Source of the DNA: Lacrimispora sphenoides JCM 1415
Lineage (GTDB): Bacteria; Bacillota; Clostridia; Lachnospirales; Lachnospiraceae
Direction of reading: 5' to 3'
Length of the DNA stretch: 64,000 nt
NCBI RefSeq assembly: GCF_900105615.1
Contig: NZ_LT630003.1
Coordinates: 2,108,001 to 2,172,000 of the forward strand
Part shown: in pieces, positions 1 to 64,000 of the stretch
Numbering within the stretch: position 1 is the first letter of the stretch
Layout: the number at the start of each line of letters is the position of its first letter
Position numbers and translations under genes: made by a program
Notes under the pieces: generated by a model
Databases searched by the model: none
What the model was told of the DNA's origin: nothing
The model's input: the letters and a program-made list of their open reading frames with translations, nothing else

Positions 1-19
1 CTTTCTATCACACAGTCCC

Positions 20-2128
20 TTAAAGCTCCACCCGGGCTCTTAAGGGTTCGGAGCCCATAAGCAGACAGCTCCTGCCATCAGGCTGGCTGCCGCCTGCATA
101 AATATCGTACCGATGCCCATCCAAGCGACGCTCCCCGTCCTGGTCCACCACACAGAAAGCCAGACCCGAAAGACAGAAGCTTACCTCTCTCTCCTGTCCC
201 TTTGCAAGACTCACCCTTGCAAAAGCACACAGGGAATGATTCCTCACTGCAAGGGAAGAATCCAGGTTCTTCACATATACCTGAACCACTTCCTCACCAT
301 CTGCCGGTCCTTCGTTCCTGACCTTCACAGATACGGACACGCTGCCGTCACCTGCGGGGACGCACTCTAAATCCCTGTACCGGAAGCTGGTATAGGAAAG
401 GCCGAATCCAAAGGGATAAAGGGCTTCTTCTTTCATATACCGGTAGGTCCGGTTTTTCATGCTGTAGTCCTCATAGGGAGGGATTTCCTCCTCAGACCGA
501 TAGAAGGTGACTGGAAGCCTGCCTGATGGGCTGGTCTCCCCAAAGAGGACTCTTGCTACGGCCGTTCCGCCTTCGGCACCGGGATACCACGCCTGCAGGA
601 TTGCTTTTATGCTTTCCGCCTGGTCCAGCCACGCCAGGTCCATGGCGCTTCCAGACATATTTATTACCACCAGCGGTATGCCAGTCTCTATGAGTGCTGT
701 CAGCAGGCGGCGCTGGGATTCAGGAAGTGCCAGAGAGGGCTTATCCGCCATACTGACCGCCTCATCAAAACGGTTACCAAGATCCTGCTGTTCCCCCTCA
801 TACCTCTCATCCAGTCCCACACATACAATGGCCAGCCCTGCCTTAAGGGCTGCAGTCACCGCCTCGCTTATGCGGTCTCCCGGCAGTGCCAGCCGTTCTA
901 CACGGTCCTTCATGGTATGGCATCCTTCTGAGTAAAAGATTCTGGCATCCTCATCAAGAAGATTCTCTATCCCGTCCAGTACTGTCACATACCGGGGCGC
1001 TGTGCCGTGGTAATTGGCGATGAGCGGCCAGCGGCTGTCTGCATTGGGCCCGATGACAGCCACCTTCTTAAGTTTCCTGTCAAGAGGAAGAAACCCGTCA
1101 TTCTTTAAGAGGACCATGGATTTTTCCGCCGCATGGATGGCCAGTTCTCTGTGTTTTTTGCATCCCACCATCTCATACGGAATCTGGTTGTAGGGACAGT
1201 CCTCATCAAAAAGCCCCAGACGCATCCTGGTGCGCATCGCATGCACCGCTGCCTCTGTAATCTCCTCCTCTGTCACCAGGCCCTGCTCATAGGAACTTAA
1301 AATATGCAGGTAAGTATTTCCGCAGTTGATATCGCAGCCATTTCTCAGTGCCATGGCTGCGGACTGAGCGGCGGTATCCGTCACATGATGGTTTTCATGG
1401 AAATCCTTGATGGCCCAGCAATCAGACACAAAATACCCGTCAAACTTCCACTTCTCTTTCAGAATATCCTGTATCAGAGTTTTGCTGCCACAGCATGGCT
1501 CTCCGTTGGTCCTGTTATACGCACCCATGACCCCTTCCACCCTACCTTCGGTGACGCAGGCCTCAAAGGCAGGCAGATAGGTCTCCCACAGATCCTTTCT
1601 GCTGACTCTGGCATCAAAGGTATGGCGCTGTTCCTCCGGTCCGCTGTGTACCGCAAAGTGTTTGGCACAGGCTGCTGCCAGTAAGTATTCGCCCTCTCCC
1701 TGGATTCCCTGTATGAATCCCACGCCCAGTCTGCCGGAAAGGTATGGATCTTCTCCATACGTCTCATGGCCCCTTCCCCATCTGGGATCACGGAAGATAT
1801 TCACATTAGGAGACCATAGGGTCAGTCCTTTATAGATATCCCGGTCCTCCAGGGCCGAATAGGCATTGTACTTTGCCCTAGCTTCCATGCCCGCCGCAGT
1901 GCCGATCTCCTTCATCATCTCCTCGTCAAACATGGCCGCCATGCCGATAGCCTGGGGAAACATGGTTGCCGTCCCCGCCCTGGCCACGCCATGAAGCGAT
2001 TCATTCCACCAGTGGTATCTGGGGATCCCCAGCCTTTTGACTGCCGGGGCATCAAATCTTAGCTGGGAGGCCTTCTCTTCCAGGGTCATCTGACCGACTA
2101 ACTCCCTCGCCCTCTTTTCAAAATCCAT
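20..2128 (-). CDS. Glycoside hydrolase family 3 beta-glucosidase/beta-xylosidase
   Basis: Retaining exo-glycosidase that would release sugar from beta-linked oligosaccharides. The 702-residue protein has the GH3 N-terminal barrel (RDPRWGR near 113-119, ETYGEDP near 122-128, KHF near 156-158) with the nucleophile Asp236 in VSDCW. The C-terminal GH3 and fibronectin-III-like domains follow. There is no signal peptide, so it should act in the cytoplasm on imported oligosaccharides. An AGGAG ribosome binding site precedes the ATG. It is the last gene after an ABC sugar importer, consistent with import followed by hydrolysis. The exact substrate (glucoside or xyloside) cannot be read from sequence. 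Confidence 0.9.
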   Translation of the reverse strand: MDFEKRARELVGQMTLEEKASQLRFDAPAVKRLGIPRYHWWNESLHGVARAGTATMFPQAIGMAAMFDEEMMKEIGTAAGMEARAKYNAYSALEDRDIYKGLTLWSPNVNIFRDPRWGRGHETYGEDPYLSGRLGVGFIQGIQGEGEYLLAAACAKHFAVHSGPEEQRHTFDARVSRKDLWETYLPAFEACVTEGRVEGVMGAYNRTNGEPCCGSKTLIQDILKEKWKFDGYFVSDCWAIKDFHENHHVTDTAAQSAAMALRNGCDINCGNTYLHILSSYEQGLVTEEEITEAAVHAMRTRMRLGLFDEDCPYNQIPYEMVGCKKHRELAIHAAEKSMVLLKNDGFLPLDRKLKKVAVIGPNADSRWPLIANYHGTAPRYVTVLDGIENLLDEDARIFYSEGCHTMKDRVERLALPGDRISEAVTAALKAGLAIVCVGLDERYEGEQQDLGNRFDEAVSMADKPSLALPESQRRLLTALIETGIPLVVINMSGSAMDLAWLDQAESIKAILQAWYPGAEGGTAVARVLFGETSPSGRLPVTFYRSEEEIPPYEDYSMKNRTYRYMKEEALYPFGFGLSYTSFRYRDLECVPAGDGSVSVSVKVRNEGPADGEEVVQVYVKNLDSSLAVRNHSLCAFARVSLAKGQEREVSFCLSGLAFCVVDQDGERRLDGHRYDIYAGGSQPDGRSCLLMGSEPLRARVEL

Positions 2129-2150
2129 ATTTAATCCTCTCCTCTCTTAC

Positions 2151-2190
2151 GATCTGTCCCTTGATATCTGTCCCTAAAGATTTGTCCCTT
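2151..2190. repeat. Three short imperfect direct repeats
   Basis: About 13-base units ending in TCTGTCCCT or TTTGTCCCT occur three times in tandem in the gap between the permease and the GH3 gene. Function unknown; probably a small tandem duplication. Confidence 0.5.
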
Positions 2191-2200
2191 CCGGGCTCAC

Positions 2201-3034
2201 TCAGCCTTTTACCGCTCCCTGGGTCAATCCGTTCACCACCTTTTCCTGCGCAAAGAAGTACAAAAGGATGACCGGAAGCGATCCGATCAGGATAGCGGTA
2301 AGCACTGCCGGTATATTGACAGACTGCATGCCGTAGAATTCCCGGATCCCTAAGGGCAGGGTCTTCTTTCCCGTACTGTTGATCAGCACATTGGCATTAA
2401 TGAATTCATTCCAGATGTTCAAAAATGTATACACTACGATAGTGGAAATAGCCGGACCTGACAGCGGAAGTATGATATTCTTAAAGGTTCCCACAATGCT
2501 GCAGCCGTCAATGATGGCCGCTTCCTCCAGCTCCTTTGGTATCTCCCGGAAAAACTGAGTCAGTATGAAAACGGCAATGGGAATGTTATAACTGACATAA
2601 GGACCCACCAGGCCGGTTAAGGTATCTGTCAGGCCAATGCTGCTTAAAAGCGTGAATGTGGGGATCAGAGTCGTATGTACCGGGATCATCATTCCCGCGA
2701 TAATGGCAAAGTAAAGCAGATTCCTTCCTCTATATTTAAGCCTTGCAAAGGTAAAGGAGATCATGGATGATACGACCACAATGATGAAAACACTGACTCC
2801 TGACACCACAACGCTGTTTAAGAAGTAACGGAGAAAATCCGGTTTTAAGACCAACTGGTAATTTCCGAAAAACGGCTCTTTGGGAAGTCTCCAGATATTA
2901 GTTAAGTATTCCCCCATGCCTTTAAAGCTGTTGATAACCAGAAACACAAAGGGAAATCCAGTAATCAGTGCAATAACGATGCTGATCGCATAGAGAATGG
3001 CATTCTTTATTTTTCTTTTTAGCAACACGCCCAT
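2201..3034 (-). CDS. ABC sugar transporter permease, MalG/CUT1 type
   Basis: Inner-membrane permease of a CUT1 carbohydrate ABC importer, about 277 residues, with six hydrophobic segments and the EAA-loop region (EEAAIIDGCSIVGTFKNIILP) that contacts the ATPase. The start is the ATG at 3034, preceded by AAGGAGG; an upstream in-frame start would overlap the previous gene by about 90 bases and has no ribosome binding site. It follows the MalF-type permease with almost no gap, so the two are co-translated. No ATPase gene is in the cluster; a shared MsmX-type ATPase elsewhere is likely (inference). Confidence 0.92.
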   Translation of the reverse strand: MGVLLKRKIKNAILYAISIVIALITGFPFVFLVINSFKGMGEYLTNIWRLPKEPFFGNYQLVLKPDFLRYFLNSVVVSGVSVFIIVVVSSMISFTFARLKYRGRNLLYFAIIAGMMIPVHTTLIPTFTLLSSIGLTDTLTGLVGPYVSYNIPIAVFILTQFFREIPKELEEAAIIDGCSIVGTFKNIILPLSGPAISTIVVYTFLNIWNEFINANVLINSTGKKTLPLGIREFYGMQSVNIPAVLTAILIGSLPVILLYFFAQEKVVNGLTQGAVKG

Positions 3035-3035
3035 A

Positions 3036-3908
3036 TTATGCCCCCTCCTTATCTCTAGTAATGTAAAGGAACATGCATGCAATGGCAAAACATAGAATAA
3101 ACATGCTGGCAGCAATGGCGCTGGCATATCCCATACGGAATTCCGTAAACCCTTTCTTGTACATGTAGGTGGCCATCAGCTCTGTCGCCCTGTTGGGCGC
3201 GCCGCCCATCATGACATAGAATAGGTCAAAGTATTTTAAAGACCCCACCAGCTGCAGGACTGCCGCCGAGCGCAGGGTCGGTACAAGAAGCGGGAGGGTA
3301 ATTTTCCAGAAACACTGCTTCCCATTAGCCCCGTCGATCCTGGCCGCCTCATAAATGTCCGTCGGGATATTGGTAAGTCCCGCCTTTAATATAATCATAT
3401 AAAAGGGAATGAACTGCCAGCATATGACGAACAGAATGGAAGGCATGGATGATCTTCCCTCCAGAAAAGCAATGCTTTTTAACCCCAGCTTCTGCATGAG
3501 ACTGGCTATCAGGCCAAAATAGGGATCGTAAAACAGAATCCACATGATGCCGGTAGCAACCGTGGACAGCAGCATCGGCATAAAAAACACCGTACGGAAA
3601 AACCTTGTTCCCTTAAGCTCCTGATTGATCAGAAGGGCTAGGAGCAGGGCTCCGGGGAGCTGGATAGCCACGGAGACAATGACCAGGATTACGTTATTCC
3701 CCATGGCATTCCAGAACAGGGAATCCCCGAACAGCTCGATGTAATTCCCAAATCCTGCAAAGGTCCTGTTGGCGCTGATCCCCTTCCAGTCCATAAAGCT
3801 GTAGATGAATGTCCTGACGATTCCCACTACGTTAAATGTACCGTAAAACAGCAGGGCCGGAAGCACGAACAGCGTTATGATTCCTATATGTTTATTTTGT
3901 TTACTCAT
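3036..3908 (-). CDS. ABC sugar transporter permease, MalF/CUT1 type
   Basis: Partner permease, about 290 residues, with six predicted membrane spans and an EAA motif around EAARIDGANGKQCFWKITLP. The ATG at 3908 is chosen because AAGGAG lies just upstream; the longer in-frame start lacks a ribosome binding site. It lies between the lipoprotein gene and the MalG-type permease, in the usual order binding protein, permease, permease. Confidence 0.92.
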   Translation of the reverse strand: MSKQNKHIGIITLFVLPALLFYGTFNVVGIVRTFIYSFMDWKGISANRTFAGFGNYIELFGDSLFWNAMGNNVILVIVSVAIQLPGALLLALLINQELKGTRFFRTVFFMPMLLSTVATGIMWILFYDPYFGLIASLMQKLGLKSIAFLEGRSSMPSILFVICWQFIPFYMIILKAGLTNIPTDIYEAARIDGANGKQCFWKITLPLLVPTLRSAAVLQLVGSLKYFDLFYVMMGGAPNRATELMATYMYKKGFTEFRMGYASAIAASMFILCFAIACMFLYITRDKEGA

Positions 3909-3999
3909 ATAATCACTCCTTCTCACAGAGAACGATCCGGAATGAGGGCGTTGCAACATGCATTCTGCCATGCAACACCCTCTCCTTCCATGTCATGTA

Positions 4000-5361
4000 T
4001 TATTTCTTAACCAGCTCCTTCTGTGCCAGTGCTTCCATGTCAGCGGCCGCCTGCTCTGGCGTGGTGGTGAGTCCAAAGAGGTCATAAGTAGTCTGCTTAT
4101 GTAAGTTTCCAAGCTCTGTTGGCAGGAACTGATCGTAGAAGTTCTGCATATAAGATGCATGAACCAGAAGCTCCTCCATCTGCTGCAGCTTGCTGTCCTT
4201 GATTTCCACACCCTTTATTCCGGTAAGAATGCCAGCAGTATCAGACATGTCCTGGGCATACTCCTGGTCTGTCAGGACTTTTACCAGTTCCATCGCTTCT
4301 TTGGGATTTTTGCAGGAAGCAGAGATGGAATATCCGTTGCCTCCTCCTAAGATCTCGTCTGCCTTCCCTTTACCCCCTTCTATTACAGGGTAGTTGAACA
4401 ACCCAAGATTATTCTCGTAGAAATCCGGTTTTTCAGACTTACAGTTGGATACGAAACTATTGGTCTGTACAATGTGAGCTGCCTGACCGCTGTAAAACAG
4501 CATTCTGGATCCGCCGGTATCATAGTTGATACCATTAAGGCCTTCGGGGTAATACCCTTTCTTCACCCAATCCTGGATCCTCTGTCCTGCTTTAATAAAG
4601 CTCTCATCCTCAAACGTAGCATTGCCGGTACGGTTATAGGCATCAAGGAACGTCTGGGAGCCTCCCTCTCTAAGGGACAGCCATATAAAGGTAAGCGCAC
4701 CCGGCCACTGGCTGGAATTGCCCTCGGCAAAGGGAATGATGCCATGTTCCTTAATAATCTCACAATTGGCCTCAAGCTCTTCCACCGTCTCGGGAACCTT
4801 AAGTCCCAGATCCTTATAAATCTCGGTATTATAGTACACAGGGGCCGCGCCTGCCCGGAAGGGCACTGCCCAGTATTTCCCCTCAAGTTCGAAAAGAGAC
4901 AAGGCCGATTCGTGGTAAATATCAGAGATTTTTCTCACATCCTCGTCAATATCAAGCACCTTTCCCTCTTCCACAAAGGACTGGAGCCAGCCGCCGCCCC
5001 AGGAGATGAATATATCCGGCTCCTGTCCGGCTGCCATGGCAGTGGTAAGCTTGGTCTTATAAGGGTCGTTCTCCATGGGCACCTGTTCTACCTTCACATT
5101 GGGATGGCTGGCCTCAAATCTCTCAATACAACGTTTCACTACCTCCTGCCGTTTGGCGTCATTTTCAATATGCCACAGCGTAAGGGTGATATTCTCCCCA
5201 GTCTTTGCCTCCCCTCCCTGGCTCTCCGCTCCCCCAGCGGATACCTTTGAAGCCGTCGTTCCACCCGCTGCTGCGCCGCTTTGGGAAGTTCCGCTGCATC
5301 CTGCAAGGGCTCCTGCTGCCATAGCTGCTGCCAATACACATGCAAGAATCTTTTTGTTCAT
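4000..5361 (-). CDS. ABC sugar transporter substrate-binding lipoprotein
   Basis: Extracellular solute-binding protein family 1, 453 residues. It has a lipoprotein signal peptide with lipobox LAGC (Cys22), then a low-complexity Ala/Gly/Ser linker, then the bilobal binding fold (TLTLWHIENDAKR at the start of lobe 1). It captures a sugar or oligosaccharide for the two downstream permeases. A GGAG ribosome binding site precedes the ATG. It is divergent from a YesN-type response regulator that probably controls it. Confidence 0.93.
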   Translation of the reverse strand: MNKKILACVLAAAMAAGALAGCSGTSQSGAAAGGTTASKVSAGGAESQGGEAKTGENITLTLWHIENDAKRQEVVKRCIERFEASHPNVKVEQVPMENDPYKTKLTTAMAAGQEPDIFISWGGGWLQSFVEEGKVLDIDEDVRKISDIYHESALSLFELEGKYWAVPFRAGAAPVYYNTEIYKDLGLKVPETVEELEANCEIIKEHGIIPFAEGNSSQWPGALTFIWLSLREGGSQTFLDAYNRTGNATFEDESFIKAGQRIQDWVKKGYYPEGLNGINYDTGGSRMLFYSGQAAHIVQTNSFVSNCKSEKPDFYENNLGLFNYPVIEGGKGKADEILGGGNGYSISASCKNPKEAMELVKVLTDQEYAQDMSDTAGILTGIKGVEIKDSKLQQMEELLVHASYMQNFYDQFLPTELGNLHKQTTYDLFGLTTTPEQAAADMEALAQKELVKK

Positions 5362-5524
5362 ACTCCTTCTCCTTTCTCGATCAACCTGTTCACAGGTGTC
5401 TGATGGAACTTATCATAAGATTCTTTTAGGCTTTTTTCAATGCACCGTTTTTTAGAATATGTGTAATATTTCTATTTTTGTATATTTACAGCATATTTTT
5501 TATGCATTTTTACTAGTACCTCCA

Positions 5525-5553
5525 TTTACACTACCATTTTGGTATGCTATATT
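5525..5553 (+). promoter_or_regulatory. Sigma-A-like promoter of the two-component operon
   Basis: TTTACA, 17 bases, TATATT. The spacer contains the palindrome TACCATTTTGGTA. Start of transcription would be near 5560. Confidence 0.55.
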
Positions 5554-5555
5554 AA

Positions 5556-5576
5556 GAGAACAAAAATCATGTTCTC
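5556..5576. promoter_or_regulatory. Inverted repeat, candidate operator
   Basis: GAGAAC, 9 bases, GTTCTC: a perfect 6-base inverted repeat just downstream of the proposed -10 element, overlapping the start site. It could bind a repressor or the YesN-type regulator itself. Confidence 0.4.
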
Positions 5577-5610
5577 ATAATCATATTTACGGCGGAAAAA
5601 ACATCCGCTT

Positions 5611-5641
5611 TTATCAGAAGTTAAAATGCAACTTCTGATAA
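5611..5641 (+). promoter_or_regulatory. Perfect 12-bp hairpin in the 5' leader
   Basis: TTATCAGAAGTT pairs perfectly with AACTTCTGATAA around a 7-base loop. It lies in the untranslated leader about 40-90 bases before the response regulator start. No U-run follows, so it is not a standard terminator. Confidence 0.5.
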
Positions 5642-5697
5642 GCTATAATAATGACAAATTGATAAGAGAAAGAAGGGGTCCTGTGATAAGTGAAAGA

Positions 5698-7293
5698 ATG
5701 AAGGTGCTCATAGCCGACGATGAATTCCTGATCTGCGAGCTGATTAAAAAGATGATTCTATGGGATGAGCTGCAGTTGGAATTTGCTGGCTGCGCCCACA
5801 ACGGTCAGGAGCTGTTTGGGCAGATTCAGGAAATACGCCCTGCCATCGTGATTACGGACATCAGCATGCCTGTTATGGACGGCATTGAGCTGATCCGCCA
5901 GACACGATATCTAAATATTCCCTGCCGCTTCATCATCGTAAGCGGCTATAAACAGTTTGAATACGCTCACAATGCCTTAAAATATTCGGTAGATGACTAC
6001 ATTTTAAAACCCATCAATGAAAACGAACTGAACCAGGCCCTTAAGAAAATCATGGAAGAATTGAATAGCCATCAGACCCAGGCTGCAGGTGATGCTTTGC
6101 CTTCCCTCCACACAGAACATCCCGGGAGATCCTTTTTCTTAAAGCGTATTATATGGGAAATCCAGGACCCAGCTGTCCCGCTGGAGCAGGTCATCGGGGA
6201 ATATGGCATAGACTTTAAACCCGGACTGTTCTGTATCCTCTGCCTTAAGCTTGACTTTGTCAACCAGAGTGCCGATAACCTGGACAATATCGGCTCCTTA
6301 AACAAAAAGCTGATCTCCATGTTCCACGAGGAATTTGAAGGCTTCTGCTTCCAGGTCCTTTCCTGTATGGAGGGCAGCGCTATCTATCTCGGCATCAATT
6401 ATCCCCGGCAGGCGGCCGGATCTTTTTTTAGCCATCTCCAGGAATTTTACCAGAAGGCCTGTAACCTTCTGGACCTGTTTGCCGGACTTAAGATTACCGT
6501 GGGTGTCGGCGATTCCTATGATAAGATCTCCTCCTTCGGACAGTCCAATAAGGACGCCATAGATGCTGCCTATTACCGCATACTGTCAGGCTGCGGCCAG
6601 ATCCTGTACTGGAAGAAGCTGCCTCCGGTCCCGTATCTTACAGAGGTGGAAAAAAGCTTATATTTACAGCAGTTCAAAAAAGCCATTGAATCCGTAAACA
6701 TCACGGATTTCATGGCAACATTAAATCAGTTGTTTTTCAGGCCAAAGAACCTTTTTCCACTGTTTGACATCATAGACATGCTGGGGGAGATATGCCGGTT
6801 GCTTGTACGCATGGACTTATCTTTGGACCAGGAAGAGGTGCCACTTGACTACTTATCCGGCCAGATCCACTACGCCATAGAAAACGCATTGTCATTGGAT
6901 GCCTTAAAGTCTGCCATATCGGAACCTGTGTCCTACATATTTGAAAATATCCACAAGGCGGTCCAGGCTCAGAACACCCGCCCCATCCGCATGGTTCTCA
7001 AATACATTGAAGAACATTACACAGACCCAATCCGGCTGGAGGATGCAGCGCTTTTAGTAACCTTAAATCCTGCCTACCTTTCCAATATCTTTAAAAAGGA
7101 GACCGGCGAGAATTTCGTAGACTATTTAAATTCATACCGGATCGGTCAGGCCAGGGAGCTCCTAAAGGACTCTAATCTGTCCATCAATGAGATTGCATAT
7201 TCCACAGGCTTTCAGGATGCCCGTTATTTCAGTAAGCTTTTTAAAAAATACGTAGGCATCACACCGAAGGATTACCGAAAAATATACAGTTGA
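5698..7293 (+). CDS. YesN-type response regulator with AraC output domain
   Basis: Transcription factor of a two-component system. Residues 1-120 form a receiver domain with acidic pocket D7/D8 and phosphoacceptor D54 in TDISMPVMDG. A long middle region follows, then a C-terminal AraC double helix-turn-helix (about the last 100 residues, ending in GITPKDYRK). YesN-type regulators usually activate nearby sugar ABC transporter and glycosidase operons; the divergent importer and GH3 genes are the obvious targets. The start is uncertain: a GTG at 5683 sits about 5 bases from AAGGGG, while the ATG at 5698 gives the typical MKVLIADDE beginning. Confidence 0.9.
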   Translation: MKVLIADDEFLICELIKKMILWDELQLEFAGCAHNGQELFGQIQEIRPAIVITDISMPVMDGIELIRQTRYLNIPCRFIIVSGYKQFEYAHNALKYSVDDYILKPINENELNQALKKIMEELNSHQTQAAGDALPSLHTEHPGRSFFLKRIIWEIQDPAVPLEQVIGEYGIDFKPGLFCILCLKLDFVNQSADNLDNIGSLNKKLISMFHEEFEGFCFQVLSCMEGSAIYLGINYPRQAAGSFFSHLQEFYQKACNLLDLFAGLKITVGVGDSYDKISSFGQSNKDAIDAAYYRILSGCGQILYWKKLPPVPYLTEVEKSLYLQQFKKAIESVNITDFMATLNQLFFRPKNLFPLFDIIDMLGEICRLLVRMDLSLDQEEVPLDYLSGQIHYAIENALSLDALKSAISEPVSYIFENIHKAVQAQNTRPIRMVLKYIEEHYTDPIRLEDAALLVTLNPAYLSNIFKKETGENFVDYLNSYRIGQARELLKDSNLSINEIAYSTGFQDARYFSKLFKKYVGITPKDYRKIYS

Positions 7294-7315
7294 CATGCAA
7301 AGGGAAAGAAAGACT

Positions 7316-8113
7316 ATGAAGCTCTTATCAGAAAAGAAATTACAAAAGCTCTTAGAGGAGCACAGCCAGAAGGCCGTCCGGGATAATGCGCGTTACTATG
7401 AAAATGAAATCTTAAAGAAGCAGACCGAACTCCTTACCCTGCAAAATCAGATAAACCCGCACTTTCTGTATAATGCCCTGGAATGCATCCGTGCACAGGC
7501 CGTACTAAGCGACATGGGGGAGATAGCGGATATCACCTACGCCCTGTCAAACTTCTTCCGATACAGCATCAGCACAAAAAGCGACTTTGCCACTTTGAAC
7601 GATGAAGTAAATGTAATCAACAATTATATGAAGATCCAGCAATACCGCTTCCGCGACAGATTCTGTCTGAACGTGGATCTGCCGGATTCCTGGAGCAGCA
7701 TCATGGATGCGGTGATTCCAAAGCTCACCCTGCAGCCCATTGTGGAAAACAGCATCGTACATGCTTTTACGGAATCCGCAGACAACGGGGTTATTACCAT
7801 AGAAATTATCCCTGCCAAAAAGCATATTAACATCCGCATATCCGATAACGGAAAAGGGATCGATTCCAATACCCTTAAGATGTTAAATCATTCCCTGGAG
7901 CAGGAGTACTATGTCTCACCCAATCACGGCAAAAGGGGCACCGGCATTGCCCTGTGGAACGTTAACCGGCGGCTGAAGCTGGTCTTCGGAGACACCTACG
8001 GACTCCATGTATCCAGCACGCCTGCCCTGGGAACCGATGTGGAGATTCACATCCCCTATATCTCCGTGAATTCCGATGACTTTTCCCAAACCGGAGGAAA
8101 TACCTATGCCTGA
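7316..8113 (+). CDS. LytS/YesM-family histidine kinase lacking membrane segments
   Basis: About 265 residues. A charged, probably coiled-coil N-terminus (1-45) leads into the His_kinase domain with the phosphorylated His49 in NPHFLYN, then a HATPase_c domain (N-box in VENSIVHAF, G1 in SDNGKGID, G2 in GKRGTGIAL). It should phosphorylate the response regulator encoded 20 bases upstream. Family members are usually about 580 residues with two membrane spans and an extracellular sensor; none are present here, so signal input must come from a partner or a cytoplasmic ligand. An ATG at 7295 is possible, but GGGAAAG sits better before 7316. Confidence 0.88.
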   Translation: MKLLSEKKLQKLLEEHSQKAVRDNARYYENEILKKQTELLTLQNQINPHFLYNALECIRAQAVLSDMGEIADITYALSNFFRYSISTKSDFATLNDEVNVINNYMKIQQYRFRDRFCLNVDLPDSWSSIMDAVIPKLTLQPIVENSIVHAFTESADNGVITIEIIPAKKHINIRISDNGKGIDSNTLKMLNHSLEQEYYVSPNHGKRGTGIALWNVNRRLKLVFGDTYGLHVSSTPALGTDVEIHIPYISVNSDDFSQTGGNTYA

Positions 8114-8210
8114 TGAACTATACCGGATACAGGATCTTATATCCTCTGGCGGAACGCCATCTGATCCTGTCGTTAAATTCCATACAGGAGTATGCCGGCA
8201 GAGACAATGA
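8106..8210 (+). CDS. Small translationally coupled reading frame, 34 codons
   Basis: An ATG at 8106 overlaps the end of the kinase gene and has a strong GGAGGAAA ribosome binding site 5 bases upstream. The frame runs 34 codons (begins MPDELYRIQDL) and stops before a hairpin. I do not recognise the peptide. It may be the remnant start of a lost third gene of the operon, or a genuine small protein. Confidence 0.35.
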   Translation: MPDELYRIQDLISSGGTPSDPVVKFHTGVCRQRQ

Positions 8211-8224
8211 GTAAGCTGGCGGCA
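8193..8224 (+). terminator. Hairpin after the two-component operon
   Basis: TGCCGGCAG and CTGGCGGCA form an imperfect 9-bp stem around a 14-base loop, followed by TTTCGTTT. Weak candidate terminator. Confidence 0.35.
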
Positions 8225-8249
8225 TTTCGTTTAACCAGCACTTTAAACA

Positions 8250-8300
8250 AAAAAGACCGATATGGTGCTGCTTCATGCATTCTCCATAACGGCCTTTTAT
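8250..8300. terminator. Bidirectional terminator between convergent operons
   Basis: AAAAAGACCGATATGG and CCATAACGGCCTTTT form a long stem with two mismatches, A-rich on one side and T-rich on the other, between the kinase gene (+) and metQ (-). Confidence 0.6.
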
Positions 8301-8323
8301 TTATTTCATAAGGAAGTTCCTGT

Positions 8324-9217
8324 TTAGAAAGAAGGAACTACCGCACCTTCGTAGGTGTCTTCGATAAACTTTTTAACGGTATCGCTTGTTAAAGCCTCAA
8401 CAAGAGCTTTGGTCTTCTCGCTGCTTTCCTCACCTGAACGAACCGCAATAATATTACTGTAAAGGGTTGCTGCTACAGACTTTGCATCTTCCACAGCAAG
8501 AGCATCGGATACCTTTAAGCCTGCCTCAATGGCGTAGTTTCCATTGATAACAGCCACATCCACGTCGCCTAAAGAACGGGGAAGCTGAGCAGCTTCCACT
8601 TCAACGATCTTAAAATTCTTATCGTTCTTTACAATATCATTCTTGGTTGCATCCAGCTCAACGCCTTCTTTTAATCCGATCAGACCCTGGTCTGCCAGTA
8701 AAAGAAGAGCTCTAGCTTCGTTGGAAACATCATTTGGGACTGCGATCTGGGCTCCGTCAGCAAGCTTATCAATAGAATCTGTCTTTCCTGCGTAAATGCC
8801 GAAGGGTTCATAATGAATGGCTGCCGCACTTACAAGATCGGTTCCTTTCTGCTCATTGAACTGATCCAGGTATGGCTTGTGCTGGAAATAGTTGGCATCT
8901 AAGTCCCCGGATTCAAGAGCCATGTTTGGCTGCACGTAATCCGTATATTCCTTGACTACCAGCTCATAGCCTTTTTCTTTTAAAATATCCTTTGCAGCAT
9001 TTAAAATCTCTGCATGAGGAGCCGGAGTTGCTCCAACAATGATCTTCTCCAGCTGACCGGTCGTTTCAGCTGCCGTTGATTCTTCTGCTTTTGTTTCCTC
9101 TGATGATGCAGCCTGGGTTGCTGCAGGTGTTGCGGGCGCTTCCTTACTTCCTGCACATGCTGTCAGCGCTGCTGCTGCAACCAGTGCAGCCGAAAATACA
9201 TAAAGTGACTTTTTCAT
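8324..9217 (-). CDS. metQ: D-methionine ABC transporter substrate-binding lipoprotein MetQ
   Basis: Lipoprotein of the NlpA/MetQ family, 297 residues, lipobox LTAC (Cys21), then an Ala/Thr/Glu-rich linker and the binding domain (VGATPAPHAEIL, DYVQPNMALESGDLDANYFQHKPYLDQF). It binds L- or D-methionine outside the membrane and delivers it to MetI. It is the last gene of metN-metI-metQ, and a convergent terminator lies just downstream. Confidence 0.95.
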   Translation of the reverse strand: MKKSLYVFSAALVAAAALTACAGSKEAPATPAATQAASSEETKAEESTAAETTGQLEKIIVGATPAPHAEILNAAKDILKEKGYELVVKEYTDYVQPNMALESGDLDANYFQHKPYLDQFNEQKGTDLVSAAAIHYEPFGIYAGKTDSIDKLADGAQIAVPNDVSNEARALLLLADQGLIGLKEGVELDATKNDIVKNDKNFKIVEVEAAQLPRSLGDVDVAVINGNYAIEAGLKVSDALAVEDAKSVAATLYSNIIAVRSGEESSEKTKALVEALTSDTVKKFIEDTYEGAVVPSF

Positions 9218-9263
9218 AATTGTTCCTCCTTGAATTTTTTTATGGTAACGCCTGAGGCAGTTA

Positions 9264-9929
9264 CTATTTAACCCGTTTGTCGCTTTTTTTGGATAATTTC
9301 ATTCCGGTTTCCTGAATGATCTGGACGATGATCACAAGGATCGCGACTGTTACAAACATCATCTGTGTCTGATAACGGTAATATCCATATCGAATCGCAA
9401 TATCACCAAGACCGCCGCCGCCTACAAATCCGGCCATAGCGGAATAGGATAATATGGTTGTTACGGAAAGTGCTGCTCCTACCAGGAGGGAAGGCTTTGC
9501 CTCCGGGAGGAGAACCTTACATATAATTTGAAACGTAGAGGCACCCATGGATTTCGCCGCTTCTATCACACCGCTGTCCACTTCCTTAAATGAAGACTCC
9601 ACCACTCTTGCAACATATGGTGCTGCCGCTATTACTAAAGGCGGAATCACGGCCTTTGGTCCCAGAAGCGTTCCAACAATCATTTTTGTAACGGGTATTA
9701 CCATAATAAGCAAAATAATAAAGGGTATGGAGCGGAACAAATTGATAACAAGTCCCAAAACCTGCTGGAGCCAGGGGATTGGATGGATTCCATCTTTATC
9801 TGTAACAATTAGTATAATACCCAGAGGGATACCGATAAGATAAGAAAAAACGGAAGATGTCAGCGTCATAAACAAAGACTCTCCTATACCGGTAATAAGC
9901 ATTTGTATCGTTGTCGCATCAAAGGTCAT
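9264..9929 (-). CDS. metI: Methionine ABC transporter permease MetI
   Basis: 221-residue permease with five predicted membrane spans and the EAA loop (VIEAAKSMGASTFQIICKVLLPEA). It forms the channel of the methionine importer. Its start overlaps the end of metN by 11 bases, with GAGGAGGTG inside metN as ribosome binding site, indicating translational coupling. Confidence 0.95.
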   Translation of the reverse strand: MTFDATTIQMLITGIGESLFMTLTSSVFSYLIGIPLGIILIVTDKDGIHPIPWLQQVLGLVINLFRSIPFIILLIMVIPVTKMIVGTLLGPKAVIPPLVIAAAPYVARVVESSFKEVDSGVIEAAKSMGASTFQIICKVLLPEAKPSLLVGAALSVTTILSYSAMAGFVGGGGLGDIAIRYGYYRYQTQMMFVTVAILVIIVQIIQETGMKLSKKSDKRVK

Positions 9930-10941
9930 GTTTCTTCACCTCCTCATGTGTAATCCCTGCTGTTTTTAAATAACTAAGCACCCGGTTCTGGTCAACTTCA
10001 TTATCCGGAAGCTGAATGACCATCTGTCCCATAGCGGTTCCGTTAATATCTCTGGTTTCGGCATGCATAATGTTCACCGGTACCTTACAGGCTAATATCA
10101 TATTGGCGAGGACCGGCTCAAAGGAAGACCGTCCGTCAAAGGAAATCCGGACTCTTCTGGAGCCGCCGAAACGGCTGACTTGTTCCGCCGCTTCCCCTAA
10201 TATAAGCTGTCTGCCGATTTTTGATTTTGGCTCAGAGAATATTTCCTTTACGCTTCCCACTTCTGCAATATGGCTCTGGTCAATAATCGCTACCCGGTCA
10301 CAGATTGCTTCTATTACTGACATCTCATGGGTGATAACAACCACAGTTACTCCCATGGACTTGTTAATATCTTTTAAAAGTCCAAGTATGGACTTTGTAG
10401 TGTTTGGATCCAACGCACTTGTGGCTTCATCGCAAAGGAGAACCTTTGGATTGGTTGCCAGGGCTCTTGCTATGGCTACCCTTTGCTTCTGCCCACCTGA
10501 GAGCTGAGACGGATAAGCCTTGGCCCGGTCCTTAAGACCCACGATTTCCAAAAGCTCCATGGCTCTTTTTAACCCTTCCTTTTTGGGTGCCTTGGCGATT
10601 TCCAGCGGAAAGCACACATTCTGAAGAACGTTCCTTTGAGCCAGCAGGTTGAACTGCTGAAAAATCATGCCCATGGACTGTCTGGCCAGTCTCTGCTCCT
10701 GCGGCCGCATGGCGGTCAGGCTCTTGTTTTCAAAAAGTACATCTCCTGATGTCGGTATTTCTAAATAATTGATACAGCGGACCAAAGTACTTTTTCCGGC
10801 TCCGCTTAAACCGATAATTCCAAATATCTCTCCCTGTTCTATGGACAGGTTGATATCGTCTAGGGCCTTAATCGGGCCGCCTGTGGTACGAAACTCTTTT
10901 CCCAGTCCCACCAGCTGAATAATAGGTTCTGCTGACTGCAT
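9919..10941 (-). CDS. metN: Methionine ABC transporter ATP-binding protein MetN
   Basis: 340-residue ATPase: Walker A GLSGAGKST (44-52), signature LSGGQKQR, Walker B LLCDEAT, and a C-terminal NIL regulatory domain (about 265-340) that in characterised MetN proteins binds methionine and inhibits transport. The ATG at 10941 is preceded by AAAGGAA at good spacing. The open frame continues upstream through the leader terminator, so a longer start is not credible. It is the first structural gene after the Met-rich leader peptide and terminator. Confidence 0.95.
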   Translation of the reverse strand: MQSAEPIIQLVGLGKEFRTTGGPIKALDDINLSIEQGEIFGIIGLSGAGKSTLVRCINYLEIPTSGDVLFENKSLTAMRPQEQRLARQSMGMIFQQFNLLAQRNVLQNVCFPLEIAKAPKKEGLKRAMELLEIVGLKDRAKAYPSQLSGGQKQRVAIARALATNPKVLLCDEATSALDPNTTKSILGLLKDINKSMGVTVVVITHEMSVIEAICDRVAIIDQSHIAEVGSVKEIFSEPKSKIGRQLILGEAAEQVSRFGGSRRVRISFDGRSSFEPVLANMILACKVPVNIMHAETRDINGTAMGQMVIQLPDNEVDQNRVLSYLKTAGITHEEVKKHDL

Positions 10942-11017
10942 TTGTCTATTTCCTTTCATTATTATTGCCCATCTTTCTGAGCATAATGGAATTTCTGTAG
11001 GGTGTTTTTTAAGGTAC

Positions 11018-11051
11018 AAAAAGGCCGCAAGCCCTGCACAGACTTGCGACC
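11018..11051 (-). terminator. Intrinsic terminator in the metNIQ leader
   Basis: On the minus strand GGTCGCAAG and CTTGCGGCC pair (one G-U) around an 11-base loop and are followed by TTTTT. It lies between the leader peptide stop and metN, where an attenuator terminator is expected. I could not identify a convincing antiterminator by eye. Confidence 0.75.
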
Positions 11052-11113
11052 TAAAATTTCCGCGTATTGCTGCTCTCAGCGAATTCCAATCACAATCCAT
11101 ACAAATGAAACGA

Positions 11114-11209
11114 TTATCGTATTTTTATGCACTCTGATACACGACACATCATCATACACATGCCGTTCATCTTGTTCATATTCATCTGCATGGCTCTCCA
11201 CTGGTTCAT
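11114..11209 (-). CDS. Methionine-rich leader peptide of metNIQ (31 codons)
   Basis: The ATG at 11209 has GGGAGGAG 8 bases upstream (11218-11225), a near-ideal ribosome binding site. The 31-codon peptide holds nine Met (positions 1, 7, 9, 11, 14, 17, 19, 20, 21) and three Cys (18, 22, 27), with the run MCMMMC at 17-22. The stop is followed 62 bases later by an intrinsic terminator, then by metN. This arrangement suggests ribosome stalling at Met codons when charged Met-tRNA is scarce, allowing read-through into the methionine importer. The amino-acid match between peptide and operon is the main support. The alternative is a small metal-binding peptide. Confidence 0.7.
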   Translation of the reverse strand: MNQWRAMQMNMNKMNGMCMMMCRVSECIKIR

Positions 11210-11229
11210 GGCAGCTACTCCTCCCACTG

Positions 11230-11252
11230 ATTCCTATAGGCAAACTAGGAAT
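11230..11252 (-). promoter_or_regulatory. Hairpin ahead of the leader peptide
   Basis: ATTCCTA and TAGGAAT form a perfect 7-bp stem with a 9-base loop, beginning about 10 bases into the transcript and ending 4 bases before the GGGAGGAG site. It may protect the RNA 5' end or modulate leader translation. Confidence 0.45.
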
Positions 11253-11267
11253 TACTTTATGAGGCGT

Positions 11268-11296
11268 ATTTTACGCTCTCTTCCTGTTTTTGTCAA
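11268..11296 (-). promoter_or_regulatory. Sigma-A promoter of metNIQ
   Basis: Minus strand TTGACA, 17 bases, TAAAAT. Transcription would start near 11261 and cover the hairpin, leader peptide and terminator before metN. Confidence 0.8.
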
Positions 11297-11330
11297 TACA
11301 TATTTTAAAATTTGAAATAAAAACCTAATT

Positions 11331-12734
11331 TTATGAACATAAGTCTACAATCACCTGCGCGAATATCTTTGCGCTTACAATCAGTTCGTCAATGACTGCA
11401 TACTCATCAGCTCCATGCATCCGGTTATCTGTCCCCGGCATGGAAGCGCCGAAGGCAACGCCGTTCTTTAATTCATGGACATAGGTACCGCCGCCCATGG
11501 ATACACACTCTCCCTTGCGGCCCGTATAGCTTTCATAAGCACTGAGCAGGGTCTTTACAAATTCCGAATTTCCATCCACATGATGAGGAGGCTTCATGGA
11601 ATCATTGTGAAGGGTAAAGCCCTTTTCCGCCATGTTTCTTCTTACCACTAAAAGGACATTCTCCTCAGTCGCACAGACCGGACACCGGCTGTCAAAGGTA
11701 CCCTCTAAACCGGATTCTGTCACCTTTAAGAGACTGAATGCCAGAGTCAGGCTGCCGGAAAGCTCATCTTCCATTTTTATTCCCAAAGCATCTCCTGAAG
11801 TATCCCCATGAGGGATCAGCTCCAGAAGGCGGCGGATCATGATCATCTGTTCGCATTCGGCCAGAGGAAGCTCTGTTAAGAATAAAAGAAGTCCGGTCAG
11901 GGCGTTATTACCCTCTTCAGGAAGAGAGGCATGAGCACTTTTACCGATTGCAGTTATGATGGCTGTATCTTCATCCAATTTCAGTTCAAAGCGGATTCCC
12001 GTCCTTTTTTCACACTCTGCCGCTGCATGTTCAAGAACTTTTGCATCGAGGCCTGTCACAACTGCACTGGCCTTTCCAGGAACCACGTTTACTTTGGTTC
12101 CGGCCTCTACGCTCACCAGTTTTGGAAGCTGGTCAGAAGCTGCCCATTCTGCGGTGAAATGGCCGTTTAAGCCACCCTTTTCCGTATTCACAACCGGGAA
12201 GGAGCCGTCAGGCGAAAAGGTCATCGGTGCTTCCTTTTCTATGGCATAATAATGGGCGATATCTGAGCTTCCGCACTCTTCGTCTGTTCCCAGAATCAGC
12301 CGAACATTTTTATTAAGGGGTATATTCAACTCTTTTACAGCTCTCATGGCATAAAGAGCTGCAACAGCCGGGCCCTTATCATCTGCGGTTCCCCTGCCGA
12401 ATAGTTTATCTCCCTTTACTACAGGCTCAAAAGGCTCTGTCTCCTTCCAGCCTTCTCCTGCAGGCACCACATCAAGATGGGCCAGGATATCAAGCTGGCT
12501 CTCCTTGTCGTTTAAATCTGCCGTTCCAACATAATTATCATAATTGGTAATGGAGAAACCATAGGATTCCGCAATATCCAGCGCTTCATTCAAAGCTTCA
12601 AACGCTCCCGGTCCATAGGGCATCCCTTCCCTGTAGGGCATCTTTTCACTGTTAATGCGGCACAGCGTACAGATGTCTTCTATCATTTCCTGCTTATGTG
12701 ACTCTATATATTCTTCTATTTCTTTCCTATACAT
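11331..12734 (-). CDS. M20 family dipeptidase, Sapep/PepV type
   Basis: Cytoplasmic zinc dipeptidase of 467 residues that would split dipeptides taken up or made during protein turnover. Metal ligands and catalytic residues of the M20 family are visible: H86 and D88 in LAHLDVVP, D118/D119 in GTADDKG, E152/E153 in GTDEECG, and the C-terminal MHGADEY motif. The length matches Sapep/PepV rather than the shorter ArgE group. It lies 18 bases downstream of yqeY. The metNIQ promoter lies just past its stop codon. Confidence 0.88.
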   Translation of the reverse strand: MYRKEIEEYIESHKQEMIEDICTLCRINSEKMPYREGMPYGPGAFEALNEALDIAESYGFSITNYDNYVGTADLNDKESQLDILAHLDVVPAGEGWKETEPFEPVVKGDKLFGRGTADDKGPAVAALYAMRAVKELNIPLNKNVRLILGTDEECGSSDIAHYYAIEKEAPMTFSPDGSFPVVNTEKGGLNGHFTAEWAASDQLPKLVSVEAGTKVNVVPGKASAVVTGLDAKVLEHAAAECEKRTGIRFELKLDEDTAIITAIGKSAHASLPEEGNNALTGLLLFLTELPLAECEQMIMIRRLLELIPHGDTSGDALGIKMEDELSGSLTLAFSLLKVTESGLEGTFDSRCPVCATEENVLLVVRRNMAEKGFTLHNDSMKPPHHVDGNSEFVKTLLSAYESYTGRKGECVSMGGGTYVHELKNGVAFGASMPGTDNRMHGADEYAVIDELIVSAKIFAQVIVDLCS

Positions 12735-12752
12735 GATCCACGCCCCTTTTTT

Positions 12753-13205
12753 TTATTTCATCATAGATGCCAGCACGTCATTTACTGCTTTGCCGTCTGC
12801 TTTGCCTTTTACCTTGGGCATCAGGGTCTTCATGATCCTTCCTTTGTCTGCTCCAGTAGGAGCTTCAATTCCAAGTTCCTCAAGAACAGACTGGATGATC
12901 TCCCTGATCTGCTCCTCTCCCATATCCTCCGGAGCAAATTCCTTATAAACGGTAATACGAAACGCCGCTTCTTCCCGGATATCCGTCCTGTCTTCAGGCG
13001 CAAGATCATGAGTTTCCTGATTCTGTTTGATTTCCTTCTTTACAACTGTATTGGCCTCATCTTCCGTAATAGGGGTATGATCCTTCTTATCGATTTCAAA
13101 ATTTTTAAGAGCAGAAAGAAGCATGGATAAAGCATCTTTTCGCTGTTTTTCCTTTGCCTTCATTGCCTCTACCATGGCTGCCCTTACTTCATCAATCTTA
13201 CTCAT
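12753..13205 (-). CDS. yqeY: GatB/YqeY domain protein
   Basis: 150-residue YqeY family protein, begins MSKIDEVRAAMVEAMKAK and ends in the helical tail resembling the tRNA-interacting domain of GatB. Family role is unclear; a contribution to tRNA-dependent amidation has been proposed. AAGGAGG precedes the ATG. It lies between prfC and the dipeptidase gene. Confidence 0.9.
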   Translation of the reverse strand: MSKIDEVRAAMVEAMKAKEKQRKDALSMLLSALKNFEIDKKDHTPITEDEANTVVKKEIKQNQETHDLAPEDRTDIREEAAFRITVYKEFAPEDMGEEQIREIIQSVLEELGIEAPTGADKGRIMKTLMPKVKGKADGKAVNDVLASMMK

Positions 13206-13294
13206 TGTCTGCTGCCTCCTTATATTTTATGATTACTAAACCGTTACCAGCTTTCCTGCATCTAAATATGCGAACGACTCACAAAACGTTTTTC

Positions 13295-14884
13295 TTAGTT
13301 GTGGCCGAATTCAGAAAGCTTTAGTCCCGGGTTACGCTCCAATACCATGCCAACGCTCCAGCTGTTGACAAATAAAAGAAGAGGATTGTCTTTTAGATCC
13401 TTGATCCGTTTCATATCGGACGTCCCCTGAATCTTGGCTACATCAATTTCTTCTTTGTTCACGATCCAGCGGATATATTCATATGGAAGCTTTTCAAGCC
13501 TTACTTCCACGTTGTACTCATTTTCCAGACGATAGGTCAAAACCTCAAACTGCAGTTCTCCCACGACTCCCACGATGATCTCTTCCATTCCGGTATTAAA
13601 CTCCTGGAAGATCTGAATGGCACCTTCCTGTGCAATCTGGTTTACGCCTTTGATGAACTGCTTTCTTTTCATGGTATCCATCTGCCGCACTCTTGCGAAA
13701 TGCTCTGGTGCAAAGGTAGGAATCCCTTCATATTCAAATTTTTCATTGGATTTGCAAAGGGTATCTCCGATGGAAAAAATGCCCGGATCAAAGACACCGA
13801 TAATATCACCTGCATAGGCCTCTTCCACGATCTTCCTGTCCTGGGCCATAATCTGCTGCGGCTGGGACAAACGCATCTTTTTGCCGCCCTGCACATGATG
13901 TACTTCCATGCCTGCATCAAACTTGCCGGAGACGATCCGCATGAATGCAACACGGTCTCTGTGAGCCTTATTCATGTTGGCCTGGATCTTGAATACAAAA
14001 GCGGAAAAATCCTCTTCAAACGGGTCCACAACTCCTGTAGTCGTCAGTCTTGGCAGCGGAGAAGTTGTCATATGAAGAAAGTGCTGCAGGAATGTCTCTA
14101 CCCCGAAGTTTGTGAGAGCAGAACCGAAAAATACAGGAGATAAGTCTCCCCTGCCGACCCGGTCCATATCCAGTTCATCACTGGCGCCGTCAAGCAGCTC
14201 GATATCCTCCATAAGCTGCTGGTGAAAGCTTTCTCCGATCATTGCATCCACCTGGGCATCCCCCAGCTGGACTTCTGTAGCCTCCACTTCCTTCTGGCCG
14301 TTCGTATTCGCCCGGAATGTGGTTATAGTTTCTTTAAAGCGGTCATAAACCCCTTTAAATTCTCTTCCGCAGCCTATGGGCCAGTTGACAGGACAGGTCC
14401 GGATTCCAAGCACTTCCTCGATCTCATCCATCAGTTCAAATGGATCTCTTGCTTCCCGGTCCATCTTATTCACAAATGTAAAAATGGGGATATGGCGCAT
14501 AACGCAGACTTTAAACAGCTTGATGGTCTGAGCCTCCACACCTTTGGAACCGTCAATGACCATGACAGCGGAATCGGCCGCCATAAGGGTACGATAGGTA
14601 TCCTCAGAGAAATCCTGGTGACCTGGTGTGTCCAGAATGTTGATGCAGAATCCGTCGTAATTAAACTGTAACACAGAGGAGGTGACGGAAATACCTCTCT
14701 CTTTTTCAATCTCCATCCAGTCGGAAACGGCATGCTTGGCGCCTTTTCTTCCTTTTACGGTACCAGCCAGATTAATGGCTCCTCCATAAAGCAGAAATTT
14801 CTCCGTCAAGGTCGTCTTTCCCGCATCCGGATGGGAAATAATAGCAAATGTTCTTCTCTTTTTAATTTCTTCCGCTATATTCAC
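13295..14884 (-). CDS. prfC: Peptide chain release factor 3
   Basis: Translational GTPase that recycles RF1/RF2 from the ribosome after termination. 529 residues with G1 SHPDAGKT, G3 DTPGHQDF and G4 NKMD, followed by domain 2 and the RF3 C-terminal domain. The start is taken as the GTG at 14884, because GGAGGAA lies 9 bases upstream; the ATG at 14908 would place the ribosome binding site inside the gene and has none of its own. A sigma-A promoter lies 40-70 bases upstream. Confidence 0.95.
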   Translation of the reverse strand: MNIAEEIKKRRTFAIISHPDAGKTTLTEKFLLYGGAINLAGTVKGRKGAKHAVSDWMEIEKERGISVTSSVLQFNYDGFCINILDTPGHQDFSEDTYRTLMAADSAVMVIDGSKGVEAQTIKLFKVCVMRHIPIFTFVNKMDREARDPFELMDEIEEVLGIRTCPVNWPIGCGREFKGVYDRFKETITTFRANTNGQKEVEATEVQLGDAQVDAMIGESFHQQLMEDIELLDGASDELDMDRVGRGDLSPVFFGSALTNFGVETFLQHFLHMTTSPLPRLTTTGVVDPFEEDFSAFVFKIQANMNKAHRDRVAFMRIVSGKFDAGMEVHHVQGGKKMRLSQPQQIMAQDRKIVEEAYAGDIIGVFDPGIFSIGDTLCKSNEKFEYEGIPTFAPEHFARVRQMDTMKRKQFIKGVNQIAQEGAIQIFQEFNTGMEEIIVGVVGELQFEVLTYRLENEYNVEVRLEKLPYEYIRWIVNKEEIDVAKIQGTSDMKRIKDLKDNPLLLFVNSWSVGMVLERNPGLKLSEFGHN

Positions 14885-14923
14885 AAAAATAGTTCCTCCA
14901 AAATTCACGTCTAGATCTCGTCT

Positions 14924-14952
14924 ATTGTAGTATGATTCTAACCATAAGTCAA
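14924..14952 (-). promoter_or_regulatory. Sigma-A promoter of prfC
   Basis: Minus strand TTGACT, 17 bases, TACAAT, about 40 bases before the GTG start. Confidence 0.65.
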
Positions 14953-15032
14953 GATTCTATCTACCATAGTTAAGAGGATATTCGCAATCCGCTCCGCTGC
15001 TTGCTCACAGCGTGCCCCGCTCTACCGGGCAT

Positions 15033-15066
15033 AACCGAATAGCAGCTATCGCTGCCTGATTCGGTT
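15033..15066 (-). terminator. Strong hairpin after the esterase gene
   Basis: AACCGAAT and ATTCGGTT enclose an inner GCAGC-GATA-GCTGC stem. The hairpin overlaps the esterase stop codon. A second small stem (GCCC/GGGC, 15014-15030) follows. There is no clear U-run, so it may stabilise the 3' end as well as terminate. Confidence 0.5.
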
Positions 15067-15880
15067 AAAAATTAGAAAGCCAGGTTTTTGCAAGAGAAAT
15101 CCAGCTCTGGCAGGAAGGTTCTAAGAGGGACTCGTTGGAGCCTGCGGTTTCTTCGCTGGCCAGAGACAGGCCATGACAGCCCGCAGGATAAACATGAAGT
15201 TCAAAATTCACGCCATGCCTTCTCATGGCAGAAGCCAGGAGCAGACTGTTTTCAAGGGGCACAGCAGCATCGGTATACGTATGCCAAAGGAAAGCTTTCG
15301 GAGTCTTTTCCGTAACAAAGTTCTCTAAGGAAACCGCCTCTGTATCTTCCTTTGCCGCATTCTCTCCCAAAAGACTTAAGATAGAACCGGCATGCTTAAA
15401 CTCCCCGCTTGTGATCACAGGGTAATTTAAAATCAGCCCGTCCGGACGGATCTCCTCCGGAGTCCGATCTATGGGTTCCCACACAAAATCCCTGTCCCAG
15501 AAAACCCCAAGGCTGCAGGCCAAATGCCCGGCGGCAGAAAAACCGCATGGAATGATTTTATTGGTGTCAACCTTCCACTCTGCTGCGTGCTGCCGGATGA
15601 CAGCTACCGCTTCCGCAAGCTCCCTTAAGGAAGTGGGGAAACGATTGGGGTCCACGCTGTAATCCAAGACAAAGGCATGGCAGCCCATGGACATAAACTG
15701 CAAGGCTATGGGCTCACTCTCCCGATCCGACCGCCGGCTGTATCCGCCTCCCGGGAGCACAATAACAGCAGGGCGAAGCTTATCCGGGTTAACGCTTATG
15801 CTGTCCAGTAAATAACCAGTCAAACACACAGGGCCGGTCAACTGCCCTGGTACAGCGATTTGTCTTTTCTCAATTCTCAT
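15065..15880 (-). CDS. Alpha/beta hydrolase, acetyl-esterase type
   Basis: 271-residue cytoplasmic esterase of the BD-FAE/Aes type. The oxyanion-hole segment VLPGGGYS (about 41-48), nucleophile Ser115 in GFSAAG, Asp204 and His236 (GCHG) make a complete triad. Such enzymes deacetylate xylan-derived or similar oligosaccharides, which would fit the carbohydrate genes in the window, but the substrate is unknown. It is 5 bases downstream of coaBC and probably co-transcribed. Confidence 0.82.
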   Translation of the reverse strand: MRIEKRQIAVPGQLTGPVCLTGYLLDSISVNPDKLRPAVIVLPGGGYSRRSDRESEPIALQFMSMGCHAFVLDYSVDPNRFPTSLRELAEAVAVIRQHAAEWKVDTNKIIPCGFSAAGHLACSLGVFWDRDFVWEPIDRTPEEIRPDGLILNYPVITSGEFKHAGSILSLLGENAAKEDTEAVSLENFVTEKTPKAFLWHTYTDAAVPLENSLLLASAMRRHGVNFELHVYPAGCHGLSLASEETAGSNESLLEPSCQSWISLAKTWLSNF

Positions 15881-15885
15881 AATTC

Positions 15886-17094
15886 CTACTCCTTCTTTCC
15901 CTCATTCTGACGGGTAAATATCTCATCCAGAATGTGATGCGCTACTTCATCTTTTGTCATGGTCTTAAGTGGCCGCTCTTTTTCCCTGGTTATGATGGTA
16001 ACTACGTTGGTATCTGTTCCAAAGCCGGCGCCTTCCACTTTTAAGTTGTTGGCAACAATCATGTCTATCTTTTTTTTATCAAGCTTTACTCTTGAATTTT
16101 CCATCATATTCTGGGTCTCCATGGAAAAGCCGCAAAGAAACTGTCCCTTTCTACGGTGCTCTCCCAACCATTTAAGGATATCGTCCGTCCGTTCCAGTTC
16201 TATAACCATTTCTCCCTCTTTTTTCTTTGTTTTTTCCGTCCCCACATGCTTTGGACGGTAATCCGCCACAGCGGCGGCCTTAATGATAGCATCCTGAGAT
16301 TCCGCTTCTGCCGTAACCGCATCAAACATTTCTTTTGCGCTGCCAACCTCTATTAAGTGTACAAACCTGGGCTTTGGCGTATCCGTTATCCCGCTCACAA
16401 GCGTCACATCCGCCCCTCTTAAGGAGGCAGCCTTTGCCACTGCATAGCCCATTTTCCCTGTGGAATGGTTTGTGATAAACCGGACCGGATCAATGGATTC
16501 CCTGGTAGGACCGGCCGTTACCAGAATCTTCTTTCCTGCCAGGTCTTTTTCAAAGCACACCTCTTTTTCAATGAAATCAAAGAGCACCTCAGGATCCGGC
16601 ATCTTTCCTGCCCCAATATCTCCGCAGGCCAGGTACCCGAAATCAGGTTTGATTACTTCCATGCCATAGGACTCGCAAATCCTTAAATTATCCTGAACAA
16701 TTGGATTCTCATACATATTGGTGTTCATGGCAGGAGAAATGATCTTCTTGCATCTGCATGCCAAAACAGTGGTTGTCAGCATGTCATCCGCCATCCCATG
16801 AGCCAGCTTTGCGATCACATTGGCACTGGCCGGTGCAATCATTACAACGTCGGCAAGCTTGGCAATGGATACATGCTCTACGTTGAACTGAAAATTGCGG
16901 TCAAAAGTATCCACCAGGCATTTATTGCCTGTCAATGTTTCAAACGTAATGGGATTAATAAAATTCGTTGCATTTTGGGACATTAAGACATGTACGTTGC
17001 AGCCCTTTTTAACCAGCATACTGGCAAGTCCGGCTATCTTATAGGCCGCAATACTTCCTGTTACACCCAAAATGATATTTTTTCCTTTCAGCAT
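15886..17094 (-). CDS. coaBC: Bifunctional phosphopantothenoylcysteine decarboxylase/phosphopantothenate-cysteine ligase
   Basis: Two consecutive steps of coenzyme A synthesis. The N-terminal flavoprotein CoaC domain (1-185) shows GVTGSIAAYK, the PAMN motif and the ACGDIGAGKMP lid. The C-terminal CoaB domain (186-402) shows VTAGPTRESIDPVRFITN and the late AAVADYRP segment. 402 residues is typical. GGGAGG precedes the ATG. It is divergent from coaX, so two CoA genes share one intergenic region. Confidence 0.96.
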   Translation of the reverse strand: MLKGKNIILGVTGSIAAYKIAGLASMLVKKGCNVHVLMSQNATNFINPITFETLTGNKCLVDTFDRNFQFNVEHVSIAKLADVVMIAPASANVIAKLAHGMADDMLTTTVLACRCKKIISPAMNTNMYENPIVQDNLRICESYGMEVIKPDFGYLACGDIGAGKMPDPEVLFDFIEKEVCFEKDLAGKKILVTAGPTRESIDPVRFITNHSTGKMGYAVAKAASLRGADVTLVSGITDTPKPRFVHLIEVGSAKEMFDAVTAEAESQDAIIKAAAVADYRPKHVGTEKTKKKEGEMVIELERTDDILKWLGEHRRKGQFLCGFSMETQNMMENSRVKLDKKKIDMIVANNLKVEGAGFGTDTNVVTIITREKERPLKTMTKDEVAHHILDEIFTRQNEGKKE

Positions 17095-17178
17095 AAGTGC
17101 CTCCCGTTGTTTTTCGTCTTAAAATATGATACTCTACAGTATAGCACAAGAAAAAAAAGTTGGAAAGGAGTTCCCTTT

Positions 17179-17949
17179 ATGATTTTGGCCATAGATATGG
17201 GAAACAGCAATATTGTCATAGGCGGCATCGACAATACCGGCATTTACTTTGTAGAGCGAGTTACCACCAATCACGGAAAAACCGAGCTGGAATATGCGGT
17301 TAATATAAAAGATATTATGGAAATTCATAACATGCCCCTCTCATCCATCGAAGGGGCAATCCTGTCTTCGGTTGTTCCTCCTCTTACGGATGTGGTCGTG
17401 TGCGCTGTTAAAAAAATAACAGGCAAGACACCCATGGTGGTCGGCTCCGGAATGAAGACCGGACTCAACATCAAGATGGACAACCCTAAGACCGTTGGCA
17501 GCGATTTGATCGTCAATGCGGTAGCTGCTTTAAAGGAATATCAGGCTCCCATCATTATCGTTGACATGGGAACTGCCACTACCATGTCCGTCATTGACCG
17601 GGATGGAAACTATTCCGGCGGAATTATATTCCCCGGCCTCAGAGTCTCCCTGGATTCCTTAAGCAGCCGGGCCGCCCAGCTCCCTTACATCGGTTTAAAC
17701 AAACCGACCAGGGTGATCGGCAAAAATACCATTGACTGCATGAAAAACGGAATCCTTTACGGCAATGCCGCCATGATCGACGGTGTCATCGACCGTATGG
17801 AGGAAGAATTAGGGACTTTGGCAAGCCTTGTGGCGACCGGAGGTCTGGCTTCCTCTGTCGTCCCGCTTTGTTATCATAAAATTCATTATGACGAGGCTCT
17901 GCTATTAAAGGGATTGCTGGTTCTATATGAAAAAAATAAGCAGGATTAA
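17179..17949 (+). CDS. coaX: Type III pantothenate kinase
   Basis: First step of CoA synthesis, ATP-dependent phosphorylation of pantothenate. 256 residues with the ASKHA fold: phosphate-1 motif AIDMGNSN at the N-terminus, DMGTATT in the middle, and ATGGLAS near the end. The ATG at 17179 has GAAAGGAG upstream; an earlier in-frame ATG would overlap coaBC by 100 bases and is rejected. Confidence 0.95.
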   Translation: MILAIDMGNSNIVIGGIDNTGIYFVERVTTNHGKTELEYAVNIKDIMEIHNMPLSSIEGAILSSVVPPLTDVVVCAVKKITGKTPMVVGSGMKTGLNIKMDNPKTVGSDLIVNAVAALKEYQAPIIIVDMGTATTMSVIDRDGNYSGGIIFPGLRVSLDSLSSRAAQLPYIGLNKPTRVIGKNTIDCMKNGILYGNAAMIDGVIDRMEEELGTLASLVATGGLASSVVPLCYHKIHYDEALLLKGLLVLYEKNKQD

Positions 17950-18057
17950 TAATGCCCTAAAAACTGGAAAATAATTTTGATCCGGCTATCGTATAAAAGC
18001 CCTCGATTGAGTACATCATTTCTGTATGAGAATAATGAATGATGCGGAGGGAAAGAT

Positions 18058-18834
18058 ATGTCTGGATACAAAGTAGAGATTTGTGGTGTCAATACTTCCA
18101 AACTTCCTCTTCTTAATAACGAAGAGAAGGAAGTTCTGTTCAAACGGATTCTTGATGGAGATAAAAAAGCCAGAGAAGATTACATCAAGGGAAACTTAAG
18201 ACTGGTTCTCAGTGTCATACAACGTTTTTCAGGCAGCAATGAAAACGTTGACGACTTATTTCAGATCGGTTGCATCGGTTTAATCAAAGCCATTGATAAT
18301 TTCGATATTACGCAGAACGTCCGGTTCTCCACCTATGCGGTGCCAATGATTCTGGGCGAAGTACGGCGTTACCTTCGGGATAATAATTCTATCCGCGTCA
18401 GCCGGTCCCTGCGTGATACCGCTTACAAGGCAATCTATGCCAAAGAAAATTTAATGAAGAAAAACTTAAAGGAACCTACCCTGATGGAAATCGCCGATGA
18501 GATCGGAGTCAGCAAAGAAGACATCACCTATGCTCTTGATGCCATTCAAAGCCCGGTCAGCCTTTATGAGCCGGTCTATTCTGACGGCGGTGATCCTCTA
18601 TTTGTCATGGACCAGATCAGTGACAAAAAAAACTTAGAGGAAAACTGGGTAGAGGACATCTCCTTAAACGAGGCCATGAGACGCCTTCCCGAGAGGGAGC
18701 GCCATATCATTGACATGCGCTTTTTTGAAGGAAAGACACAGACCGAGGTTGCTGAAGAAATCCATATCAGTCAGGCACAGGTAAGCCGTCTGGAAAAAAA
18801 TGCATTAAAGACAATGAAGAATTACCTTTCTTAG
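18058..18834 (+). CDS. sigG: Sporulation sigma factor SigG
   Basis: Late forespore sigma factor, 258 residues. Begins MSGYKVEICGVNTSKLPLL, typical of SigG, then regions 2 (DLFQIGCIGLIKAI, RFSTYAVPMILGEVRR), 3 and 4 (TQTEVAEEIHISQAQVSRLEK). GGAGGG precedes the ATG. A GTATA at 17991 with 15 bases before GTACATCATT (18011) faintly resembles a SigF/SigG promoter. Unlike the common spoIIGA-sigE-sigG order of clostridia, it lies about 15 kb from sigE and on the opposite strand. Confidence 0.95.
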   Translation: MSGYKVEICGVNTSKLPLLNNEEKEVLFKRILDGDKKAREDYIKGNLRLVLSVIQRFSGSNENVDDLFQIGCIGLIKAIDNFDITQNVRFSTYAVPMILGEVRRYLRDNNSIRVSRSLRDTAYKAIYAKENLMKKNLKEPTLMEIADEIGVSKEDITYALDAIQSPVSLYEPVYSDGGDPLFVMDQISDKKNLEENWVEDISLNEAMRRLPERERHIIDMRFFEGKTQTEVAEEIHISQAQVSRLEKNALKTMKNYLS

Positions 18835-18856
18835 GTAACGGCTTCCTAATAAATAC

Positions 18857-18890
18857 AAGCCCACCTTTCCGCTTAGGAAGGCAGGCTTTT
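18857..18890 (+). terminator. Terminator of sigG
   Basis: AAGCC-CA-CCTTTCC and GGAAGG-CA-GGCTTTT form an imperfect stem followed by TTTT. Confidence 0.65.
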
Positions 18891-18977
18891 ACATATACCG
18901 GAGAGATTTCTCCCTCCCTTATGACAGCTTATCAAAAAAGCTTTCTGATATCCCCTCATTTACTTTGTCTTAAAAAT

Positions 18978-19685
18978 CTATCTTACATTCTCCCTATTCT
19001 TTTGACCATAATATGCATTGGTCCCATGCTTTCTTAAATAATGCTTATCCTGCAGTTCCTGCGGTGCCGGGATGACATCCGGATTGATCTGTTCACACCG
19101 GAAAGCCATTTTGGCTACCTCTTCTAAAACCACTGCATGATGCACAGCCTCTTTGGGATCCTTCCCCCAGGTAAAAGGACCGTGGTTTTTACAGAGGCAG
19201 GCCGGTACAGCCATATACTCTTTGTCCTTAAAATAGTCTGCAATCAGAAGTCCCGTGTTTTTTTCATACCCTTCCTCGATCTCTTCCTTTGTCAGGCAGC
19301 GAAGGCAGGGAACTTCTCCGTATATATAATCCGCATGGGTAGTGCCATAGCAGGGAATCCCCCGCCCGGACTGGGCCCAGCTGGTTGCCCAGGAAGAATG
19401 GGTGTGCACGATTCCGCCGATCTTTGGGAATGCCTTATAAAGTTCCAGATGAGTGGCAGTATCAGAGGAAGGGTTATATTTTCCTTCCACCTTTCTGCCC
19501 TCTAAATCCATAACCACCATATCTTCCGGCTTAAGCTGGTTATAATCCACACCGCTGGGCTTAATGACAAACATGCCTCTTTCTCGGTCTATGGCGCTGA
19601 TATTGCCCCAGGTAAAGGTGACAAGACCGTACTTAGGCAGTTCCATATTGGCTTCGTAAGCAAGCTTCTTTAAGTCTTCTAACAT
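18978..19685 (-). CDS. ulaF: L-ribulose-5-phosphate 4-epimerase
   Basis: Class II aldolase/AraD family, 235 residues; interconverts L-ribulose 5-phosphate and D-xylulose 5-phosphate, the last step of L-ascorbate (or arabinose) breakdown. Zinc-site histidines appear in HTHSSW and in HHAVVLEEVA; the Ser-Gly motif is in KPSGVDY. GGAGGAG precedes the ATG at 19685; an upstream in-frame ATG would overlap the preceding gene. Placed last in the ula operon, so the ulaF assignment rests on context; araD or sgbE names would be equivalent in activity. Confidence 0.9.
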   Translation of the reverse strand: MLEDLKKLAYEANMELPKYGLVTFTWGNISAIDRERGMFVIKPSGVDYNQLKPEDMVVMDLEGRKVEGKYNPSSDTATHLELYKAFPKIGGIVHTHSSWATSWAQSGRGIPCYGTTHADYIYGEVPCLRCLTKEEIEEGYEKNTGLLIADYFKDKEYMAVPACLCKNHGPFTWGKDPKEAVHHAVVLEEVAKMAFRCEQINPDVIPAPQELQDKHYLRKHGTNAYYGQKNRENVR

Positions 19686-19695
19686 GTTTCTCCTC

Positions 19696-20745
19696 CTATG
19701 GTGTAAGTGTATACATGGCGATTTCATCGGTACCATGATTGGTGGATATGATGATCTCTTTTCCATTATTTGTATACTTGTATACGTTAGCAGGACCGCA
19801 ATTTCGGTCTATGATCTGTACTTCATAGGATTTCTGCAAGGGATTATAGGTAAATGCCAGAAGATTGCGTCCTCCCTGCCGGTGTCCGATGACCAGGGCC
19901 GGTCTGCCGCACAGCAGCCCTCCGAAAATGGCATGGTTGAACTCAGCCGGCTGATCATAAACATAGACCTCCCTGTATTGCCCGTCTGTTTTTTTCCAGA
20001 TGCTGATTTTATCCCCGTGAAATGGGGAAATCGTGGCTAATTCTTTCTCTCCGTCCTCATCAAAATCCACCAGTACCGCATCACTTGCCGCCTCGTTTAT
20101 CAGCTGGCGGATTTCCCATTCCCCAGAGGGCTGCTCCGGCGGAATGAACTGGTATACGCCGCTGTCAGAGGATATAATGCTGGTCTGAAGGCCACCATCT
20201 TCCACCTTATAATAGCCGTGGTTTTTCAGCATGCCATCCTTAATCACCTTCAATGGAAGCGGATGCTCATCGTTAAATCCGCTTAAGTCTTCAGGCAGGA
20301 CCGCCCCATATACCTTTCCCGGCGAGGACCAGTCATCTTTAAATTCATGGCCTGACTTTAAGGTACATGCAATCAAATAGTTGATGCCGTTCCGTTCCAC
20401 AATATGAAACCGGTGGACAAAGGGCAAATTCACTAAAGTCTTTACCTCCCAGCCATTTTGTTCATCAGGGGTCACTATGACAATTTTTGCTTCTTTGGAA
20501 TCATTGGGAGAATAGAATTTTTGAGTTGCCAGAAACTGTCCGTCCGTACCAGGAACCTGTACCATGGTCATTACACCGCCAGGCTCTGTCCAAATGGTAT
20601 CTTCTAAATTGCCTTCTGCATCAAACAACAGACAGCGGTCGACTTTTTCCGCCGCAACCAGGATGTGATCGGTCCCTTTGTAACGAAGCGGGGCTATGGA
20701 ATAGCATTTCGTTAAATTTCCCATCACCTTTTTTTCAATCTTCAT
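19696..20745 (-). CDS. Predicted beta-propeller protein of the ula operon, function unknown
   Basis: 349 residues, cytoplasmic (no signal peptide). Repeating strand-rich units and an integrin-like calcium motif (DFDEDGEKEL near residue 230) suggest a beta-propeller with FG-GAP/VCBS-like blades. Not part of the known E. coli ula set. It lies between the ulaE-like and ulaF-like genes with gaps of 10-14 bases, so it is co-translated with them. It could be a sugar-phosphate lactonase, mutarotase-like or accessory enzyme; I do not assign a reaction. Confidence 0.6.
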   Translation of the reverse strand: MKIEKKVMGNLTKCYSIAPLRYKGTDHILVAAEKVDRCLLFDAEGNLEDTIWTEPGGVMTMVQVPGTDGQFLATQKFYSPNDSKEAKIVIVTPDEQNGWEVKTLVNLPFVHRFHIVERNGINYLIACTLKSGHEFKDDWSSPGKVYGAVLPEDLSGFNDEHPLPLKVIKDGMLKNHGYYKVEDGGLQTSIISSDSGVYQFIPPEQPSGEWEIRQLINEAASDAVLVDFDEDGEKELATISPFHGDKISIWKKTDGQYREVYVYDQPAEFNHAIFGGLLCGRPALVIGHRQGGRNLLAFTYNPLQKSYEVQIIDRNCGPANVYKYTNNGKEIIISTNHGTDEIAMYTLTP

Positions 20746-20759
20746 TTATTTACTCCCTT

Positions 20760-21602
20760 TCATTCCTGCTCCTTTAATATTCCGGACATTTTAAGATTTG
20801 CCGCAACCAGATCTTCCTTCCAGGAGGAATTTCCCGTGTACCAGAATTCCGCTACATAGATCCTCACTCCGAGCTTCCATGCAGTCTCAATGGCCTTTTT
20901 AAAGTCTACATGGCCCTCGCCGTAAGGAACCTCACGGAATATGCCTGGTTTCGTCTCTTTTAAATGCATGGCGGCAAGCCGCCCGCTTCCAAGCTTTAAA
21001 TCCTCCAATACGTCCGTTCCATTGGTAAACGCGGCATTTGTTATATTCCCGATATCAGGATAAACATTTAAGTAGACAGAGGAAACCTGCTTCACATATT
21101 TCATGGCTTTTTCCACTGTATTCATGAATCCGGTCTCCATGGTTTCAAATGCAAGTACCACACCGGCGGATGCAGCCATTTCGGCAGCTTTTTTTAGGTT
21201 GTCAGTAAAATACCGCCTCGTTTCTTCATCCGATTTTTCATAGTACACATCGTATCCGGCCAGTTGGATGATCCTGATTCCCAGATCCGATGCCAGTTCT
21301 ATGGCTTTGCTCATGATTTCTATACTTTTTTTCTTGACTTCCGGGTCATGGCTTCCCAGGGGATACTTCCGGTGTCCGCTTAAACACATGGTACCAATGG
21401 GAATACCTGCATCCTTTGTCAGTTTTATCAGTTCCAGACGTTCCTTTTCTGTCATTTCCAGACGTTCCAGCTTCTCCTCAGTTTCGTCTATACTCATTTC
21501 CAGGAAATCAAAACCGGCGCTCTTTGCGGCTTCCAGTTTTTCTTTCCAGCTTAATTCAGCCGGCATTGACTTTTCATACAACCCAAGTGTATAGGTTTTC
21601 AT
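20760..21602 (-). CDS. ulaE: L-ribulose/L-xylulose-5-phosphate 3-epimerase, UlaE/SgbU type
   Basis: 280-residue TIM-barrel epimerase of the xylose-isomerase-like superfamily. Begins with a YTLGLYEKSMPAELSW segment characteristic of UlaE/SgbU. Probable metal ligands lie in FETME, YPDIGN, MHLKE and the late YVAEFW segment. It converts L-xylulose 5-phosphate to L-ribulose 5-phosphate. Its start codon overlaps the deoR stop region, so it is coupled to the regulator gene. Confidence 0.9.
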   Translation of the reverse strand: MKTYTLGLYEKSMPAELSWKEKLEAAKSAGFDFLEMSIDETEEKLERLEMTEKERLELIKLTKDAGIPIGTMCLSGHRKYPLGSHDPEVKKKSIEIMSKAIELASDLGIRIIQLAGYDVYYEKSDEETRRYFTDNLKKAAEMAASAGVVLAFETMETGFMNTVEKAMKYVKQVSSVYLNVYPDIGNITNAAFTNGTDVLEDLKLGSGRLAAMHLKETKPGIFREVPYGEGHVDFKKAIETAWKLGVRIYVAEFWYTGNSSWKEDLVAANLKMSGILKEQE

Positions 21603-22372
21603 TAAAAACCTCCTTTTTTCACCTGGTGGATCTGCACTCCAGCCTCCTTAAATTCTTTTAAAATTTCTTCAGGCGCCTTTTCATCCGTAATCAAATGCTG
21701 AACTTTGCCTATGCTGCAGCTTGAAAAGCTGCTGTTCTTTCCTATCTTTGTATGATCGGCCAGGATATACAGCTCGCTTCTTGTGTGTTCGATCATTAAT
21801 TCGTTTAAACACACCTCATTCATGATCTCGGTCGTCATCCCGGACATAACGGAAATACCGGAACACCCCATAAATGCCTTTTTGGCATAGATGTTTTGAA
21901 GGTTCCTGACCGCAAGATCTCCTACCATGGCTTCTTTCGGGTAGCGAAGCTCGCCGCCGGTGAGAATAATATTTACACCGGCTCCATGTTCACTGTTAAT
22001 CGCTTTTCCATTGTTGGTTATGACCGTCACATTCCTGCTCTTGATATATTCCAGTATCTGCAGGGCAGTGCTGCTGGTGTTAATAAACAGCGTGTCATTA
22101 TCATCTACCAACGTTGCAGCATAGCTGGCAATCAGCCGTCTGTAAAGTAATATTTCATTTGCCTGCGCAGGGCCCTTTTCAATGGGAATGGCGCCGCCAT
22201 GACAGCGTTTTAAAAGCTTCCTGTCTTCCAGATACTGCAGATCTCTTCGAACTGTTATCACAGAAATCCCGCATTGTTCTGCCAAGCTGTTCACGGATAC
22301 CTTGGGACTGTTTCTTACGATATCCAATATATGCTCTCTTCGCTCCTCCACAAGGGCGTATTCTCTTTTCAT
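21602..22372 (-). CDS. DeoR-family transcriptional regulator of the ula operon
   Basis: 256 residues. N-terminal DeoR helix-turn-helix (about 12-60: ILDIVRNSPKVSVNSLAEQCGISVITVRRDL is the core region, with V-S-V-N and T-V-R-R-D-L landmarks) and a C-terminal DeoRC sugar-phosphate sensor (TNNGKAI, GCSGIS, DHTKIG). It likely represses the operon through repeated half-sites upstream of ulaG (25922-26037). Encoded inside the operon, so it would be autoregulated. Confidence 0.9.
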   Translation of the reverse strand: MKREYALVEERREHILDIVRNSPKVSVNSLAEQCGISVITVRRDLQYLEDRKLLKRCHGGAIPIEKGPAQANEILLYRRLIASYAATLVDDNDTLFINTSSTALQILEYIKSRNVTVITNNGKAINSEHGAGVNIILTGGELRYPKEAMVGDLAVRNLQNIYAKKAFMGCSGISVMSGMTTEIMNEVCLNELMIEHTRSELYILADHTKIGKNSSFSSCSIGKVQHLITDEKAPEEILKEFKEAGVQIHQVKKGGF

Positions 22373-22433
22373 AGGCTCACCTGCACTTTTATCAATATTT
22401 GATTACTGTTACGATCCACCGTTTATTGGATAC

Positions 22434-22462
22434 CGTCTGCCAGGAAAAAACACCGGCAGACG
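22434..22462. repeat. Intercistronic hairpin between ulaB and deoR
   Basis: CGTCTGCC and GGCAGACG form a perfect 8-bp stem with a 13-base loop in the roughly 100-base gap. No U-run on the transcribed side, so it may be a processing or stability element that sets regulator level apart from the PTS genes. Confidence 0.5.
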
Positions 22463-22475
22463 AAAATTATATACA

Positions 22476-22787
22476 TTAACCTTCCTGAATGATTCCCTGT
22501 TCTTTTAATTTGGTTTCAATCTCCGGAGCAGACATCACATTCTTAAGTCCAACGATCTTAATGCCTTTTTTCTCAGCATCTGCAAACATATCTTTAAAGT
22601 TCTGTGCACAAACCACTACATCGTACTGGGGAGCGGATCCTTTTCCTTCTGAAAGAGCGCAATGATGTACCTTTGTCGCTTTGATATTATGCTTCTTTAA
22701 CACTTTCTCCAAGGTCATCTGTGCCATCAGGCTTGAGCCTGCCCCATTTGCGCAACATACCAAAAAGCTTAAATTTTTACCTGCCAC
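22476..22787 (-). CDS. ulaB: PTS system ascorbate-specific EIIB component
   Basis: 103-residue EIIB protein of the L-ascorbate PTS family. The phosphocysteine is Cys12 in the CCANGAGSS motif. It receives phosphate from the EIIA protein and passes it to ascorbate during transport through UlaA. Lies directly downstream of ulaA. Confidence 0.93.
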   Translation of the reverse strand: MAGKNLSFLVCCANGAGSSLMAQMTLEKVLKKHNIKATKVHHCALSEGKGSAPQYDVVVCAQNFKDMFADAEKKGIKIVGLKNVMSAPEIETKLKEQGIIQEG

Positions 22788-22813
22788 GAGAAAACCCTCC
22801 TTAATCTCATTTA

Positions 22814-24301
22814 CTATTTATTTGCCTTCATTTCTTTATACGCTTCATAATCCTCTGTCATAAGGAAATAACCTTTTTTATCCTTCCAATACTGGATCTG
22901 CGGAATGGCAAGGAGTGCAACCAGCACGATTCCAATACCAATGTAGCTTAAATATTTCATGACTACGGTAAATACCGGCCATATGACCGCCCAGTCCCAC
23001 ATTCCCAAGTATCCGCCATAGGCTGCCATGCCTACCCAGCCTGCAATAAATGCAGATCCGAATACCTGGCATAATCCGGAGAAGAAGGGAAGAATCAGGG
23101 CTGCCTTAAATCCGCCCTTTTCATTTGCAAAAACACCGATGGTGGCGTTATCAAAGAAAACAGGAACGAAACCGCATATAACAAGCACCGGACTCTTTAA
23201 CAGAATCAGCGCAACAATAGCCAGAATCTGTCCGACAAAGCCTGATAAGAATCCCAGGGTCACGGCATTGGCCGCACCAAATCCAAAGATTACGGCACAG
23301 TCCACTCCCGGTACAGACCCAGGGAGAATTCTGTCTGCAATTCCCTGGAACGAAGCTGTCAGCTCCGCCACAAAGGTACGCACACCTAATTGCAGAATTG
23401 CCAGATACACCGCAAAATATAAACAGGTTTGAAGGACATAGAAGAACATGCTGGCTCCCTCTTTCATAAACTCTCCTTCAACCAGATAATCCCGGCCAAG
23501 GATACAGAGGATCGCTCCGAAGAAGATAACCATTAAGATGGAAGTACAGACCATATTGTCATTAAAGATGGACATAAAACCTGGCAGCTCAATATCTTCA
23601 ATCTTCCTGATTTCTTTTCCATTGTTTTTCTTGCTTTCTTTTCCAAAGAGCTTGCCTGCAAGATAGTAGCTGAGTGCAACACCGAACATCTGCTGATGAG
23701 CCAGACAGAAGCCGGCACCGTCCGTATCCTCCTGGCACGGCTTGATTGTCAGGTTTGACCCTACAGCCCAGTAGGCTCCTAAAAGAAGGGCCATTACCAC
23801 AAGCATGGCAACTCTTCCGTTTAACAGGAACGGACAGGCAAACATGATCAGCCAGTATGCGGTAGCAGCCTGCTGGACCTGTACATTTCCGGTGGTAAAC
23901 AGTGCACGGAGCTTGGTATATTTAGAAAAACGCACAAGAAGAATGTTGACGATAAAGGCGATGAACAACAGAATCATCGCATCACCAAATCCTTTTCCAA
24001 ACACTTCCTCAACGCCGGCTGTAACAGCATTCTGGCCAAAATACGGATCAATTACCATGGCATTCATCTGGAACCTGTCTTTTAAGCCTACCAATACCGG
24101 CCGGAAGTTGTTTACCAGTCCGCCGGAACCAACCATTAAGATCAAATAACCCACGATCGCTTTCAAAGTCCCAGCAAGTATATCATACCACGGTTTTCTC
24201 AGCAAGATGTAACCAATCATAACGATCAGACCAATCATAAATGCCGGCTGCTGCAATACGTTTGTGGCAAAAAAAGTCCATACCTTCAATAAAATATCCA
24301 T
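22814..24301 (-). CDS. ulaA: PTS system ascorbate-specific EIIC permease
   Basis: 495-residue polytopic membrane protein of the UlaA/SgaT family with about 11 hydrophobic segments. It takes up L-ascorbate and, with UlaB and UlaC, phosphorylates it to L-ascorbate 6-phosphate. Typical length; no truncation. Flanked by ulaC and ulaB in the same direction. Confidence 0.94.
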   Translation of the reverse strand: MDILLKVWTFFATNVLQQPAFMIGLIVMIGYILLRKPWYDILAGTLKAIVGYLILMVGSGGLVNNFRPVLVGLKDRFQMNAMVIDPYFGQNAVTAGVEEVFGKGFGDAMILLFIAFIVNILLVRFSKYTKLRALFTTGNVQVQQAATAYWLIMFACPFLLNGRVAMLVVMALLLGAYWAVGSNLTIKPCQEDTDGAGFCLAHQQMFGVALSYYLAGKLFGKESKKNNGKEIRKIEDIELPGFMSIFNDNMVCTSILMVIFFGAILCILGRDYLVEGEFMKEGASMFFYVLQTCLYFAVYLAILQLGVRTFVAELTASFQGIADRILPGSVPGVDCAVIFGFGAANAVTLGFLSGFVGQILAIVALILLKSPVLVICGFVPVFFDNATIGVFANEKGGFKAALILPFFSGLCQVFGSAFIAGWVGMAAYGGYLGMWDWAVIWPVFTVVMKYLSYIGIGIVLVALLAIPQIQYWKDKKGYFLMTEDYEAYKEMKANK

Positions 24302-24319
24302 TGCATTACCCCCTTCTCC

Positions 24320-24775
24320 CTAATCCAAATATCGTTCCTGTATTCTCAGTAAATCTTCTGAATCTTTGGCTTTTTTCAGTTCGGCGATCACTTCCTCATT
24401 GCCCAGCAGCTCCGATAACCGGCTCATATTATTTAAATGCTGATCCGGATTACAGGAGGCCAGGGTAAAGAAAAGCTGTGCATCCTTTTCCGGGTCCTCT
24501 GCATCAAAGCTGACCGGCTTTTCCAGTTTCATGAAGGCGATCGTAGTCTTATGCACGCCTTCTGCCCCCTCCTGGGAATGAGGCATTGCAATGTCCGGTA
24601 AAATGATGATATAAGGGCCGTATTTTTTAATACAGGCAATGATCTCTTCCTTATAATTCTCTTCGACTGTCCCGTCCTCTTCCAGACATTCACAGCTCAT
24701 CCGGACTGCATCCTCCCAGTCCTTTGCTTCTCTGGCAAACTTATAATGTTTCTTCTCCACAAAATCTCTCAGCAT
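24320..24775 (-). CDS. ulaC: PTS system ascorbate-specific EIIA component
   Basis: 151-residue EIIA protein of the mannitol/fructose-type fold. The phosphorylated residue is probably His66 in DIAMPHSQEG. AAAGGAG precedes the ATG at 24775; the frame extends upstream into ulaG but without a ribosome binding site. Lies 19 bases after ulaG. Confidence 0.92.
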   Translation of the reverse strand: MLRDFVEKKHYKFAREAKDWEDAVRMSCECLEEDGTVEENYKEEIIACIKKYGPYIIILPDIAMPHSQEGAEGVHKTTIAFMKLEKPVSFDAEDPEKDAQLFFTLASCNPDQHLNNMSRLSELLGNEEVIAELKKAKDSEDLLRIQERYLD

Positions 24776-24794
24776 GGTTTCTCCTTTTTCCTGA

Positions 24795-25898
24795 TTACAA
24801 AAGTGAACGGAACGGAATATTCTGAGGTGCTTCAAAGCAATCCTCAAAGCCTCTTTCATGATGATAAGCCAGCTTGTCCTTGTCTCTGGGATAAACGTAT
24901 TTTCCGCCTACTTCCCAGAAGAACGGGTGAAACTTATAAGCCAGCCGATCCTTCTTCATATGATAGAGTACCCTGATTTCATTCACGTCTGCCATGAAAT
25001 TGGTCCATACATCATAATGAATGGGGATTACCACCTTACATCTTAAAGCTTCAGCCATGCGGAGGATATCACAGGAGGTCATCTTATCTGCCATTCCTAC
25101 CGGATTTTCTCCATAAGAACCAAAAGCAACATCAATGTCATAATCCTTTCCGTGTTTTGCAAAGTAAATGGAGTAATGGGAATCGCCGCTGTGATAAATA
25201 TTTCCGCCAGGCGTTTTGATCAGATAATTTACCGCCTTTTCATCCATATCCATGGGACACTTTCCCATCAGCTCCTCCCGGTCCGGGCCGGTGGAATCCG
25301 TTGTTACAAGGCAGGTCCTGTCAAAGGAATCCAGTGCCACTATTTCAATATCCTTTATCCTGATGCTGTCTCCGGGCACTACTGTAATACACCGGTCCGC
25401 AGGAACCCCCCATTTCTGCCACAGCTCAACGGATTTCTTAGGGCCGATAAAAGGAACCGGAATTTCTTTTCCATTCTCATCTACGGTTGTTATATTGCTT
25501 TGGATCACATGGGCAGCATATTCCGGGCTCATATGATCCTGGTGGTAATGGGTTGCCAGAACTGCATCTACATGCTTAACAGCAAACGGATCGAGTACAA
25601 AAGGAACTGCCCTTAAATTAGGCTGCATCTTTCTTGCACCGCACATATTTGCCATCTGATGACCCTCAGCCATCTTACCGTTTCCATGAGAACGCTTTCC
25701 GTTACCGCACCACAAATCCACGGTAATGTTGCAGCCGCCCGGTGTTTTAAACCACATGCCCGTACAGCCCAGCCACCACATAGCCACTGTTCCGGGTTCC
25801 ACTGTCTCATGTTCAATTTCTTCATTCAGCCAGGTTCCCCATTCAGGAAACGTGCTCATGATCCAGCTTTCCCTTGTGATTTCTTCCACTTTGCTCAT
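24795..25898 (-). CDS. ulaG: L-ascorbate-6-phosphate lactonase
   Basis: Metallo-beta-lactamase-fold enzyme of 367 residues that opens the lactone of L-ascorbate 6-phosphate to 3-keto-L-gulonate 6-phosphate. Metal ligands H117, H119, D121, H122 in THYHQDH, and HSGDSH further on. First gene of the operon here, whereas ulaG is a separate divergent unit in E. coli. Product would next need the UlaD decarboxylase, which is not in this window. Confidence 0.94.
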
Positions 25899-25921
25899 CT
25901 AAACATCCTCCCTTGCTTTTT

Positions 25922-26037
25922 ACGATCGTTTTATGATCGATTATGTTCGTATTTATCTTTACATGTAGATAATAACATTAGGATACGAGTTTTTCAAGAG
26001 CGTTAAATGACCGTTTATATATTTTATGTTCGTTTTA
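25922..26037 (-). promoter_or_regulatory. ula operon promoter and repeated operator half-sites
   Basis: A sigma-A-like promoter TTGAAA-17-TATTAT (25969-25997, minus strand) is flanked by repeats close to ATGTTCGTTTTA at 25922, 25933, 25943, 26007 and 26026. The first three are phased by 10-11 bases, one helical turn. Probable binding sites of the operon's DeoR regulator. Confidence 0.6.
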
Positions 26038-26298
26038 AATATTTTGTGTATTTTATACATTTTTATCGCACTCATTTATGCATATTTTTCATATAAATAA
26101 AACTAATTATTTTTTCAAATACACTTTTCACAATATTGCATGTTTTATAATCCACATATAATCATTTCCGTGTAACTTCACCGTTTTATATTATGATTAT
26201 ATAATCGTAGCTGCATTCAAGGCATTGTAATATTTGGCTTAACAATAAATAATAAAAAGATGCACATTCTCTCACCCATCAAGTAAGAAATCGTCTAT
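26038..26298. other. AT-rich intergenic spacer
   Basis: About 260 bases, strongly AT-rich, between the divergent ula and suf units. I see no gene, RNA or strong hairpin in it. Confidence 0.5.
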
Positions 26299-26301
26299 AT
26301 T

Positions 26302-26349
26302 CTTTAGTAGCTAAAGTATATTGACAGCAGATTCTTTAGGTGCTATACT
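26302..26349 (+). promoter_or_regulatory. suf promoter with duplicated palindromic operator
   Basis: Promoter TTGACA (26321-26326), 17 bases, TATACT (26344-26349). A perfect palindrome CTTTAG-TAG-CTAAAG lies at 26302-26316, and a degenerate second copy CTTTAG-GTG-CTATAC at 26334-26348 covers the spacer and -10. Centres are 32 bases apart, three helical turns. Likely bound by the MarR-type protein encoded next. Confidence 0.65.
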
Positions 26350-26411
26350 AAATTCGAAATTAAAATCAACATCAGCCATTGTTTCGTAAAAATATTGGAG
26401 GGAAAAAGAAC

Positions 26412-26906
26412 ATGGAATGTAAATTAATTGGGAATTTATTTGAAGTTATAGCTATGATCACGGATGAGCAGAGAATCCCTCAAATATATAGCGACTCAAA
26501 TTTGCTTTATCACGCAGAACTGAGCCTGATAGATGCGATTTATGACCATCCCGATGCAAATGCACGTATGCTATCGGAAATTATGGGCGTTACGCAAGGC
26601 GCGATTACTCAGATGACGGTAAAGCTGACAGAAAAGAAACTGATTGAAGGATATAAAATGCCCGGGAATAAGAAAGAAAAATATTACAGACTTACAGCGG
26701 AGGGGGAGCAGGTAAGGGTTAAGCATCAGGAATACCATAGCGAAGCTAACCAAAAGCTGTGTCAATATTTCTGTTCTCTCAGCGATGCCAACGCAAGGGT
26801 TATTCTGGATTTTTTCGAAAAAGTAAAGGAATGTATGCCTATCAGTGAGTTTGCCTGTCAATCAGGCGGTATCTGCGGAAACGGGATAGAAAGGAAGGAG
26901 GAATAA
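26412..26906 (+). CDS. MarR-family regulator with cysteine-rich tail, head of the suf operon
   Basis: 164 residues. Winged-helix core (about 36-100: LSEIMGVTQGAITQMTVKL is the recognition region) followed by a dimerisation helix and a C-terminal tail with Cys141, Cys149 and Cys154; further Cys at 3, 117 and 121. The tail could hold an Fe-S cluster or redox switch, which would suit a regulator of Fe-S assembly, where IscR or SufR is usual. GGAGGG precedes the ATG at 26412. It is 3 bases from sufC, so co-transcribed and probably autoregulated. Confidence 0.85.
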   Translation: MECKLIGNLFEVIAMITDEQRIPQIYSDSNLLYHAELSLIDAIYDHPDANARMLSEIMGVTQGAITQMTVKLTEKKLIEGYKMPGNKKEKYYRLTAEGEQVRVKHQEYHSEANQKLCQYFCSLSDANARVILDFFEKVKECMPISEFACQSGGICGNGIERKEE

Positions 26907-26909
26907 GAC

Positions 26910-27662
26910 ATGCTTACTATTTCTAAATTAAGAGCTTATGCAGGTGATAACGAAATCCTCAAGGGGGTAGATTTAACAATAAATCCAGGAGAGACCCATG
27001 TGATCATGGGACCGAACGGTGCGGGGAAATCTACGCTGGCGAGTGTCATCATGGGACATCCGAACTATACGGTGACGGAAGGCCGCATCGTATTTGAAGG
27101 AAAAGACATCACCTGTACCAAAACAGATGAAAGGGCAAGAAGCGGCATCTTTATGACATTTCAAAATCCTGAGGAAGTAGACGGGATCACGGTGGAAAGC
27201 TTTCTGCGCACGGCGCGGTATGCGGTTACCGGTAACAACGAGCGGGCCTGGGACTTCCACAAGGAATTAAAAGAGCTTATGGCGCGTCTGGATTTTGACG
27301 AGAGTTACGCCACAAGGTACTTAAACGTCGGGTTTTCGGGCGGGGAAAAGAAGAAGCATGAAATATTGCAGATGCTGGCGCTTCACCCAAAGCTGGCTAT
27401 TTTGGATGAAACAGATTCCGGCCTGGATGTTGACGCTGTCAAAACGGTATCAGAGGGTGTACGAAGCTATAAAAATGAAGAAAACGCACTGCTGATCATC
27501 ACCCATAGCACGAAAATTTTAGAAAGTATCAATGTTGATATGGTACATATATTGATTGACGGGCAGATTATCAAAACCGGAGATGCCTCGCTGATTGTTG
27601 AGGTGAACCGCAGCGGCTTCACTTCTCTCTCACCTTCCAAAGCGGCTGAGGAGGTGACATGA
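26910..27662 (+). CDS. sufC: Fe-S cluster assembly ATPase SufC
   Basis: 250-residue ABC-type ATPase of the SUF scaffold complex. Walker A GPNGAGKST, signature FSGGEKKK, Walker B LAILDETDSGLD. It energises the SufB-SufD scaffold in the cytoplasm. GGAAGGAGG precedes the ATG; the stop overlaps the sufB start. Confidence 0.96.
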   Translation: MLTISKLRAYAGDNEILKGVDLTINPGETHVIMGPNGAGKSTLASVIMGHPNYTVTEGRIVFEGKDITCTKTDERARSGIFMTFQNPEEVDGITVESFLRTARYAVTGNNERAWDFHKELKELMARLDFDESYATRYLNVGFSGGEKKKHEILQMLALHPKLAILDETDSGLDVDAVKTVSEGVRSYKNEENALLIITHSTKILESINVDMVHILIDGQIIKTGDASLIVEVNRSGFTSLSPSKAAEEVT

Positions 27663-29068
27663 TGGAACGTAAAAAAACACAGGTTGAGGAAATCAACCGT
27701 GACGCCTATGACATTGCAAACCCGGAAAACGCCGCGTATAAAGTAGATAAAGGACTGACTGCGGAAATCGTTACCGATATATCCACAGGAAAAAACGAAC
27801 CGGGCTGGATGTTGGAACACAGGTTACAATCCCTCGCCGTTTATGAACGGCTTCCTCTGCCAAATTGGGGACCAAGCCTTCACGAATTGGATATGAACCA
27901 TATAGTTACCTATGTACGCCCAAATATGGCGATGACGGATGACTGGAACCAGGTTCCCGATGAAATTAAGCAGACATTTGACCGGCTGGGCATCCCCGAA
28001 GCGGAAAAACTGGCGCTCTCAGGCGTGGGTGCACAGTATGATTCTGAGGTTGTTTATCACAGCATTAAAGAAGAGATGCGCCAGCAGGGTGTGATTTACA
28101 CCGATATGGATACCGCACTCCATGAGTACGAGGATATCGTAAAAAAACATTTTATGAAACTGCTACCCGCCACGGCACATAAATTTGCTGCATTGCATGG
28201 TGCGGTCTGGTCGGGCGGGTCCTTTGTCTATGTGCCAAAGGGGGTCGAGGTTCATATGCCGCTGCAATCCTATTTCCGGCTCAACGCGCCGGGAGCCGGT
28301 CAGTTCGAGCATACACTGATTATTCTGGAGGAAGGTGCACGGCTACATTTCATTGAGGGTTGTTCCGCTCCCCGGTATAACGCGCTGAATCTGCACGCCG
28401 GCTGTGTGGAGCTTTATGTGGGGGAAGACGCAACGCTGCGGTATTCTACCATCGAAAACTGGTCGAGGAATATGATGAACCTCAATTCAAAGTGCGCGGC
28501 AGTGGAAAAAAACGGCGCAATTGAGTGGGTTTCCGGTACATTTGGCTCCCATATCACCATGCTGTATCCCAGCAGTATTTTGCGGGGAGAAGGGGCCAGA
28601 AGCGAGTTTACGGGTATCACCTTTGCCGCCGCGGGACAAGAACTGGATACTGGCACTAAGGTGATTCACGCCGCACCGAATACTTCATCCACGGTATCGT
28701 CAAAATCCATCTCCAAAAGCGGCGGGAAAGCCATCTACCGCAGCGCTGTTACTGTTTTGCCCGAGGCGAAAAACAGCAAATCCAGCGTAAGCTGTGAATC
28801 CCTCATGCTGGATAGCGAGAGCCGCTCAGACACAATCCCTGTGATGGATATACGAAATGACGAAGTGGATATCGGACACGAAGCAAAAATCGGTTGCATC
28901 AGTGAGGAAACGGTTTTTTACCTGATGACGAGGGGAATTGACGAAAATGAAGCCAAGGCGCTGATTGTCCGCGGTTTCGTGGAACCTATTACAAAGGAGC
29001 TTCCTTTGGAATACGCCGTGGAAATGAACAGGCTGGTGGCCCTTGAATTTGAGGGCGGCATCGGTTAA
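27659..29068 (+). CDS. sufB: Fe-S cluster scaffold protein SufB
   Basis: 469 residues, the main scaffold on which clusters are built. C-terminal parallel beta-helix with SufB landmarks: CSAPRYNALNLHAGCVEL, SRSDTIPVMDIRNDEVDIGHEA, and the terminal RGIDENEAKALIVRGF helix. Overlaps sufC by 4 bases with GAGGTGA as ribosome binding site. Confidence 0.96.
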   Translation: MMERKKTQVEEINRDAYDIANPENAAYKVDKGLTAEIVTDISTGKNEPGWMLEHRLQSLAVYERLPLPNWGPSLHELDMNHIVTYVRPNMAMTDDWNQVPDEIKQTFDRLGIPEAEKLALSGVGAQYDSEVVYHSIKEEMRQQGVIYTDMDTALHEYEDIVKKHFMKLLPATAHKFAALHGAVWSGGSFVYVPKGVEVHMPLQSYFRLNAPGAGQFEHTLIILEEGARLHFIEGCSAPRYNALNLHAGCVELYVGEDATLRYSTIENWSRNMMNLNSKCAAVEKNGAIEWVSGTFGSHITMLYPSSILRGEGARSEFTGITFAAAGQELDTGTKVIHAAPNTSSTVSSKSISKSGGKAIYRSAVTVLPEAKNSKSSVSCESLMLDSESRSDTIPVMDIRNDEVDIGHEAKIGCISEETVFYLMTRGIDENEAKALIVRGFVEPITKELPLEYAVEMNRLVALEFEGGIG

Positions 29069-29080
29069 GAGGAGGTTGGC

Positions 29081-30166
29081 ATGAATCATACATTAGAAAG
29101 GCTCAATAAGCTGCAGGTTTCAACATGGAACATGCTCAAAATAAACGATACGTCCGTAGCGATCGATCTTGACGGTATGCCCGCCTATACCGGGAATCCA
29201 CTGCAAAAGAATTATTCCGGGTTACGGATCAGCCGTGAACCTGCATTGGAAGTAACAGAAAATCCTCCGGCCAGCCTTCGTGATATCAAAGGATACGCAG
29301 CGGCGTTCTGCAATTACCGCCTGTATATCACGATCCCGGCAGGGTTCGTGGCAAAGGAACCGATCATGCTGGACTTTCATCTCGACGGCAGCAACGCTTT
29401 CCTGTCGGATGAGTTGATTATCTGCGCGGAAGCCGGAAGCAGCGCTACCCTAGTGATCAGGTATGCGTCTGACGGCGGTGCAAACTGTTTCCACTGCGGA
29501 TACACATCGCTTCATGTAAATGCAGACGCAAATATCACGCTGATAAAGGCGCAAAGATTGGCGGAGAATCATACAGGCGTTGACGCAACAGAGGTAAACG
29601 TAGATGCAGGTGCAGCCGCCCATGTAGTTCTGATTGAAGGAGGGGCAGAAAAATCCGTTTCCGGCTGCAGCGTCCAGTTAGCAGGAAATGGCGCATCCGC
29701 TGATTTAGACGGCGCTTATGCCGTAAACCGCGAAAGGGCGCTAGATTTCAATTACCGTATTGAATACAAGGCCAAAAATACGCAGGGTAATATCAACATC
29801 CGGGGCGCGCTGTTTGACAAGGCACACAAAACGGCAAAAAGCACGCTTGATTTTCTTCCTGGTGCGGCAGGAGCAAAAGGCCGGGAAGAAGAAAGCGTAA
29901 TGGTACTCGGTTCTGATACGATCAATCTTTCCGCACCGTTACTCTTGTGCGGCGAAGATGACGTGGAAGGGCAGCACGCCACCACCACCGGAAAAATTGA
30001 CGAGAACAAGCTATTTTACCTGATGAGCCGCGGTATAGAAAAAAGAGAGGCACGTAAGCTGATTGCAATGGCGTCATTCAATTCTGTTTTGGAAAACATA
30101 GTGCCAGACAGCTTGCGGGAAGATATTTCCTTATTCATTCAGGAGGTGCTGGACAATGCGAACTAA
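29081..30166 (+). CDS. sufD: Fe-S cluster assembly protein SufD
   Basis: 361 residues, paralogue and partner of SufB. C-terminal SUF beta-helix domain ends with LSAPLLLCGEDDVEGQHATTTG and a RGIEKREARKLI helix. Shorter than E. coli SufD (about 420) because the N-terminal part is reduced, as in other Firmicutes. Overlaps the sufS start by 11 bases. Confidence 0.93.
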   Translation: MNHTLERLNKLQVSTWNMLKINDTSVAIDLDGMPAYTGNPLQKNYSGLRISREPALEVTENPPASLRDIKGYAAAFCNYRLYITIPAGFVAKEPIMLDFHLDGSNAFLSDELIICAEAGSSATLVIRYASDGGANCFHCGYTSLHVNADANITLIKAQRLAENHTGVDATEVNVDAGAAAHVVLIEGGAEKSVSGCSVQLAGNGASADLDGAYAVNRERALDFNYRIEYKAKNTQGNINIRGALFDKAHKTAKSTLDFLPGAAGAKGREEESVMVLGSDTINLSAPLLLCGEDDVEGQHATTTGKIDENKLFYLMSRGIEKREARKLIAMASFNSVLENIVPDSLREDISLFIQEVLDNAN

Positions 30167-31388
30167 CTACTCAGAGGATTTTCCTCTGCTTAAAAACAGC
30201 ACGGTAAACGGAAAAAGACTGGTCTATCTTGACAACGCTGCTACCACTCAAAAGCCCACACAGGTGATTGAATCCTTGAGAAAATATTATGAACAGTATA
30301 ACGCCAACCCCCATCGCGGGGCATATCCCTTAAGCGAGAAGGCAACGGAGCTTTACGAAACCGCACGGGATAAGGTAGCGGGCTTCATAGGCGCGGGTAG
30401 TACAGAGGAAGTCGTGTTTACGAAAGGAACCACCGAATCCCTCAATCTCGTGGCTGGCATTTATGGTATGGATGTCCTCCAGGAAAACGATGAGATTTTG
30501 ATCTCCATCGCGGAACATCACAGTAATTTAATCCCGTGGCAGACTGTGGCAAAAGCAAAAGGCGCACGGCTTAGATATCTTTACACCGATGAAAACGGAA
30601 AGCTGAAACCGGAAGAAATTGCCGCGAACATCACCTCCCGGACCAGGATCGTCGCTGTCGCACAGGTTTCTAACGTATTAGGAATCGTCAATCCGATTGG
30701 GGAACTCATCAAAAGGGCCCATGAGGCCGGCGCAGTTGTCGTTTTGGACGCGGCGCAGAGCATACCCCACATGCCGGTCAACGCGCAGGCATTGGATGTA
30801 GATTTTCTGGCTTTTTCGGGTCATAAGCTGTACGCTCCCATGGGGATCGGTGTCTTATACGCAAAAAAAGAGCATTGGAGCAAAATGCAGCCGCTGCTCT
30901 TTGGCGGCGGGATGGTGGACGTTGTGAGCGAGCAGACTGCCACCTTCATGGACGGCCCCGCGAAATTTGAGGGCGGTACACAAAACGTGGAGGGTGCAGT
31001 TGGCCTGCACTCTGCAATTGATTACTTGGAAACTATCGGTTATAAGCAGATTGAAGAGGTTGAACATGAGCTGACTGGGTATGCGCTTGCACAGCTTAAT
31101 ACTATGCCCCATGTTACCGTTTACGGCAGGGAAAGCGGCTCTAACCGCACGGGCGTCATTTCCTTTAATATTGACGGGGCGCATCCCCATGATGTATCGA
31201 CAATACTCAGTGCGGATGGCGTGGCAATACGTTCAGGGCATCATTGCGCTCATCCGCTGATGAGGCATATGGGCGTAAACGCCACTTGCCGTGCCAGCCT
31301 GTGCTTTTACAATACCAAAGAGGATATCGATGTTTTGATAGAATCCTTAAGCAAGGTCAGGGAGGTGTTGAAACTTGGAACTAAATGA
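30156..31388 (+). CDS. sufS: Cysteine desulfurase SufS
   Basis: 410-residue PLP enzyme that takes sulfur from cysteine for cluster assembly. PLP lysine K224 in SGHKLYAP and persulfide cysteine C364 in RSGHHCAHP, both in place. Group II desulfurase, which requires the SufU partner encoded next. AGGAGG lies just before the start inside sufD. Confidence 0.96.
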   Translation: MRTNYSEDFPLLKNSTVNGKRLVYLDNAATTQKPTQVIESLRKYYEQYNANPHRGAYPLSEKATELYETARDKVAGFIGAGSTEEVVFTKGTTESLNLVAGIYGMDVLQENDEILISIAEHHSNLIPWQTVAKAKGARLRYLYTDENGKLKPEEIAANITSRTRIVAVAQVSNVLGIVNPIGELIKRAHEAGAVVVLDAAQSIPHMPVNAQALDVDFLAFSGHKLYAPMGIGVLYAKKEHWSKMQPLLFGGGMVDVVSEQTATFMDGPAKFEGGTQNVEGAVGLHSAIDYLETIGYKQIEEVEHELTGYALAQLNTMPHVTVYGRESGSNRTGVISFNIDGAHPHDVSTILSADGVAIRSGHHCAHPLMRHMGVNATCRASLCFYNTKEDIDVLIESLSKVREVLKLGTK

Positions 31389-31809
31389 GATTTATACGGA
31401 AATAATCACCGAACATAGCACATCCACAAGAAACCGCCGCCATCTGGAACAGGCCAGCGTTAGCCTGGCAGGGAAAAATCCAAGCTGCGGGGATGAAATA
31501 GAACTTGAGCTGCTGATCGACCATGGCCGGATCACGGACGCCTCCTATACCGGCACAGGCTGCGCGATTTCCCAGGCATCAGCTTCCATGATGGTTGACT
31601 TGATAAAAGGAAAGTCTCTCTCTGAGGCAAAATACCTCGCGGAATTGTTTACCGCGATGATACAGCGTAAAACTACAAATGACAAGGACTTAGAACCGCT
31701 TGAAGAAGCAGCCGCATTGAAAAGCATTTCTAATCTGCCCGCGCGGGTAAAGTGTGCAGCCATGCCATGGCACACTCTTGAAACAGCCGTAGAGGTTTCT
31801 GATACTTAA
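31375..31809 (+). CDS. sufU: Zinc-dependent sulfurtransferase SufU
   Basis: 144 residues; accepts sulfur from SufS. Zinc ligands C38, D40, C63 and C127 (PSCGDE, GTGCAISQ, RVKCAAM). The start is a TTG at 31375 with GGAGGTG 7 bases upstream, overlapping sufS. Last gene of the operon; a strong terminator follows. Confidence 0.94.
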   Translation: MELNEIYTEIITEHSTSTRNRRHLEQASVSLAGKNPSCGDEIELELLIDHGRITDASYTGTGCAISQASASMMVDLIKGKSLSEAKYLAELFTAMIQRKTTNDKDLEPLEEAAALKSISNLPARVKCAAMPWHTLETAVEVSDT

Positions 31810-31840
31810 TAGCTTCCCAGATGTGCAGTGCCTGAAGTAC

Positions 31841-31875
31841 GAAATGCCGCAAACCCTAAGGGTTTGCGGCATTTC
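31841..31875 (+). terminator. Terminator of the suf operon
   Basis: Perfect 16-bp stem (GAAATGCCGCAAACCC and its complement) with a TAA loop, followed by TTTCT. The 5' side is A-rich, so it may also serve the convergent rsiV gene. Confidence 0.85.
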
Positions 31876-31922
31876 TTTCTGCATACTTGCTGTCATCAGG
31901 AACTAGGTTCCAGATCTATCAT

Positions 31923-32792
31923 TTAAAATCCTGTCACATCTTTTGGTATGGTAAACTCAACTGCGCCCATGTATCCCGGCGCCACTTCATATTCGTCAAA
32001 TACGATTACGATTTCACCATTCTCATTAAAATAAAAGCTTTCATCCCCGGTGATCAGGTTAAATTCATCCACGTAATCCTCTCCCGTATTATAAAAGTAC
32101 ATCTTGGAATCATCCGCAGCCATCTGCTCTTCCATCTGTTTTTTGATGTTATCGCTGATGGCAGTAATGTAGTCGGCCTTATCCTTCATCAGATCCTTTA
32201 AAGACACCACATTTCCTGTTTCTTTATCAATGGTAAAGATCTTTACATACTCCGCTCCGCTGGCCATGATAACGGTTGTATTGATCCGCAGGGAGAGGTA
32301 CTTTTCGTTGTCTGTCACAACATCATAGCTGGAGGTCACGGAATAGTGGCCATCTCCAACCTGATCACCTGCCACCTGTTTTTCATATTCCGCAATCAGC
32401 TGATTGGCATAGTCTTCGATGGAACGGTTAACCTTTACATTATCCTTTTCATTGATGGAAACCTTTGGGATATCTATTTTAGCCTCATAATTATTATTGG
32501 TATCCTCAAAGGTACGGAATGTAACAACCTTTGCGATTGCGCCTAAAACCGGGATTTCTTCCATGGCATTGGCAGTAACCGGGCTGGCATTTGCCATAAT
32601 TACAATAGCTGCCATCGCTGCTGCCGCTGATATACCTGTTCTTTTTGTCAATTTCATCATCTTCGTTATCCTCTTTTCTTTTTTTGCTCTCTCAATTCCT
32701 GCCGCCACGCCTGCTCGGGCAGCCTCCGGCACAGGAATATTATGGTAACTATCTTTCATTCTTAACAGTCTTTCCTCATCACTGCGTTCCAT
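31923..32792 (-). CDS. rsiV: RsiV-type anti-sigma factor
   Basis: 289 residues. N-terminal cytoplasmic segment (1-50) that would hold the sigma factor, one membrane span at about 52-70, then an extracytoplasmic DUF4163/DUF3298 domain. In Bacillus and Clostridioides RsiV binds lysozyme, is cleaved, and releases SigV to switch on lysozyme resistance. The gene follows its ECF sigma factor by 20 bases. Assignment rests on domain order and pairing; lysozyme sensing in this species is inferred. Confidence 0.85.
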   Translation of the reverse strand: MERSDEERLLRMKDSYHNIPVPEAARAGVAAGIERAKKEKRITKMMKLTKRTGISAAAAMAAIVIMANASPVTANAMEEIPVLGAIAKVVTFRTFEDTNNNYEAKIDIPKVSINEKDNVKVNRSIEDYANQLIAEYEKQVAGDQVGDGHYSVTSSYDVVTDNEKYLSLRINTTVIMASGAEYVKIFTIDKETGNVVSLKDLMKDKADYITAISDNIKKQMEEQMAADDSKMYFYNTGEDYVDEFNLITGDESFYFNENGEIVIVFDEYEVAPGYMGAVEFTIPKDVTGF

Positions 32793-32812
32793 AATAACTG
32801 CTCCTTTCTATC

Positions 32813-33292
32813 CTAAGTAACCTCTGGTTCCAATATGATCTTCAGTTTCTTCAGCGCCCGGTAAAGCCTGGCTTTTACGGTGCTCACGTTCATCTCCAGA
32901 ATTTGAGCGATTTCTTCCAGTTTCCATTCCTCCATATATTTCAAAATCACGATTATACGATCCTTTTCCTCTAAAGAACTTAAAAGCTCCAAGGGGTCAT
33001 CTTCCTTATAGCTGTCTTCATGTGGAATCTCAACCTCATCAAAGCTTACGCTTTCCTTTTTCTGCTTCCTTAAAAAGTCAATGGATGCATTTATAACGAT
33101 CCGGTGAATCCAGGTCGACAGATATATTTCTTCTTTCAGTTTCCTGCATTCCTTAATTACCCGGTATGCACTCTCCTGAACGATATCCAAGGCATCCTGT
33201 TCATTTTTTACATAGCTGTACGCAAGCCGGTAATAAGATTCATAATTTTTCAAAAGGATTCGTTCTGCCTCTTCTTCAATCTTTTGTTTCAT
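32813..33292 (-). CDS. sigV: ECF RNA polymerase sigma factor, SigV type
   Basis: 159 residues with region 2 (YSYVKNEQDALDIVQESA) and region 4 (WKLEEIAQILEMNVSTVKARLYRA). Binds the membrane anti-sigma factor encoded downstream. An ECF-type promoter (33324-33350) precedes it, indicating autoregulation. Confidence 0.9.
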   Translation of the reverse strand: MKQKIEEEAERILLKNYESYYRLAYSYVKNEQDALDIVQESAYRVIKECRKLKEEIYLSTWIHRIVINASIDFLRKQKKESVSFDEVEIPHEDSYKEDDPLELLSSLEEKDRIIVILKYMEEWKLEEIAQILEMNVSTVKARLYRALKKLKIILEPEVT

Positions 33293-33323
33293 TTCTTCCT
33301 CCTCTCTGGGGTTCTATCTATTA

Positions 33324-33350
33324 GACGTATTATAACTCAAAAAAGTTTCA
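33324..33350 (-). promoter_or_regulatory. ECF promoter of the sigV-rsiV operon
   Basis: Minus strand TGAAAC, 17 bases, CGTC: the consensus of extracytoplasmic sigma factors of the SigV group. Confidence 0.7.
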
Positions 33351-33388
33351 TTATTTACAAAAAAAGGAAAGACTTTATTTTTAATATA

Positions 33389-33429
33389 AACAGAGCAGGG
33401 TATATAATTTCTATATACTCTGCTCTGTT
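33389..33429 (-). terminator. Hairpin after sigE
   Basis: AACAGAGCAG-x-GTATATA pairs with TATATAC-x-CTGCTCTGTT, one mismatch, about 17 bp. The downstream U-run is weak. Confidence 0.6.
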
Positions 33430-33441
33430 AAGTTTGCCTTC

Positions 33442-34182
33442 TTACTCAAACCGCACTATTTCTTTTTTTAACCTCTTCATAATTTTCTTTTCCAGCCTGG
33501 ATATATAGGACTGGGAGATCCCCAGTAAATCCGCAACCTCTTTCTGGGTCATTTCCTCTCCTTCCTCATCTGTGAGTCCAAACCGCAGCTCTACGATCTT
33601 TCTCTCCCTTGGGCTTAACCGGCTGATGGCTGTATTTAAAAGGTTCCGTTCCACCTCGGTTTCTAAATCCTTATAGATGACGTCTTCCTCGGTTCCGAGA
33701 ATATCTGATAAAAGGAGCTCGTTCCCATCCCAATCCACGTTCAAAGGCTCGTCAATGGAAACCTCCATCTTGGTCTTGTTATTCCGGCGCAGGTACATGA
33801 GTATTTCATTTTCAATGCAGCGGGAGGCATAGGTGGCCAATTTAATGTTTTTATTTGGATTAAACGTATTGATAGCCTTAATGAGTCCAATGGTACCTAT
33901 GGAAATTAAATCCTCCACCCCAACACTGGTATTATCAAACTTCTTCGCTATGTATACCACAAGACGGAGATTATGTTCAATCAACTCTGATTTTGCTCTC
34001 TGATCATCATCACTGCCAAGGAGCGCAATAATCTGTGCTTCTTTTTCATTGTCCAGAGGCGGAGGAAGAATATCAGCTCCTCCTATGTAATGAACCTCCC
34101 CCTGTGACGGCATCATCAATGTTTTAAATGTTGGAATTGCCTTAAACTGGAAACGGTTTGGTACGGATACTTTTATAATCAT
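33442..34182 (-). CDS. sigE: Sporulation sigma factor SigE (pro-sigma-E)
   Basis: 246 residues: mother-cell sigma factor made as an inactive precursor with an N-terminal pro-sequence (about residues 1-40), removed by SpoIIGA. Regions 2 ([31 protein letters not shown]) and 4 ([24 protein letters not shown]) are present. AAAGGAG precedes the ATG at 34182. It follows spoIIGA directly. Confidence 0.95.
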
Positions 34183-34209
34183 TGATACTCTCTCCTTTAC
34201 TTCGTTCAC

Positions 34210-35046
34210 TCACTCTTCATGCAGCAGCATCTGATATTCTCCATTTACGGATAATGTCTTTTTGCTTACGGCCACCAGAGGCCTTTCAATCACCTTCACT
34301 TCATCCCCTTGACGTACCTCCATCTCATCCAAAAAGATTCCGGGCAGCATACCGTCACTTTTCCCAACGCTACCGTAGGGAATGTAGACAACCTCCGACA
34401 CACTTTCGCAAAGCTCCCGGACAGCCTCATAAGTCACAACATGGACGGCCCGACGGCTTACCGGTTCATACAGTCTGTTTCCTGTATCAAGCAGAGCCGT
34501 TACTACCTTTTTCTTTCCTCTGTAATGCATGGTAACTTCATAAAAATTGTTCTTTCCCTTTAGCATGGCGGTAATCTGCCGCAGAAAGCAGCGGATTCCG
34601 AAGTAAGTACCCGCCGCAATAAAAATCAACCGGTAAAAGGGTATGGCTTTCTGACCATTTCCTCTAAGAATCTGTTCTATATAATAGCCGGCCTTCGTAT
34701 GCTGATATAGGGCATCCATTATGCCTGCCGTTGTTACTGCAGCCAGATAAAGAGCACATACTGCTTTCCCTATTTCCTTTGGTCTTTTTACGTCGAAAGC
34801 CGTCATCACCATCAGGGTGCTCACCGCCAGATAGGTTATTACCATCTCAAGCCACAGGGGTAAAAATGGAAAAGCGGCAGCAAACACAGCCCAAGCTGCC
34901 CCCAAAATAGCCCCGAGAATCATTCTCCACCATATGAGACGATACTTCATCCCCCGTCTGACAATGGATAATACCAGGAAATCCATGGCAAAATTAGTTA
35001 AGAACAATACATCAATATACAGGTTTATTTCCGTCGCCGCTTTCAC
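34210..35046 (-). CDS. spoIIGA: Pro-sigma-E processing protease SpoIIGA
   Basis: About 278 residues. Five hydrophobic spans in the N-terminal half, then a cytoplasmic aspartic-protease domain with the active-site motif LLDTGN. It sits in the septum and cleaves pro-SigE upon a signal from the forespore. The start is uncertain: transcription seems to begin near 35058, which excludes the ATG at 35103. The GTG at 35046 is the only canonical start left before the first span, yet it overlaps the GGGAGGTG sequence that looks like a ribosome binding site. Confidence 0.9.
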   Translation of the reverse strand: MKAATEINLYIDVLFLTNFAMDFLVLSIVRRGMKYRLIWWRMILGAILGAAWAVFAAAFPFLPLWLEMVITYLAVSTLMVMTAFDVKRPKEIGKAVCALYLAAVTTAGIMDALYQHTKAGYYIEQILRGNGQKAIPFYRLIFIAAGTYFGIRCFLRQITAMLKGKNNFYEVTMHYRGKKKVVTALLDTGNRLYEPVSRRAVHVVTYEAVRELCESVSEVVYIPYGSVGKSDGMLPGIFLDEMEVRQGDEVKVIERPLVAVSKKTLSVNGEYQMLLHEE

Positions 35047-35064
35047 CTCCCGCCCTGTACGAAC

Positions 35065-35097
35065 ATTATAGCCAGTAAGCCATTCAGAATTTGTCAA
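35065..35097 (-). promoter_or_regulatory. spoIIG promoter with long spacer and Spo0A-like box
   Basis: Minus strand TTGACA (35092-35097), 21 bases, TATAAT (35065-35070). The Bacillus subtilis spoIIG promoter is known for a 22-base spacer and Spo0A activation. TTTGTCAAA on the plus strand overlaps the -35 and resembles a Spo0A box; TTTTGTCCA (35186) and TTTGTC-type sites (35211-35225) lie upstream. Confidence 0.65.
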
Positions 35098-35260
35098 AAC
35101 CATGGGGATGATTCCAATTTTTTATCGCCTTTTTCCATCCTGCCACGGCATTTGCCGACAGATTCTTACAGACCACACGTTCCCCTTTTGTCCATTCCTC
35201 TTCTCTTCCTGACAAATGGACAAAAATCAAAAAGGACGCTTTCTCCCATGGCTGCGCAAC

Positions 35261-35306
35261 AAAAAACAGCCGGCCACAGCATTTTCTGCCATGTTCGACT
35301 GTTTTT
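35261..35306 (-). terminator. Terminator of valS
   Basis: AAAAACAGTCG and CGGCTGTTTTTT pair (with a G-U) around an imperfect inner stem, then TTTTTT on the minus strand. Confidence 0.7.
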
Positions 35307-35346
35307 CACATTCTATTTAAGATTGTCGATTTTCCAAGATGGGGAT

Positions 35347-37986
35347 TTAAGAGAGCTGAGAAAGTCTCTCCTTTACCTGATCCATCATCTGAGCATATTT
35401 CTGAAGCTTAGCCTTTTCCTCTTCAATCTTGGCTGCCGGGGCCTTGCTTACGAACTTTTCGTTGTTAAGCATGCCCTCAACACGGGCCAGCTCCTTGCTT
35501 AAGCGCTCTTCTTCCTTCTTTAAACGTTCTACTTCTTTTTCAATATCCACCAGTTCCGCAAAAGGCATGTAGATGACTGCCTGATGAATGACCGCTGATA
35601 CGGCATCGTCTGATATTCCACTTTTATCCTTTTGTAAATAAACCTCACCGGCATAACCCAGAGTAGCGAAAAATACCTTGCTGTGTTCAAAGATATCAAG
35701 AATCTCCTGATTCTCAGAAACAACATAAACCTTTGCTTTTCTGCTAGGCGGAACATTCATGGAGGTACGTACATTCCGGATTCCTCTTACAGCTTCCTTA
35801 ATGGTTTCAACCGCATGCTCCTCGGTTTCAAAGCTCCATGCCTCTTTGTACTCAGGCCAGCTGGAAATCATAATGGACTCCTCTTCGTCCTGAAGATTGC
35901 AGAAGATTTCCTCGGTAAGGAACGGCATATAAGGATGAAGAAGCTTTAAGGAGTTAATAAGCACGGTTTTCAGCGTCCAGATGGCCGCCGCTTTTGTCTG
36001 ATCATTATCGTCCCACAGCCTTGGCTTCACCATCTCGATATACCAGTCACAGAATTCTTCCCAGATAAAGTCATAGACCTTTTGAAGGGCGATTCCTAAC
36101 TCATACTTATCCAGGTTTTCCGTTACATCCTTTGCAAGGGTGTTCGCCTTGGACAGGATCCATCTGTCCGCAATGGTAAGTTCTGAAAGCTCTGCCTTTG
36201 CTTCCGGTGCTTTTTCAATATTCATCATAATGAAACGGGAAGCATTCCAAACTTTATTGGCAAAGTTTCTGCTTGCCTCTACGCGCTCCCAGTAGAAACG
36301 CATGTCATTGCCAGGTGCATTGCCGGTGATCAGGGTCATTCGCAGGGCATCGGCTCCGTACTTTTCAATAACCTCCAGAGGATCGATACCGTTTCCTAAG
36401 GATTTACTCATCTTGCGGCCTTCGGAATCCCTCACCAGGCCGTGCATCAGCACCGTATGGAATGGAAGCTTTCCGGTCTGCTCGATTCCGGAAAATACCA
36501 TGCGGATTACCCAGAAGAAAATAATGTCGTAGCCTGTAACCAGTACATCAGTTGGGTAGAAGTATTCTAAGTCCTCTGTTTTTTCCGGCCAGCCTAAGGT
36601 GGAGAAAGGCCAGAGAGCAGAAGAAAACCAGGTGTCAAGGGTATCCTCATCCTGAGTCAGATGGGTTCCTCCGCATTTGGGACATACGGTTGGAACTTCT
36701 TTCGATACAATGATCTCTCCGCACTGATCACAATAATATGCCGGGATGCGATGTCCCCACCAAAGCTGTCTGGAAATACACCAGTCACGGATATTTTCAA
36801 GCCAATGAAGATATGACTTATCAAATCTATCCGGAACGAATTTCAGTTCTCCTGTTTTTAAAGCCTCAATTGCAGGCTTTGCCATCTCTTCCATCTTAAC
36901 AAACCACTGCTGCTTTACCATCGGCTCTACGGTGGTCTTACAGCGGTCATGGGTTCCTACCGCATGGGAATGGGGAGCCACCTTAACCAAAAGACCCAGC
37001 TCCTCAAGATCCTTCACAATGGCTTTTCTGGCCTCATAACGCTCCATGCCATGATATTTGCTTCCCGGAAGGTTGATGGTGGCATCGTCATTCATAACGT
37101 TGATTTCGGGCAGGCTGTGTCTCTTACCTACCTCAAAGTCATTGGGGTCGTGGGCCGGGGTGATCTTCACACAGCCGGTACCGAATTCCTTATCTACATA
37201 GGAATCTGCTACCACCGGTATCTCCCTGCCTGTAAGCGGAAGCTCTAACATCTTACCGATAAGGTCCTGATAGCGCTCATCTTCCGGATTAACTGCCACC
37301 GCAGTATCTCCAAGAAGGGTTTCCGGCCTGGTGGTTGCAATCTCCACAAACCTGCCTTCTTCTCCTGCAATGGGATAATTGATATGCCAGAAGAAGCCAT
37401 TCTGGTCATCATGCATCACTTCCGCATCCGAAATGGAAGTCTGGCAAACCGGGCACCAGTTTACGATACGGGAACCTTTATAAATATAACCTTTTTCATA
37501 GAGCTTGATAAAAACTTCCTGAACAGCTGCTGAACAGCCTTCATCCATGGTAAAACGCTCTCTGTCCCAGTCAGCAGAGGATCCCAGCTTATGAAGCTGG
37601 TTGATGATCCTGCTGCCATAATCTTTTTTCCAGTCCCAGCATTTTTCCAGGAAGCCATCCCTGCCCAGTTCCTCTTTGTCAATCCCCTGAATCTTTAAGC
37701 TTTCAATGACCTTTACTTCCGTTGCAATGGCCGCATGGTCTGTACCTGGCTGCCACAGGGCCTCGTAGCCTTGCATCCTCTTAAAGCGGATCAAAATATC
37801 CTGCATGGTGTTGTCAAGTGCATGCCCCATGTGAAGCTGTCCAGTAATATTAGGAGGCGGCATTACAATGGTAAAGGGCTTTTTATCCTTGTTTGGTTCT
37901 GCATGGAAATACTTCTTATCCAGCCATTTCTCATAAAGCTTGCCTTCAATCCCTGCCGGATTATAGGTCTTCTCCAATTCTTTCAT
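35347..37986 (-). CDS. valS: Valyl-tRNA synthetase
   Basis: 879-residue class I synthetase: HMGH (HIGH motif) in PPPNITGQLHMGHALD, CP1 editing domain, KMSKS in GRKMSKSLGN, anticodon-binding domain, and the C-terminal coiled-coil arm typical of ValRS. Start at the second of two adjacent ATGs (37986), 6 bases after AAGGAG. The reading frame continues far upstream through the T-box leader, which is non-coding. Expression should be controlled by valine tRNA charging through that leader. Confidence 0.96.
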   Translation of the reverse strand: MKELEKTYNPAGIEGKLYEKWLDKKYFHAEPNKDKKPFTIVMPPPNITGQLHMGHALDNTMQDILIRFKRMQGYEALWQPGTDHAAIATEVKVIESLKIQGIDKEELGRDGFLEKCWDWKKDYGSRIINQLHKLGSSADWDRERFTMDEGCSAAVQEVFIKLYEKGYIYKGSRIVNWCPVCQTSISDAEVMHDDQNGFFWHINYPIAGEEGRFVEIATTRPETLLGDTAVAVNPEDERYQDLIGKMLELPLTGREIPVVADSYVDKEFGTGCVKITPAHDPNDFEVGKRHSLPEINVMNDDATINLPGSKYHGMERYEARKAIVKDLEELGLLVKVAPHSHAVGTHDRCKTTVEPMVKQQWFVKMEEMAKPAIEALKTGELKFVPDRFDKSYLHWLENIRDWCISRQLWWGHRIPAYYCDQCGEIIVSKEVPTVCPKCGGTHLTQDEDTLDTWFSSALWPFSTLGWPEKTEDLEYFYPTDVLVTGYDIIFFWVIRMVFSGIEQTGKLPFHTVLMHGLVRDSEGRKMSKSLGNGIDPLEVIEKYGADALRMTLITGNAPGNDMRFYWERVEASRNFANKVWNASRFIMMNIEKAPEAKAELSELTIADRWILSKANTLAKDVTENLDKYELGIALQKVYDFIWEEFCDWYIEMVKPRLWDDNDQTKAAAIWTLKTVLINSLKLLHPYMPFLTEEIFCNLQDEEESIMISSWPEYKEAWSFETEEHAVETIKEAVRGIRNVRTSMNVPPSRKAKVYVVSENQEILDIFEHSKVFFATLGYAGEVYLQKDKSGISDDAVSAVIHQAVIYMPFAELVDIEKEVERLKKEEERLSKELARVEGMLNNEKFVSKAPAAKIEEEKAKLQKYAQMMDQVKERLSQLS

Positions 37987-38110
37987 CATGTTCTCCTTCC
38001 TGCTGACCGCCATATATTCCGGGCTTAATCGTATGCCCTTGGGCGGAATTGCGCTTCCAAAGCGGAGCGCTTTGTATAACAGGAAATTCCAAATAGATTT
38101 CCCAGTATAC

Positions 38111-38421
38111 AAAAAAAGCCCTCTGCATCGTTGGGATGCAAAGGGCGAATCAACGCGGTACCACCTTTGTTCATATGACAGAGCCTGCCATATCTCATAT
38201 AGCCTATAACGCAGCCACACGTGAAAGCCTACTGAATTACAAAATTTCAGCCTTCCGGTTCAGAAGCTACCTTCCGCATACACTACCTTAACCGTCTTTC
38301 AGCCGGTGAACGGTTTTCTCTTTCAGGGTTATAAGCGTACTCCTCTTCTTCTCTACCTTTTCCTTGTTCTTGCCCATGTTTTTTGAGCATATAGGTATAC
38401 CCGCAGGGTATTTCCTTATAC
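38111..38421 (-). promoter_or_regulatory. T-box leader of valS with intrinsic terminator
   Basis: The conserved antiterminator sequence AAAGGTGGTACCGCG is at 38154-38168 and can disrupt the terminator GCCCTTTGCATC/GATGCAGAGGGC (38118-38146) followed by seven U. A stem I region with GCTGAAAGAC-like distal loop lies at about 38240-38340. The valine specifier could not be fixed with certainty; GTA and GTG triplets occur in AAGGTAGTGTATGCGG. Confidence 0.88.
38371..38416. repeat. Double-hairpin repeat unit, copy A
   Basis: TGCCCA...TGAGCA then GGTATACCC-GCA-GGGTATTTCCT. It matches the repeat family at 45.6, 53.5, 57.4 and 58.1 kb. Here it lies at the very 5' end of the valS T-box transcript. Confidence 0.6.
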
Positions 38422-38427
38422 CATGTA

Positions 38428-38456
38428 ATGATAGTGTCTTTTTATAGTTTTGTCAA
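38428..38456 (-). promoter_or_regulatory. Sigma-A promoter of valS
   Basis: Minus strand TTGACA, 17 bases, TATCAT, immediately before the T-box leader. Confidence 0.75.
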
Positions 38457-38588
38457 GTACAATACTCTTATGAATTTCAGAAAGCTTTTTTTACCGGAGT
38501 TCTGCTAACCCCCAGTTCTGCGGAAACCTCCATATTGTTCAGACTACTCCCCGTGAGCACCGTTTAGCAATCTGAAACAGAATCCATT

Positions 38589-39404
38589 TTATGACATAAT
38601 ATTCCGGTATTCCTGTTTCCACTTCTGGATAAGCTCACCGGCTCCCTGAAGCCGCTTGATCGGGTCTTTTTGAAACAGCTGTTCAAGTTCTTTCAGGCTG
38701 TCCGCCCCGGCCGCCAGCGCCTCCGCCTTTTCTTTTTCTATTTCGCATTCCTGCCTCATTTCATCTGTAATGAGAGCCTGAAACCGTTCATTTAACACCA
38801 GGCCCTGATTCCATTGGGCCAGATGGCATATTCTTTTTAAAATCTCGGCATTTTTCACCAGATCAAAGGATTTCTGGTAGGCATGGCAGGCTTTGTCCGT
38901 CATAAACAGCCTGGCATAAGCCGCTCCCAGATTATTATATATTTTAGCCCGGAAGGCATCATCTCCCCGGTTACCCTTTGGAAGATCCAGGATCTTCCGG
39001 TATTCTGACTCCGCCTTTCCATATTGCTTTCTGGAAAATAGGTAATCCGCCTTTGCCTTTAAAAACTCATGGACAGGCATCCGTCGGTAAGTGGACAGAT
39101 TCTGCCGGAACCGTCCGACCTCAGAAGCAGTATAATAATCGCATTCGTGAAGGATCATGGCAAGAAGCTCATCCGTTTCCTCGCCGCTTTGCTGCCATTT
39201 TTCCAGCTTAGCAGCCAGAAACCCCATATCCAGATCCTCTCTGATAAACTGGATCAGGTTATTATCCACAAATTGATCCATGACCAAAAGAGGATTATTA
39301 TAAATCACATAGCAAAGCTCCTGGGATGAAAACAGGCGGATTCCCAGGCCTTCAAAATAAAAAGGATGTTTAACCGGCTCCTGCCGGCAAAGAATCAAAC
39401 TCAT
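38589..39404 (-). CDS. TPR-repeat protein of unknown function
   Basis: 271 residues, soluble, mostly helical. TPR-like repeats occupy about 112-210 (AKADYLFSRKQYGKAESEYRKIL, then AKIYNNLGAAYARLFMTDKACHAYQKSF are the clearest pair by landmarks LFSRKQYGKA and LGAAYARL). The N-terminus is not recognised. It overlaps the upstream gene by 4 bases, so it is co-translated with the ASKHA-like protein. A protein-protein adaptor role is likely. Confidence 0.75.
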   Translation of the reverse strand: MSLILCRQEPVKHPFYFEGLGIRLFSSQELCYVIYNNPLLVMDQFVDNNLIQFIREDLDMGFLAAKLEKWQQSGEETDELLAMILHECDYYTASEVGRFRQNLSTYRRMPVHEFLKAKADYLFSRKQYGKAESEYRKILDLPKGNRGDDAFRAKIYNNLGAAYARLFMTDKACHAYQKSFDLVKNAEILKRICHLAQWNQGLVLNERFQALITDEMRQECEIEKEKAEALAAGADSLKELEQLFQKDPIKRLQGAGELIQKWKQEYRNIMS

Positions 39405-40624
39405 AGCATAACCTCTTGCCTTATCACGGCCTCTGTGGCCGGAAATATTTCACCAAAGCCCTTGTCTTTTAGTACTACTGCCATGGTTTTCTCATCCAAG
39501 AACCCAAAGCTGATCCCTATCCGGAGGGTTTTTTCCATACGTTTTGGAAATCCTTCCAGCGGAATCTTCACCAGCCGTTTCTGCTTTGGATCCATGGGCG
39601 TTACCATGAATTCCACGTAATCCTGATGATCCACGATTAAATCCACGCTGCTCTTTGCTTCATACCAGTTGTCCCCGGCTGCAGCTACTACCAGCTGGCT
39701 TTCCCGTTCCTTATGGAGCACCTTCATGGAAATGGTGGAATGAAGACGCCCCTCACAAATGCAGGTAAAGGGATAAGAGGTCTTATCCTGAAGATAATCC
39801 ATTCCCTTAAAAGCCGCACCTCTGGCAAACAGCTCCGGTTCCATATACACCTTCCGGCGGGAGCACAGTATCTTCATGGAATCTCCCGCCCAGTCATGGC
39901 GCTCAAAGCCCTTTCCCGTCAGAAAGACAGATGAAAATAATTTCTTCTGGAGAAGCCTGTCCGCGCAGGAGCTTAAGATTTTATCCGCCAGCTTTCCTCC
40001 GGAAGGCGTATCTAAAATATCCAGATTAAAACTTTCTTCCAAAGCCTCATCCTCTGCAATCACCACCATCTTCCGAAGGCCTCTCTGTACCTTAAGCTCA
40101 TGATAGTGAAAAGAATCTTCCGATAAGTCAAACACACCTACCTGATTGCTCCAAACCTCTTTTTTCTGGCTGAGGGTATAGTATACAAAGCTTTCCGTAT
40201 GGCTTATGATGTGCACACGATCTCTTGGTATCTCTAAGTAGTCCGCGCAGTACATAAGGGCATCCATCAGCTTTACATCCACCTTCTGCATGGTGATCAC
40301 CAGCTGTTTCACCTCATCGCAGAAAAACTCTTCCATGGGAAGCTTTAATATCTTTTTTAAAAACATCTTTAAAAGGTCAAGACCTTCGTATTTGGTTCCG
40401 CCCAGAGTGGCGGTTCCTTCTTTCCTAACCATTTTTATCAGCTTGTCTATGATAATGCCCTCGCCTACAAGAGTATAGGCATAAGCCTCTTCTCCTACAA
40501 ACCAGGCATCTTCATCCTTTTTCCTGCAGATCACTGTAGGAAAGCACCATGATTTTTCCCTGTCATGGCAGCATATGCGGGTATAGGCATCGCAAAGGTC
40601 AAGCCCTATTATCAGTCCGTCCAT
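39401..40624 (-). CDS. Actin/Hsp70-fold (ASKHA-like) protein, DUF5716-like
   Basis: 407 residues, no signal peptide. The N-terminus IIGLDLCDAYTRICC resembles the phosphate-1 loop of Hsp70/actin (I-G-I-D-L-G-T-T). A middle segment (VKQLVITMQKVD, then SHTESFVYYTL, then VGVFDLSED) parallels the Hsp70 connect-1, E-P-T-A-A and phosphate-2 regions. SSVFLTGKGF then parallels the adenosine motif. Key Gly residues are altered (DLC instead of DLG, DLSED instead of DLGGG), so ATP binding or hydrolysis may be lost. From memory it belongs to a Lachnospiraceae family (DUF5716). AAGGGGG precedes the ATG. Confidence 0.7.
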   Translation of the reverse strand: MDGLIIGLDLCDAYTRICCHDREKSWCFPTVICRKKDEDAWFVGEEAYAYTLVGEGIIIDKLIKMVRKEGTATLGGTKYEGLDLLKMFLKKILKLPMEEFFCDEVKQLVITMQKVDVKLMDALMYCADYLEIPRDRVHIISHTESFVYYTLSQKKEVWSNQVGVFDLSEDSFHYHELKVQRGLRKMVVIAEDEALEESFNLDILDTPSGGKLADKILSSCADRLLQKKLFSSVFLTGKGFERHDWAGDSMKILCSRRKVYMEPELFARGAAFKGMDYLQDKTSYPFTCICEGRLHSTISMKVLHKERESQLVVAAAGDNWYEAKSSVDLIVDHQDYVEFMVTPMDPKQKRLVKIPLEGFPKRMEKTLRIGISFGFLDEKTMAVVLKDKGFGEIFPATEAVIRQEVML

Positions 40625-40640
40625 TGACAGCCCCCTTATC

Positions 40641-43600
40641 TTACATCAGTGGAAATAATTCTTCTGCAGCAGCATTCTTTTTTAAATACTCCTGCATCCG
40701 ATTTTTGAGCCCGTTTTCATCCTTTAAGCTTAAGGACAGACTCATATCATTTAAACAGGCAAACTTGCTGTCCGAAGCCTTTCGGGAGACTCCGGTATCA
40801 CAGCTTACACTGCCTTCTTTTTTTAGAACCCACGCTTCCTCAATCAGCTCTCTCACCCGGTATTCCATGATCTCGCCTTCAAACAATATTTTCTGCTTGA
40901 CGAAAACTCCCTGGTACATCCGGGAAATATCCTCACTGTGAAACTCTTCTTCATCCGGAAGAATTCTGACCTGCAATTCCACCTTGGAATCCCGGTCCCC
41001 ACAGTACTGGATCATGGCTTTATCCATAATATCTTCCGGCATGGGAATATAGTTTGACAGATCCTTAAAATACGGGAACACAAGACCTTCTTCTAACAGG
41101 AAGGAAACCGTAGTCTGGCACAGCTTCTGCTGCTCTTCATCAAGCGCAGAAAGTTTCGAATAATACTTAGTTATGGCCAGCAAATAAATGGTGGGAAGAC
41201 GGCCTTTTACAGATGCTGCCTTAACCGTTCCTTCCAGATAAGCGAAAACCTTTTCCTCCGGCTCCTTATCCTCCATAAAGTACTCTGAACATTTTATGAT
41301 AAAATAAGCCTTCACGATCATATCACCGGTTTCCTTGCGGCTCCTGTAAAGGCCAAACACCTTGTCAAGTTTAGAGCTGCATCCGGAAAACATCATCTGA
41401 GCCGTCAGGCGTTCTTCCAGATCATATGTTTCCACATGCTCGGAAACGCCCTTCATAAGCACCTGATACATATGGCTCGTCAACCCGTTAAAATGCTCGC
41501 ACAGGTAGTCAAGGATCACTCCGTCACTTTTTCCTTCCTTAAAAACATCATATGCCAGATGTAAAAGCAAAGGATCCTCGTCAAATAAGTTCTTAAGTAT
41601 CATTTTCGTACACAATTCGTAAAGCCGCTCCGTCCTGGTTCCTTCGCTACCGAATTCCCGGATCATTAAGAACGCCTCTTCCATGTGATTGTTATGGATG
41701 AGCGTATCACAGACGTTTATCCGCTCTTCCTTGGAAAGGACCTTTTTATCCAGCTTAACCAGATATCCGGCTCCTTCATCTCCTTCCAGACCGTCAGAGG
41801 CCTGTCTGCCGTAAAACTCGATGACTTTGGAAAGGAGAAGCTTCTGATAAAGAGGCCGCAGGTTTTTATCCTCCAGCGTGCCTTCCAGAATCTTCACCTC
41901 TTCTATATCTGAGGCCCCGTCCGCAAGAATCCGTTCACATGCCCGGAGCCGGAGCATGGAATGCTCCGGATAAAGTTCAAAGCAGCGTTCTTCCAGTTCC
42001 GGGCGGTCCATAACAGGTTCTTTCTCATAGGGAATGTTGGCATACCGGTTGCCAAAGGCATCCTGGAAAAGCAATATGCTGTGCTCTGAAAACAAGGGTA
42101 CATAGGAGACACCATCATCGAGAAGGAATGCATCCTCCTCTGTCATTTCCTCATAGCACACAATGACATACTTCATCTTTTTATTGCTGCATTCCACCCG
42201 GTAGGACCGGAGTATGGAGGGCAGCACCTTTGCCATAGGAAGATCGATCACATCCTTTAATATCATCCGCTCATAAATTCCGGCCAGCTGCTTGTCAATC
42301 CGTGATTCAAACAGCTGCTCCGTAGCAAATTTCTCGATCGTCCGCTCATAGGCCTGATACAGAGGGTCAGTTGGTTCCAGATAAACCAGAACATTTTTAT
42401 AAAGGATCGCCCTGCTATGGAGATCCAGTTCATTTCCTCCGTAGGAAAAATAAAGAAGCACTTCCTTTGGGAGGAGATAGCAGTAATTCCCCGGCAGAGC
42501 ATACAAATAATATTCATACAGCCGCGTCAGGCTGATCCCTGCCTTTACCCCTTTTTCGTACCAGGAAAAGGCTTCCGCCATGCGGCATTCCCCTTTGATT
42601 AACAAGGCACAGATCGCCTCAAGCACCTCTTTTATAGGGTGCTCCTCATAAAGCTTAACTAACATCCGGTACTGCAGCCGGTTAAAATGCTTTGCCGTTA
42701 AGGTAAGCCTGGATACGGCTACAGCCAGCTTTTGATCTACGATTCCTTTTCCGGCGCAATGATAAAGGATCTGGAGTTCCATGGAACCCATGGCCCTTAT
42801 GATCTCCGGTGAACTGTTCAGCACTTTGCAGCCCCATACGTAGAAAAACGGGCTTCTGACCCCCATTTGAAACTGCTTCTTCATCATGGCTAACAATGCA
42901 GGCAGATTCTCAAACAGCTTGTCATCCAGCTTCATAAGCAGCAAAAAAAGCCAGAAGAGCCTTCTGTCTTCTTCCAGATATTTTTTCATGAGACGGATCA
43001 GGGATTCCTTCTGGTATTCGTCCGGCTGCACCTTTAAACGCAGGTACTGGTAATAGCAGTATAGCTCCCTTTTTTCCTGACGCACCTTAAGGACATCATC
43101 CCGGCATTCGTCAAGAAGCAACGCCGCTTTGGAAGGATTTCCCTGGCCAAGGAATATCTCAGCCCGAAGCAGCTTAAGGAGGCTGGTTTCACCTTTCATC
43201 AGTTCAATCTCATCAAGAGCCTTTTCCATCTCATCATATAGATTATTTATATCCTTCTGCCCGTACTCTTCTTCCAGGCGGAGCCGTAAAAACCGGCTCA
43301 AAGCTTCTTTTGCAAATGCATTTTCTGCGGATACCCCTCCTCCAGGGTTATTGACCGCCGTAACGGGGATGGCAAAACGGTCTTCAACTCCAGTTATGAG
43401 AATCCTTCCGGAATTCTCTCCCTGGTGCATGCGTTCCGGATGGACCAAAAAGGGGACTCTGCATTCCTCTTCCTCAAAGTCCTGCTCCCCAACGCTTTTC
43501 TTTGGCAGCTCTATAAAATCACAGTCCGTTGTAACTTCCAGGTTCACATAGCCCCAGTCGCTGCGCTTTATAATCACCCAGTCCGTTACAACTTCTTCCA

Positions 43601-44213
43601 GTTCTCCAAATCTCCGCTCCTCGGTTTCCGTCCATAACCGGACCGGCTCTTTTACCTTTAAAGCGGTCAGAAACTCTTCCAGTTCCTTTCTTCTGTCAGG
43701 TCTCCCCTTCAAGCCATCGTAGATTGCCCTTACATGAAGGTCCTGCATAAAGGGAGCCGTGACAAAATCCCGGTACTCAAACAAACGAAGAGCCGTATCC
43801 ATATCTTTTTTAGCCGTATCTGCAAAATCCTCTGCTGTCTTTAAATCACTCAGCGCTTTTCCTGACGTGCTCAGTTCCACGCAAAAAGAATAAGGGACTT
43901 CTCTCTCGCCGCCATTGGTAACCAGATAAAAAGAGCCCTTAATCACATCTCCATCTTCCAGGTAACTACTGTTTATCTCATAGACCAGATGGTTATATGT
44001 TCCGCCAAACGCTCCGCTTATGAGTCTGACACGGAAATTTGACGAATATGCAAGTCCTTTTATATGTAAATTATTCTCACTGGTAACGACAAGTTCCCGC
44101 CTGGTAGCTCCGCCGGAACGAACCACATCATCAATTTCCCACGGTGTCACCTTAATCTTTGGAATCTCTGAATCAATGATGCCCTTTGCCAGCCTGTTGA
44201 TCCGTTCTCTCAT
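40641..44213 (-). CDS. Large beta-domain plus helical-solenoid protein, DUF5717-like
   Basis: 1190 residues with no signal peptide or membrane span. About 1-290 is strand-rich (Ig-like: KGLAYSSNFRVRLISGAF, WGYVNLEVTTDCDFIELPK by landmarks NFRVRL and LEVTTDCDFIEL). About 300-1080 is a long helical-repeat region resembling a TPR solenoid. The C-terminus is strand-rich again. First gene of a three-gene operon with the ASKHA-like and TPR proteins. From memory it matches DUF5717 of Lachnospiraceae. A cytoplasmic scaffold is plausible; no enzymatic motif was seen. Confidence 0.72.
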   Translation of the reverse strand: MRERINRLAKGIIDSEIPKIKVTPWEIDDVVRSGGATRRELVVTSENNLHIKGLAYSSNFRVRLISGAFGGTYNHLVYEINSSYLEDGDVIKGSFYLVTNGGEREVPYSFCVELSTSGKALSDLKTAEDFADTAKKDMDTALRLFEYRDFVTAPFMQDLHVRAIYDGLKGRPDRRKELEEFLTALKVKEPVRLWTETEERRFGELEEVVTDWVIIKRSDWGYVNLEVTTDCDFIELPKKSVGEQDFEEEECRVPFLVHPERMHQGENSGRILITGVEDRFAIPVTAVNNPGGGVSAENAFAKEALSRFLRLRLEEEYGQKDINNLYDEMEKALDEIELMKGETSLLKLLRAEIFLGQGNPSKAALLLDECRDDVLKVRQEKRELYCYYQYLRLKVQPDEYQKESLIRLMKKYLEEDRRLFWLFLLLMKLDDKLFENLPALLAMMKKQFQMGVRSPFFYVWGCKVLNSSPEIIRAMGSMELQILYHCAGKGIVDQKLAVAVSRLTLTAKHFNRLQYRMLVKLYEEHPIKEVLEAICALLIKGECRMAEAFSWYEKGVKAGISLTRLYEYYLYALPGNYCYLLPKEVLLYFSYGGNELDLHSRAILYKNVLVYLEPTDPLYQAYERTIEKFATEQLFESRIDKQLAGIYERMILKDVIDLPMAKVLPSILRSYRVECSNKKMKYVIVCYEEMTEEDAFLLDDGVSYVPLFSEHSILLFQDAFGNRYANIPYEKEPVMDRPELEERCFELYPEHSMLRLRACERILADGASDIEEVKILEGTLEDKNLRPLYQKLLLSKVIEFYGRQASDGLEGDEGAGYLVKLDKKVLSKEERINVCDTLIHNNHMEEAFLMIREFGSEGTRTERLYELCTKMILKNLFDEDPLLLHLAYDVFKEGKSDGVILDYLCEHFNGLTSHMYQVLMKGVSEHVETYDLEERLTAQMMFSGCSSKLDKVFGLYRSRKETGDMIVKAYFIIKCSEYFMEDKEPEEKVFAYLEGTVKAASVKGRLPTIYLLAITKYYSKLSALDEEQQKLCQTTVSFLLEEGLVFPYFKDLSNYIPMPEDIMDKAMIQYCGDRDSKVELQVRILPDEEEFHSEDISRMYQGVFVKQKILFEGEIMEYRVRELIEEAWVLKKEGSVSCDTGVSRKASDSKFACLNDMSLSLSLKDENGLKNRMQEYLKKNAAAEELFPLM

Positions 44214-44292
44214 AGTACCACCTGTATCTTTAATTTCCTTATCTTATTTAGCTATTTGATTTTAATTACTCTATATTCTAACATATTTTCTA

Positions 44293-44321
44293 TTGATTTA
44301 AAACCCTAAAATTGGTATGAT
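44293..44321 (+). promoter_or_regulatory. Sigma-A promoter of the malic enzyme gene
   Basis: TTGATT, 17 bases, TATGAT, 34 bases before the ATG. Confidence 0.6.
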
Positions 44322-44354
44322 AAAATAAAACTGTGAAAAAAAGGACGAACGATC

Positions 44355-45509
44355 ATGACAACCAACGAAAAAGCTTTATTACTGCATGAAGAATGGAAAG
44401 GAAAGCTGGAAATTATTTCCAAAGCAAAGGTAAAAAGCCGGGAGGATCTGGCCCTTGCTTATACTCCAGGCGTAGCAGAACCCTGCAAAGTTATTGCCGG
44501 GGATCCGGAAGCTGCCTACCTATACACAATCAAATCCAACACCATTGCTGTCGTTTCAGATGGAAGCGCTGTTCTTGGACTTGGTAACATCGGACCTCTG
44601 GCCGCCATGCCCGTTATGGAAGGAAAAGCGGTGCTCTTTAAGGAGTTTGGGGGAATCAATGCCATCCCGATCTGTCTGGATACCCAGGACACCGAAGAGA
44701 TCATTAAGACCGTGGTGAATATTGCGCCCGCTTTCGGCGGAATCAATCTGGAGGATATCTCCGCCCCCCGTTGTTTTGAAATCGAAGAACGGTTAAAAGA
44801 GCTTCTTGACATCCCCGTATTCCATGATGACCAGCACGGAACAGCAATCGTCGTTCTTGCCGGCATTATAAACGCCTTAAAAGTGACAGGAAAGAAAAAA
44901 GAGGAATGCAAAATTGTTGTAAACGGTGCAGGCTCCGCCGGTATCGCCATTACAAAACTCCTTCTGTCCTACGGATTTCTTCATATCACCATGTGTGACC
45001 GTGCAGGAATCCTGGCAAAGGGCATGGAAGGCTTAAACTGGATGCAGGAAAAGATGATGGATGTGACAAATCTGGAAGGAATCCATGGTTCTTTGGCAGA
45101 TGCCATGAAAGGCAGTGATATTTTCGTAGGAGTTTCTGCTCCCGGAATCGTAACGGAAGAAATGGTCGCTTCCATGAATCCTGACGCCATTCTGTTTGCC
45201 ATGGCAAACCCGGTTCCTGAGATCATGCCTGATCTTGCCAAAGCAGCCGGCGCAAAAGTAGTTGGAACCGGAAGGTCTGATTTCCCCAACCAGGTCAATA
45301 ATGTAGTTGTGTTCCCCGGCATCTTTAAAGGTGCATTGGAGGGAAGGGCAACTGCTATTACGGAAGATATGAAGCTTGCTGCCGCAACCGCTATTGCCGG
45401 CCTTGTAGCACCTTCAGAACTGAACGAAAACAATATCCTGCCCGAGGCCTTTGACCCTCGTGTTGCATCTGTCGTGAGCCAGGCCGTCAAAGAATATATC
45501 CGGCAGTAA
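44355..45509 (+). CDS. NAD(P)-dependent malic enzyme
   Basis: 384 residues; oxidative decarboxylation of malate to pyruvate. N-terminal malic domain with the AYTPGVAEPC segment and catalytic Tyr/Lys region, DDQHGTA metal-site region, and a C-terminal Rossmann domain (VNGAGSAGIAI). Short bacterial-type form lacking the phosphotransacetylase extension. Cofactor choice not decided. Divergent from the DUF5717-like gene. Confidence 0.94.
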   Translation: MTTNEKALLLHEEWKGKLEIISKAKVKSREDLALAYTPGVAEPCKVIAGDPEAAYLYTIKSNTIAVVSDGSAVLGLGNIGPLAAMPVMEGKAVLFKEFGGINAIPICLDTQDTEEIIKTVVNIAPAFGGINLEDISAPRCFEIEERLKELLDIPVFHDDQHGTAIVVLAGIINALKVTGKKKEECKIVVNGAGSAGIAITKLLLSYGFLHITMCDRAGILAKGMEGLNWMQEKMMDVTNLEGIHGSLADAMKGSDIFVGVSAPGIVTEEMVASMNPDAILFAMANPVPEIMPDLAKAAGAKVVGTGRSDFPNQVNNVVVFPGIFKGALEGRATAITEDMKLAAATAIAGLVAPSELNENNILPEAFDPRVASVVSQAVKEYIRQ

Positions 45510-45581
45510 AAAATATGAAGGATCTGGTTGAAAGCGGCTTTCACAATCCTAGAATTTACGGCGCAGCAAGCGCGACAATGG

Positions 45582-45631
45582 AGGTATCCCCTTACAGGGA
45601 TACCAAAATGCCCAAAAAGCGCGGGCAGGAA
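45582..45631. repeat. Double-hairpin repeat unit, copy B
   Basis: GGTATCCC-CTTACA-GGGATACC (perfect 8 bp) then TGCCC...GGGCAGGAA: the same unit as at 53.5-58.2 kb in reverse orientation, between the malic enzyme and DUF4364-type genes. Confidence 0.6.
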
Positions 45632-45641
45632 AGAGGTAACT

Positions 45642-46166
45642 ATGCTGTCAGAACCTATGACCCTGTACAAACTAATGATTTTATACATGCTTAAACAGGT
45701 TAATTTCCCCCTGACAAGCGCACAACTGTCAAACTTTTTTCTGGAGCATGAATATACCACATATTTTACGCTCAATCAGGCATTGAATGAACTGCTGGAG
45801 GCCAGACTGCTTCATGTGGAAACAAACCATAACAGCAGCCGGTACGAGATCACCAGGGAAGGGGAAGAAACCCTTTCCTTTTTCGGTAGCAAGATTTCAC
45901 CGGCTATCATCAATGATATGGATGAATATTTAAAAGAGAACAAGTTCCGTCTCCGCAACGAGGTGGGGGTAACCGCTGATTTCTATAAATCCACCAGCCA
46001 TGACTACATCGTCCACTGTCAGGTCCGGGAAGGAAAAAACTGCCTGATAAACCTGGAACTGTCTGTTCCGGATAAGGACCAGGCGGAAATCATGTGTGAC
46101 CACTGGAAATCTAAGAGTCAGGAAATATATGCATTTGCCATGAAAGCACTGATGAGCGGCTCTTAA
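45642..46166 (+). CDS. DUF4364 family protein
   Basis: 174 residues. N-terminal winged-helix-like region (TLYKLMILYMLKQVNFPLTSAQLSNFF, with landmarks ARLLHVETNH and YEITREGEETL that resemble a wing and a PadR/MarR-type hairpin), then a mixed C-terminal domain. Common in Clostridia and probably a DNA-binding regulator, but no target is known. The ATG at 45642 is preceded by AGGAAAGAGG; the frame extends upstream through the repeat unit without a good start. Confidence 0.8.
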   Translation: MLSEPMTLYKLMILYMLKQVNFPLTSAQLSNFFLEHEYTTYFTLNQALNELLEARLLHVETNHNSSRYEITREGEETLSFFGSKISPAIINDMDEYLKENKFRLRNEVGVTADFYKSTSHDYIVHCQVREGKNCLINLELSVPDKDQAEIMCDHWKSKSQEIYAFAMKALMSGS

Positions 46167-46201
46167 CATTTCATCTAACAGAAACATAAGGGGGATTTAT
46201 T

Positions 46202-46516
46202 TTGAGTAAAATTCAGACAAAGAAAACATTATTTCCGAAGATAAATGAACAATATCAGTTACATTTGAAACAATTAGAGAAAAAAAAGTTCCATTTCAAG
46301 GTAAGGTTAATTTTAACCGTCATCCTGCCCGTTTTTATTTTTGTGGTTTTTATCAAAGCAGCAAATACCTTTATCAGGATCAAGATACGAAATCTTTTTT
46401 CCAAGCCGGTTCATAAGTGTATATCCGAGAAACAGGAAGTGCCGGTCCCCATCCAGGGAGAGCCGGTTAAAAAGGAAACGATTCAACCACAGCGGGTTTC
46501 CGATGAGCCCAAGTGA
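46202..46516 (+). CDS. Small single-span membrane protein, unknown
   Basis: 104 residues from a TTG at 46202 with AAGGGGGA upstream. A basic N-terminus (1-38), one hydrophobic span at about 39-56 (LILTVILPVFIFVVF), then a basic and proline-rich tail. No family recognised. The start codon is uncertain. Confidence 0.5.
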   Translation: MSKIQTKKTLFPKINEQYQLHLKQLEKKKFHFKVRLILTVILPVFIFVVFIKAANTFIRIKIRNLFSKPVHKCISEKQEVPVPIQGEPVKKETIQPQRVSDEPK

Positions 46517-46559
46517 AATTTGCTCATTACCCATAGACGAAAAGAGGAGCAATGAAACG

Positions 46560-47522
46560 ATGATTATAGTTGATTTTGCCAGGGAACATATCAGCAAGGC
46601 AAATGAGCTGGCACTGGCCTGCTACAAAGAAGAACTTTGTCAGGTGCCGGCTCTGCCATATGTTGATGCCTTCCCTGATTTGACCTGCTTTGCCGATAAC
46701 GGTATGGGTGTTGCAGCGTTTGAAGATGATGAAATGGTGGGATTTTTATGCGGCGTCAAGCCTTTTGACAATGCGTTTCACTCCACTGACGTTAAGGGTG
46801 TGTTTTCACCTATGTGTGCCAATGCGGCAACCCTTAAGAACAGAGCAAATATTTATGCGTCCATGTATCAGGATGCTGCCCGCAAATGGGTGCGTGCAGG
46901 CGCAGTCAGTCATGGTATTTGCTTATACGCACATGACGAAATTGTTCAAAACCAGCTTTTTAAATACGGTTTTGGTCTTCGCTGCGTTGATTCAATCCGC
47001 CCTATGGAGCCATTTGATTGCAGGACCAGTGAAGGATACGAGTTCATAGAACTTCAACCAAGCGAGTACGCTTTGGCATATCCGCTTGAACTCATGTTAA
47101 ACAAACATTTTAACAATAGTCCGACTTTCATGAAACGTGAACAGGAAACATTGGATGCCTTTTGTGAAACGTGCATAAAAAATCATGAACGGTGTTTTGT
47201 GTCTCTATACCAGGGCAAAATATGCGCTTATTTAAAAATTTCAGAATCTGGCGAAACCTTTATAACGGAACATCCAAATTACCGCCATATTAACAGTGCG
47301 TTCTGTCTTAAAGAGCATCGAGGCAAAGGATTATATCAAAACCTGCTGAATGAGGTGATAAAAACCTTGAAGGCAGAGGGTTACACCCACCTGGGTGTAG
47401 ACTTTGAGAGCATCAATCCAACGGCATATAGTTTCTGGTCAAAATATTTTACAGCTTATACCCATGGTGTTGTACGCCGTATCGATGAACGGATTTTGTC
47501 AGAGAATTCTCACTTAAATTAA
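46560..47522 (+). CDS. GNAT family N-acetyltransferase
   Basis: 320 residues. The C-terminal GNAT fold shows the acetyl-CoA motif in LKEHRGKGLYQNLL and a later HLGVDFESINPTAYSFW segment. The N-terminal half looks like a second, degenerate GNAT domain. Acceptor substrate unknown. ATG at 46560 with AGAGGAG upstream. A bidirectional terminator follows. Confidence 0.82.
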   Translation: MIIVDFAREHISKANELALACYKEELCQVPALPYVDAFPDLTCFADNGMGVAAFEDDEMVGFLCGVKPFDNAFHSTDVKGVFSPMCANAATLKNRANIYASMYQDAARKWVRAGAVSHGICLYAHDEIVQNQLFKYGFGLRCVDSIRPMEPFDCRTSEGYEFIELQPSEYALAYPLELMLNKHFNNSPTFMKREQETLDAFCETCIKNHERCFVSLYQGKICAYLKISESGETFITEHPNYRHINSAFCLKEHRGKGLYQNLLNEVIKTLKAEGYTHLGVDFESINPTAYSFWSKYFTAYTHGVVRRIDERILSENSHLN

Positions 47523-47524
47523 TA

Positions 47525-47564
47525 AAAAAGCTGATTCAGTTTTATCATCCTGAATCAGCTTTTT
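47525..47564. terminator. Bidirectional terminator
   Basis: AAAAAGCTGATTCAG and CTGAATCAGCTTTTT form a perfect 15-bp stem with a 10-base loop between the convergent GNAT and amino acid ABC ATPase genes. Confidence 0.9.
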
Positions 47565-47565
47565 C

Positions 47566-48309
47566 TTATCCCTGCATAAACCGGTTTAAAAACTCTTTTG
47601 TTGAATTTTTCTTTGGATTCCCAAAGATATCAGCTGGAGCGCCTTCTTCTTCAATGACGCCGCCTGCCATATAAACCACACGGCTGGACACATCCCTGGC
47701 AAATGCCATTTCATGAGTTACGATGATCATGGTAAGGCCTTCCTTTGCCAAAGTTCTCATAACTGCCAGTACTTCCCCTACCATCTGGGGATCCAGTGCG
47801 GAGGTTGGCTCGTCAAACAGCAGGATCTCCGGTTCCATTGCCAAGGCTCTTGCAATGGCCACTCTCTGCTTCTGCCCGCCGGAAAGCTGCTTTGGCTTTG
47901 CATTGATGTAAGGAGCCATACCTACCTTCTCCAGATACATCATCGCCTTCTTTCTGGCTTCTTCCTTATCTTTTTTTAAGACCTTTATCTGGCCTACCAG
48001 ACAGTTTTCCAAAACAGTCATGTTATTGAATAAATTAAAACTCTGGAATACCATACCTACTTTCGTACGATAGGAAGGAACGTTCATCTTCCGGTCCGTA
48101 ATGTCTACATCATGGTACATGATTTCGCCGGTAGTAGGAGTTTCCAGCAGATTGATGCAGCGCAGCAGCGTTGACTTTCCGGAACCGGAGGCTCCGATAA
48201 TACAGGTCACATCTCCGGCATTGACAGAGAAATCAATGTCCCGCAGCACTACATTCGTTCCAAAGGTCTTGCTCAAATGATGAATCTCTAAAACTTTTCC
48301 GCCTGCCAT
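47566..48309 (-). CDS. Polar amino acid ABC transporter ATP-binding protein
   Basis: 247-residue GlnQ/HisP-type ATPase: Walker [10 protein letters not shown], signature LSGGQKQR, Walker [13 protein letters not shown]. Powers uptake through the permease encoded immediately upstream (adjacent stop and start). AAGGAGG precedes the ATG. Confidence 0.94.
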
Positions 48310-49110
48310 TTATTTATCCTCCTTCTCTTTAGGATCTGGGAATTTAACCATGCCGCTGGTATAAGCCAGGGTATCCGTGGTCGCCAGATCGTAGCTGTCT
48401 GGACCATCCATCTTCTTCTCCCAGTGACGAAGGATTCTTGAACAGGTAAAGGTCAGGATAAAATAAATGATCATAGTGATGCCAAATGCTTCAAAATAGG
48501 TATAATATGCGCCTGCAACGCCCTTTGTGGCATAAAACAGCTCCACAACGCCGATCACAGAAAGCACGCAGGTATCCTTAATGTTGATGATTAAGTTATT
48601 GCCGATCTGAGGCATGATATTGCGCAGTGCCTGGGGCATGATAACATTGACCATCGTCTGAAAATGGGTCATGCCGATGGCCTTGGCTCCCTCAGTCTGT
48701 CCCTGGTCAATGGAAAGGATTCCTCCTCTCACGGTCTCAGCCATATAAGCCCCCGTATTAATGGACACGATGAAATAAGCAGCAAAAGCGGTGGACATGT
48801 TAATGCCAAACAATACGGAAGAACCGTAAAATATAAACATGGCCTGAACCATCATTGGCGTTCCGCGGAATACCTCTACATAAACATTTAAAATGAATTT
48901 TACTAACTTTAACAAAAACCTTTTTATAGGATTGTCACTTTTTATAACCGGAATCGTCTGGATAATTCCTACGGCAAAACCAATGATGCAGCCGATGAAT
49001 GTGCCGACAATGGCGATTGCCATAGTCTTTCCCGCCCCGTTTAAAAAGGACGGGCCATAATGCTGCAGTATAAATACTATTCTTCCAAAAAAATCTGATG
49101 GCAAAGACAT
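48310..49110 (-). CDS. Polar amino acid ABC transporter permease
   Basis: 266 residues, HisM/GlnP family, five membrane spans and the EAA loop near EGAKAIGMTHFQTMVNVIMPQA. A charged C-terminal tail of about 35 residues extends beyond the usual end. Works as a homodimer with the ATPase and the binding protein of the same operon. Confidence 0.93.
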   Translation of the reverse strand: MSLPSDFFGRIVFILQHYGPSFLNGAGKTMAIAIVGTFIGCIIGFAVGIIQTIPVIKSDNPIKRFLLKLVKFILNVYVEVFRGTPMMVQAMFIFYGSSVLFGINMSTAFAAYFIVSINTGAYMAETVRGGILSIDQGQTEGAKAIGMTHFQTMVNVIMPQALRNIMPQIGNNLIINIKDTCVLSVIGVVELFYATKGVAGAYYTYFEAFGITMIIYFILTFTCSRILRHWEKKMDGPDSYDLATTDTLAYTSGMVKFPDPKEKEDK

Positions 49111-49207
49111 ATACTACCTTCTCCTTCTCGTACTTCGTCGAAACAGAACAAGCGGCACGAAATTAGAACACTCTTCTCCCGTGCCTGCAAGCCCTGATTC
49201 TATTTTT

Positions 49208-49252
49208 ATTCCTGCAAGCAATGAGCCAGGTGCAGGAATGTTTACATTCCTG
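49208..49252 (-). promoter_or_regulatory. Mutually exclusive hairpins in the binding-protein/permease gap
   Basis: CAGGAATGT/ACATTCCTG (49233-49252) and ATTCCTGCA/TGCAGGAAT (49208-49239) are both perfect 9-bp pairings sharing one arm, so only one can form. The gap is 176 bases and holds no gene. It may tune permease expression relative to the binding protein, or protect the upstream message. Confidence 0.5.
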
Positions 49253-49286
49253 AACCCGAACTATGCCTTAAGGTATTTTACCTGGA

Positions 49287-50168
49287 TTACTTTGATAATG
49301 GCTGAACGGAAATTGCTTCTTCCATCATCTTGTTAAAATCGTCCTTGCTCATTTTGGCAAGTACTCCGTTTATGGCATCCTTTAATTCCGTATTGCCCTT
49401 CTTCAAAGAAATACCGATGTTCACGTCTTCATCAGAAACCTTAAACTCACCCTCTGTTCCGGTGAAATCAAGGAGCTTGAAGTCAGGATAAGCAACCAGC
49501 GCTGCCTGTCCGGTAGGCTTGTCTGTCACTACCAGGTCACATCTTCCGGAGCTTAAAGATACCAGCATGGCTGGTGCGGATTCCTGGGCAGGCTGAATGT
49601 CTGCACTTGGAATCTGAGGCAGGCAGTTGTCATACCAGATTGTATTTAGCTGGGAAGTGCAGGTTGCTCCGGAAAAATCGGAAACACTCTTTGCATTCTC
49701 ATACTTGCCTCCGGCTTTCACCAGGGTCACAATGGTCGCATAATAGTAAGGATCTGTAAAATCAACAGACTGCATACGCTCTGCTGTAACGGACTGACCG
49801 GCGATAACACAGTCAACCTTTCCGGACTGAACGGCAGGAACAAGGGAATCCCAGTCCAGCTTAACGATCTCCAGTCCATAGCCCAGTTCCTCTGCTATCT
49901 TTTTTGCCATCATGACGTCATAGCCATAAGCAAAATCAGAGCTTCCGGATATAGGAACGGCTCCGCCTGCATCTGTCGGCTGGGTCCAGTTATATGGTGC
50001 GTAGCTGCACTCCATGGCAACCTTTAATACCTTATTGTCTCCCGTCTCCTTGCCGGCTGCCGCGGACGTGCCTGTACCGGCATTACCGCTTCCGCAGGCA
50101 GTCAGAAAGGACGCTGCCAAGGTCGCTGCCATAAGAGTTGATACGATTTTTCTCATTATCTTTTTCAT
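49287..50168 (-). CDS. Polar amino acid ABC transporter substrate-binding lipoprotein
   Basis: 293 residues from the ATG at 50168 (GAGGAG upstream). Lipoprotein signal with lipobox LTAC (Cys25), then the family 3 binding fold (VAMECSYAPYNW, DSLVPAVQSGKVDCVIAG, SVTAERMQSVDFTDPYY). Probably binds a polar or basic amino acid; ligand not predictable. First gene of the operon, with a consensus promoter upstream. Confidence 0.93.
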   Translation of the reverse strand: MKKIMRKIVSTLMAATLAASFLTACGSGNAGTGTSAAAGKETGDNKVLKVAMECSYAPYNWTQPTDAGGAVPISGSSDFAYGYDVMMAKKIAEELGYGLEIVKLDWDSLVPAVQSGKVDCVIAGQSVTAERMQSVDFTDPYYYATIVTLVKAGGKYENAKSVSDFSGATCTSQLNTIWYDNCLPQIPSADIQPAQESAPAMLVSLSSGRCDLVVTDKPTGQAALVAYPDFKLLDFTGTEGEFKVSDEDVNIGISLKKGNTELKDAINGVLAKMSKDDFNKMMEEAISVQPLSK

Positions 50169-50220
50169 AACTTTTTTCTCCTCTTCCAACCAAATTAATT
50201 TCTATACAATAAATAGATTC

Positions 50221-50249
50221 ATTATAAAAAGATTTTCACTCCTTGTCAA
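50221..50249 (-). promoter_or_regulatory. Consensus sigma-A promoter of the amino acid ABC operon
   Basis: Minus strand TTGACA, 17 bases, TATAAT, both perfect. Confidence 0.85.
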
Positions 50250-50301
50250 GACTATTCGCGGGTTCTGAGATTATACGTTGTTTTATAAAGCACCGGGCAT
50301 A

Positions 50302-51939
50302 CTACCGACTGCGCTCCTGCGGACCGGATGCCGGAACCGGCACAAATGCGCAGCCTCCATACGAAGCAGGTCGATGAGTAATCTCCATCTGGCCATCATC
50401 AGCCAGAAAATACGTCTCGTCAACCACTCCGCCCTTATTCATCCACACCGTATCGACATGATACCAGTTGCCGTCGATTCGCACCATATTCCATACATGA
50501 GCGCCATCAACAGTTTCCCCGACAATACAAATACAGTCCACGCCCGCTTCTCTGGAAAGCAGCGCAAAGGCGGCGGAAAGTCCCTCGTAATTGGCCCTGC
50601 CCTCCACTAGCGCACCATATGCGGTGGCCCATTCCGGATCAGGAACCGCGACCCTGATAGTAACGCCGTTGCTGTCCTGAAATTCTGTCTGCGGCATTTC
50701 ACCGTTGTATGGCGTCACATGTTCCACCAGGTACTGCGCAAGGTAATAACATTTTTCCCGATCGGTGAGGTCTGGCGGCATACCCGAGACAAGTTCAGCA
50801 GCTGCGTCCCAGGCCTCAAAATATTGGGGATTTGTATCGCTGATGATCCTGCCTGCATATACGTTACGGACTGGACCAGCATCGTCGGTGGCATAACGCC
50901 AGGGCTGCCTGTTTTTCTGATAATAAGTTACGGCCCCGTACAGTGAGAGCACTCGCTGGTATCCCTCTGCTGTGAGCGGTTCGGGGAGATAAAAGCTATG
51001 GGTGCTTTCCTCGCCTCGCGCCACAGCCACGCTATAATATTCACCATACAACAGATCGAAAGCCTTCTGCTCATCGGTCGTCAGCAGATCATAACCGTAA
51101 ATCTCAGTACACCTTCTGACAATCAGATCTCCATACAGCCATGAACCGTCAGGCAAACTGGCAGAGGATAAACCGGACGGACCGGTCAATGTGGTTCCGG
51201 CTGCATTGGTGACAGACACCACCGTATGGGTACCGGGCAGATACTCCACACAGTATTCGGTCTGCATCAGAGTATCAGACTGAAGGTTACTCTTTACACA
51301 ACGGAGTGTCCCCACATCAGAAGAGAAATAGTAGTATTCCTTATCCGGAACAATCACATAATCATTTGTGTTGTCGAGCGGACGGTCCGTGGGAAGGAAT
51401 TTCCCCTTGTATATAAGGGGTTTGCCTGTACGCAACAGAGAGAGATCGCTGTAGAGTGAAATTGTCTCACGCGGCGCAGAACTGAAAAAGAGACATTGTA
51501 CTACAAACGTGATTTCTATTGCCAGCAGTACATAGAAAAATACACGAATCTTCCAACCCGTGGATTTATGCTCTATGTACCGCTCATATTGCATGAGGTA
51601 TGTCTTGCGGCGTTCTTCTGCAGCCAGCAAGTCTGAAACGCGCAGCAGCTCCCTTTTTTCCCGTATGGGTCCTATAATCGAAGCGATTATGTATAGCAGT
51701 AGACAGATTACCGGGGGCAGAAGCAGAAATATAATAGAAGCGGAATTGCCATAAAACTCTGCACGCAGCTGTGCTGAAACAGGTTCATCGCCAAAAGAAA
51801 ACAAAAGCCTGCAGACAGGTTTGGCGAGCAGTATCAGCGCATAGCACACTGCACTGGACAGAAGCGGCAGCAACCAGAACTTCTTCCCTTTTTTTGATTC
51901 TGAACCGGCGGCTTTGGACCGGGTGTATCGAATCTCCAT
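50302..51939 (-). CDS. Membrane protein with transglutaminase-like domain lacking the catalytic cysteine
   Basis: 545 residues. Three membrane spans (about 21-40, 68-90, 132-153) precede a large extracytoplasmic part and a transglutaminase-like domain near 395-500. The line AYGALVEGRANYEGLSAAF matches the usual L-V-x-G-x-A-x-C-x-G-x-A pattern but with Tyr451 where the catalytic Cys is expected. His481 (GAHVWN) and Asp496 (WYHVD) of the triad remain. It is therefore probably a non-catalytic binding or folding module. It follows another membrane protein by 18 bases and looks like a pair with it. Confidence 0.75.
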   Translation of the reverse strand: MEIRYTRSKAAGSESKKGKKFWLLPLLSSAVCYALILLAKPVCRLLFSFGDEPVSAQLRAEFYGNSASIIFLLLPPVICLLLYIIASIIGPIREKRELLRVSDLLAAEERRKTYLMQYERYIEHKSTGWKIRVFFYVLLAIEITFVVQCLFFSSAPRETISLYSDLSLLRTGKPLIYKGKFLPTDRPLDNTNDYVIVPDKEYYYFSSDVGTLRCVKSNLQSDTLMQTEYCVEYLPGTHTVVSVTNAAGTTLTGPSGLSSASLPDGSWLYGDLIVRRCTEIYGYDLLTTDEQKAFDLLYGEYYSVAVARGEESTHSFYLPEPLTAEGYQRVLSLYGAVTYYQKNRQPWRYATDDAGPVRNVYAGRIISDTNPQYFEAWDAAAELVSGMPPDLTDREKCYYLAQYLVEHVTPYNGEMPQTEFQDSNGVTIRVAVPDPEWATAYGALVEGRANYEGLSAAFALLSREAGVDCICIVGETVDGAHVWNMVRIDGNWYHVDTVWMNKGGVVDETYFLADDGQMEITHRPASYGGCAFVPVPASGPQERSR

Positions 51940-51957
51940 ATATATCCATCCTTAAAA

Positions 51958-52824
51958 TCATTCGTTTACTATTTGTAGTATTACTTTGCTGCCCGGCAAG
52001 TATTTGATCACGAAAGGGTAGATTCCGTCATCATACACCGTCGCCTTATATTGCAAACGGCTCATGACATAATATTCTTCTTCGGCGTCAAGATAGATAA
52101 GAACCGTGTCACGGCCTAAGAAGTCTTTTCCATTTTTATAATAATAGACCGGGTAATCGTCAGCGTAATAATCCCAACCGTATTCGTCATGGAGCACCCG
52201 CCGCAATTCAGACGCCACATCCTCCTGGTCTGTTTCATGGATGATCTGTCCGTATGCCATTGCTATCACATCCTCCTCGGTAACCGTTCGGGTAAGGTAT
52301 TCACCATCCCTTACCCTTGGAAGGTCTTTTGCCAAGGAAATAAATTGTACAGCCACAAATGCAGAAACAAGAGTGATTGTTATGAAAAAGACAATGCGGT
52401 AAGCCGGTTCGACTCTCCGTTCGAACAGCTTACACGGCAGGGCTGCCCAGGTATGCCATTGGAATATCAGTCCAAGAATGAAGAGAGCGTTGATAACATT
52501 CGGCAGAAGCACTGCAAAATAGTTGTAATACAAAAAGCGTTGCGACAGAAACGCAAAAAGGTCGAGAAGCTTCAGCGGAAACACAGGCTGAATCAAAAAG
52601 TTGAAAGCCAGCATGATCACAGTTGATCGGACGATACGGCGGTAGGACTTATGGCCCACGAGTCCGTCCAGGATGCAGCTTAAGTAGAATCGGCGGCGCA
52701 ATGGTGTTATCTGCGCCCTGTTTTCAATAAAAAATTGCATTGCGTCTTCAAATTCTCCGCGGGACATAAGCCATGAGAGCCTATCCTGTGCATCGTCAAG
52801 CATACCATGCGATTCATAATTCAT
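51958..52824 (-). CDS. Membrane protein of unknown function, partner of the transglutaminase-like protein
   Basis: 288 residues. A soluble N-terminus (1-60), three or four hydrophobic spans between 62 and 170, then an extracytoplasmic or cytoplasmic C-terminal domain rich in Asp and Tyr. I do not recognise a family. GGAGGA precedes the ATG. It lies 63 bases after engB and just before the transglutaminase-like gene. Confidence 0.65.
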   Translation of the reverse strand: MNYESHGMLDDAQDRLSWLMSRGEFEDAMQFFIENRAQITPLRRRFYLSCILDGLVGHKSYRRIVRSTVIMLAFNFLIQPVFPLKLLDLFAFLSQRFLYYNYFAVLLPNVINALFILGLIFQWHTWAALPCKLFERRVEPAYRIVFFITITLVSAFVAVQFISLAKDLPRVRDGEYLTRTVTEEDVIAMAYGQIIHETDQEDVASELRRVLHDEYGWDYYADDYPVYYYKNGKDFLGRDTVLIYLDAEEEYYVMSRLQYKATVYDDGIYPFVIKYLPGSKVILQIVNE

Positions 52825-52887
52825 GCGTAATGTCCTCCGGTAATCTTGATATGGATCGCCTCAATACCCGAAGCATGAATCCATAGG

Positions 52888-53496
52888 TTATTTATGCGGA
52901 TCAACTGCTCCCTCATTTACGGATTCTGAAATGATGTCCCATATTTCTTCCCTGCCCTGCTTGGTCTCGGCGGAAAAGGGAATCACCGTTACTTCGCTTC
53001 CGATCCCAAGCCCCGTGCGAAGGACTTTTAACGATTTCTGCACCTGGCTTCTCTTTATTTTGTCCAGCTTGGTGGCGATGATGATCGGATGATAGCCATT
53101 GTGCACGACCCAATTATACATGGTCTTATCATTCTCCGATGGCTCGTGGCGGATATCGATGAGCAAAAACACACATCGGAGCATGGAGGACTTATGAAGA
53201 TAGTTTTCTATCATCTTCCCCCACTTCGCCTTCACTTCCAGAGATACCTTAGCATAGCCGTAGCCTGGAAGATCCACATAGTACAAAGCATCATTGATGT
53301 TATAAAAATTAATGGTCTGGGTCTTCCCCGGCTGGGACGAAGTTCTGGCAAAGGATTTGCGGTTCATCAGGGCATTTATGAGAGAAGATTTTCCCACATT
53401 GGATTTGCCCGCAAAGGCAAACTCCGGCTTTGTATTCTCCGGAAGCGTACTGGTTATCCCGCACACAGTCTCCAGCTCTACTGATTTAATGATCAT
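52888..53496 (-). CDS. engB: Ribosome biogenesis GTP-binding protein EngB (YsxC)
   Basis: 202-residue GTPase needed for large-subunit assembly. G1 AGKSNVGKSS, G3 DLPGYG, G4 TKLDK and the C-terminal SAE motif are visible. The ATG at 53496 follows AGAGGAAA; the longer frame translates the repeat unit and is not part of the protein. Lies downstream of lon, the usual Firmicute order. Confidence 0.95.
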   Translation of the reverse strand: MIIKSVELETVCGITSTLPENTKPEFAFAGKSNVGKSSLINALMNRKSFARTSSQPGKTQTINFYNINDALYYVDLPGYGYAKVSLEVKAKWGKMIENYLHKSSMLRCVFLLIDIRHEPSENDKTMYNWVVHNGYHPIIIATKLDKIKRSQVQKSLKVLRTGLGIGSEVTVIPFSAETKQGREEIWDIISESVNEGAVDPHK

Positions 53497-53507
53497 ATGG
53501 TTTCCTC

Positions 53508-53587
53508 TTTCCTGCCCATGTTCTTTGGGCATAAAGGTATACCCGAAGGGTATTTCCTCTTTCCTGCCCATGTTTTCTGGGCATACC
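53508..53587. repeat. Double-hairpin repeat unit, copies C1 and C2 (partial)
   Basis: C1: TGCCCA-TGTTCTT-TGGGCA, then GGTATACCC-GAA-GGGTATTTCCT. C2 repeats the first hairpin only, about 51 bases later. Lies between lon and engB. Confidence 0.7.
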
Positions 53588-53594
53588 TGTGCTT

Positions 53595-55913
53595 CTATTC
53601 CTTGATGAAAGCTTCTTTTAAAACCTCCGGCATGTTCTTCACATATATGATGTCCAGATCTCCGATGATTTCCTCTGACAGCTCTGCAATATCCGGACGG
53701 TTCCTGTCAGGAACCAGAACCTTCTCCACATGGGCCATACGTGCAGCCAGGATTTTTTCCTTAAGGCCACCGATCGGCAGAACACGGCCGCGAAGAGTAA
53801 TCTCTCCTGTCATGGCCACCTTGGCGTTTACCTTCCGTTTTGTGACCGCAGACAGCATAGCCGTCGCCATGGTGATTCCAGCCGATGGGCCATCCTTTGG
53901 CACGGCTCCTTCCGGAATGTGAAGGTGGATATCGTGCTTTTCAAAATAATCATCCTTTACCTTATATTCCGGGCATACCGATCTGACATAGCTTAAAGCA
54001 GTCTGGGCGGATTCCTTCATGACATCGCCCATTTGTCCGGTCATCTGAAGGCTTCCCTTCCCTGGCATGACATTGACTTCGATTTGAAGGGTGTTGCCGC
54101 CGACGCTGGTCCATGCAAGACCTCTTACAATTCCCACCTGGTCTTCCTCGTTTACATCCTCAAAGAGTACCTTTTCCTTGCCTAAATACTTCTCCAGGTC
54201 GTCTGAATTTATCTCAATGGCCTTTTTCCCATCTTCCAGGAATTCTCTTGCAGCTTTTCTGAAAACAGCTCCGATCCGCCTTTCTAAATTCCTGACTCCG
54301 GCCTCTCTGGTGTAGTGGTGAATGATCTTTTCAAGAGCCTCGTCCGATATGGTTACCTGACCTGGCTTAAGCCCATTCTTTTCCCGCTGCTTTCTTACTA
54401 AGTAATTCTTTGCAATATGGAATTTTTCATTCTCCGTATAGCTATTTACTTCAATTACTTCCATACGGTCAAGAAGCGGCCCCGGTATGGTGGTTGTGGT
54501 ATTGGCCGTTGCCAGAAACAGCACATTGGATAAATCAATGGGAATCTCTACATAATGATCCCGGAATTTTATATTCTGTTCGCTGTCGAGCACCTCTAAA
54601 AGAGCGGAAGAAGTATCACCCTTATAATCCCTGCTGACCTTGTCGATCTCGTCAAGAAGCATTAAGGGATTGCTGACTCCGGATTGCCTTAAGGCCTCTA
54701 CAATCCTTCCGGGCATGGCGCCTACGTAGGTTTTCCGGTGTCCGCGGATCTCCGCTTCATCCCGGATTCCTCCCAGGCTGATCCTTACATACTCCTTATT
54801 CAACGCCTTTGCTACTGATCTGGCAATGGAAGTCTTTCCTGTTCCAGGAGGTCCTACCAGGCAGATGATAGGGCTGGATCCCTTTTTTGTAAGGACGCGG
54901 ACTGCTAAATATTCCAGAATCCGTTCCTTTACCTTCTCAAGGCCATAATGATCCTCATTTAAGATCTCCTCTGCATGGGCGATGCTGTTATCATCCTTTG
55001 ACAGCTTCTTCCACGGAAGCTCTAAGACCGTCTCAAGGTACATACGGACCACATTGGCTTCCTGACTTCCTCCAGGCATCGCCTTAAAGCGTTCAATCTC
55101 CTTTTGAATCTTATCCTTGGTCTCCTTATCAGCTTTTAAAGCCTTCAGCTTCTTTAAGTATTCGTCGGAATCGGACAAAGGGTTGTCCTCGCCAAGCTCC
55201 TCACGGATCACCTTAAGCTGCTCCCTTAAGATATAATCCTTCTGGTTCTTGTCGATCCGTTCCTTAACGTGGGACTGTAATTCCCGTTTTACTTTTGTGA
55301 CCTCGATCTCTGTCATCAGCTGATTTATAACCAGCGCATACCGGTCCTCCAAAAGAGCGCTTTCAAGCACCTGCTGGCGCACCCGGTAATCCCAGGAAAG
55401 CTGTACGGCAATCTGGTCCAAAAGCTCGCCAAGGTCATTAAGCACCATAAGACCCGGAAGTACCTCCTTAGCGACCCTGGGATTCTCCCTGCCGTATTCC
55501 TCCAGCTTTTCCTGAATGATCTGAATCATAGCCTCTCTTGTAATATAATCAATGGAATCATCTGCTTCCAGAGCCTTTTCAATTTCACCTATGAGCATGG
55601 GCTCCTCGCTGTCAAGAGTCAAAAGCTCTGCCCGCTCCATACCTTCCACCATAACACGGATCACATTATTCGGCAGCTTTACCAGCTGCTTGATGAGAGC
55701 CACTGTACCGATCTGATACAAATCTTCGATTCCAGGGTCAGCTTCCTCAGAATTCTTCTGGGTAACCAGACATACTTTCTGATCTCCCACCATTGCCTTC
55801 TCCACAGCTGCAATGGATTTTGTCCGGCTGATATCAAAATGCAGCATCATTTTGGGAAGAACAGTCATGCCTCGCAGGGCGATAACTGGCATTGTGATTG
55901 TCTTATCCACCAT
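53595..55913 (-). CDS. lon: ATP-dependent protease La (Lon)
   Basis: 772 residues: N-terminal substrate domain, AAA+ module (Walker A GPPGTGKTS), and protease domain with catalytic dyad Ser677 (DGPSAG) and Lys720 (GGLKEK). Degrades damaged and regulatory proteins in the cytoplasm. The ATG at 55913 follows AAAGGAGAG; the frame extends upstream without a ribosome binding site. Between clpX and engB. Confidence 0.96.
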   Translation of the reverse strand: MVDKTITMPVIALRGMTVLPKMMLHFDISRTKSIAAVEKAMVGDQKVCLVTQKNSEEADPGIEDLYQIGTVALIKQLVKLPNNVIRVMVEGMERAELLTLDSEEPMLIGEIEKALEADDSIDYITREAMIQIIQEKLEEYGRENPRVAKEVLPGLMVLNDLGELLDQIAVQLSWDYRVRQQVLESALLEDRYALVINQLMTEIEVTKVKRELQSHVKERIDKNQKDYILREQLKVIREELGEDNPLSDSDEYLKKLKALKADKETKDKIQKEIERFKAMPGGSQEANVVRMYLETVLELPWKKLSKDDNSIAHAEEILNEDHYGLEKVKERILEYLAVRVLTKKGSSPIICLVGPPGTGKTSIARSVAKALNKEYVRISLGGIRDEAEIRGHRKTYVGAMPGRIVEALRQSGVSNPLMLLDEIDKVSRDYKGDTSSALLEVLDSEQNIKFRDHYVEIPIDLSNVLFLATANTTTTIPGPLLDRMEVIEVNSYTENEKFHIAKNYLVRKQREKNGLKPGQVTISDEALEKIIHHYTREAGVRNLERRIGAVFRKAAREFLEDGKKAIEINSDDLEKYLGKEKVLFEDVNEEDQVGIVRGLAWTSVGGNTLQIEVNVMPGKGSLQMTGQMGDVMKESAQTALSYVRSVCPEYKVKDDYFEKHDIHLHIPEGAVPKDGPSAGITMATAMLSAVTKRKVNAKVAMTGEITLRGRVLPIGGLKEKILAARMAHVEKVLVPDRNRPDIAELSEEIIGDLDIIYVKNMPEVLKEAFIKE

Positions 55914-55937
55914 TGTGTTCTCTCCTTTGCATTCAAA

Positions 55938-55973
55938 AAGGTGTTCCAGCAGATTTTCTCGCTGTAACACCTT
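55938..55973. repeat. Hairpin between clpX and lon
   Basis: AAGGTGTT-x-CAGC and GCTG-x-AACACCTT form a 12-bp stem with one mismatch. It differs in sequence from the double-hairpin repeat found in the other gaps of this cluster. Confidence 0.5.
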
Positions 55974-55991
55974 CCTGACTCATGCAGGGAC

Positions 55992-57293
55992 CTATGCGAT
56001 CTCGCCTGTCTTATCTTTTCTTAACTTCTGAGCCAGTGATTTTCTTGGGACTGCCGTGTCCCTGTAAATCAGCTCCGGCTCACCCTTTTTATCTACAACA
56101 TCCCTGGTAATCGTGCAGATTCCGATGCTGCTGTCAGATGGAATCTCGTACATCATCTCCATCATTACGCTTTCCATAATGGAACGCAAGCCTCTGGCCC
56201 CTGTTTTTCTCTCCACTGCCAGTTCCGCAATCCGTTCAACTGCTTCTCCGGTCAGCTCAAGCTTCACATCATCCAGTTCAAACAACTTTTGATACTGCTT
56301 GACCAGGGCGTTCTTCGGCTCTGTTAATATCTTCACAAGTGCATCCCGATCCAGAAGTTCCAGGGATACGTTAACCGGCACTCGGCCGATAAACTCCGGT
56401 ATCAAACCGAACTTCACCAGATCCTGAGGAAGGGTCTTCTTTAAAAGATCATCAATATCTGTCTTGTTCTTATCTACGATTTCCGCATTAAAGCCGATGG
56501 AACCGGCACTTAACCGACGTTCAATGATTTTTTCCAATCCATCAAAAGCGCCTCCGCAGATGAACAGAATATTGGTGGTATTGATCTGTAAAAGCTCCTG
56601 ATGGGGATGCTTTCTTCCTCCCTGAGGCGGAACACTTGCAACCGTACCTTCCAGAATCTTTAAAAGAGCCTGCTGTACGCCTTCGCCGGAAACATCTCTG
56701 GTAATAGACACATTTTCCGACTTCTTTGTTATTTTATCAATCTCATCGATATAGATAATTCCATATTCTGCCCTGCTGATGTCATAATCAGCCGCCTGGA
56801 TGAGCTTTAAAAGGATGTTCTCAACATCCTCGCCAACATAACCAGCTTCTGTAAGGGCGGTGGCATCTGCAATAGCAAACGGAACATTTAAAACCTTTGC
56901 CAGCGTCTGCGCAAGATAGGTTTTACCAGAGCCGGTAGGACCTAACATCAGAATATTGCTCTTTTGCACTTCTACATCCATTTTTTTCCTGGAAGTGATT
57001 CTTTTGTAGTGGTTATAGACTGCTACAGACAATACCTTTTTTGCGTTGTTCTGACCAATGACATAATCGTCTAAAAAAGCCTTGATTTCCTTTGGCTTCA
57101 TCAGGTTGATATCACCAAAATCAGGCACTTCTTCCTCATGGCTGTCAAATTCTTCCTCTAATATCTCTGCGCACAAATCAATACATTCGTCACAGATGTA
57201 GACATTATTGGAACCGGCAATGAGCTTCTTTACCTGGTCCTGGGTCTTCCCGCAAAAAGAGCATCGGATCTTGTCGTCTGTTCTGACCGGCAT
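55992..57293 (-). CDS. clpX: ATP-dependent Clp protease ATP-binding subunit ClpX
   Basis: 433-residue unfoldase for ClpP. N-terminal zinc finger (CSFCG then CDECIDLC), Walker A GPTGSGKT, Walker [11 protein letters not shown], and the IGF-type ClpP-docking loop region (SIGFNAE). ATG at 57293 follows GAGGTG; a GTG two codons earlier is possible. Confidence 0.96.
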
Positions 57294-57321
57294 ATACACA
57301 CCTCATTCTTTCCTAATACAA

Positions 57322-57443
57322 TTGCCCTGCTTTTTGGGCATAAAGAAATACCCGCAGGGTGTTTCCTAATACATTGCCCTGCTTCCTGGCAGTGCCCGAC
57401 CCATTTTACCGGGTGTAAAGGGGATACCTGCAGGGTGTTTCCT
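57322..57443. repeat. Double-hairpin repeat unit, copies D1 and D2
   Basis: D1: TGCCCTGC...GGGCA then AATACCCGCAGGGTGTTTCCT. D2 repeats it after about 51 bases with an extra segment (CCCGACCCATTTTACCGGG) between the hairpins. Lies in the clpP-clpX gap of 182 bases, which has no gene. Confidence 0.65.
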
Positions 57444-57475
57444 ATAAATCGCCCCGGCTGCTTAAGCGCAGAGGC

Positions 57476-58063
57476 TTATCGGTCATGGCTGTAGATGATA
57501 TCATCGATCAAGCCATATGCTTTCGCCTCTTCCGCGTTCATGTAATTGTCGCGCTCTGTATCGCGTTCAATCACTTCATAAGGCTGGCCAGTGTTTGCTG
57601 ACAGGATTTCATTTAAACGCTTCTTTATCTTCAGTATATTCTCAGCTACGATTCGGATCTCAGTGGCCTGGCCCTTTGCTCCGCCGGATGGCTGATGAAT
57701 CATAACCTCCGCATTTGGAAGAGCGAACCGTTTTCCCTTTGCTCCGCCGGCCAGTAAAAATGCTCCCATGCTGGCTGCCATGCCCATACAAACAGTAGAT
57801 ACATCACATTTAATATAGTTCATGGTATCATAAATTGCCATTCCTGCGGTAACGGAACCGCCAGGGCTGTTGATATAGAGGTTGATGTCCTTATTCGGAT
57901 CCTCTGCCTCTAAAAATAACAGCTGGGCCACAACAAGGCTTGCTGATACATCGGATACCTCTTCCCCAAGAAAAATGATCCTCTCCTTAAGAAGTCTGGA
58001 ATAAATATCGTAAGAGCGCTCGCCCTTACTGGTTGATTCAATGACATAAGGTACTAAACTCAT
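57476..58063 (-). CDS. clpP: ATP-dependent Clp protease proteolytic subunit ClpP
   Basis: 195-residue serine peptidase with the triad Ser98 (GMAASMG), His123 (MIHQPSGG) and Asp172. Forms the barrel to which ClpX feeds substrates. The ATG at 58063 has AGGAGGAAG upstream; the longer frame reads through repeat units and is discarded. Confidence 0.97.
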
Positions 58064-58085
58064 CTGTCTTCCTCCTGTCTGTTCT

Positions 58086-58193
58086 TTCCTATATTTCGCC
58101 CATGTTTTCTGGGCATAAAGGGATACCCGTAGGGTGTTTCCTATATTTTGCCCATGCTTTCTGGGCATAAAGGGATACCCGTAAGATATCTCT
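58086..58193. repeat. Double-hairpin repeat unit, copies E1 and E2 in tandem
   Basis: Two nearly identical 57-base units: GCCCATG-TTTTC-TGGGC, AAAGGGATACCCGTAGGGTGTTTCCT, repeated with GCCCATGCTTTCTGGGC. Lies in the tig-clpP gap of 187 bases, which has no gene. Confidence 0.75.
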
Positions 58194-58250
58194 TATCAAA
58201 GTCGAATAGACTCCGGACAAAATGCCAGGAATCTATTCAAAGGATACTTC

Positions 58251-59537
58251 TTAAACTAATTTTGCTTCTGCAACAAGAAAATCTACTGCTTCCTGAACTG
58301 CCAGATCTTCCTTCATCTGCTGGATGCCGACTTCTCCAAGAGATTCTTTTACCAGAGAGACTTCCATCTTGTAAGCTTCTGCCATGCTGGCAATTTCTTT
58401 CTCAACTGCTTCATCAGATGCAGTGATGTTCTCTGCCTTCACAACTGCTTCCAGTACCAGTCTTGTCTGGATTCTCTTAAGAGCCTGTGGCTTCATCTGC
58501 TCCTTTAAGGACTGAAGAGTCATGCCTGTAAATTTCATATACTGGTCAAGAGACAGGCCCTGGCTCTGCATTCTTCTGGCATAATCATTAACCATGTTGT
58601 TCACCTGGCTGTCGATCATCGGCTCAGGAATCTCCATGGCAGCATTCTCAACAACCTTCTCTACCACATGATCTTCATTCTCTGTTGCTGCTTCTTTCTC
58701 TTTTCTGGAAGCAACCTTTTCCCTGATGTCGTTCTTGTATTCTTCCAATGTCTCGAATTCAGAAACTTCGCTTGCAAACTCGTCGTTTAATTCAGGAAGT
58801 TCTTTTTTCTTGATTTCCTTAACAGTCACCTTAAATAATGCAGGCTTTCCTGCCAATTCTGTTGCATGATACTCATTTGGGAAGGTTACGTTGACTTCAC
58901 ACTCTTCGCCGATGTTCTTGCCGATCAGCTGCTCTTCAAAGGTATCAATGAAGGAGTGGGAACCAATGGTAAGAGGATAATCCTCACCCTTTCCGCCGTC
59001 AAATGTCTTTCCGTCTACAAAGCCTTCAAAGTTGATAACCGTCTGGTCACCGTCCTCTACAGATCTGTCCTCTACGGAGATAAGTCTGGAATTCTGTTCC
59101 TGAACTTTCTTTAACTCGGAATCAATATCTTCATCGGTTACTTCGGCAGATGCCTTGGTCACTTCAATTCCCTTATATTCGCCAAGTGTTACGTCCGGTT
59201 TAACGGCTACTGTAGCCGTATAGATCAGGGTCTTACCCTTTTCTACCTGTACGATGTCAATCTCAGGTCTGGAAACGATGTCCAGTCCGCTTTCTTCCGC
59301 TGCATCACCATAAGTTGCGTCAAGAGCCTCGTTTACTGCATCTTCATATAAAATGCCTGCTCCATACATCTTCTCAACCATGGCCTGAGGAGCTTTCCCT
59401 TTCCTGAAACCAGGGATGTTGAATCTGCCCTTATTCTTATTGTAAGCCGCAGTAAGAGCCTTATCAAACTCTTCCGCTGACACTTCTACCGTCAATTTTG
59501 CCATGTTCTTTTCTAATTTTTCTACTTGTAAACTCAT
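58251..59537 (-). CDS. tig: Trigger factor
   Basis: 428-residue ribosome-associated chaperone: ribosome-binding domain with GFRKGKAPQ, FKBP-type prolyl isomerase domain (about 150-245), helical C-terminal domain. AAGGAGG precedes the ATG at 59537. First gene of the tig-clpP-clpX-lon-engB cluster, with its own extended -10 promoter. Confidence 0.96.
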   Translation of the reverse strand: MSLQVEKLEKNMAKLTVEVSAEEFDKALTAAYNKNKGRFNIPGFRKGKAPQAMVEKMYGAGILYEDAVNEALDATYGDAAEESGLDIVSRPEIDIVQVEKGKTLIYTATVAVKPDVTLGEYKGIEVTKASAEVTDEDIDSELKKVQEQNSRLISVEDRSVEDGDQTVINFEGFVDGKTFDGGKGEDYPLTIGSHSFIDTFEEQLIGKNIGEECEVNVTFPNEYHATELAGKPALFKVTVKEIKKKELPELNDEFASEVSEFETLEEYKNDIREKVASRKEKEAATENEDHVVEKVVENAAMEIPEPMIDSQVNNMVNDYARRMQSQGLSLDQYMKFTGMTLQSLKEQMKPQALKRIQTRLVLEAVVKAENITASDEAVEKEIASMAEAYKMEVSLVKESLGEVGIQQMKEDLAVQEAVDFLVAEAKLV

Positions 59538-59603
59538 TAAAGGGTTCCTCCTTGAAATATATGTGAACCGCCAAATCAACAGGGCGTTACACTTCAATTT
59601 AAC

Positions 59604-59612
59604 ATTATAGCA
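59604..59612 (-). promoter_or_regulatory. Extended -10 promoter of tig
   Basis: Minus strand TGCTATAAT with no clear -35 (TGGAAT at 18 bases). Located about 67 bases before the tig start. Confidence 0.5.
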
Positions 59613-59650
59613 TACTCGTCCCGTAAATTCCAGTATTATTTACGATTAAA

Positions 59651-62629
59651 TCAGGTTTTTCCTGTAAACTCCTGCATGCGCTTTACGATGTAGGGATCCA
59701 GGGGCCGGATCTCCATCTGCGGCCTTGAAATATAATATCCCTGGAACAGAGAAACTCCGCATTTCATAAGAAATTCCAGCTCTTCCGGAGTTTCTACCCC
59801 CTCGGCAAGAACTGTTATGTTGTTTTGCTTTGCAAAATCCAAAAGATTCCTTAAAATGATCTGACGGTTCTGGTCTTCGTGGATCCGTTTTACCAGGTTG
59901 ATATCCACCTTAATGATATCCGGCCTCATACGCAGAAGAATGGATTCGCTGTTATATCCCGTCCCGAAATCATCAACAGCGACCTGCCCCTTCCACCGCC
60001 TCGCCATGTCAACCTTGCGATGCATGAAATCTTGGCTTACCGGTTCGCCTTCTGTCATTTCAATGACAATCCGGTGAAGCAGATTTCCATAGGTTTCTTC
60101 CAGCTCCGTCTGCTCTGCTTCCGTTAAGCACACGCTGGCAATGGAGTTGATGAACAGCTTCTCGTCAGTTCCCAGCTGCCCGGCCATAGCCTCCGCCACA
60201 ACCGCCTTAAGTCCTGCAAACCAGGTGAGAGCCTCTATCTGGGAAAGCTTTGCCTGCGCTCTTGCCAGATTTAACACTTCACTGATTCCCTTCATGTTTG
60301 CAAATTTTGGACGCATCAGCAATTCATATCCGTAAATCCTTCCTTCCCTTGTTGCAATTGGCTGAAATGCAAAACGAACCTCTTTTTTATCTAGCATCCG
60401 GTTAAGCTCTTCGCTGCCTGCTAACATATAGGAATTATGAGTATATTCATTTAAATCAAACTCCTTTACCACCCCTTTTACGCTGTGCTTTACCATATAC
60501 ATGGCAAAATCAGCATAACTAAACAGGGACTCAAAGTCTGCCGCATCATCCGGGTACCAGGAAAGCCCTCCCGACACGCGGATAGGAAACTGGTATCCCC
60601 CGCCCGTATTCAGTGAGAATTTTTGAATATGTTTCATGAATTCCCGGATTTTTTCTCTGATTTCTTCCTTTTCATCTGCTTCCATAAAGGTAACAAATTC
60701 ATCTCCGGAATATCTGGCTACAATCCCTCCCTTTTCCGAGAATATCTTTAAGCAGTTGGCAAAGAGGACAATGTACCGGTCTCCTTCGTCATGTCCGTAT
60801 GTATCGTTAATATATTTTAAATTATCCAGATCCCACATGATCAGTGCGGAAACCTTCCCTTTCTGCCTCTTCATAGCAGCCGCGACCTGTTCCCGGAATG
60901 CTCTCCGGTTGTAAATCTCCGTCAGCAGGTCAAAATTCCTCTCCCGCTCCAGCTTCTCCTTTTCCTCTACATCCGCAGTCACATCCGAGCACACCCCAAG
61001 GATTGTCCCTTTCTTTGATCCGTCCAGAATAAATTCCACCCAGCGCGTCCCTTCCGGGTCCTCCAGGCACTGCAAAACACGGTCCCCTTTTATCTTAATA
61101 CCGGTAAAGGTATTCTCCATGTATTTCTTGAATTCTTCTGACTTTATATAACAGTATGGCTCTTCCATGCTGCCCCAGTCCAGCATCTGAAACAAAGAGC
61201 GGCTGCAGAATACACGGTCAGACTCCTCCTCATATTCAAATACGCCGATCAGGACATTGGCATGTTCCAGGATACTTGAAATCTTAGACGACGCCCTTTC
61301 CACATCCTGATTTAATTGTTCAATGGTTTCTGTCAGTTCATCGATTTCTCTGATATGTACTCTTTTAAGGGAAAGTTCCCTGCTTCCTGACTTTCCTCTT
61401 AATTCTACGATCAATCTGCGGATAGGTTCCGTCATGATCTTGCCTATAACAAACGCCCCTAACAGGCTGAATATTAGCGGTACTGCCATGGAGCCAAGAA
61501 GCATGCACCGGATTGCATTATAAAAAGACAGCAGATCCTTCTGGCGAGCGATACCGGCTAATACCCACTCTTCTTCCTCAAAAGGTCCGTTGTTTCCATA
61601 AACATCTAAGCTTCTTATACTGGCATACCATTTGGTTCCCTCAGAAGATGTCAGCTCACTGATGGTTTCTTCCTCATTATCCTCATAATCAATTCTTTGG
61701 CTCTCGTTAAAATACTGATTATACAGATATCCGGAATAGGCGACAGGGATAATGGTTTTTGTTCCCTTGTTCCGAATGCCTAAAAGCCAGCATTCTTCAA
61801 AATTGCCGCTTGTCTGGTCTTCTCCCAGAATCTGCTCAAGCTGGTTTAAGGTAATTTCCAGCCCGCATGCCCCCACAACGGTGCCGTCATTAAGTATGAT
61901 TGGGATGGAATAGGTTATTACCTGCATATCCCTGGGGCTTAAGCGGAAAGGGGGGCTTAAGTAGGCAAATTCCATGGCATCATCCTTGGCTGCCAGATTC
62001 TGAACCGCCATAAGATACGGCTTCTTATAAAAAGAGGCGGCGGCTTTATTCTCCTCATCTTCCTGAAAGCCAAGTTCCCAGAAGGAATCCAGAGGAATGT
62101 CGTATTTTTCCGCTATGGATGGCAGCCCTCTTTCCATAAGAAGGGACGAATTATCCTTTAAATATCCTCCTGAATTGGAATTGCGCATATAAAAGCCTGC
62201 TTTCATTTCAACCGGACTGTTCTTGGCCGCCGGGCCGTTTAAGACCATAAAAACTCCCGTCGCATGGCTTAAGTGAAGCATTTCTATGGATTTTTCCATA
62301 ACCTTATCAACGATTTTCCGATTCAGTTCATAATCCGTAAGGATATCTCTTGACCTGCGTCCCTCACTGTCAAGCACTTGCTGGATCCCGGCGGTTATGA
62401 ATTCAGAATTACTAAACATAACGATCCAATGGTGAAAGGTCTCTTTCTCAAGGCTCAGCTTTGTGCTCTCTGTATTTTCACTTAATATGTGGATTTCATT
62501 ATTCTTTAATTTGATGGAAACTCCGCCAAACAGTACCAGACCTGCAATGACCGCAGCCTGCAGAACCAGCAGGATCAGCAATGGTCCCAGAAGCTGGGTG
62601 CGAATGGATTCACTTCTCTTGTTCTTCAT
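59651..62629 (-). CDS. Membrane sensor with GGDEF and EAL domains
   Basis: 992 residues for c-di-GMP turnover. Membrane span at about 13-35, a large extracellular sensor (about 40-365, dCache-like), second span at about 372-395, a linker, a PAS-like region, then GGDEF (RYSGDEF, Gly to Ser in the first position; no RxxD inhibitory site seen) and a C-terminal EAL domain (ELLMRP, INSIASV, EMTEGE, DDFGTGYN, AEGVET). EAL acidic residues are in place, so phosphodiesterase activity is likely; cyclase activity is possible. It follows the solute-binding protein gene by 3 bases. Confidence 0.9.
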   Translation of the reverse strand: MKNKRSESIRTQLLGPLLILLVLQAAVIAGLVLFGGVSIKLKNNEIHILSENTESTKLSLEKETFHHWIVMFSNSEFITAGIQQVLDSEGRRSRDILTDYELNRKIVDKVMEKSIEMLHLSHATGVFMVLNGPAAKNSPVEMKAGFYMRNSNSGGYLKDNSSLLMERGLPSIAEKYDIPLDSFWELGFQEDEENKAAASFYKKPYLMAVQNLAAKDDAMEFAYLSPPFRLSPRDMQVITYSIPIILNDGTVVGACGLEITLNQLEQILGEDQTSGNFEECWLLGIRNKGTKTIIPVAYSGYLYNQYFNESQRIDYEDNEEETISELTSSEGTKWYASIRSLDVYGNNGPFEEEEWVLAGIARQKDLLSFYNAIRCMLLGSMAVPLIFSLLGAFVIGKIMTEPIRRLIVELRGKSGSRELSLKRVHIREIDELTETIEQLNQDVERASSKISSILEHANVLIGVFEYEEESDRVFCSRSLFQMLDWGSMEEPYCYIKSEEFKKYMENTFTGIKIKGDRVLQCLEDPEGTRWVEFILDGSKKGTILGVCSDVTADVEEKEKLERERNFDLLTEIYNRRAFREQVAAAMKRQKGKVSALIMWDLDNLKYINDTYGHDEGDRYIVLFANCLKIFSEKGGIVARYSGDEFVTFMEADEKEEIREKIREFMKHIQKFSLNTGGGYQFPIRVSGGLSWYPDDAADFESLFSYADFAMYMVKHSVKGVVKEFDLNEYTHNSYMLAGSEELNRMLDKKEVRFAFQPIATREGRIYGYELLMRPKFANMKGISEVLNLARAQAKLSQIEALTWFAGLKAVVAEAMAGQLGTDEKLFINSIASVCLTEAEQTELEETYGNLLHRIVIEMTEGEPVSQDFMHRKVDMARRWKGQVAVDDFGTGYNSESILLRMRPDIIKVDINLVKRIHEDQNRQIILRNLLDFAKQNNITVLAEGVETPEELEFLMKCGVSLFQGYYISRPQMEIRPLDPYIVKRMQEFTGKT

Positions 62630-62632
62630 AAA

Positions 62633-64000
62633 TCACTCTCCAATAATCGCTTCCAACTGCTCCATTGTGTCTCTGTACCAGTTATCAAAATTTTCTTCTG
62701 TCACAAAATCTGCAACTGCACTTTCCCGTTTCACTCCCTGCCCCATAAGGGTGCAAATCTCTTCGTAATCTTCTTTTGCCTTTATAGCCATTGCGGAATT
62801 CAGCACGCTTCTGGCCCGGTCGCCGCCGTTAAAAGGCTTTGAAGTGTAAAGCCGGTACTGATTCGCCGTGTCAAGGCCTATCAGAAGGTTCTGTGATACC
62901 CCGCTGTCCTCGCCGGCTTCCTCCAGGAAGGGTCTTAGCAGTTCTTCATTACCGGCAGCCTTCTTAACCGGAAGATAACCGGAACCAATTGCAAACTTCA
63001 TATTCTGTTCCACACATGTAAACCATTTTAGGAATAGTGTTGCTGCATACTCTCTTTTTTCCTCAGATTTAAACACCATCATACCGGCTCCCTGCTGTAC
63101 TGCGCAGGGAGCGGTACCCTGGAAATTGGGAAGAGGGTAAAGCTTGCTTTCTATGGCATAATTGGTCCCATCCTCAAGGGTCACTGAGGTTGGAAAGTAA
63201 GAGATTCCGCTGGTCGCCCCAACAAAGGCTGCCAGCTGGCCTGTCTTTACATCATCACTTCTAAACTTCCCGTAGGAACCAAAATATCCATTTACATAGG
63301 GAACGTAATAATTGTCCCATAGCCTCCTCATGGTCTGCTTATCAAGATCAAGAACGGTTTTCCCATCCTTTTCTTTAAAGATTTCATGGCCCAGCTGAAG
63401 GCTGCCGATGATCATATAATTAGCAAACGCATCCCTTCCAAAAAAAGCCTTTCCATCATCCGGTTCGTCCGTTAAGCTGTCCGTCCATTTATAATAGGAC
63501 TCTGCCACACGGGTGATCCCTTCCCAGGTGGAAAGAGCCTCCTCTGTCTCTCCTGTTGCCTCTGCAAACTTGTCCCAGTCCGTCTTATTCACAGTAAGGA
63601 TCTCGGTAGACTTGGCGATAGGGAATACCTTAATCGCCCCTGTGCTGTCAAATTTGCCTTCTTCCATATAGGCATCCACATATTCCGATATTTCGTCCTC
63701 AGTCAGATAGCTGCTTAAATCTGCTGCCAATCCCATCTGATCCACTTCATACACCTTATCCACATAAGCAGAAAAAACATCAGGCAGAGGATCCGATCCA
63801 ATCTTCTTTTCAATGCTTTCATTAATCAGATTGCTCAATTCGTCAATGCTTCCCTTGTTAAACGCCTTGACGATGATCCCTTTTTCTCTTCCTTTGTTTT
63901 CATTAAACTCCTGCACCAGACGGTCGAATTCTTCCTTCTGGACGCCATTGTAATAATGCCAGATGGTAATGGTGACTGGATCTTTTTCCGATAATCCGTA
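62633..64000 (-). CDS. Extracellular solute-binding protein, 5' end beyond the window
   Basis: At least 455 residues of a family 1 binding protein. The frame stays open to base 64000 with plausible N-terminal lobe sequence (PVTITIWHYYNGVQ, then EEFDRLVQEFNENKG), so the start and any lipobox lie outside the window. It is placed directly before the GGDEF/EAL gene, so it may supply ligand recognition to that sensor rather than, or as well as, a transporter. Confidence 0.88.
   Translation of the reverse strand, partial: YGLSEKDPVTITIWHYYNGVQKEEFDRLVQEFNENKGREKGIIVKAFNKGSIDELSNLINESIEKKIGSDPLPDVFSAYVDKVYEVDQMGLAADLSSYLTEDEISEYVDAYMEEGKFDSTGAIKVFPIAKSTEILTVNKTDWDKFAEATGETEEALSTWEGITRVAESYYKWTDSLTDEPDDGKAFFGRDAFANYMIIGSLQLGHEIFKEKDGKTVLDLDKQTMRRLWDNYYVPYVNGYFGSYGKFRSDDVKTGQLAAFVGATSGISYFPTSVTLEDGTNYAIESKLYPLPNFQGTAPCAVQQGAGMMVFKSEEKREYAATLFLKWFTCVEQNMKFAIGSGYLPVKKAAGNEELLRPFLEEAGEDSGVSQNLLIGLDTANQYRLYTSKPFNGGDRARSVLNSAMAIKAKEDYEEICTLMGQGVKRESAVADFVTEENFDNWYRDTMEQLEAIIGE

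Follow-up and report, generated by a model that had tools for sequence, protein, structure and literature searches.

Organization of the metNIQ leader region

The window, that is, the whole stretch of 64,000 nucleotides of Lacrimispora sphenoides JCM 1415 analysed here, carries a metNIQ transporter operon on its minus strand. Pfam analyses revealed ABC_tran and NIL, BPD_transp_1, and Lipoprotein_9 domains in the products of metN, metI and metQ, respectively. MetN, MetI and MetQ were also the best NCBIfam names for these three products, all scoring under their curated cut-offs; PepV, the name obtained for the product of the upstream gene, scored over its own. The leader that we describe lies between the stop codon of this PepV-like dipeptidase gene (11331) and the ATG of metN (10941), on the same strand. 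All of its elements were found there in the order in which the original prediction had placed them (promoter, hairpin, Shine-Dalgarno sequence, ORF, terminator and metN), including the TTGACA-17-TAAAAT promoter and the 7-bp hairpin (Table 1). The count of nine Met and three Cys in a 31-codon peptide, encoded from 11209 to 11114, was likewise correct, and translation of this ORF, rich in the amino acid of the operon, is predicted. The run MCMMMC at residues 17 to 22 had been credited with five Met or Cys residues; all six are Met or Cys.

Table 1. Features of the metNIQ locus of L. sphenoides, in positions of the window.
Feature	Positions	Strand	Basis
Sigma-70-type promoter, TTGACA-17-TAAAAT	11268..11296	-	TTGACA at 11296-11291, 17-nt spacer, TAAAAT ending at 11268
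5' hairpin AUUCCUA/UAGGAAU, 7 bp	11230..11252	-	Sequence, pairing
Shine-Dalgarno sequence of the leader ORF, GGGAGGAG	11218..11225	-	Sequence
Leader ORF, ATG...TAA, 31 codons plus TAA, predicted peptide MNQWRAMQMNMNKMNGMCMMMCRVSECIKIR	11114..11209	-	Sequence, coding constraint
Region 1, CCAUGCAGAUGAAU, from the end of codon 6 through codon 10; candidate partner of region 2 (protector helix)	11180..11193	-	Pairing, leader-shuffle control
Region 2, UUUCAUUUGUAUGGAUUGUGAUU, starting 3 nt past the stop codon; candidate partner of region 1 or region 3	11088..11110	-	Pairing
Region 3, GGUCGCAAGUCUGUGCA, terminator 5' arm and loop; candidate antiterminator partner of region 2	11035..11051	-	Pairing
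Intrinsic terminator, 13-bp stem, 5-nt loop, T-run to 11018	11022..11052	-	Terminator scan, covariation, controls
metN, ABC ATPase with C-terminal NIL domain, ATG at 10941	9919..10941	-	Pfam/NCBIfam
metI, permease	9264..9929	-	Pfam/NCBIfam
metQ, NlpA/MetQ lipoprotein	8324..9217	-	Pfam/NCBIfam

Taken alone, the promoter scan (5 sites, compared to a mean of 3.4 in shuffled sequences) and the terminator scan (3 compared to 2.3) gave results close to chance. The part that exceeds chance is the leader ORF, as judged by comparing metN upstream regions of the family with their dinucleotide shuffles (see below). The hairpin that precedes the Shine-Dalgarno sequence is aligned and kept across the genus, and can be recognized by eye in some other genera.

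The leader is shared by Lacrimispora and many related Lachnospiraceae

Of 25 genomes of the genus Lacrimispora, 24 carry the leader, that of L. sphenoides included, and the one in which it is missing is 67% complete. Each of the 24 combines a Met-rich ORF with a match to the promoter pattern TTGACA-N16-18-TA...T. We built a sequence-only model, R1, from 21 of these leaders, and obtained matches (E≤0.01) in 26 of 397 family genomes. Upon inspection, 21 of the 26 proved to be a Met-rich ORF preceding metN, again counting L. sphenoides, and one (L063) precedes a metQ-like gene instead. Among the remaining matches, L054 is a metN locus with a promoter and a terminator and no Met-rich ORF, and L060, L061 and L064 look like chance. 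In L063, the Met/Cys-rich leader (approximately 1070-1149) stands before a gene for a metQ-like lipoprotein and has a terminator-like hairpin of its own.

MetN itself was matched (E≤1e-70) in 187 of the 397 family genomes, and we surveyed the regions upstream of the best 100 of these matches (99 genomes), which are the best-scoring part and not a random sample. An ORF with a Shine-Dalgarno sequence and at least six internal Met codons occurred in 31 of these 100 regions; the same filter returned none in 20 rounds of dinucleotide shuffling and none on the reverse strand. The leaders concentrate at the loci closest to our own: 23 of the 31 belong to the 24 loci at which MetN identity reaches about 69%, and 8 to the other 76, most of which must be under some other control.

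In the best 80 of the 566 named relatives that a scan of genome contigs gave, Met/Cys-rich leaders precede metN at 72 loci, 71 recovered by the ORF filter and one (L228) by eye; the latter was missed by the Shine-Dalgarno filter and is labelled 'none' in its row of the MetN tree. The leader-bearing groups are Lacrimispora, Hungatella, Enterocloster and other Lachnospiraceae. Four of the leaderless loci among these 80 (L188, L226, L230 and L240) carry a T-box. L217 and L225 have kept promoter-like and terminator-like sequences without a Met-rich ORF, L225 being the same place as L054 and L117. These two are possible cases of natural loss of the sensing part, for which low constitutive expression of metN would be predicted. 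L205 has no Met-rich ORF upstream of metN, and L227 offers only 230 bases of upstream sequence.

At the scale of the class, MetN was matched in 93 of 245 genomes, and 40 upstream regions were taken: 39 from outside the family, with L259 contributing only 160 bases, and one from the second MetN match of the L. sphenoides genome. Three of them (L248, L249 and L256), from three families outside Lachnospiraceae, combine a Met/Cys-rich ORF, a Shine-Dalgarno sequence, a promoter-like sequence and a terminator. No sequence relation to the L. sphenoides leader is visible in any of the three.

Within the L. sphenoides genome, a DNA search for further copies of the leader gave only weak matches off the locus (next best E 0.74), and the pattern ATGATGATGTGY found one extra match, a 19-residue frame within a long ORF of another frame. 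No Met-rich leader was seen in the 700 bases checked upstream of the second MetN match (43% identity). Our surveys began from MetN, free-standing copies being sought only with model R1 and this one pattern, and the regulon is limited to metNIQ as far as we claim it, a wider one being neither claimed nor excluded.

The leader ORF is maintained as a Met- and Cys-rich coding sequence

We reduced 86 leaders (71 from named relatives and 15 from the family set) at 0.80 similarity to 57 non-redundant ones, among which the doubtful leaders L102, L120 and L135 were kept. For each ORF the start codon that gave the most Met was chosen, as a result of which 5 of the 57, the L. sphenoides leader included, were counted from GTG or TTG. 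The predicted peptides are about 36 residues long and contain 5 to 13 Met (mean 9.4) and at least one Cys (mean 3.3). Past the first residue, Met amounts to 24.0%, a figure due in part to the choice of these ORFs for Met, and Cys to 9.4%, a figure free of that choice. Since Cys is enriched beside Met, the leader may respond to both sulfur amino acids.

All 57 peptides contain a Met-Cys dipeptide and 28 contain MCR, with variable length and spacing. In an alignment of 25 chosen peptides, one Cys position never varies, and more than 90% of the peptides keep the Met preceding it. Peptides as unlike as MNRFATTTMNMDMMMCGMMMCRAVIRVCG and MRKLHTTTSMMSMMYGMCSNMMCCTEIHMQLLS share the Met/Cys-rich composition. 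Nucleotide changes within the genus follow the pattern of a coding sequence: when 21 genus leaders were compared with the reference over codons 7-31, only two indels were observed, of 9 and 3 nt, both of which keep the frame, while all indels in the linker after the ORF are of 1-2 nt. The pN/pS ratio, calculated over the same codons for the 19 genus leaders without ORF indels, was 0.31. On these sequence comparisons, the leader ORF is conserved as coding sequence and its Met/Cys content is kept as the peptides drift, which bears out, for divergent relatives, the original expectation that Met codons would persist across relatives and other positions would not.

All 17 leaders that contain MQMN encode its Gln as CAG and its Asn as AAT, a uniformity, among related leaders, that is expected if region 1 must pair.

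A covarying terminator and two helices predicted to compete with it

Between the leader ORF and metN stands an intrinsic terminator. Covariation was counted, for this helix and for the antiterminator, in 29 of the 57 leaders, chosen for the canonical motif and spacing. In this selection, 9 of the 13 terminator pairs and 35 cells are changed on both sides, a score attained by 0 of 500 shuffles, slid versions of the helix giving at most 13 cells; covariation thus argues strongly for a conserved terminator. A terminator with E≤-12 follows the ORF in 53 of the 57 leaders, compared to 18 of 65 leaderless metN upstream regions and 3 of 57 mononucleotide shuffles.

Two further helices would compete with it. 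Region 1 is complementary to the element just past the stop codon (region 2), and UGUAUGGAUUGUGAUU of region 2 could form a singly bulged helix with the terminator 5' arm and loop (region 3). The three helices, namely the 1:2 protector, the 2:3 antiterminator and the terminator, are mutually exclusive.

In the 29 selected leaders, 84.5% of antiterminator cells are paired, compared to 30-52% for slid versions, and this was equalled by 1 of 500 shuffles. Compensation in this helix does not exceed the slid control (6 pairs and 8 cells changed on both sides, compared to 3-6 pairs and 5-18 cells). Six such pairs were reached by 16 of 500 shuffles and eight cells by 20, the further pair types were reached by 149 of 500, and most of the changes are wobbles. 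Over all 57 leaders, duplexes between cognate linkers and terminator arms outperformed swapped ones (0 of 20000 permutations), with a median rank of 20 of 57 for the cognate linker on its own arm. The evidence is weak for single sequences, whose duplexes are often unremarkable against shuffled linkers (z < -2 in 11 of 57, mean z -0.88), and no clear 2:3 helix was seen in the divergent leaders L092, L102, L120, L135, L239, L241 and L244. As for the protector, its columns hardly vary within the genus. Among 28 selected sequences, region 2 is paired more with the real leader than with a shuffled one (0.46 compared to 0.23, in 25 of 28), and availability of the antiterminator is lower with the real leader (0.25 compared to 0.45, in 23 of 28). 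Computational support for the 1:2 and 2:3 helices is moderate and comes partly from selected sequences.

Minimum-free-energy folds of five leaders retained the terminator in nearly every state, even when the part covered by a ribosome was removed. Antitermination must therefore be kinetic, and for this reason we modelled transcripts that end before the terminator 3' arm instead. The 28 leaders used were chosen from the 57 for canonical motif or spacing and are related, so that p-values would overstate the result; the sizes used for the ribosome footprint are approximate. Mean modelled pairing of the antiterminator was 0.25 without a ribosome; a ribosome stalled at internal Met codons brought it to 0.64 and one on the stop codon to 0.43, the last value falling to 0.22 when the upstream RNA was free to pair. 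Stalling increased pairing over the ribosome-free state in 27 of the 28 sequences, a result favoured by the design of the stalled states, which omit the RNA upstream of the ribosome and by that omission alone free region 2.

T-boxes occupy the place of the leader in some relatives

Methionine genes of Firmicutes have mostly been described as controlled by S-box or T-box RNAs, the S-box being usual (available text of PMC4239095), and the original prediction that neither motif is present here withstood an Rfam search of positions 10900-11340, in which no match was obtained even at E≤5. An S-box (RF00162), a T-box or any other Rfam element was thereby ruled out for this leader. Neither a T-box nor a SAM element was found in 20 leader-bearing loci of the family. 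The same search returned two T-boxes in 20 leaderless family loci and, in 39 of the 40 class upstream regions, T-boxes in L265, L269 and L270 and SAM-I elements in L283 and L284. Read by eye, the T-box specifier is AUG in the four named relatives given above as well as in L083, L106, L265, L269 and L270.

A tree built from the 80 MetN proteins places the T-box rows together with L227 in one group (support 99/93), which lies beside leader-bearers within a larger group (99/95). In this metN clade the leader was likely replaced by a T-box; since the tree is drawn from the midpoint, it does not prove the direction of the replacement.

A model for attenuation of metNIQ and its alternatives

We propose that the leader is very probably a ribosome-mediated, trp-type transcription attenuator of metNIQ, whose input would be the charging of tRNA-Met and perhaps also of tRNA-Cys. 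As RNA polymerase makes the leader, a ribosome would translate the Met/Cys-rich peptide behind it. When charged Met-tRNA is ample, the ribosome would reach the stop codon and leave, allowing region 1 (codons 7-10) to pair with region 2; region 3 would then be free and the terminator (3:4) would form before metN. Under a shortage of Met-tRNA, and possibly of Cys-tRNA, the ribosome would pause on Met codons with region 1 covered or melted, 2:3 would pair, no terminator would form and metNIQ would be transcribed. In this scheme we infer that the ribosome pauses at Met codons, which signal is sensed and how strong the response is. The leader anatomy, the coding constraint, the conservation of Met/Cys and the covariation of the terminator can be read in the aligned sequences. 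A severe shortage of formyl-Met would be expected to switch the attenuator off through failure of initiation. That the leader is a leader-peptide attenuator for methionine, as first predicted, is supported by the kept Met codons, the lack of a SAM or T-box match and the competing helices, which the first prediction had not described, with the qualification that the signal may be Met together with Cys. Enrichment in Cys would be compatible with joint sensing of both or with an effect of the nascent chain.

Nascent-chain arrest leaders such as TnaC and SpeFL usually have an invariant motif whose spacing from the stall site is constant. The metNIQ leader could be of this sort if its C-terminal Met-Cys stretch stalled the ribosome in response to a small molecule, be it methionine, SAM or a thiol, and the Met-Cys dipeptide common to all leaders, the invariant Cys and the end of the Streptomyces lividans metL peptide, ...CMCRRMCAF (available text of PMC8079986), are in keeping with it. 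However, MCR is confined to about half of the leaders, length, spacing and most residues drift at a Met count that stays between 5 and 13, and the AUG-specifier T-boxes found before metN argue for tRNA charging, which leaves arrest improbable in our judgement.

The strong nucleotide conservation of region 2 and of the terminator loop within the genus would suit a protein- or metabolite-binding RNA element, such as a new riboswitch, in which the ORF is incidental. This conservation is explained by the pairing with regions 1 and 3, no Rfam family matches the leader, and the frame-keeping indels, the low pN/pS ratio and the unlike yet Met-rich peptides found elsewhere indicate that the ORF matters, so we give such an element very little credence. 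It is more improbable still, to the point of being scarcely credible, that a functional small protein is encoded before metNIQ by happenstance. A Met/Cys-rich composition would suit soft-metal binding, for instance of Cu(I), and the ORF is conserved as coding sequence, but it precedes metN (or, in L063, a metQ-like gene) and is nearly always followed by a terminator, its length and the spacing of its potential ligands vary, and T-boxes occupy its place in some relatives.

The preferred reading of a tRNA-sensing attenuator might extend to a widespread, fast-evolving class of leaders in Clostridia that sense Met and Cys jointly, have arisen or drifted repeatedly and exchange with Met T-boxes. 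We regard this extension as tentative and rather doubtful. Joint sensing is suggested by ORFs that were picked for Met alone and invariably carry Met-Cys, and repeated origin or drift by the Met/Cys-rich leaders of three other families, which show no visible sequence relation and each have a terminator.

Relationship to known leaders and riboswitches

The trp, his and leu attenuators of Proteobacteria resemble the metNIQ leader in having an amino-acid-rich leader ORF, mutually exclusive helices and an intrinsic terminator before the operon. The metNIQ leader differs from them in its amino acid (Met, with Cys), its transporter operon and its clostridial host; we claim no sequence relation.

A methionine leader-peptide attenuator had been presented as unusual and little described in this group, and for Clostridia this agrees with the full-text literature searched, outside which most subscription papers lie: no methionine leader peptide was found there for Clostridia or Lachnospiraceae. 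It does not extend to bacteria at large, as a leader peptide upstream of metNIQ, metL, has already been proposed as an attenuator in S. lividans (PMC8079986, as far as its text was available). Both peptides contain Met and Cys and lie upstream of metNIQ. According to the same portion of that report, metL has a leaderless transcript start, 29 residues with 3 Met in all and no typical Rho-independent terminator, in contrast to the Lacrimispora leader with its 9 Met, Shine-Dalgarno sequence, strong terminator and competing helices. Attenuators of this kind are also reported in Firmicutes: according to the accessible parts of two papers, leader peptides for His precede hisS/hisZ in Bacillus (PMC2965389), and Staphylococcus aureus has a Leu-rich attenuator peptide (PMC5794164); these are of the same kind, with other amino acids and genes. 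Leader peptides for Cys have been predicted for cys operons of Mycobacterium (PMC1262725) and for cysS of Rhodobacterales (PMC8632094), again from partial texts. The kind of attenuator is thus known, and its specificity for Met is apparently new to Clostridia.

A T-box with an AUG specifier before metN has in common with the leader the gene, a presumed tRNA-Met input and transcription antitermination; it binds the tRNA directly, with no peptide, and is absent from the L. sphenoides leader. A staphylococcal met operon carries a T-box that binds initiator tRNA (available text of PMC3771891). The S-box (SAM-I), also absent here, senses SAM. If our model is true, a Met sensor read by the ribosome adds another way of sensing Met shortage in Lachnospiraceae and gives a possible function to dozens of small ORFs. 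Since leader peptides and T-boxes are found at equivalent positions upstream of metN within a single MetN tree, these loci could serve as a natural system for how regulatory RNAs swap sensors. The recurrent Met-Cys step raises the testable question of joint Met/Cys sensing.

Other regulatory RNAs and gene arrangements

The only Rfam match over threshold in the window is a T-box at 38138-38362 on the minus strand (108.5 bits), and the gene downstream of it, recognized by eye, is presumably valS. One SAM-I match was obtained in the L. sphenoides genome (150 of 373 candidates scored), elsewhere than in the metN leader, and is followed by a gene that we take to be metK. In one relative, the leader ORF is separated from metN by a Clostridiales-1 RNA (L077:458-629; RF01699, 121.6 bits). 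Upstream of the leaderless metN of L130, L136 and L138, ORF fragments resemble by eye the end of a cysteine synthase, which suggests cysK-metN operons at these three loci.
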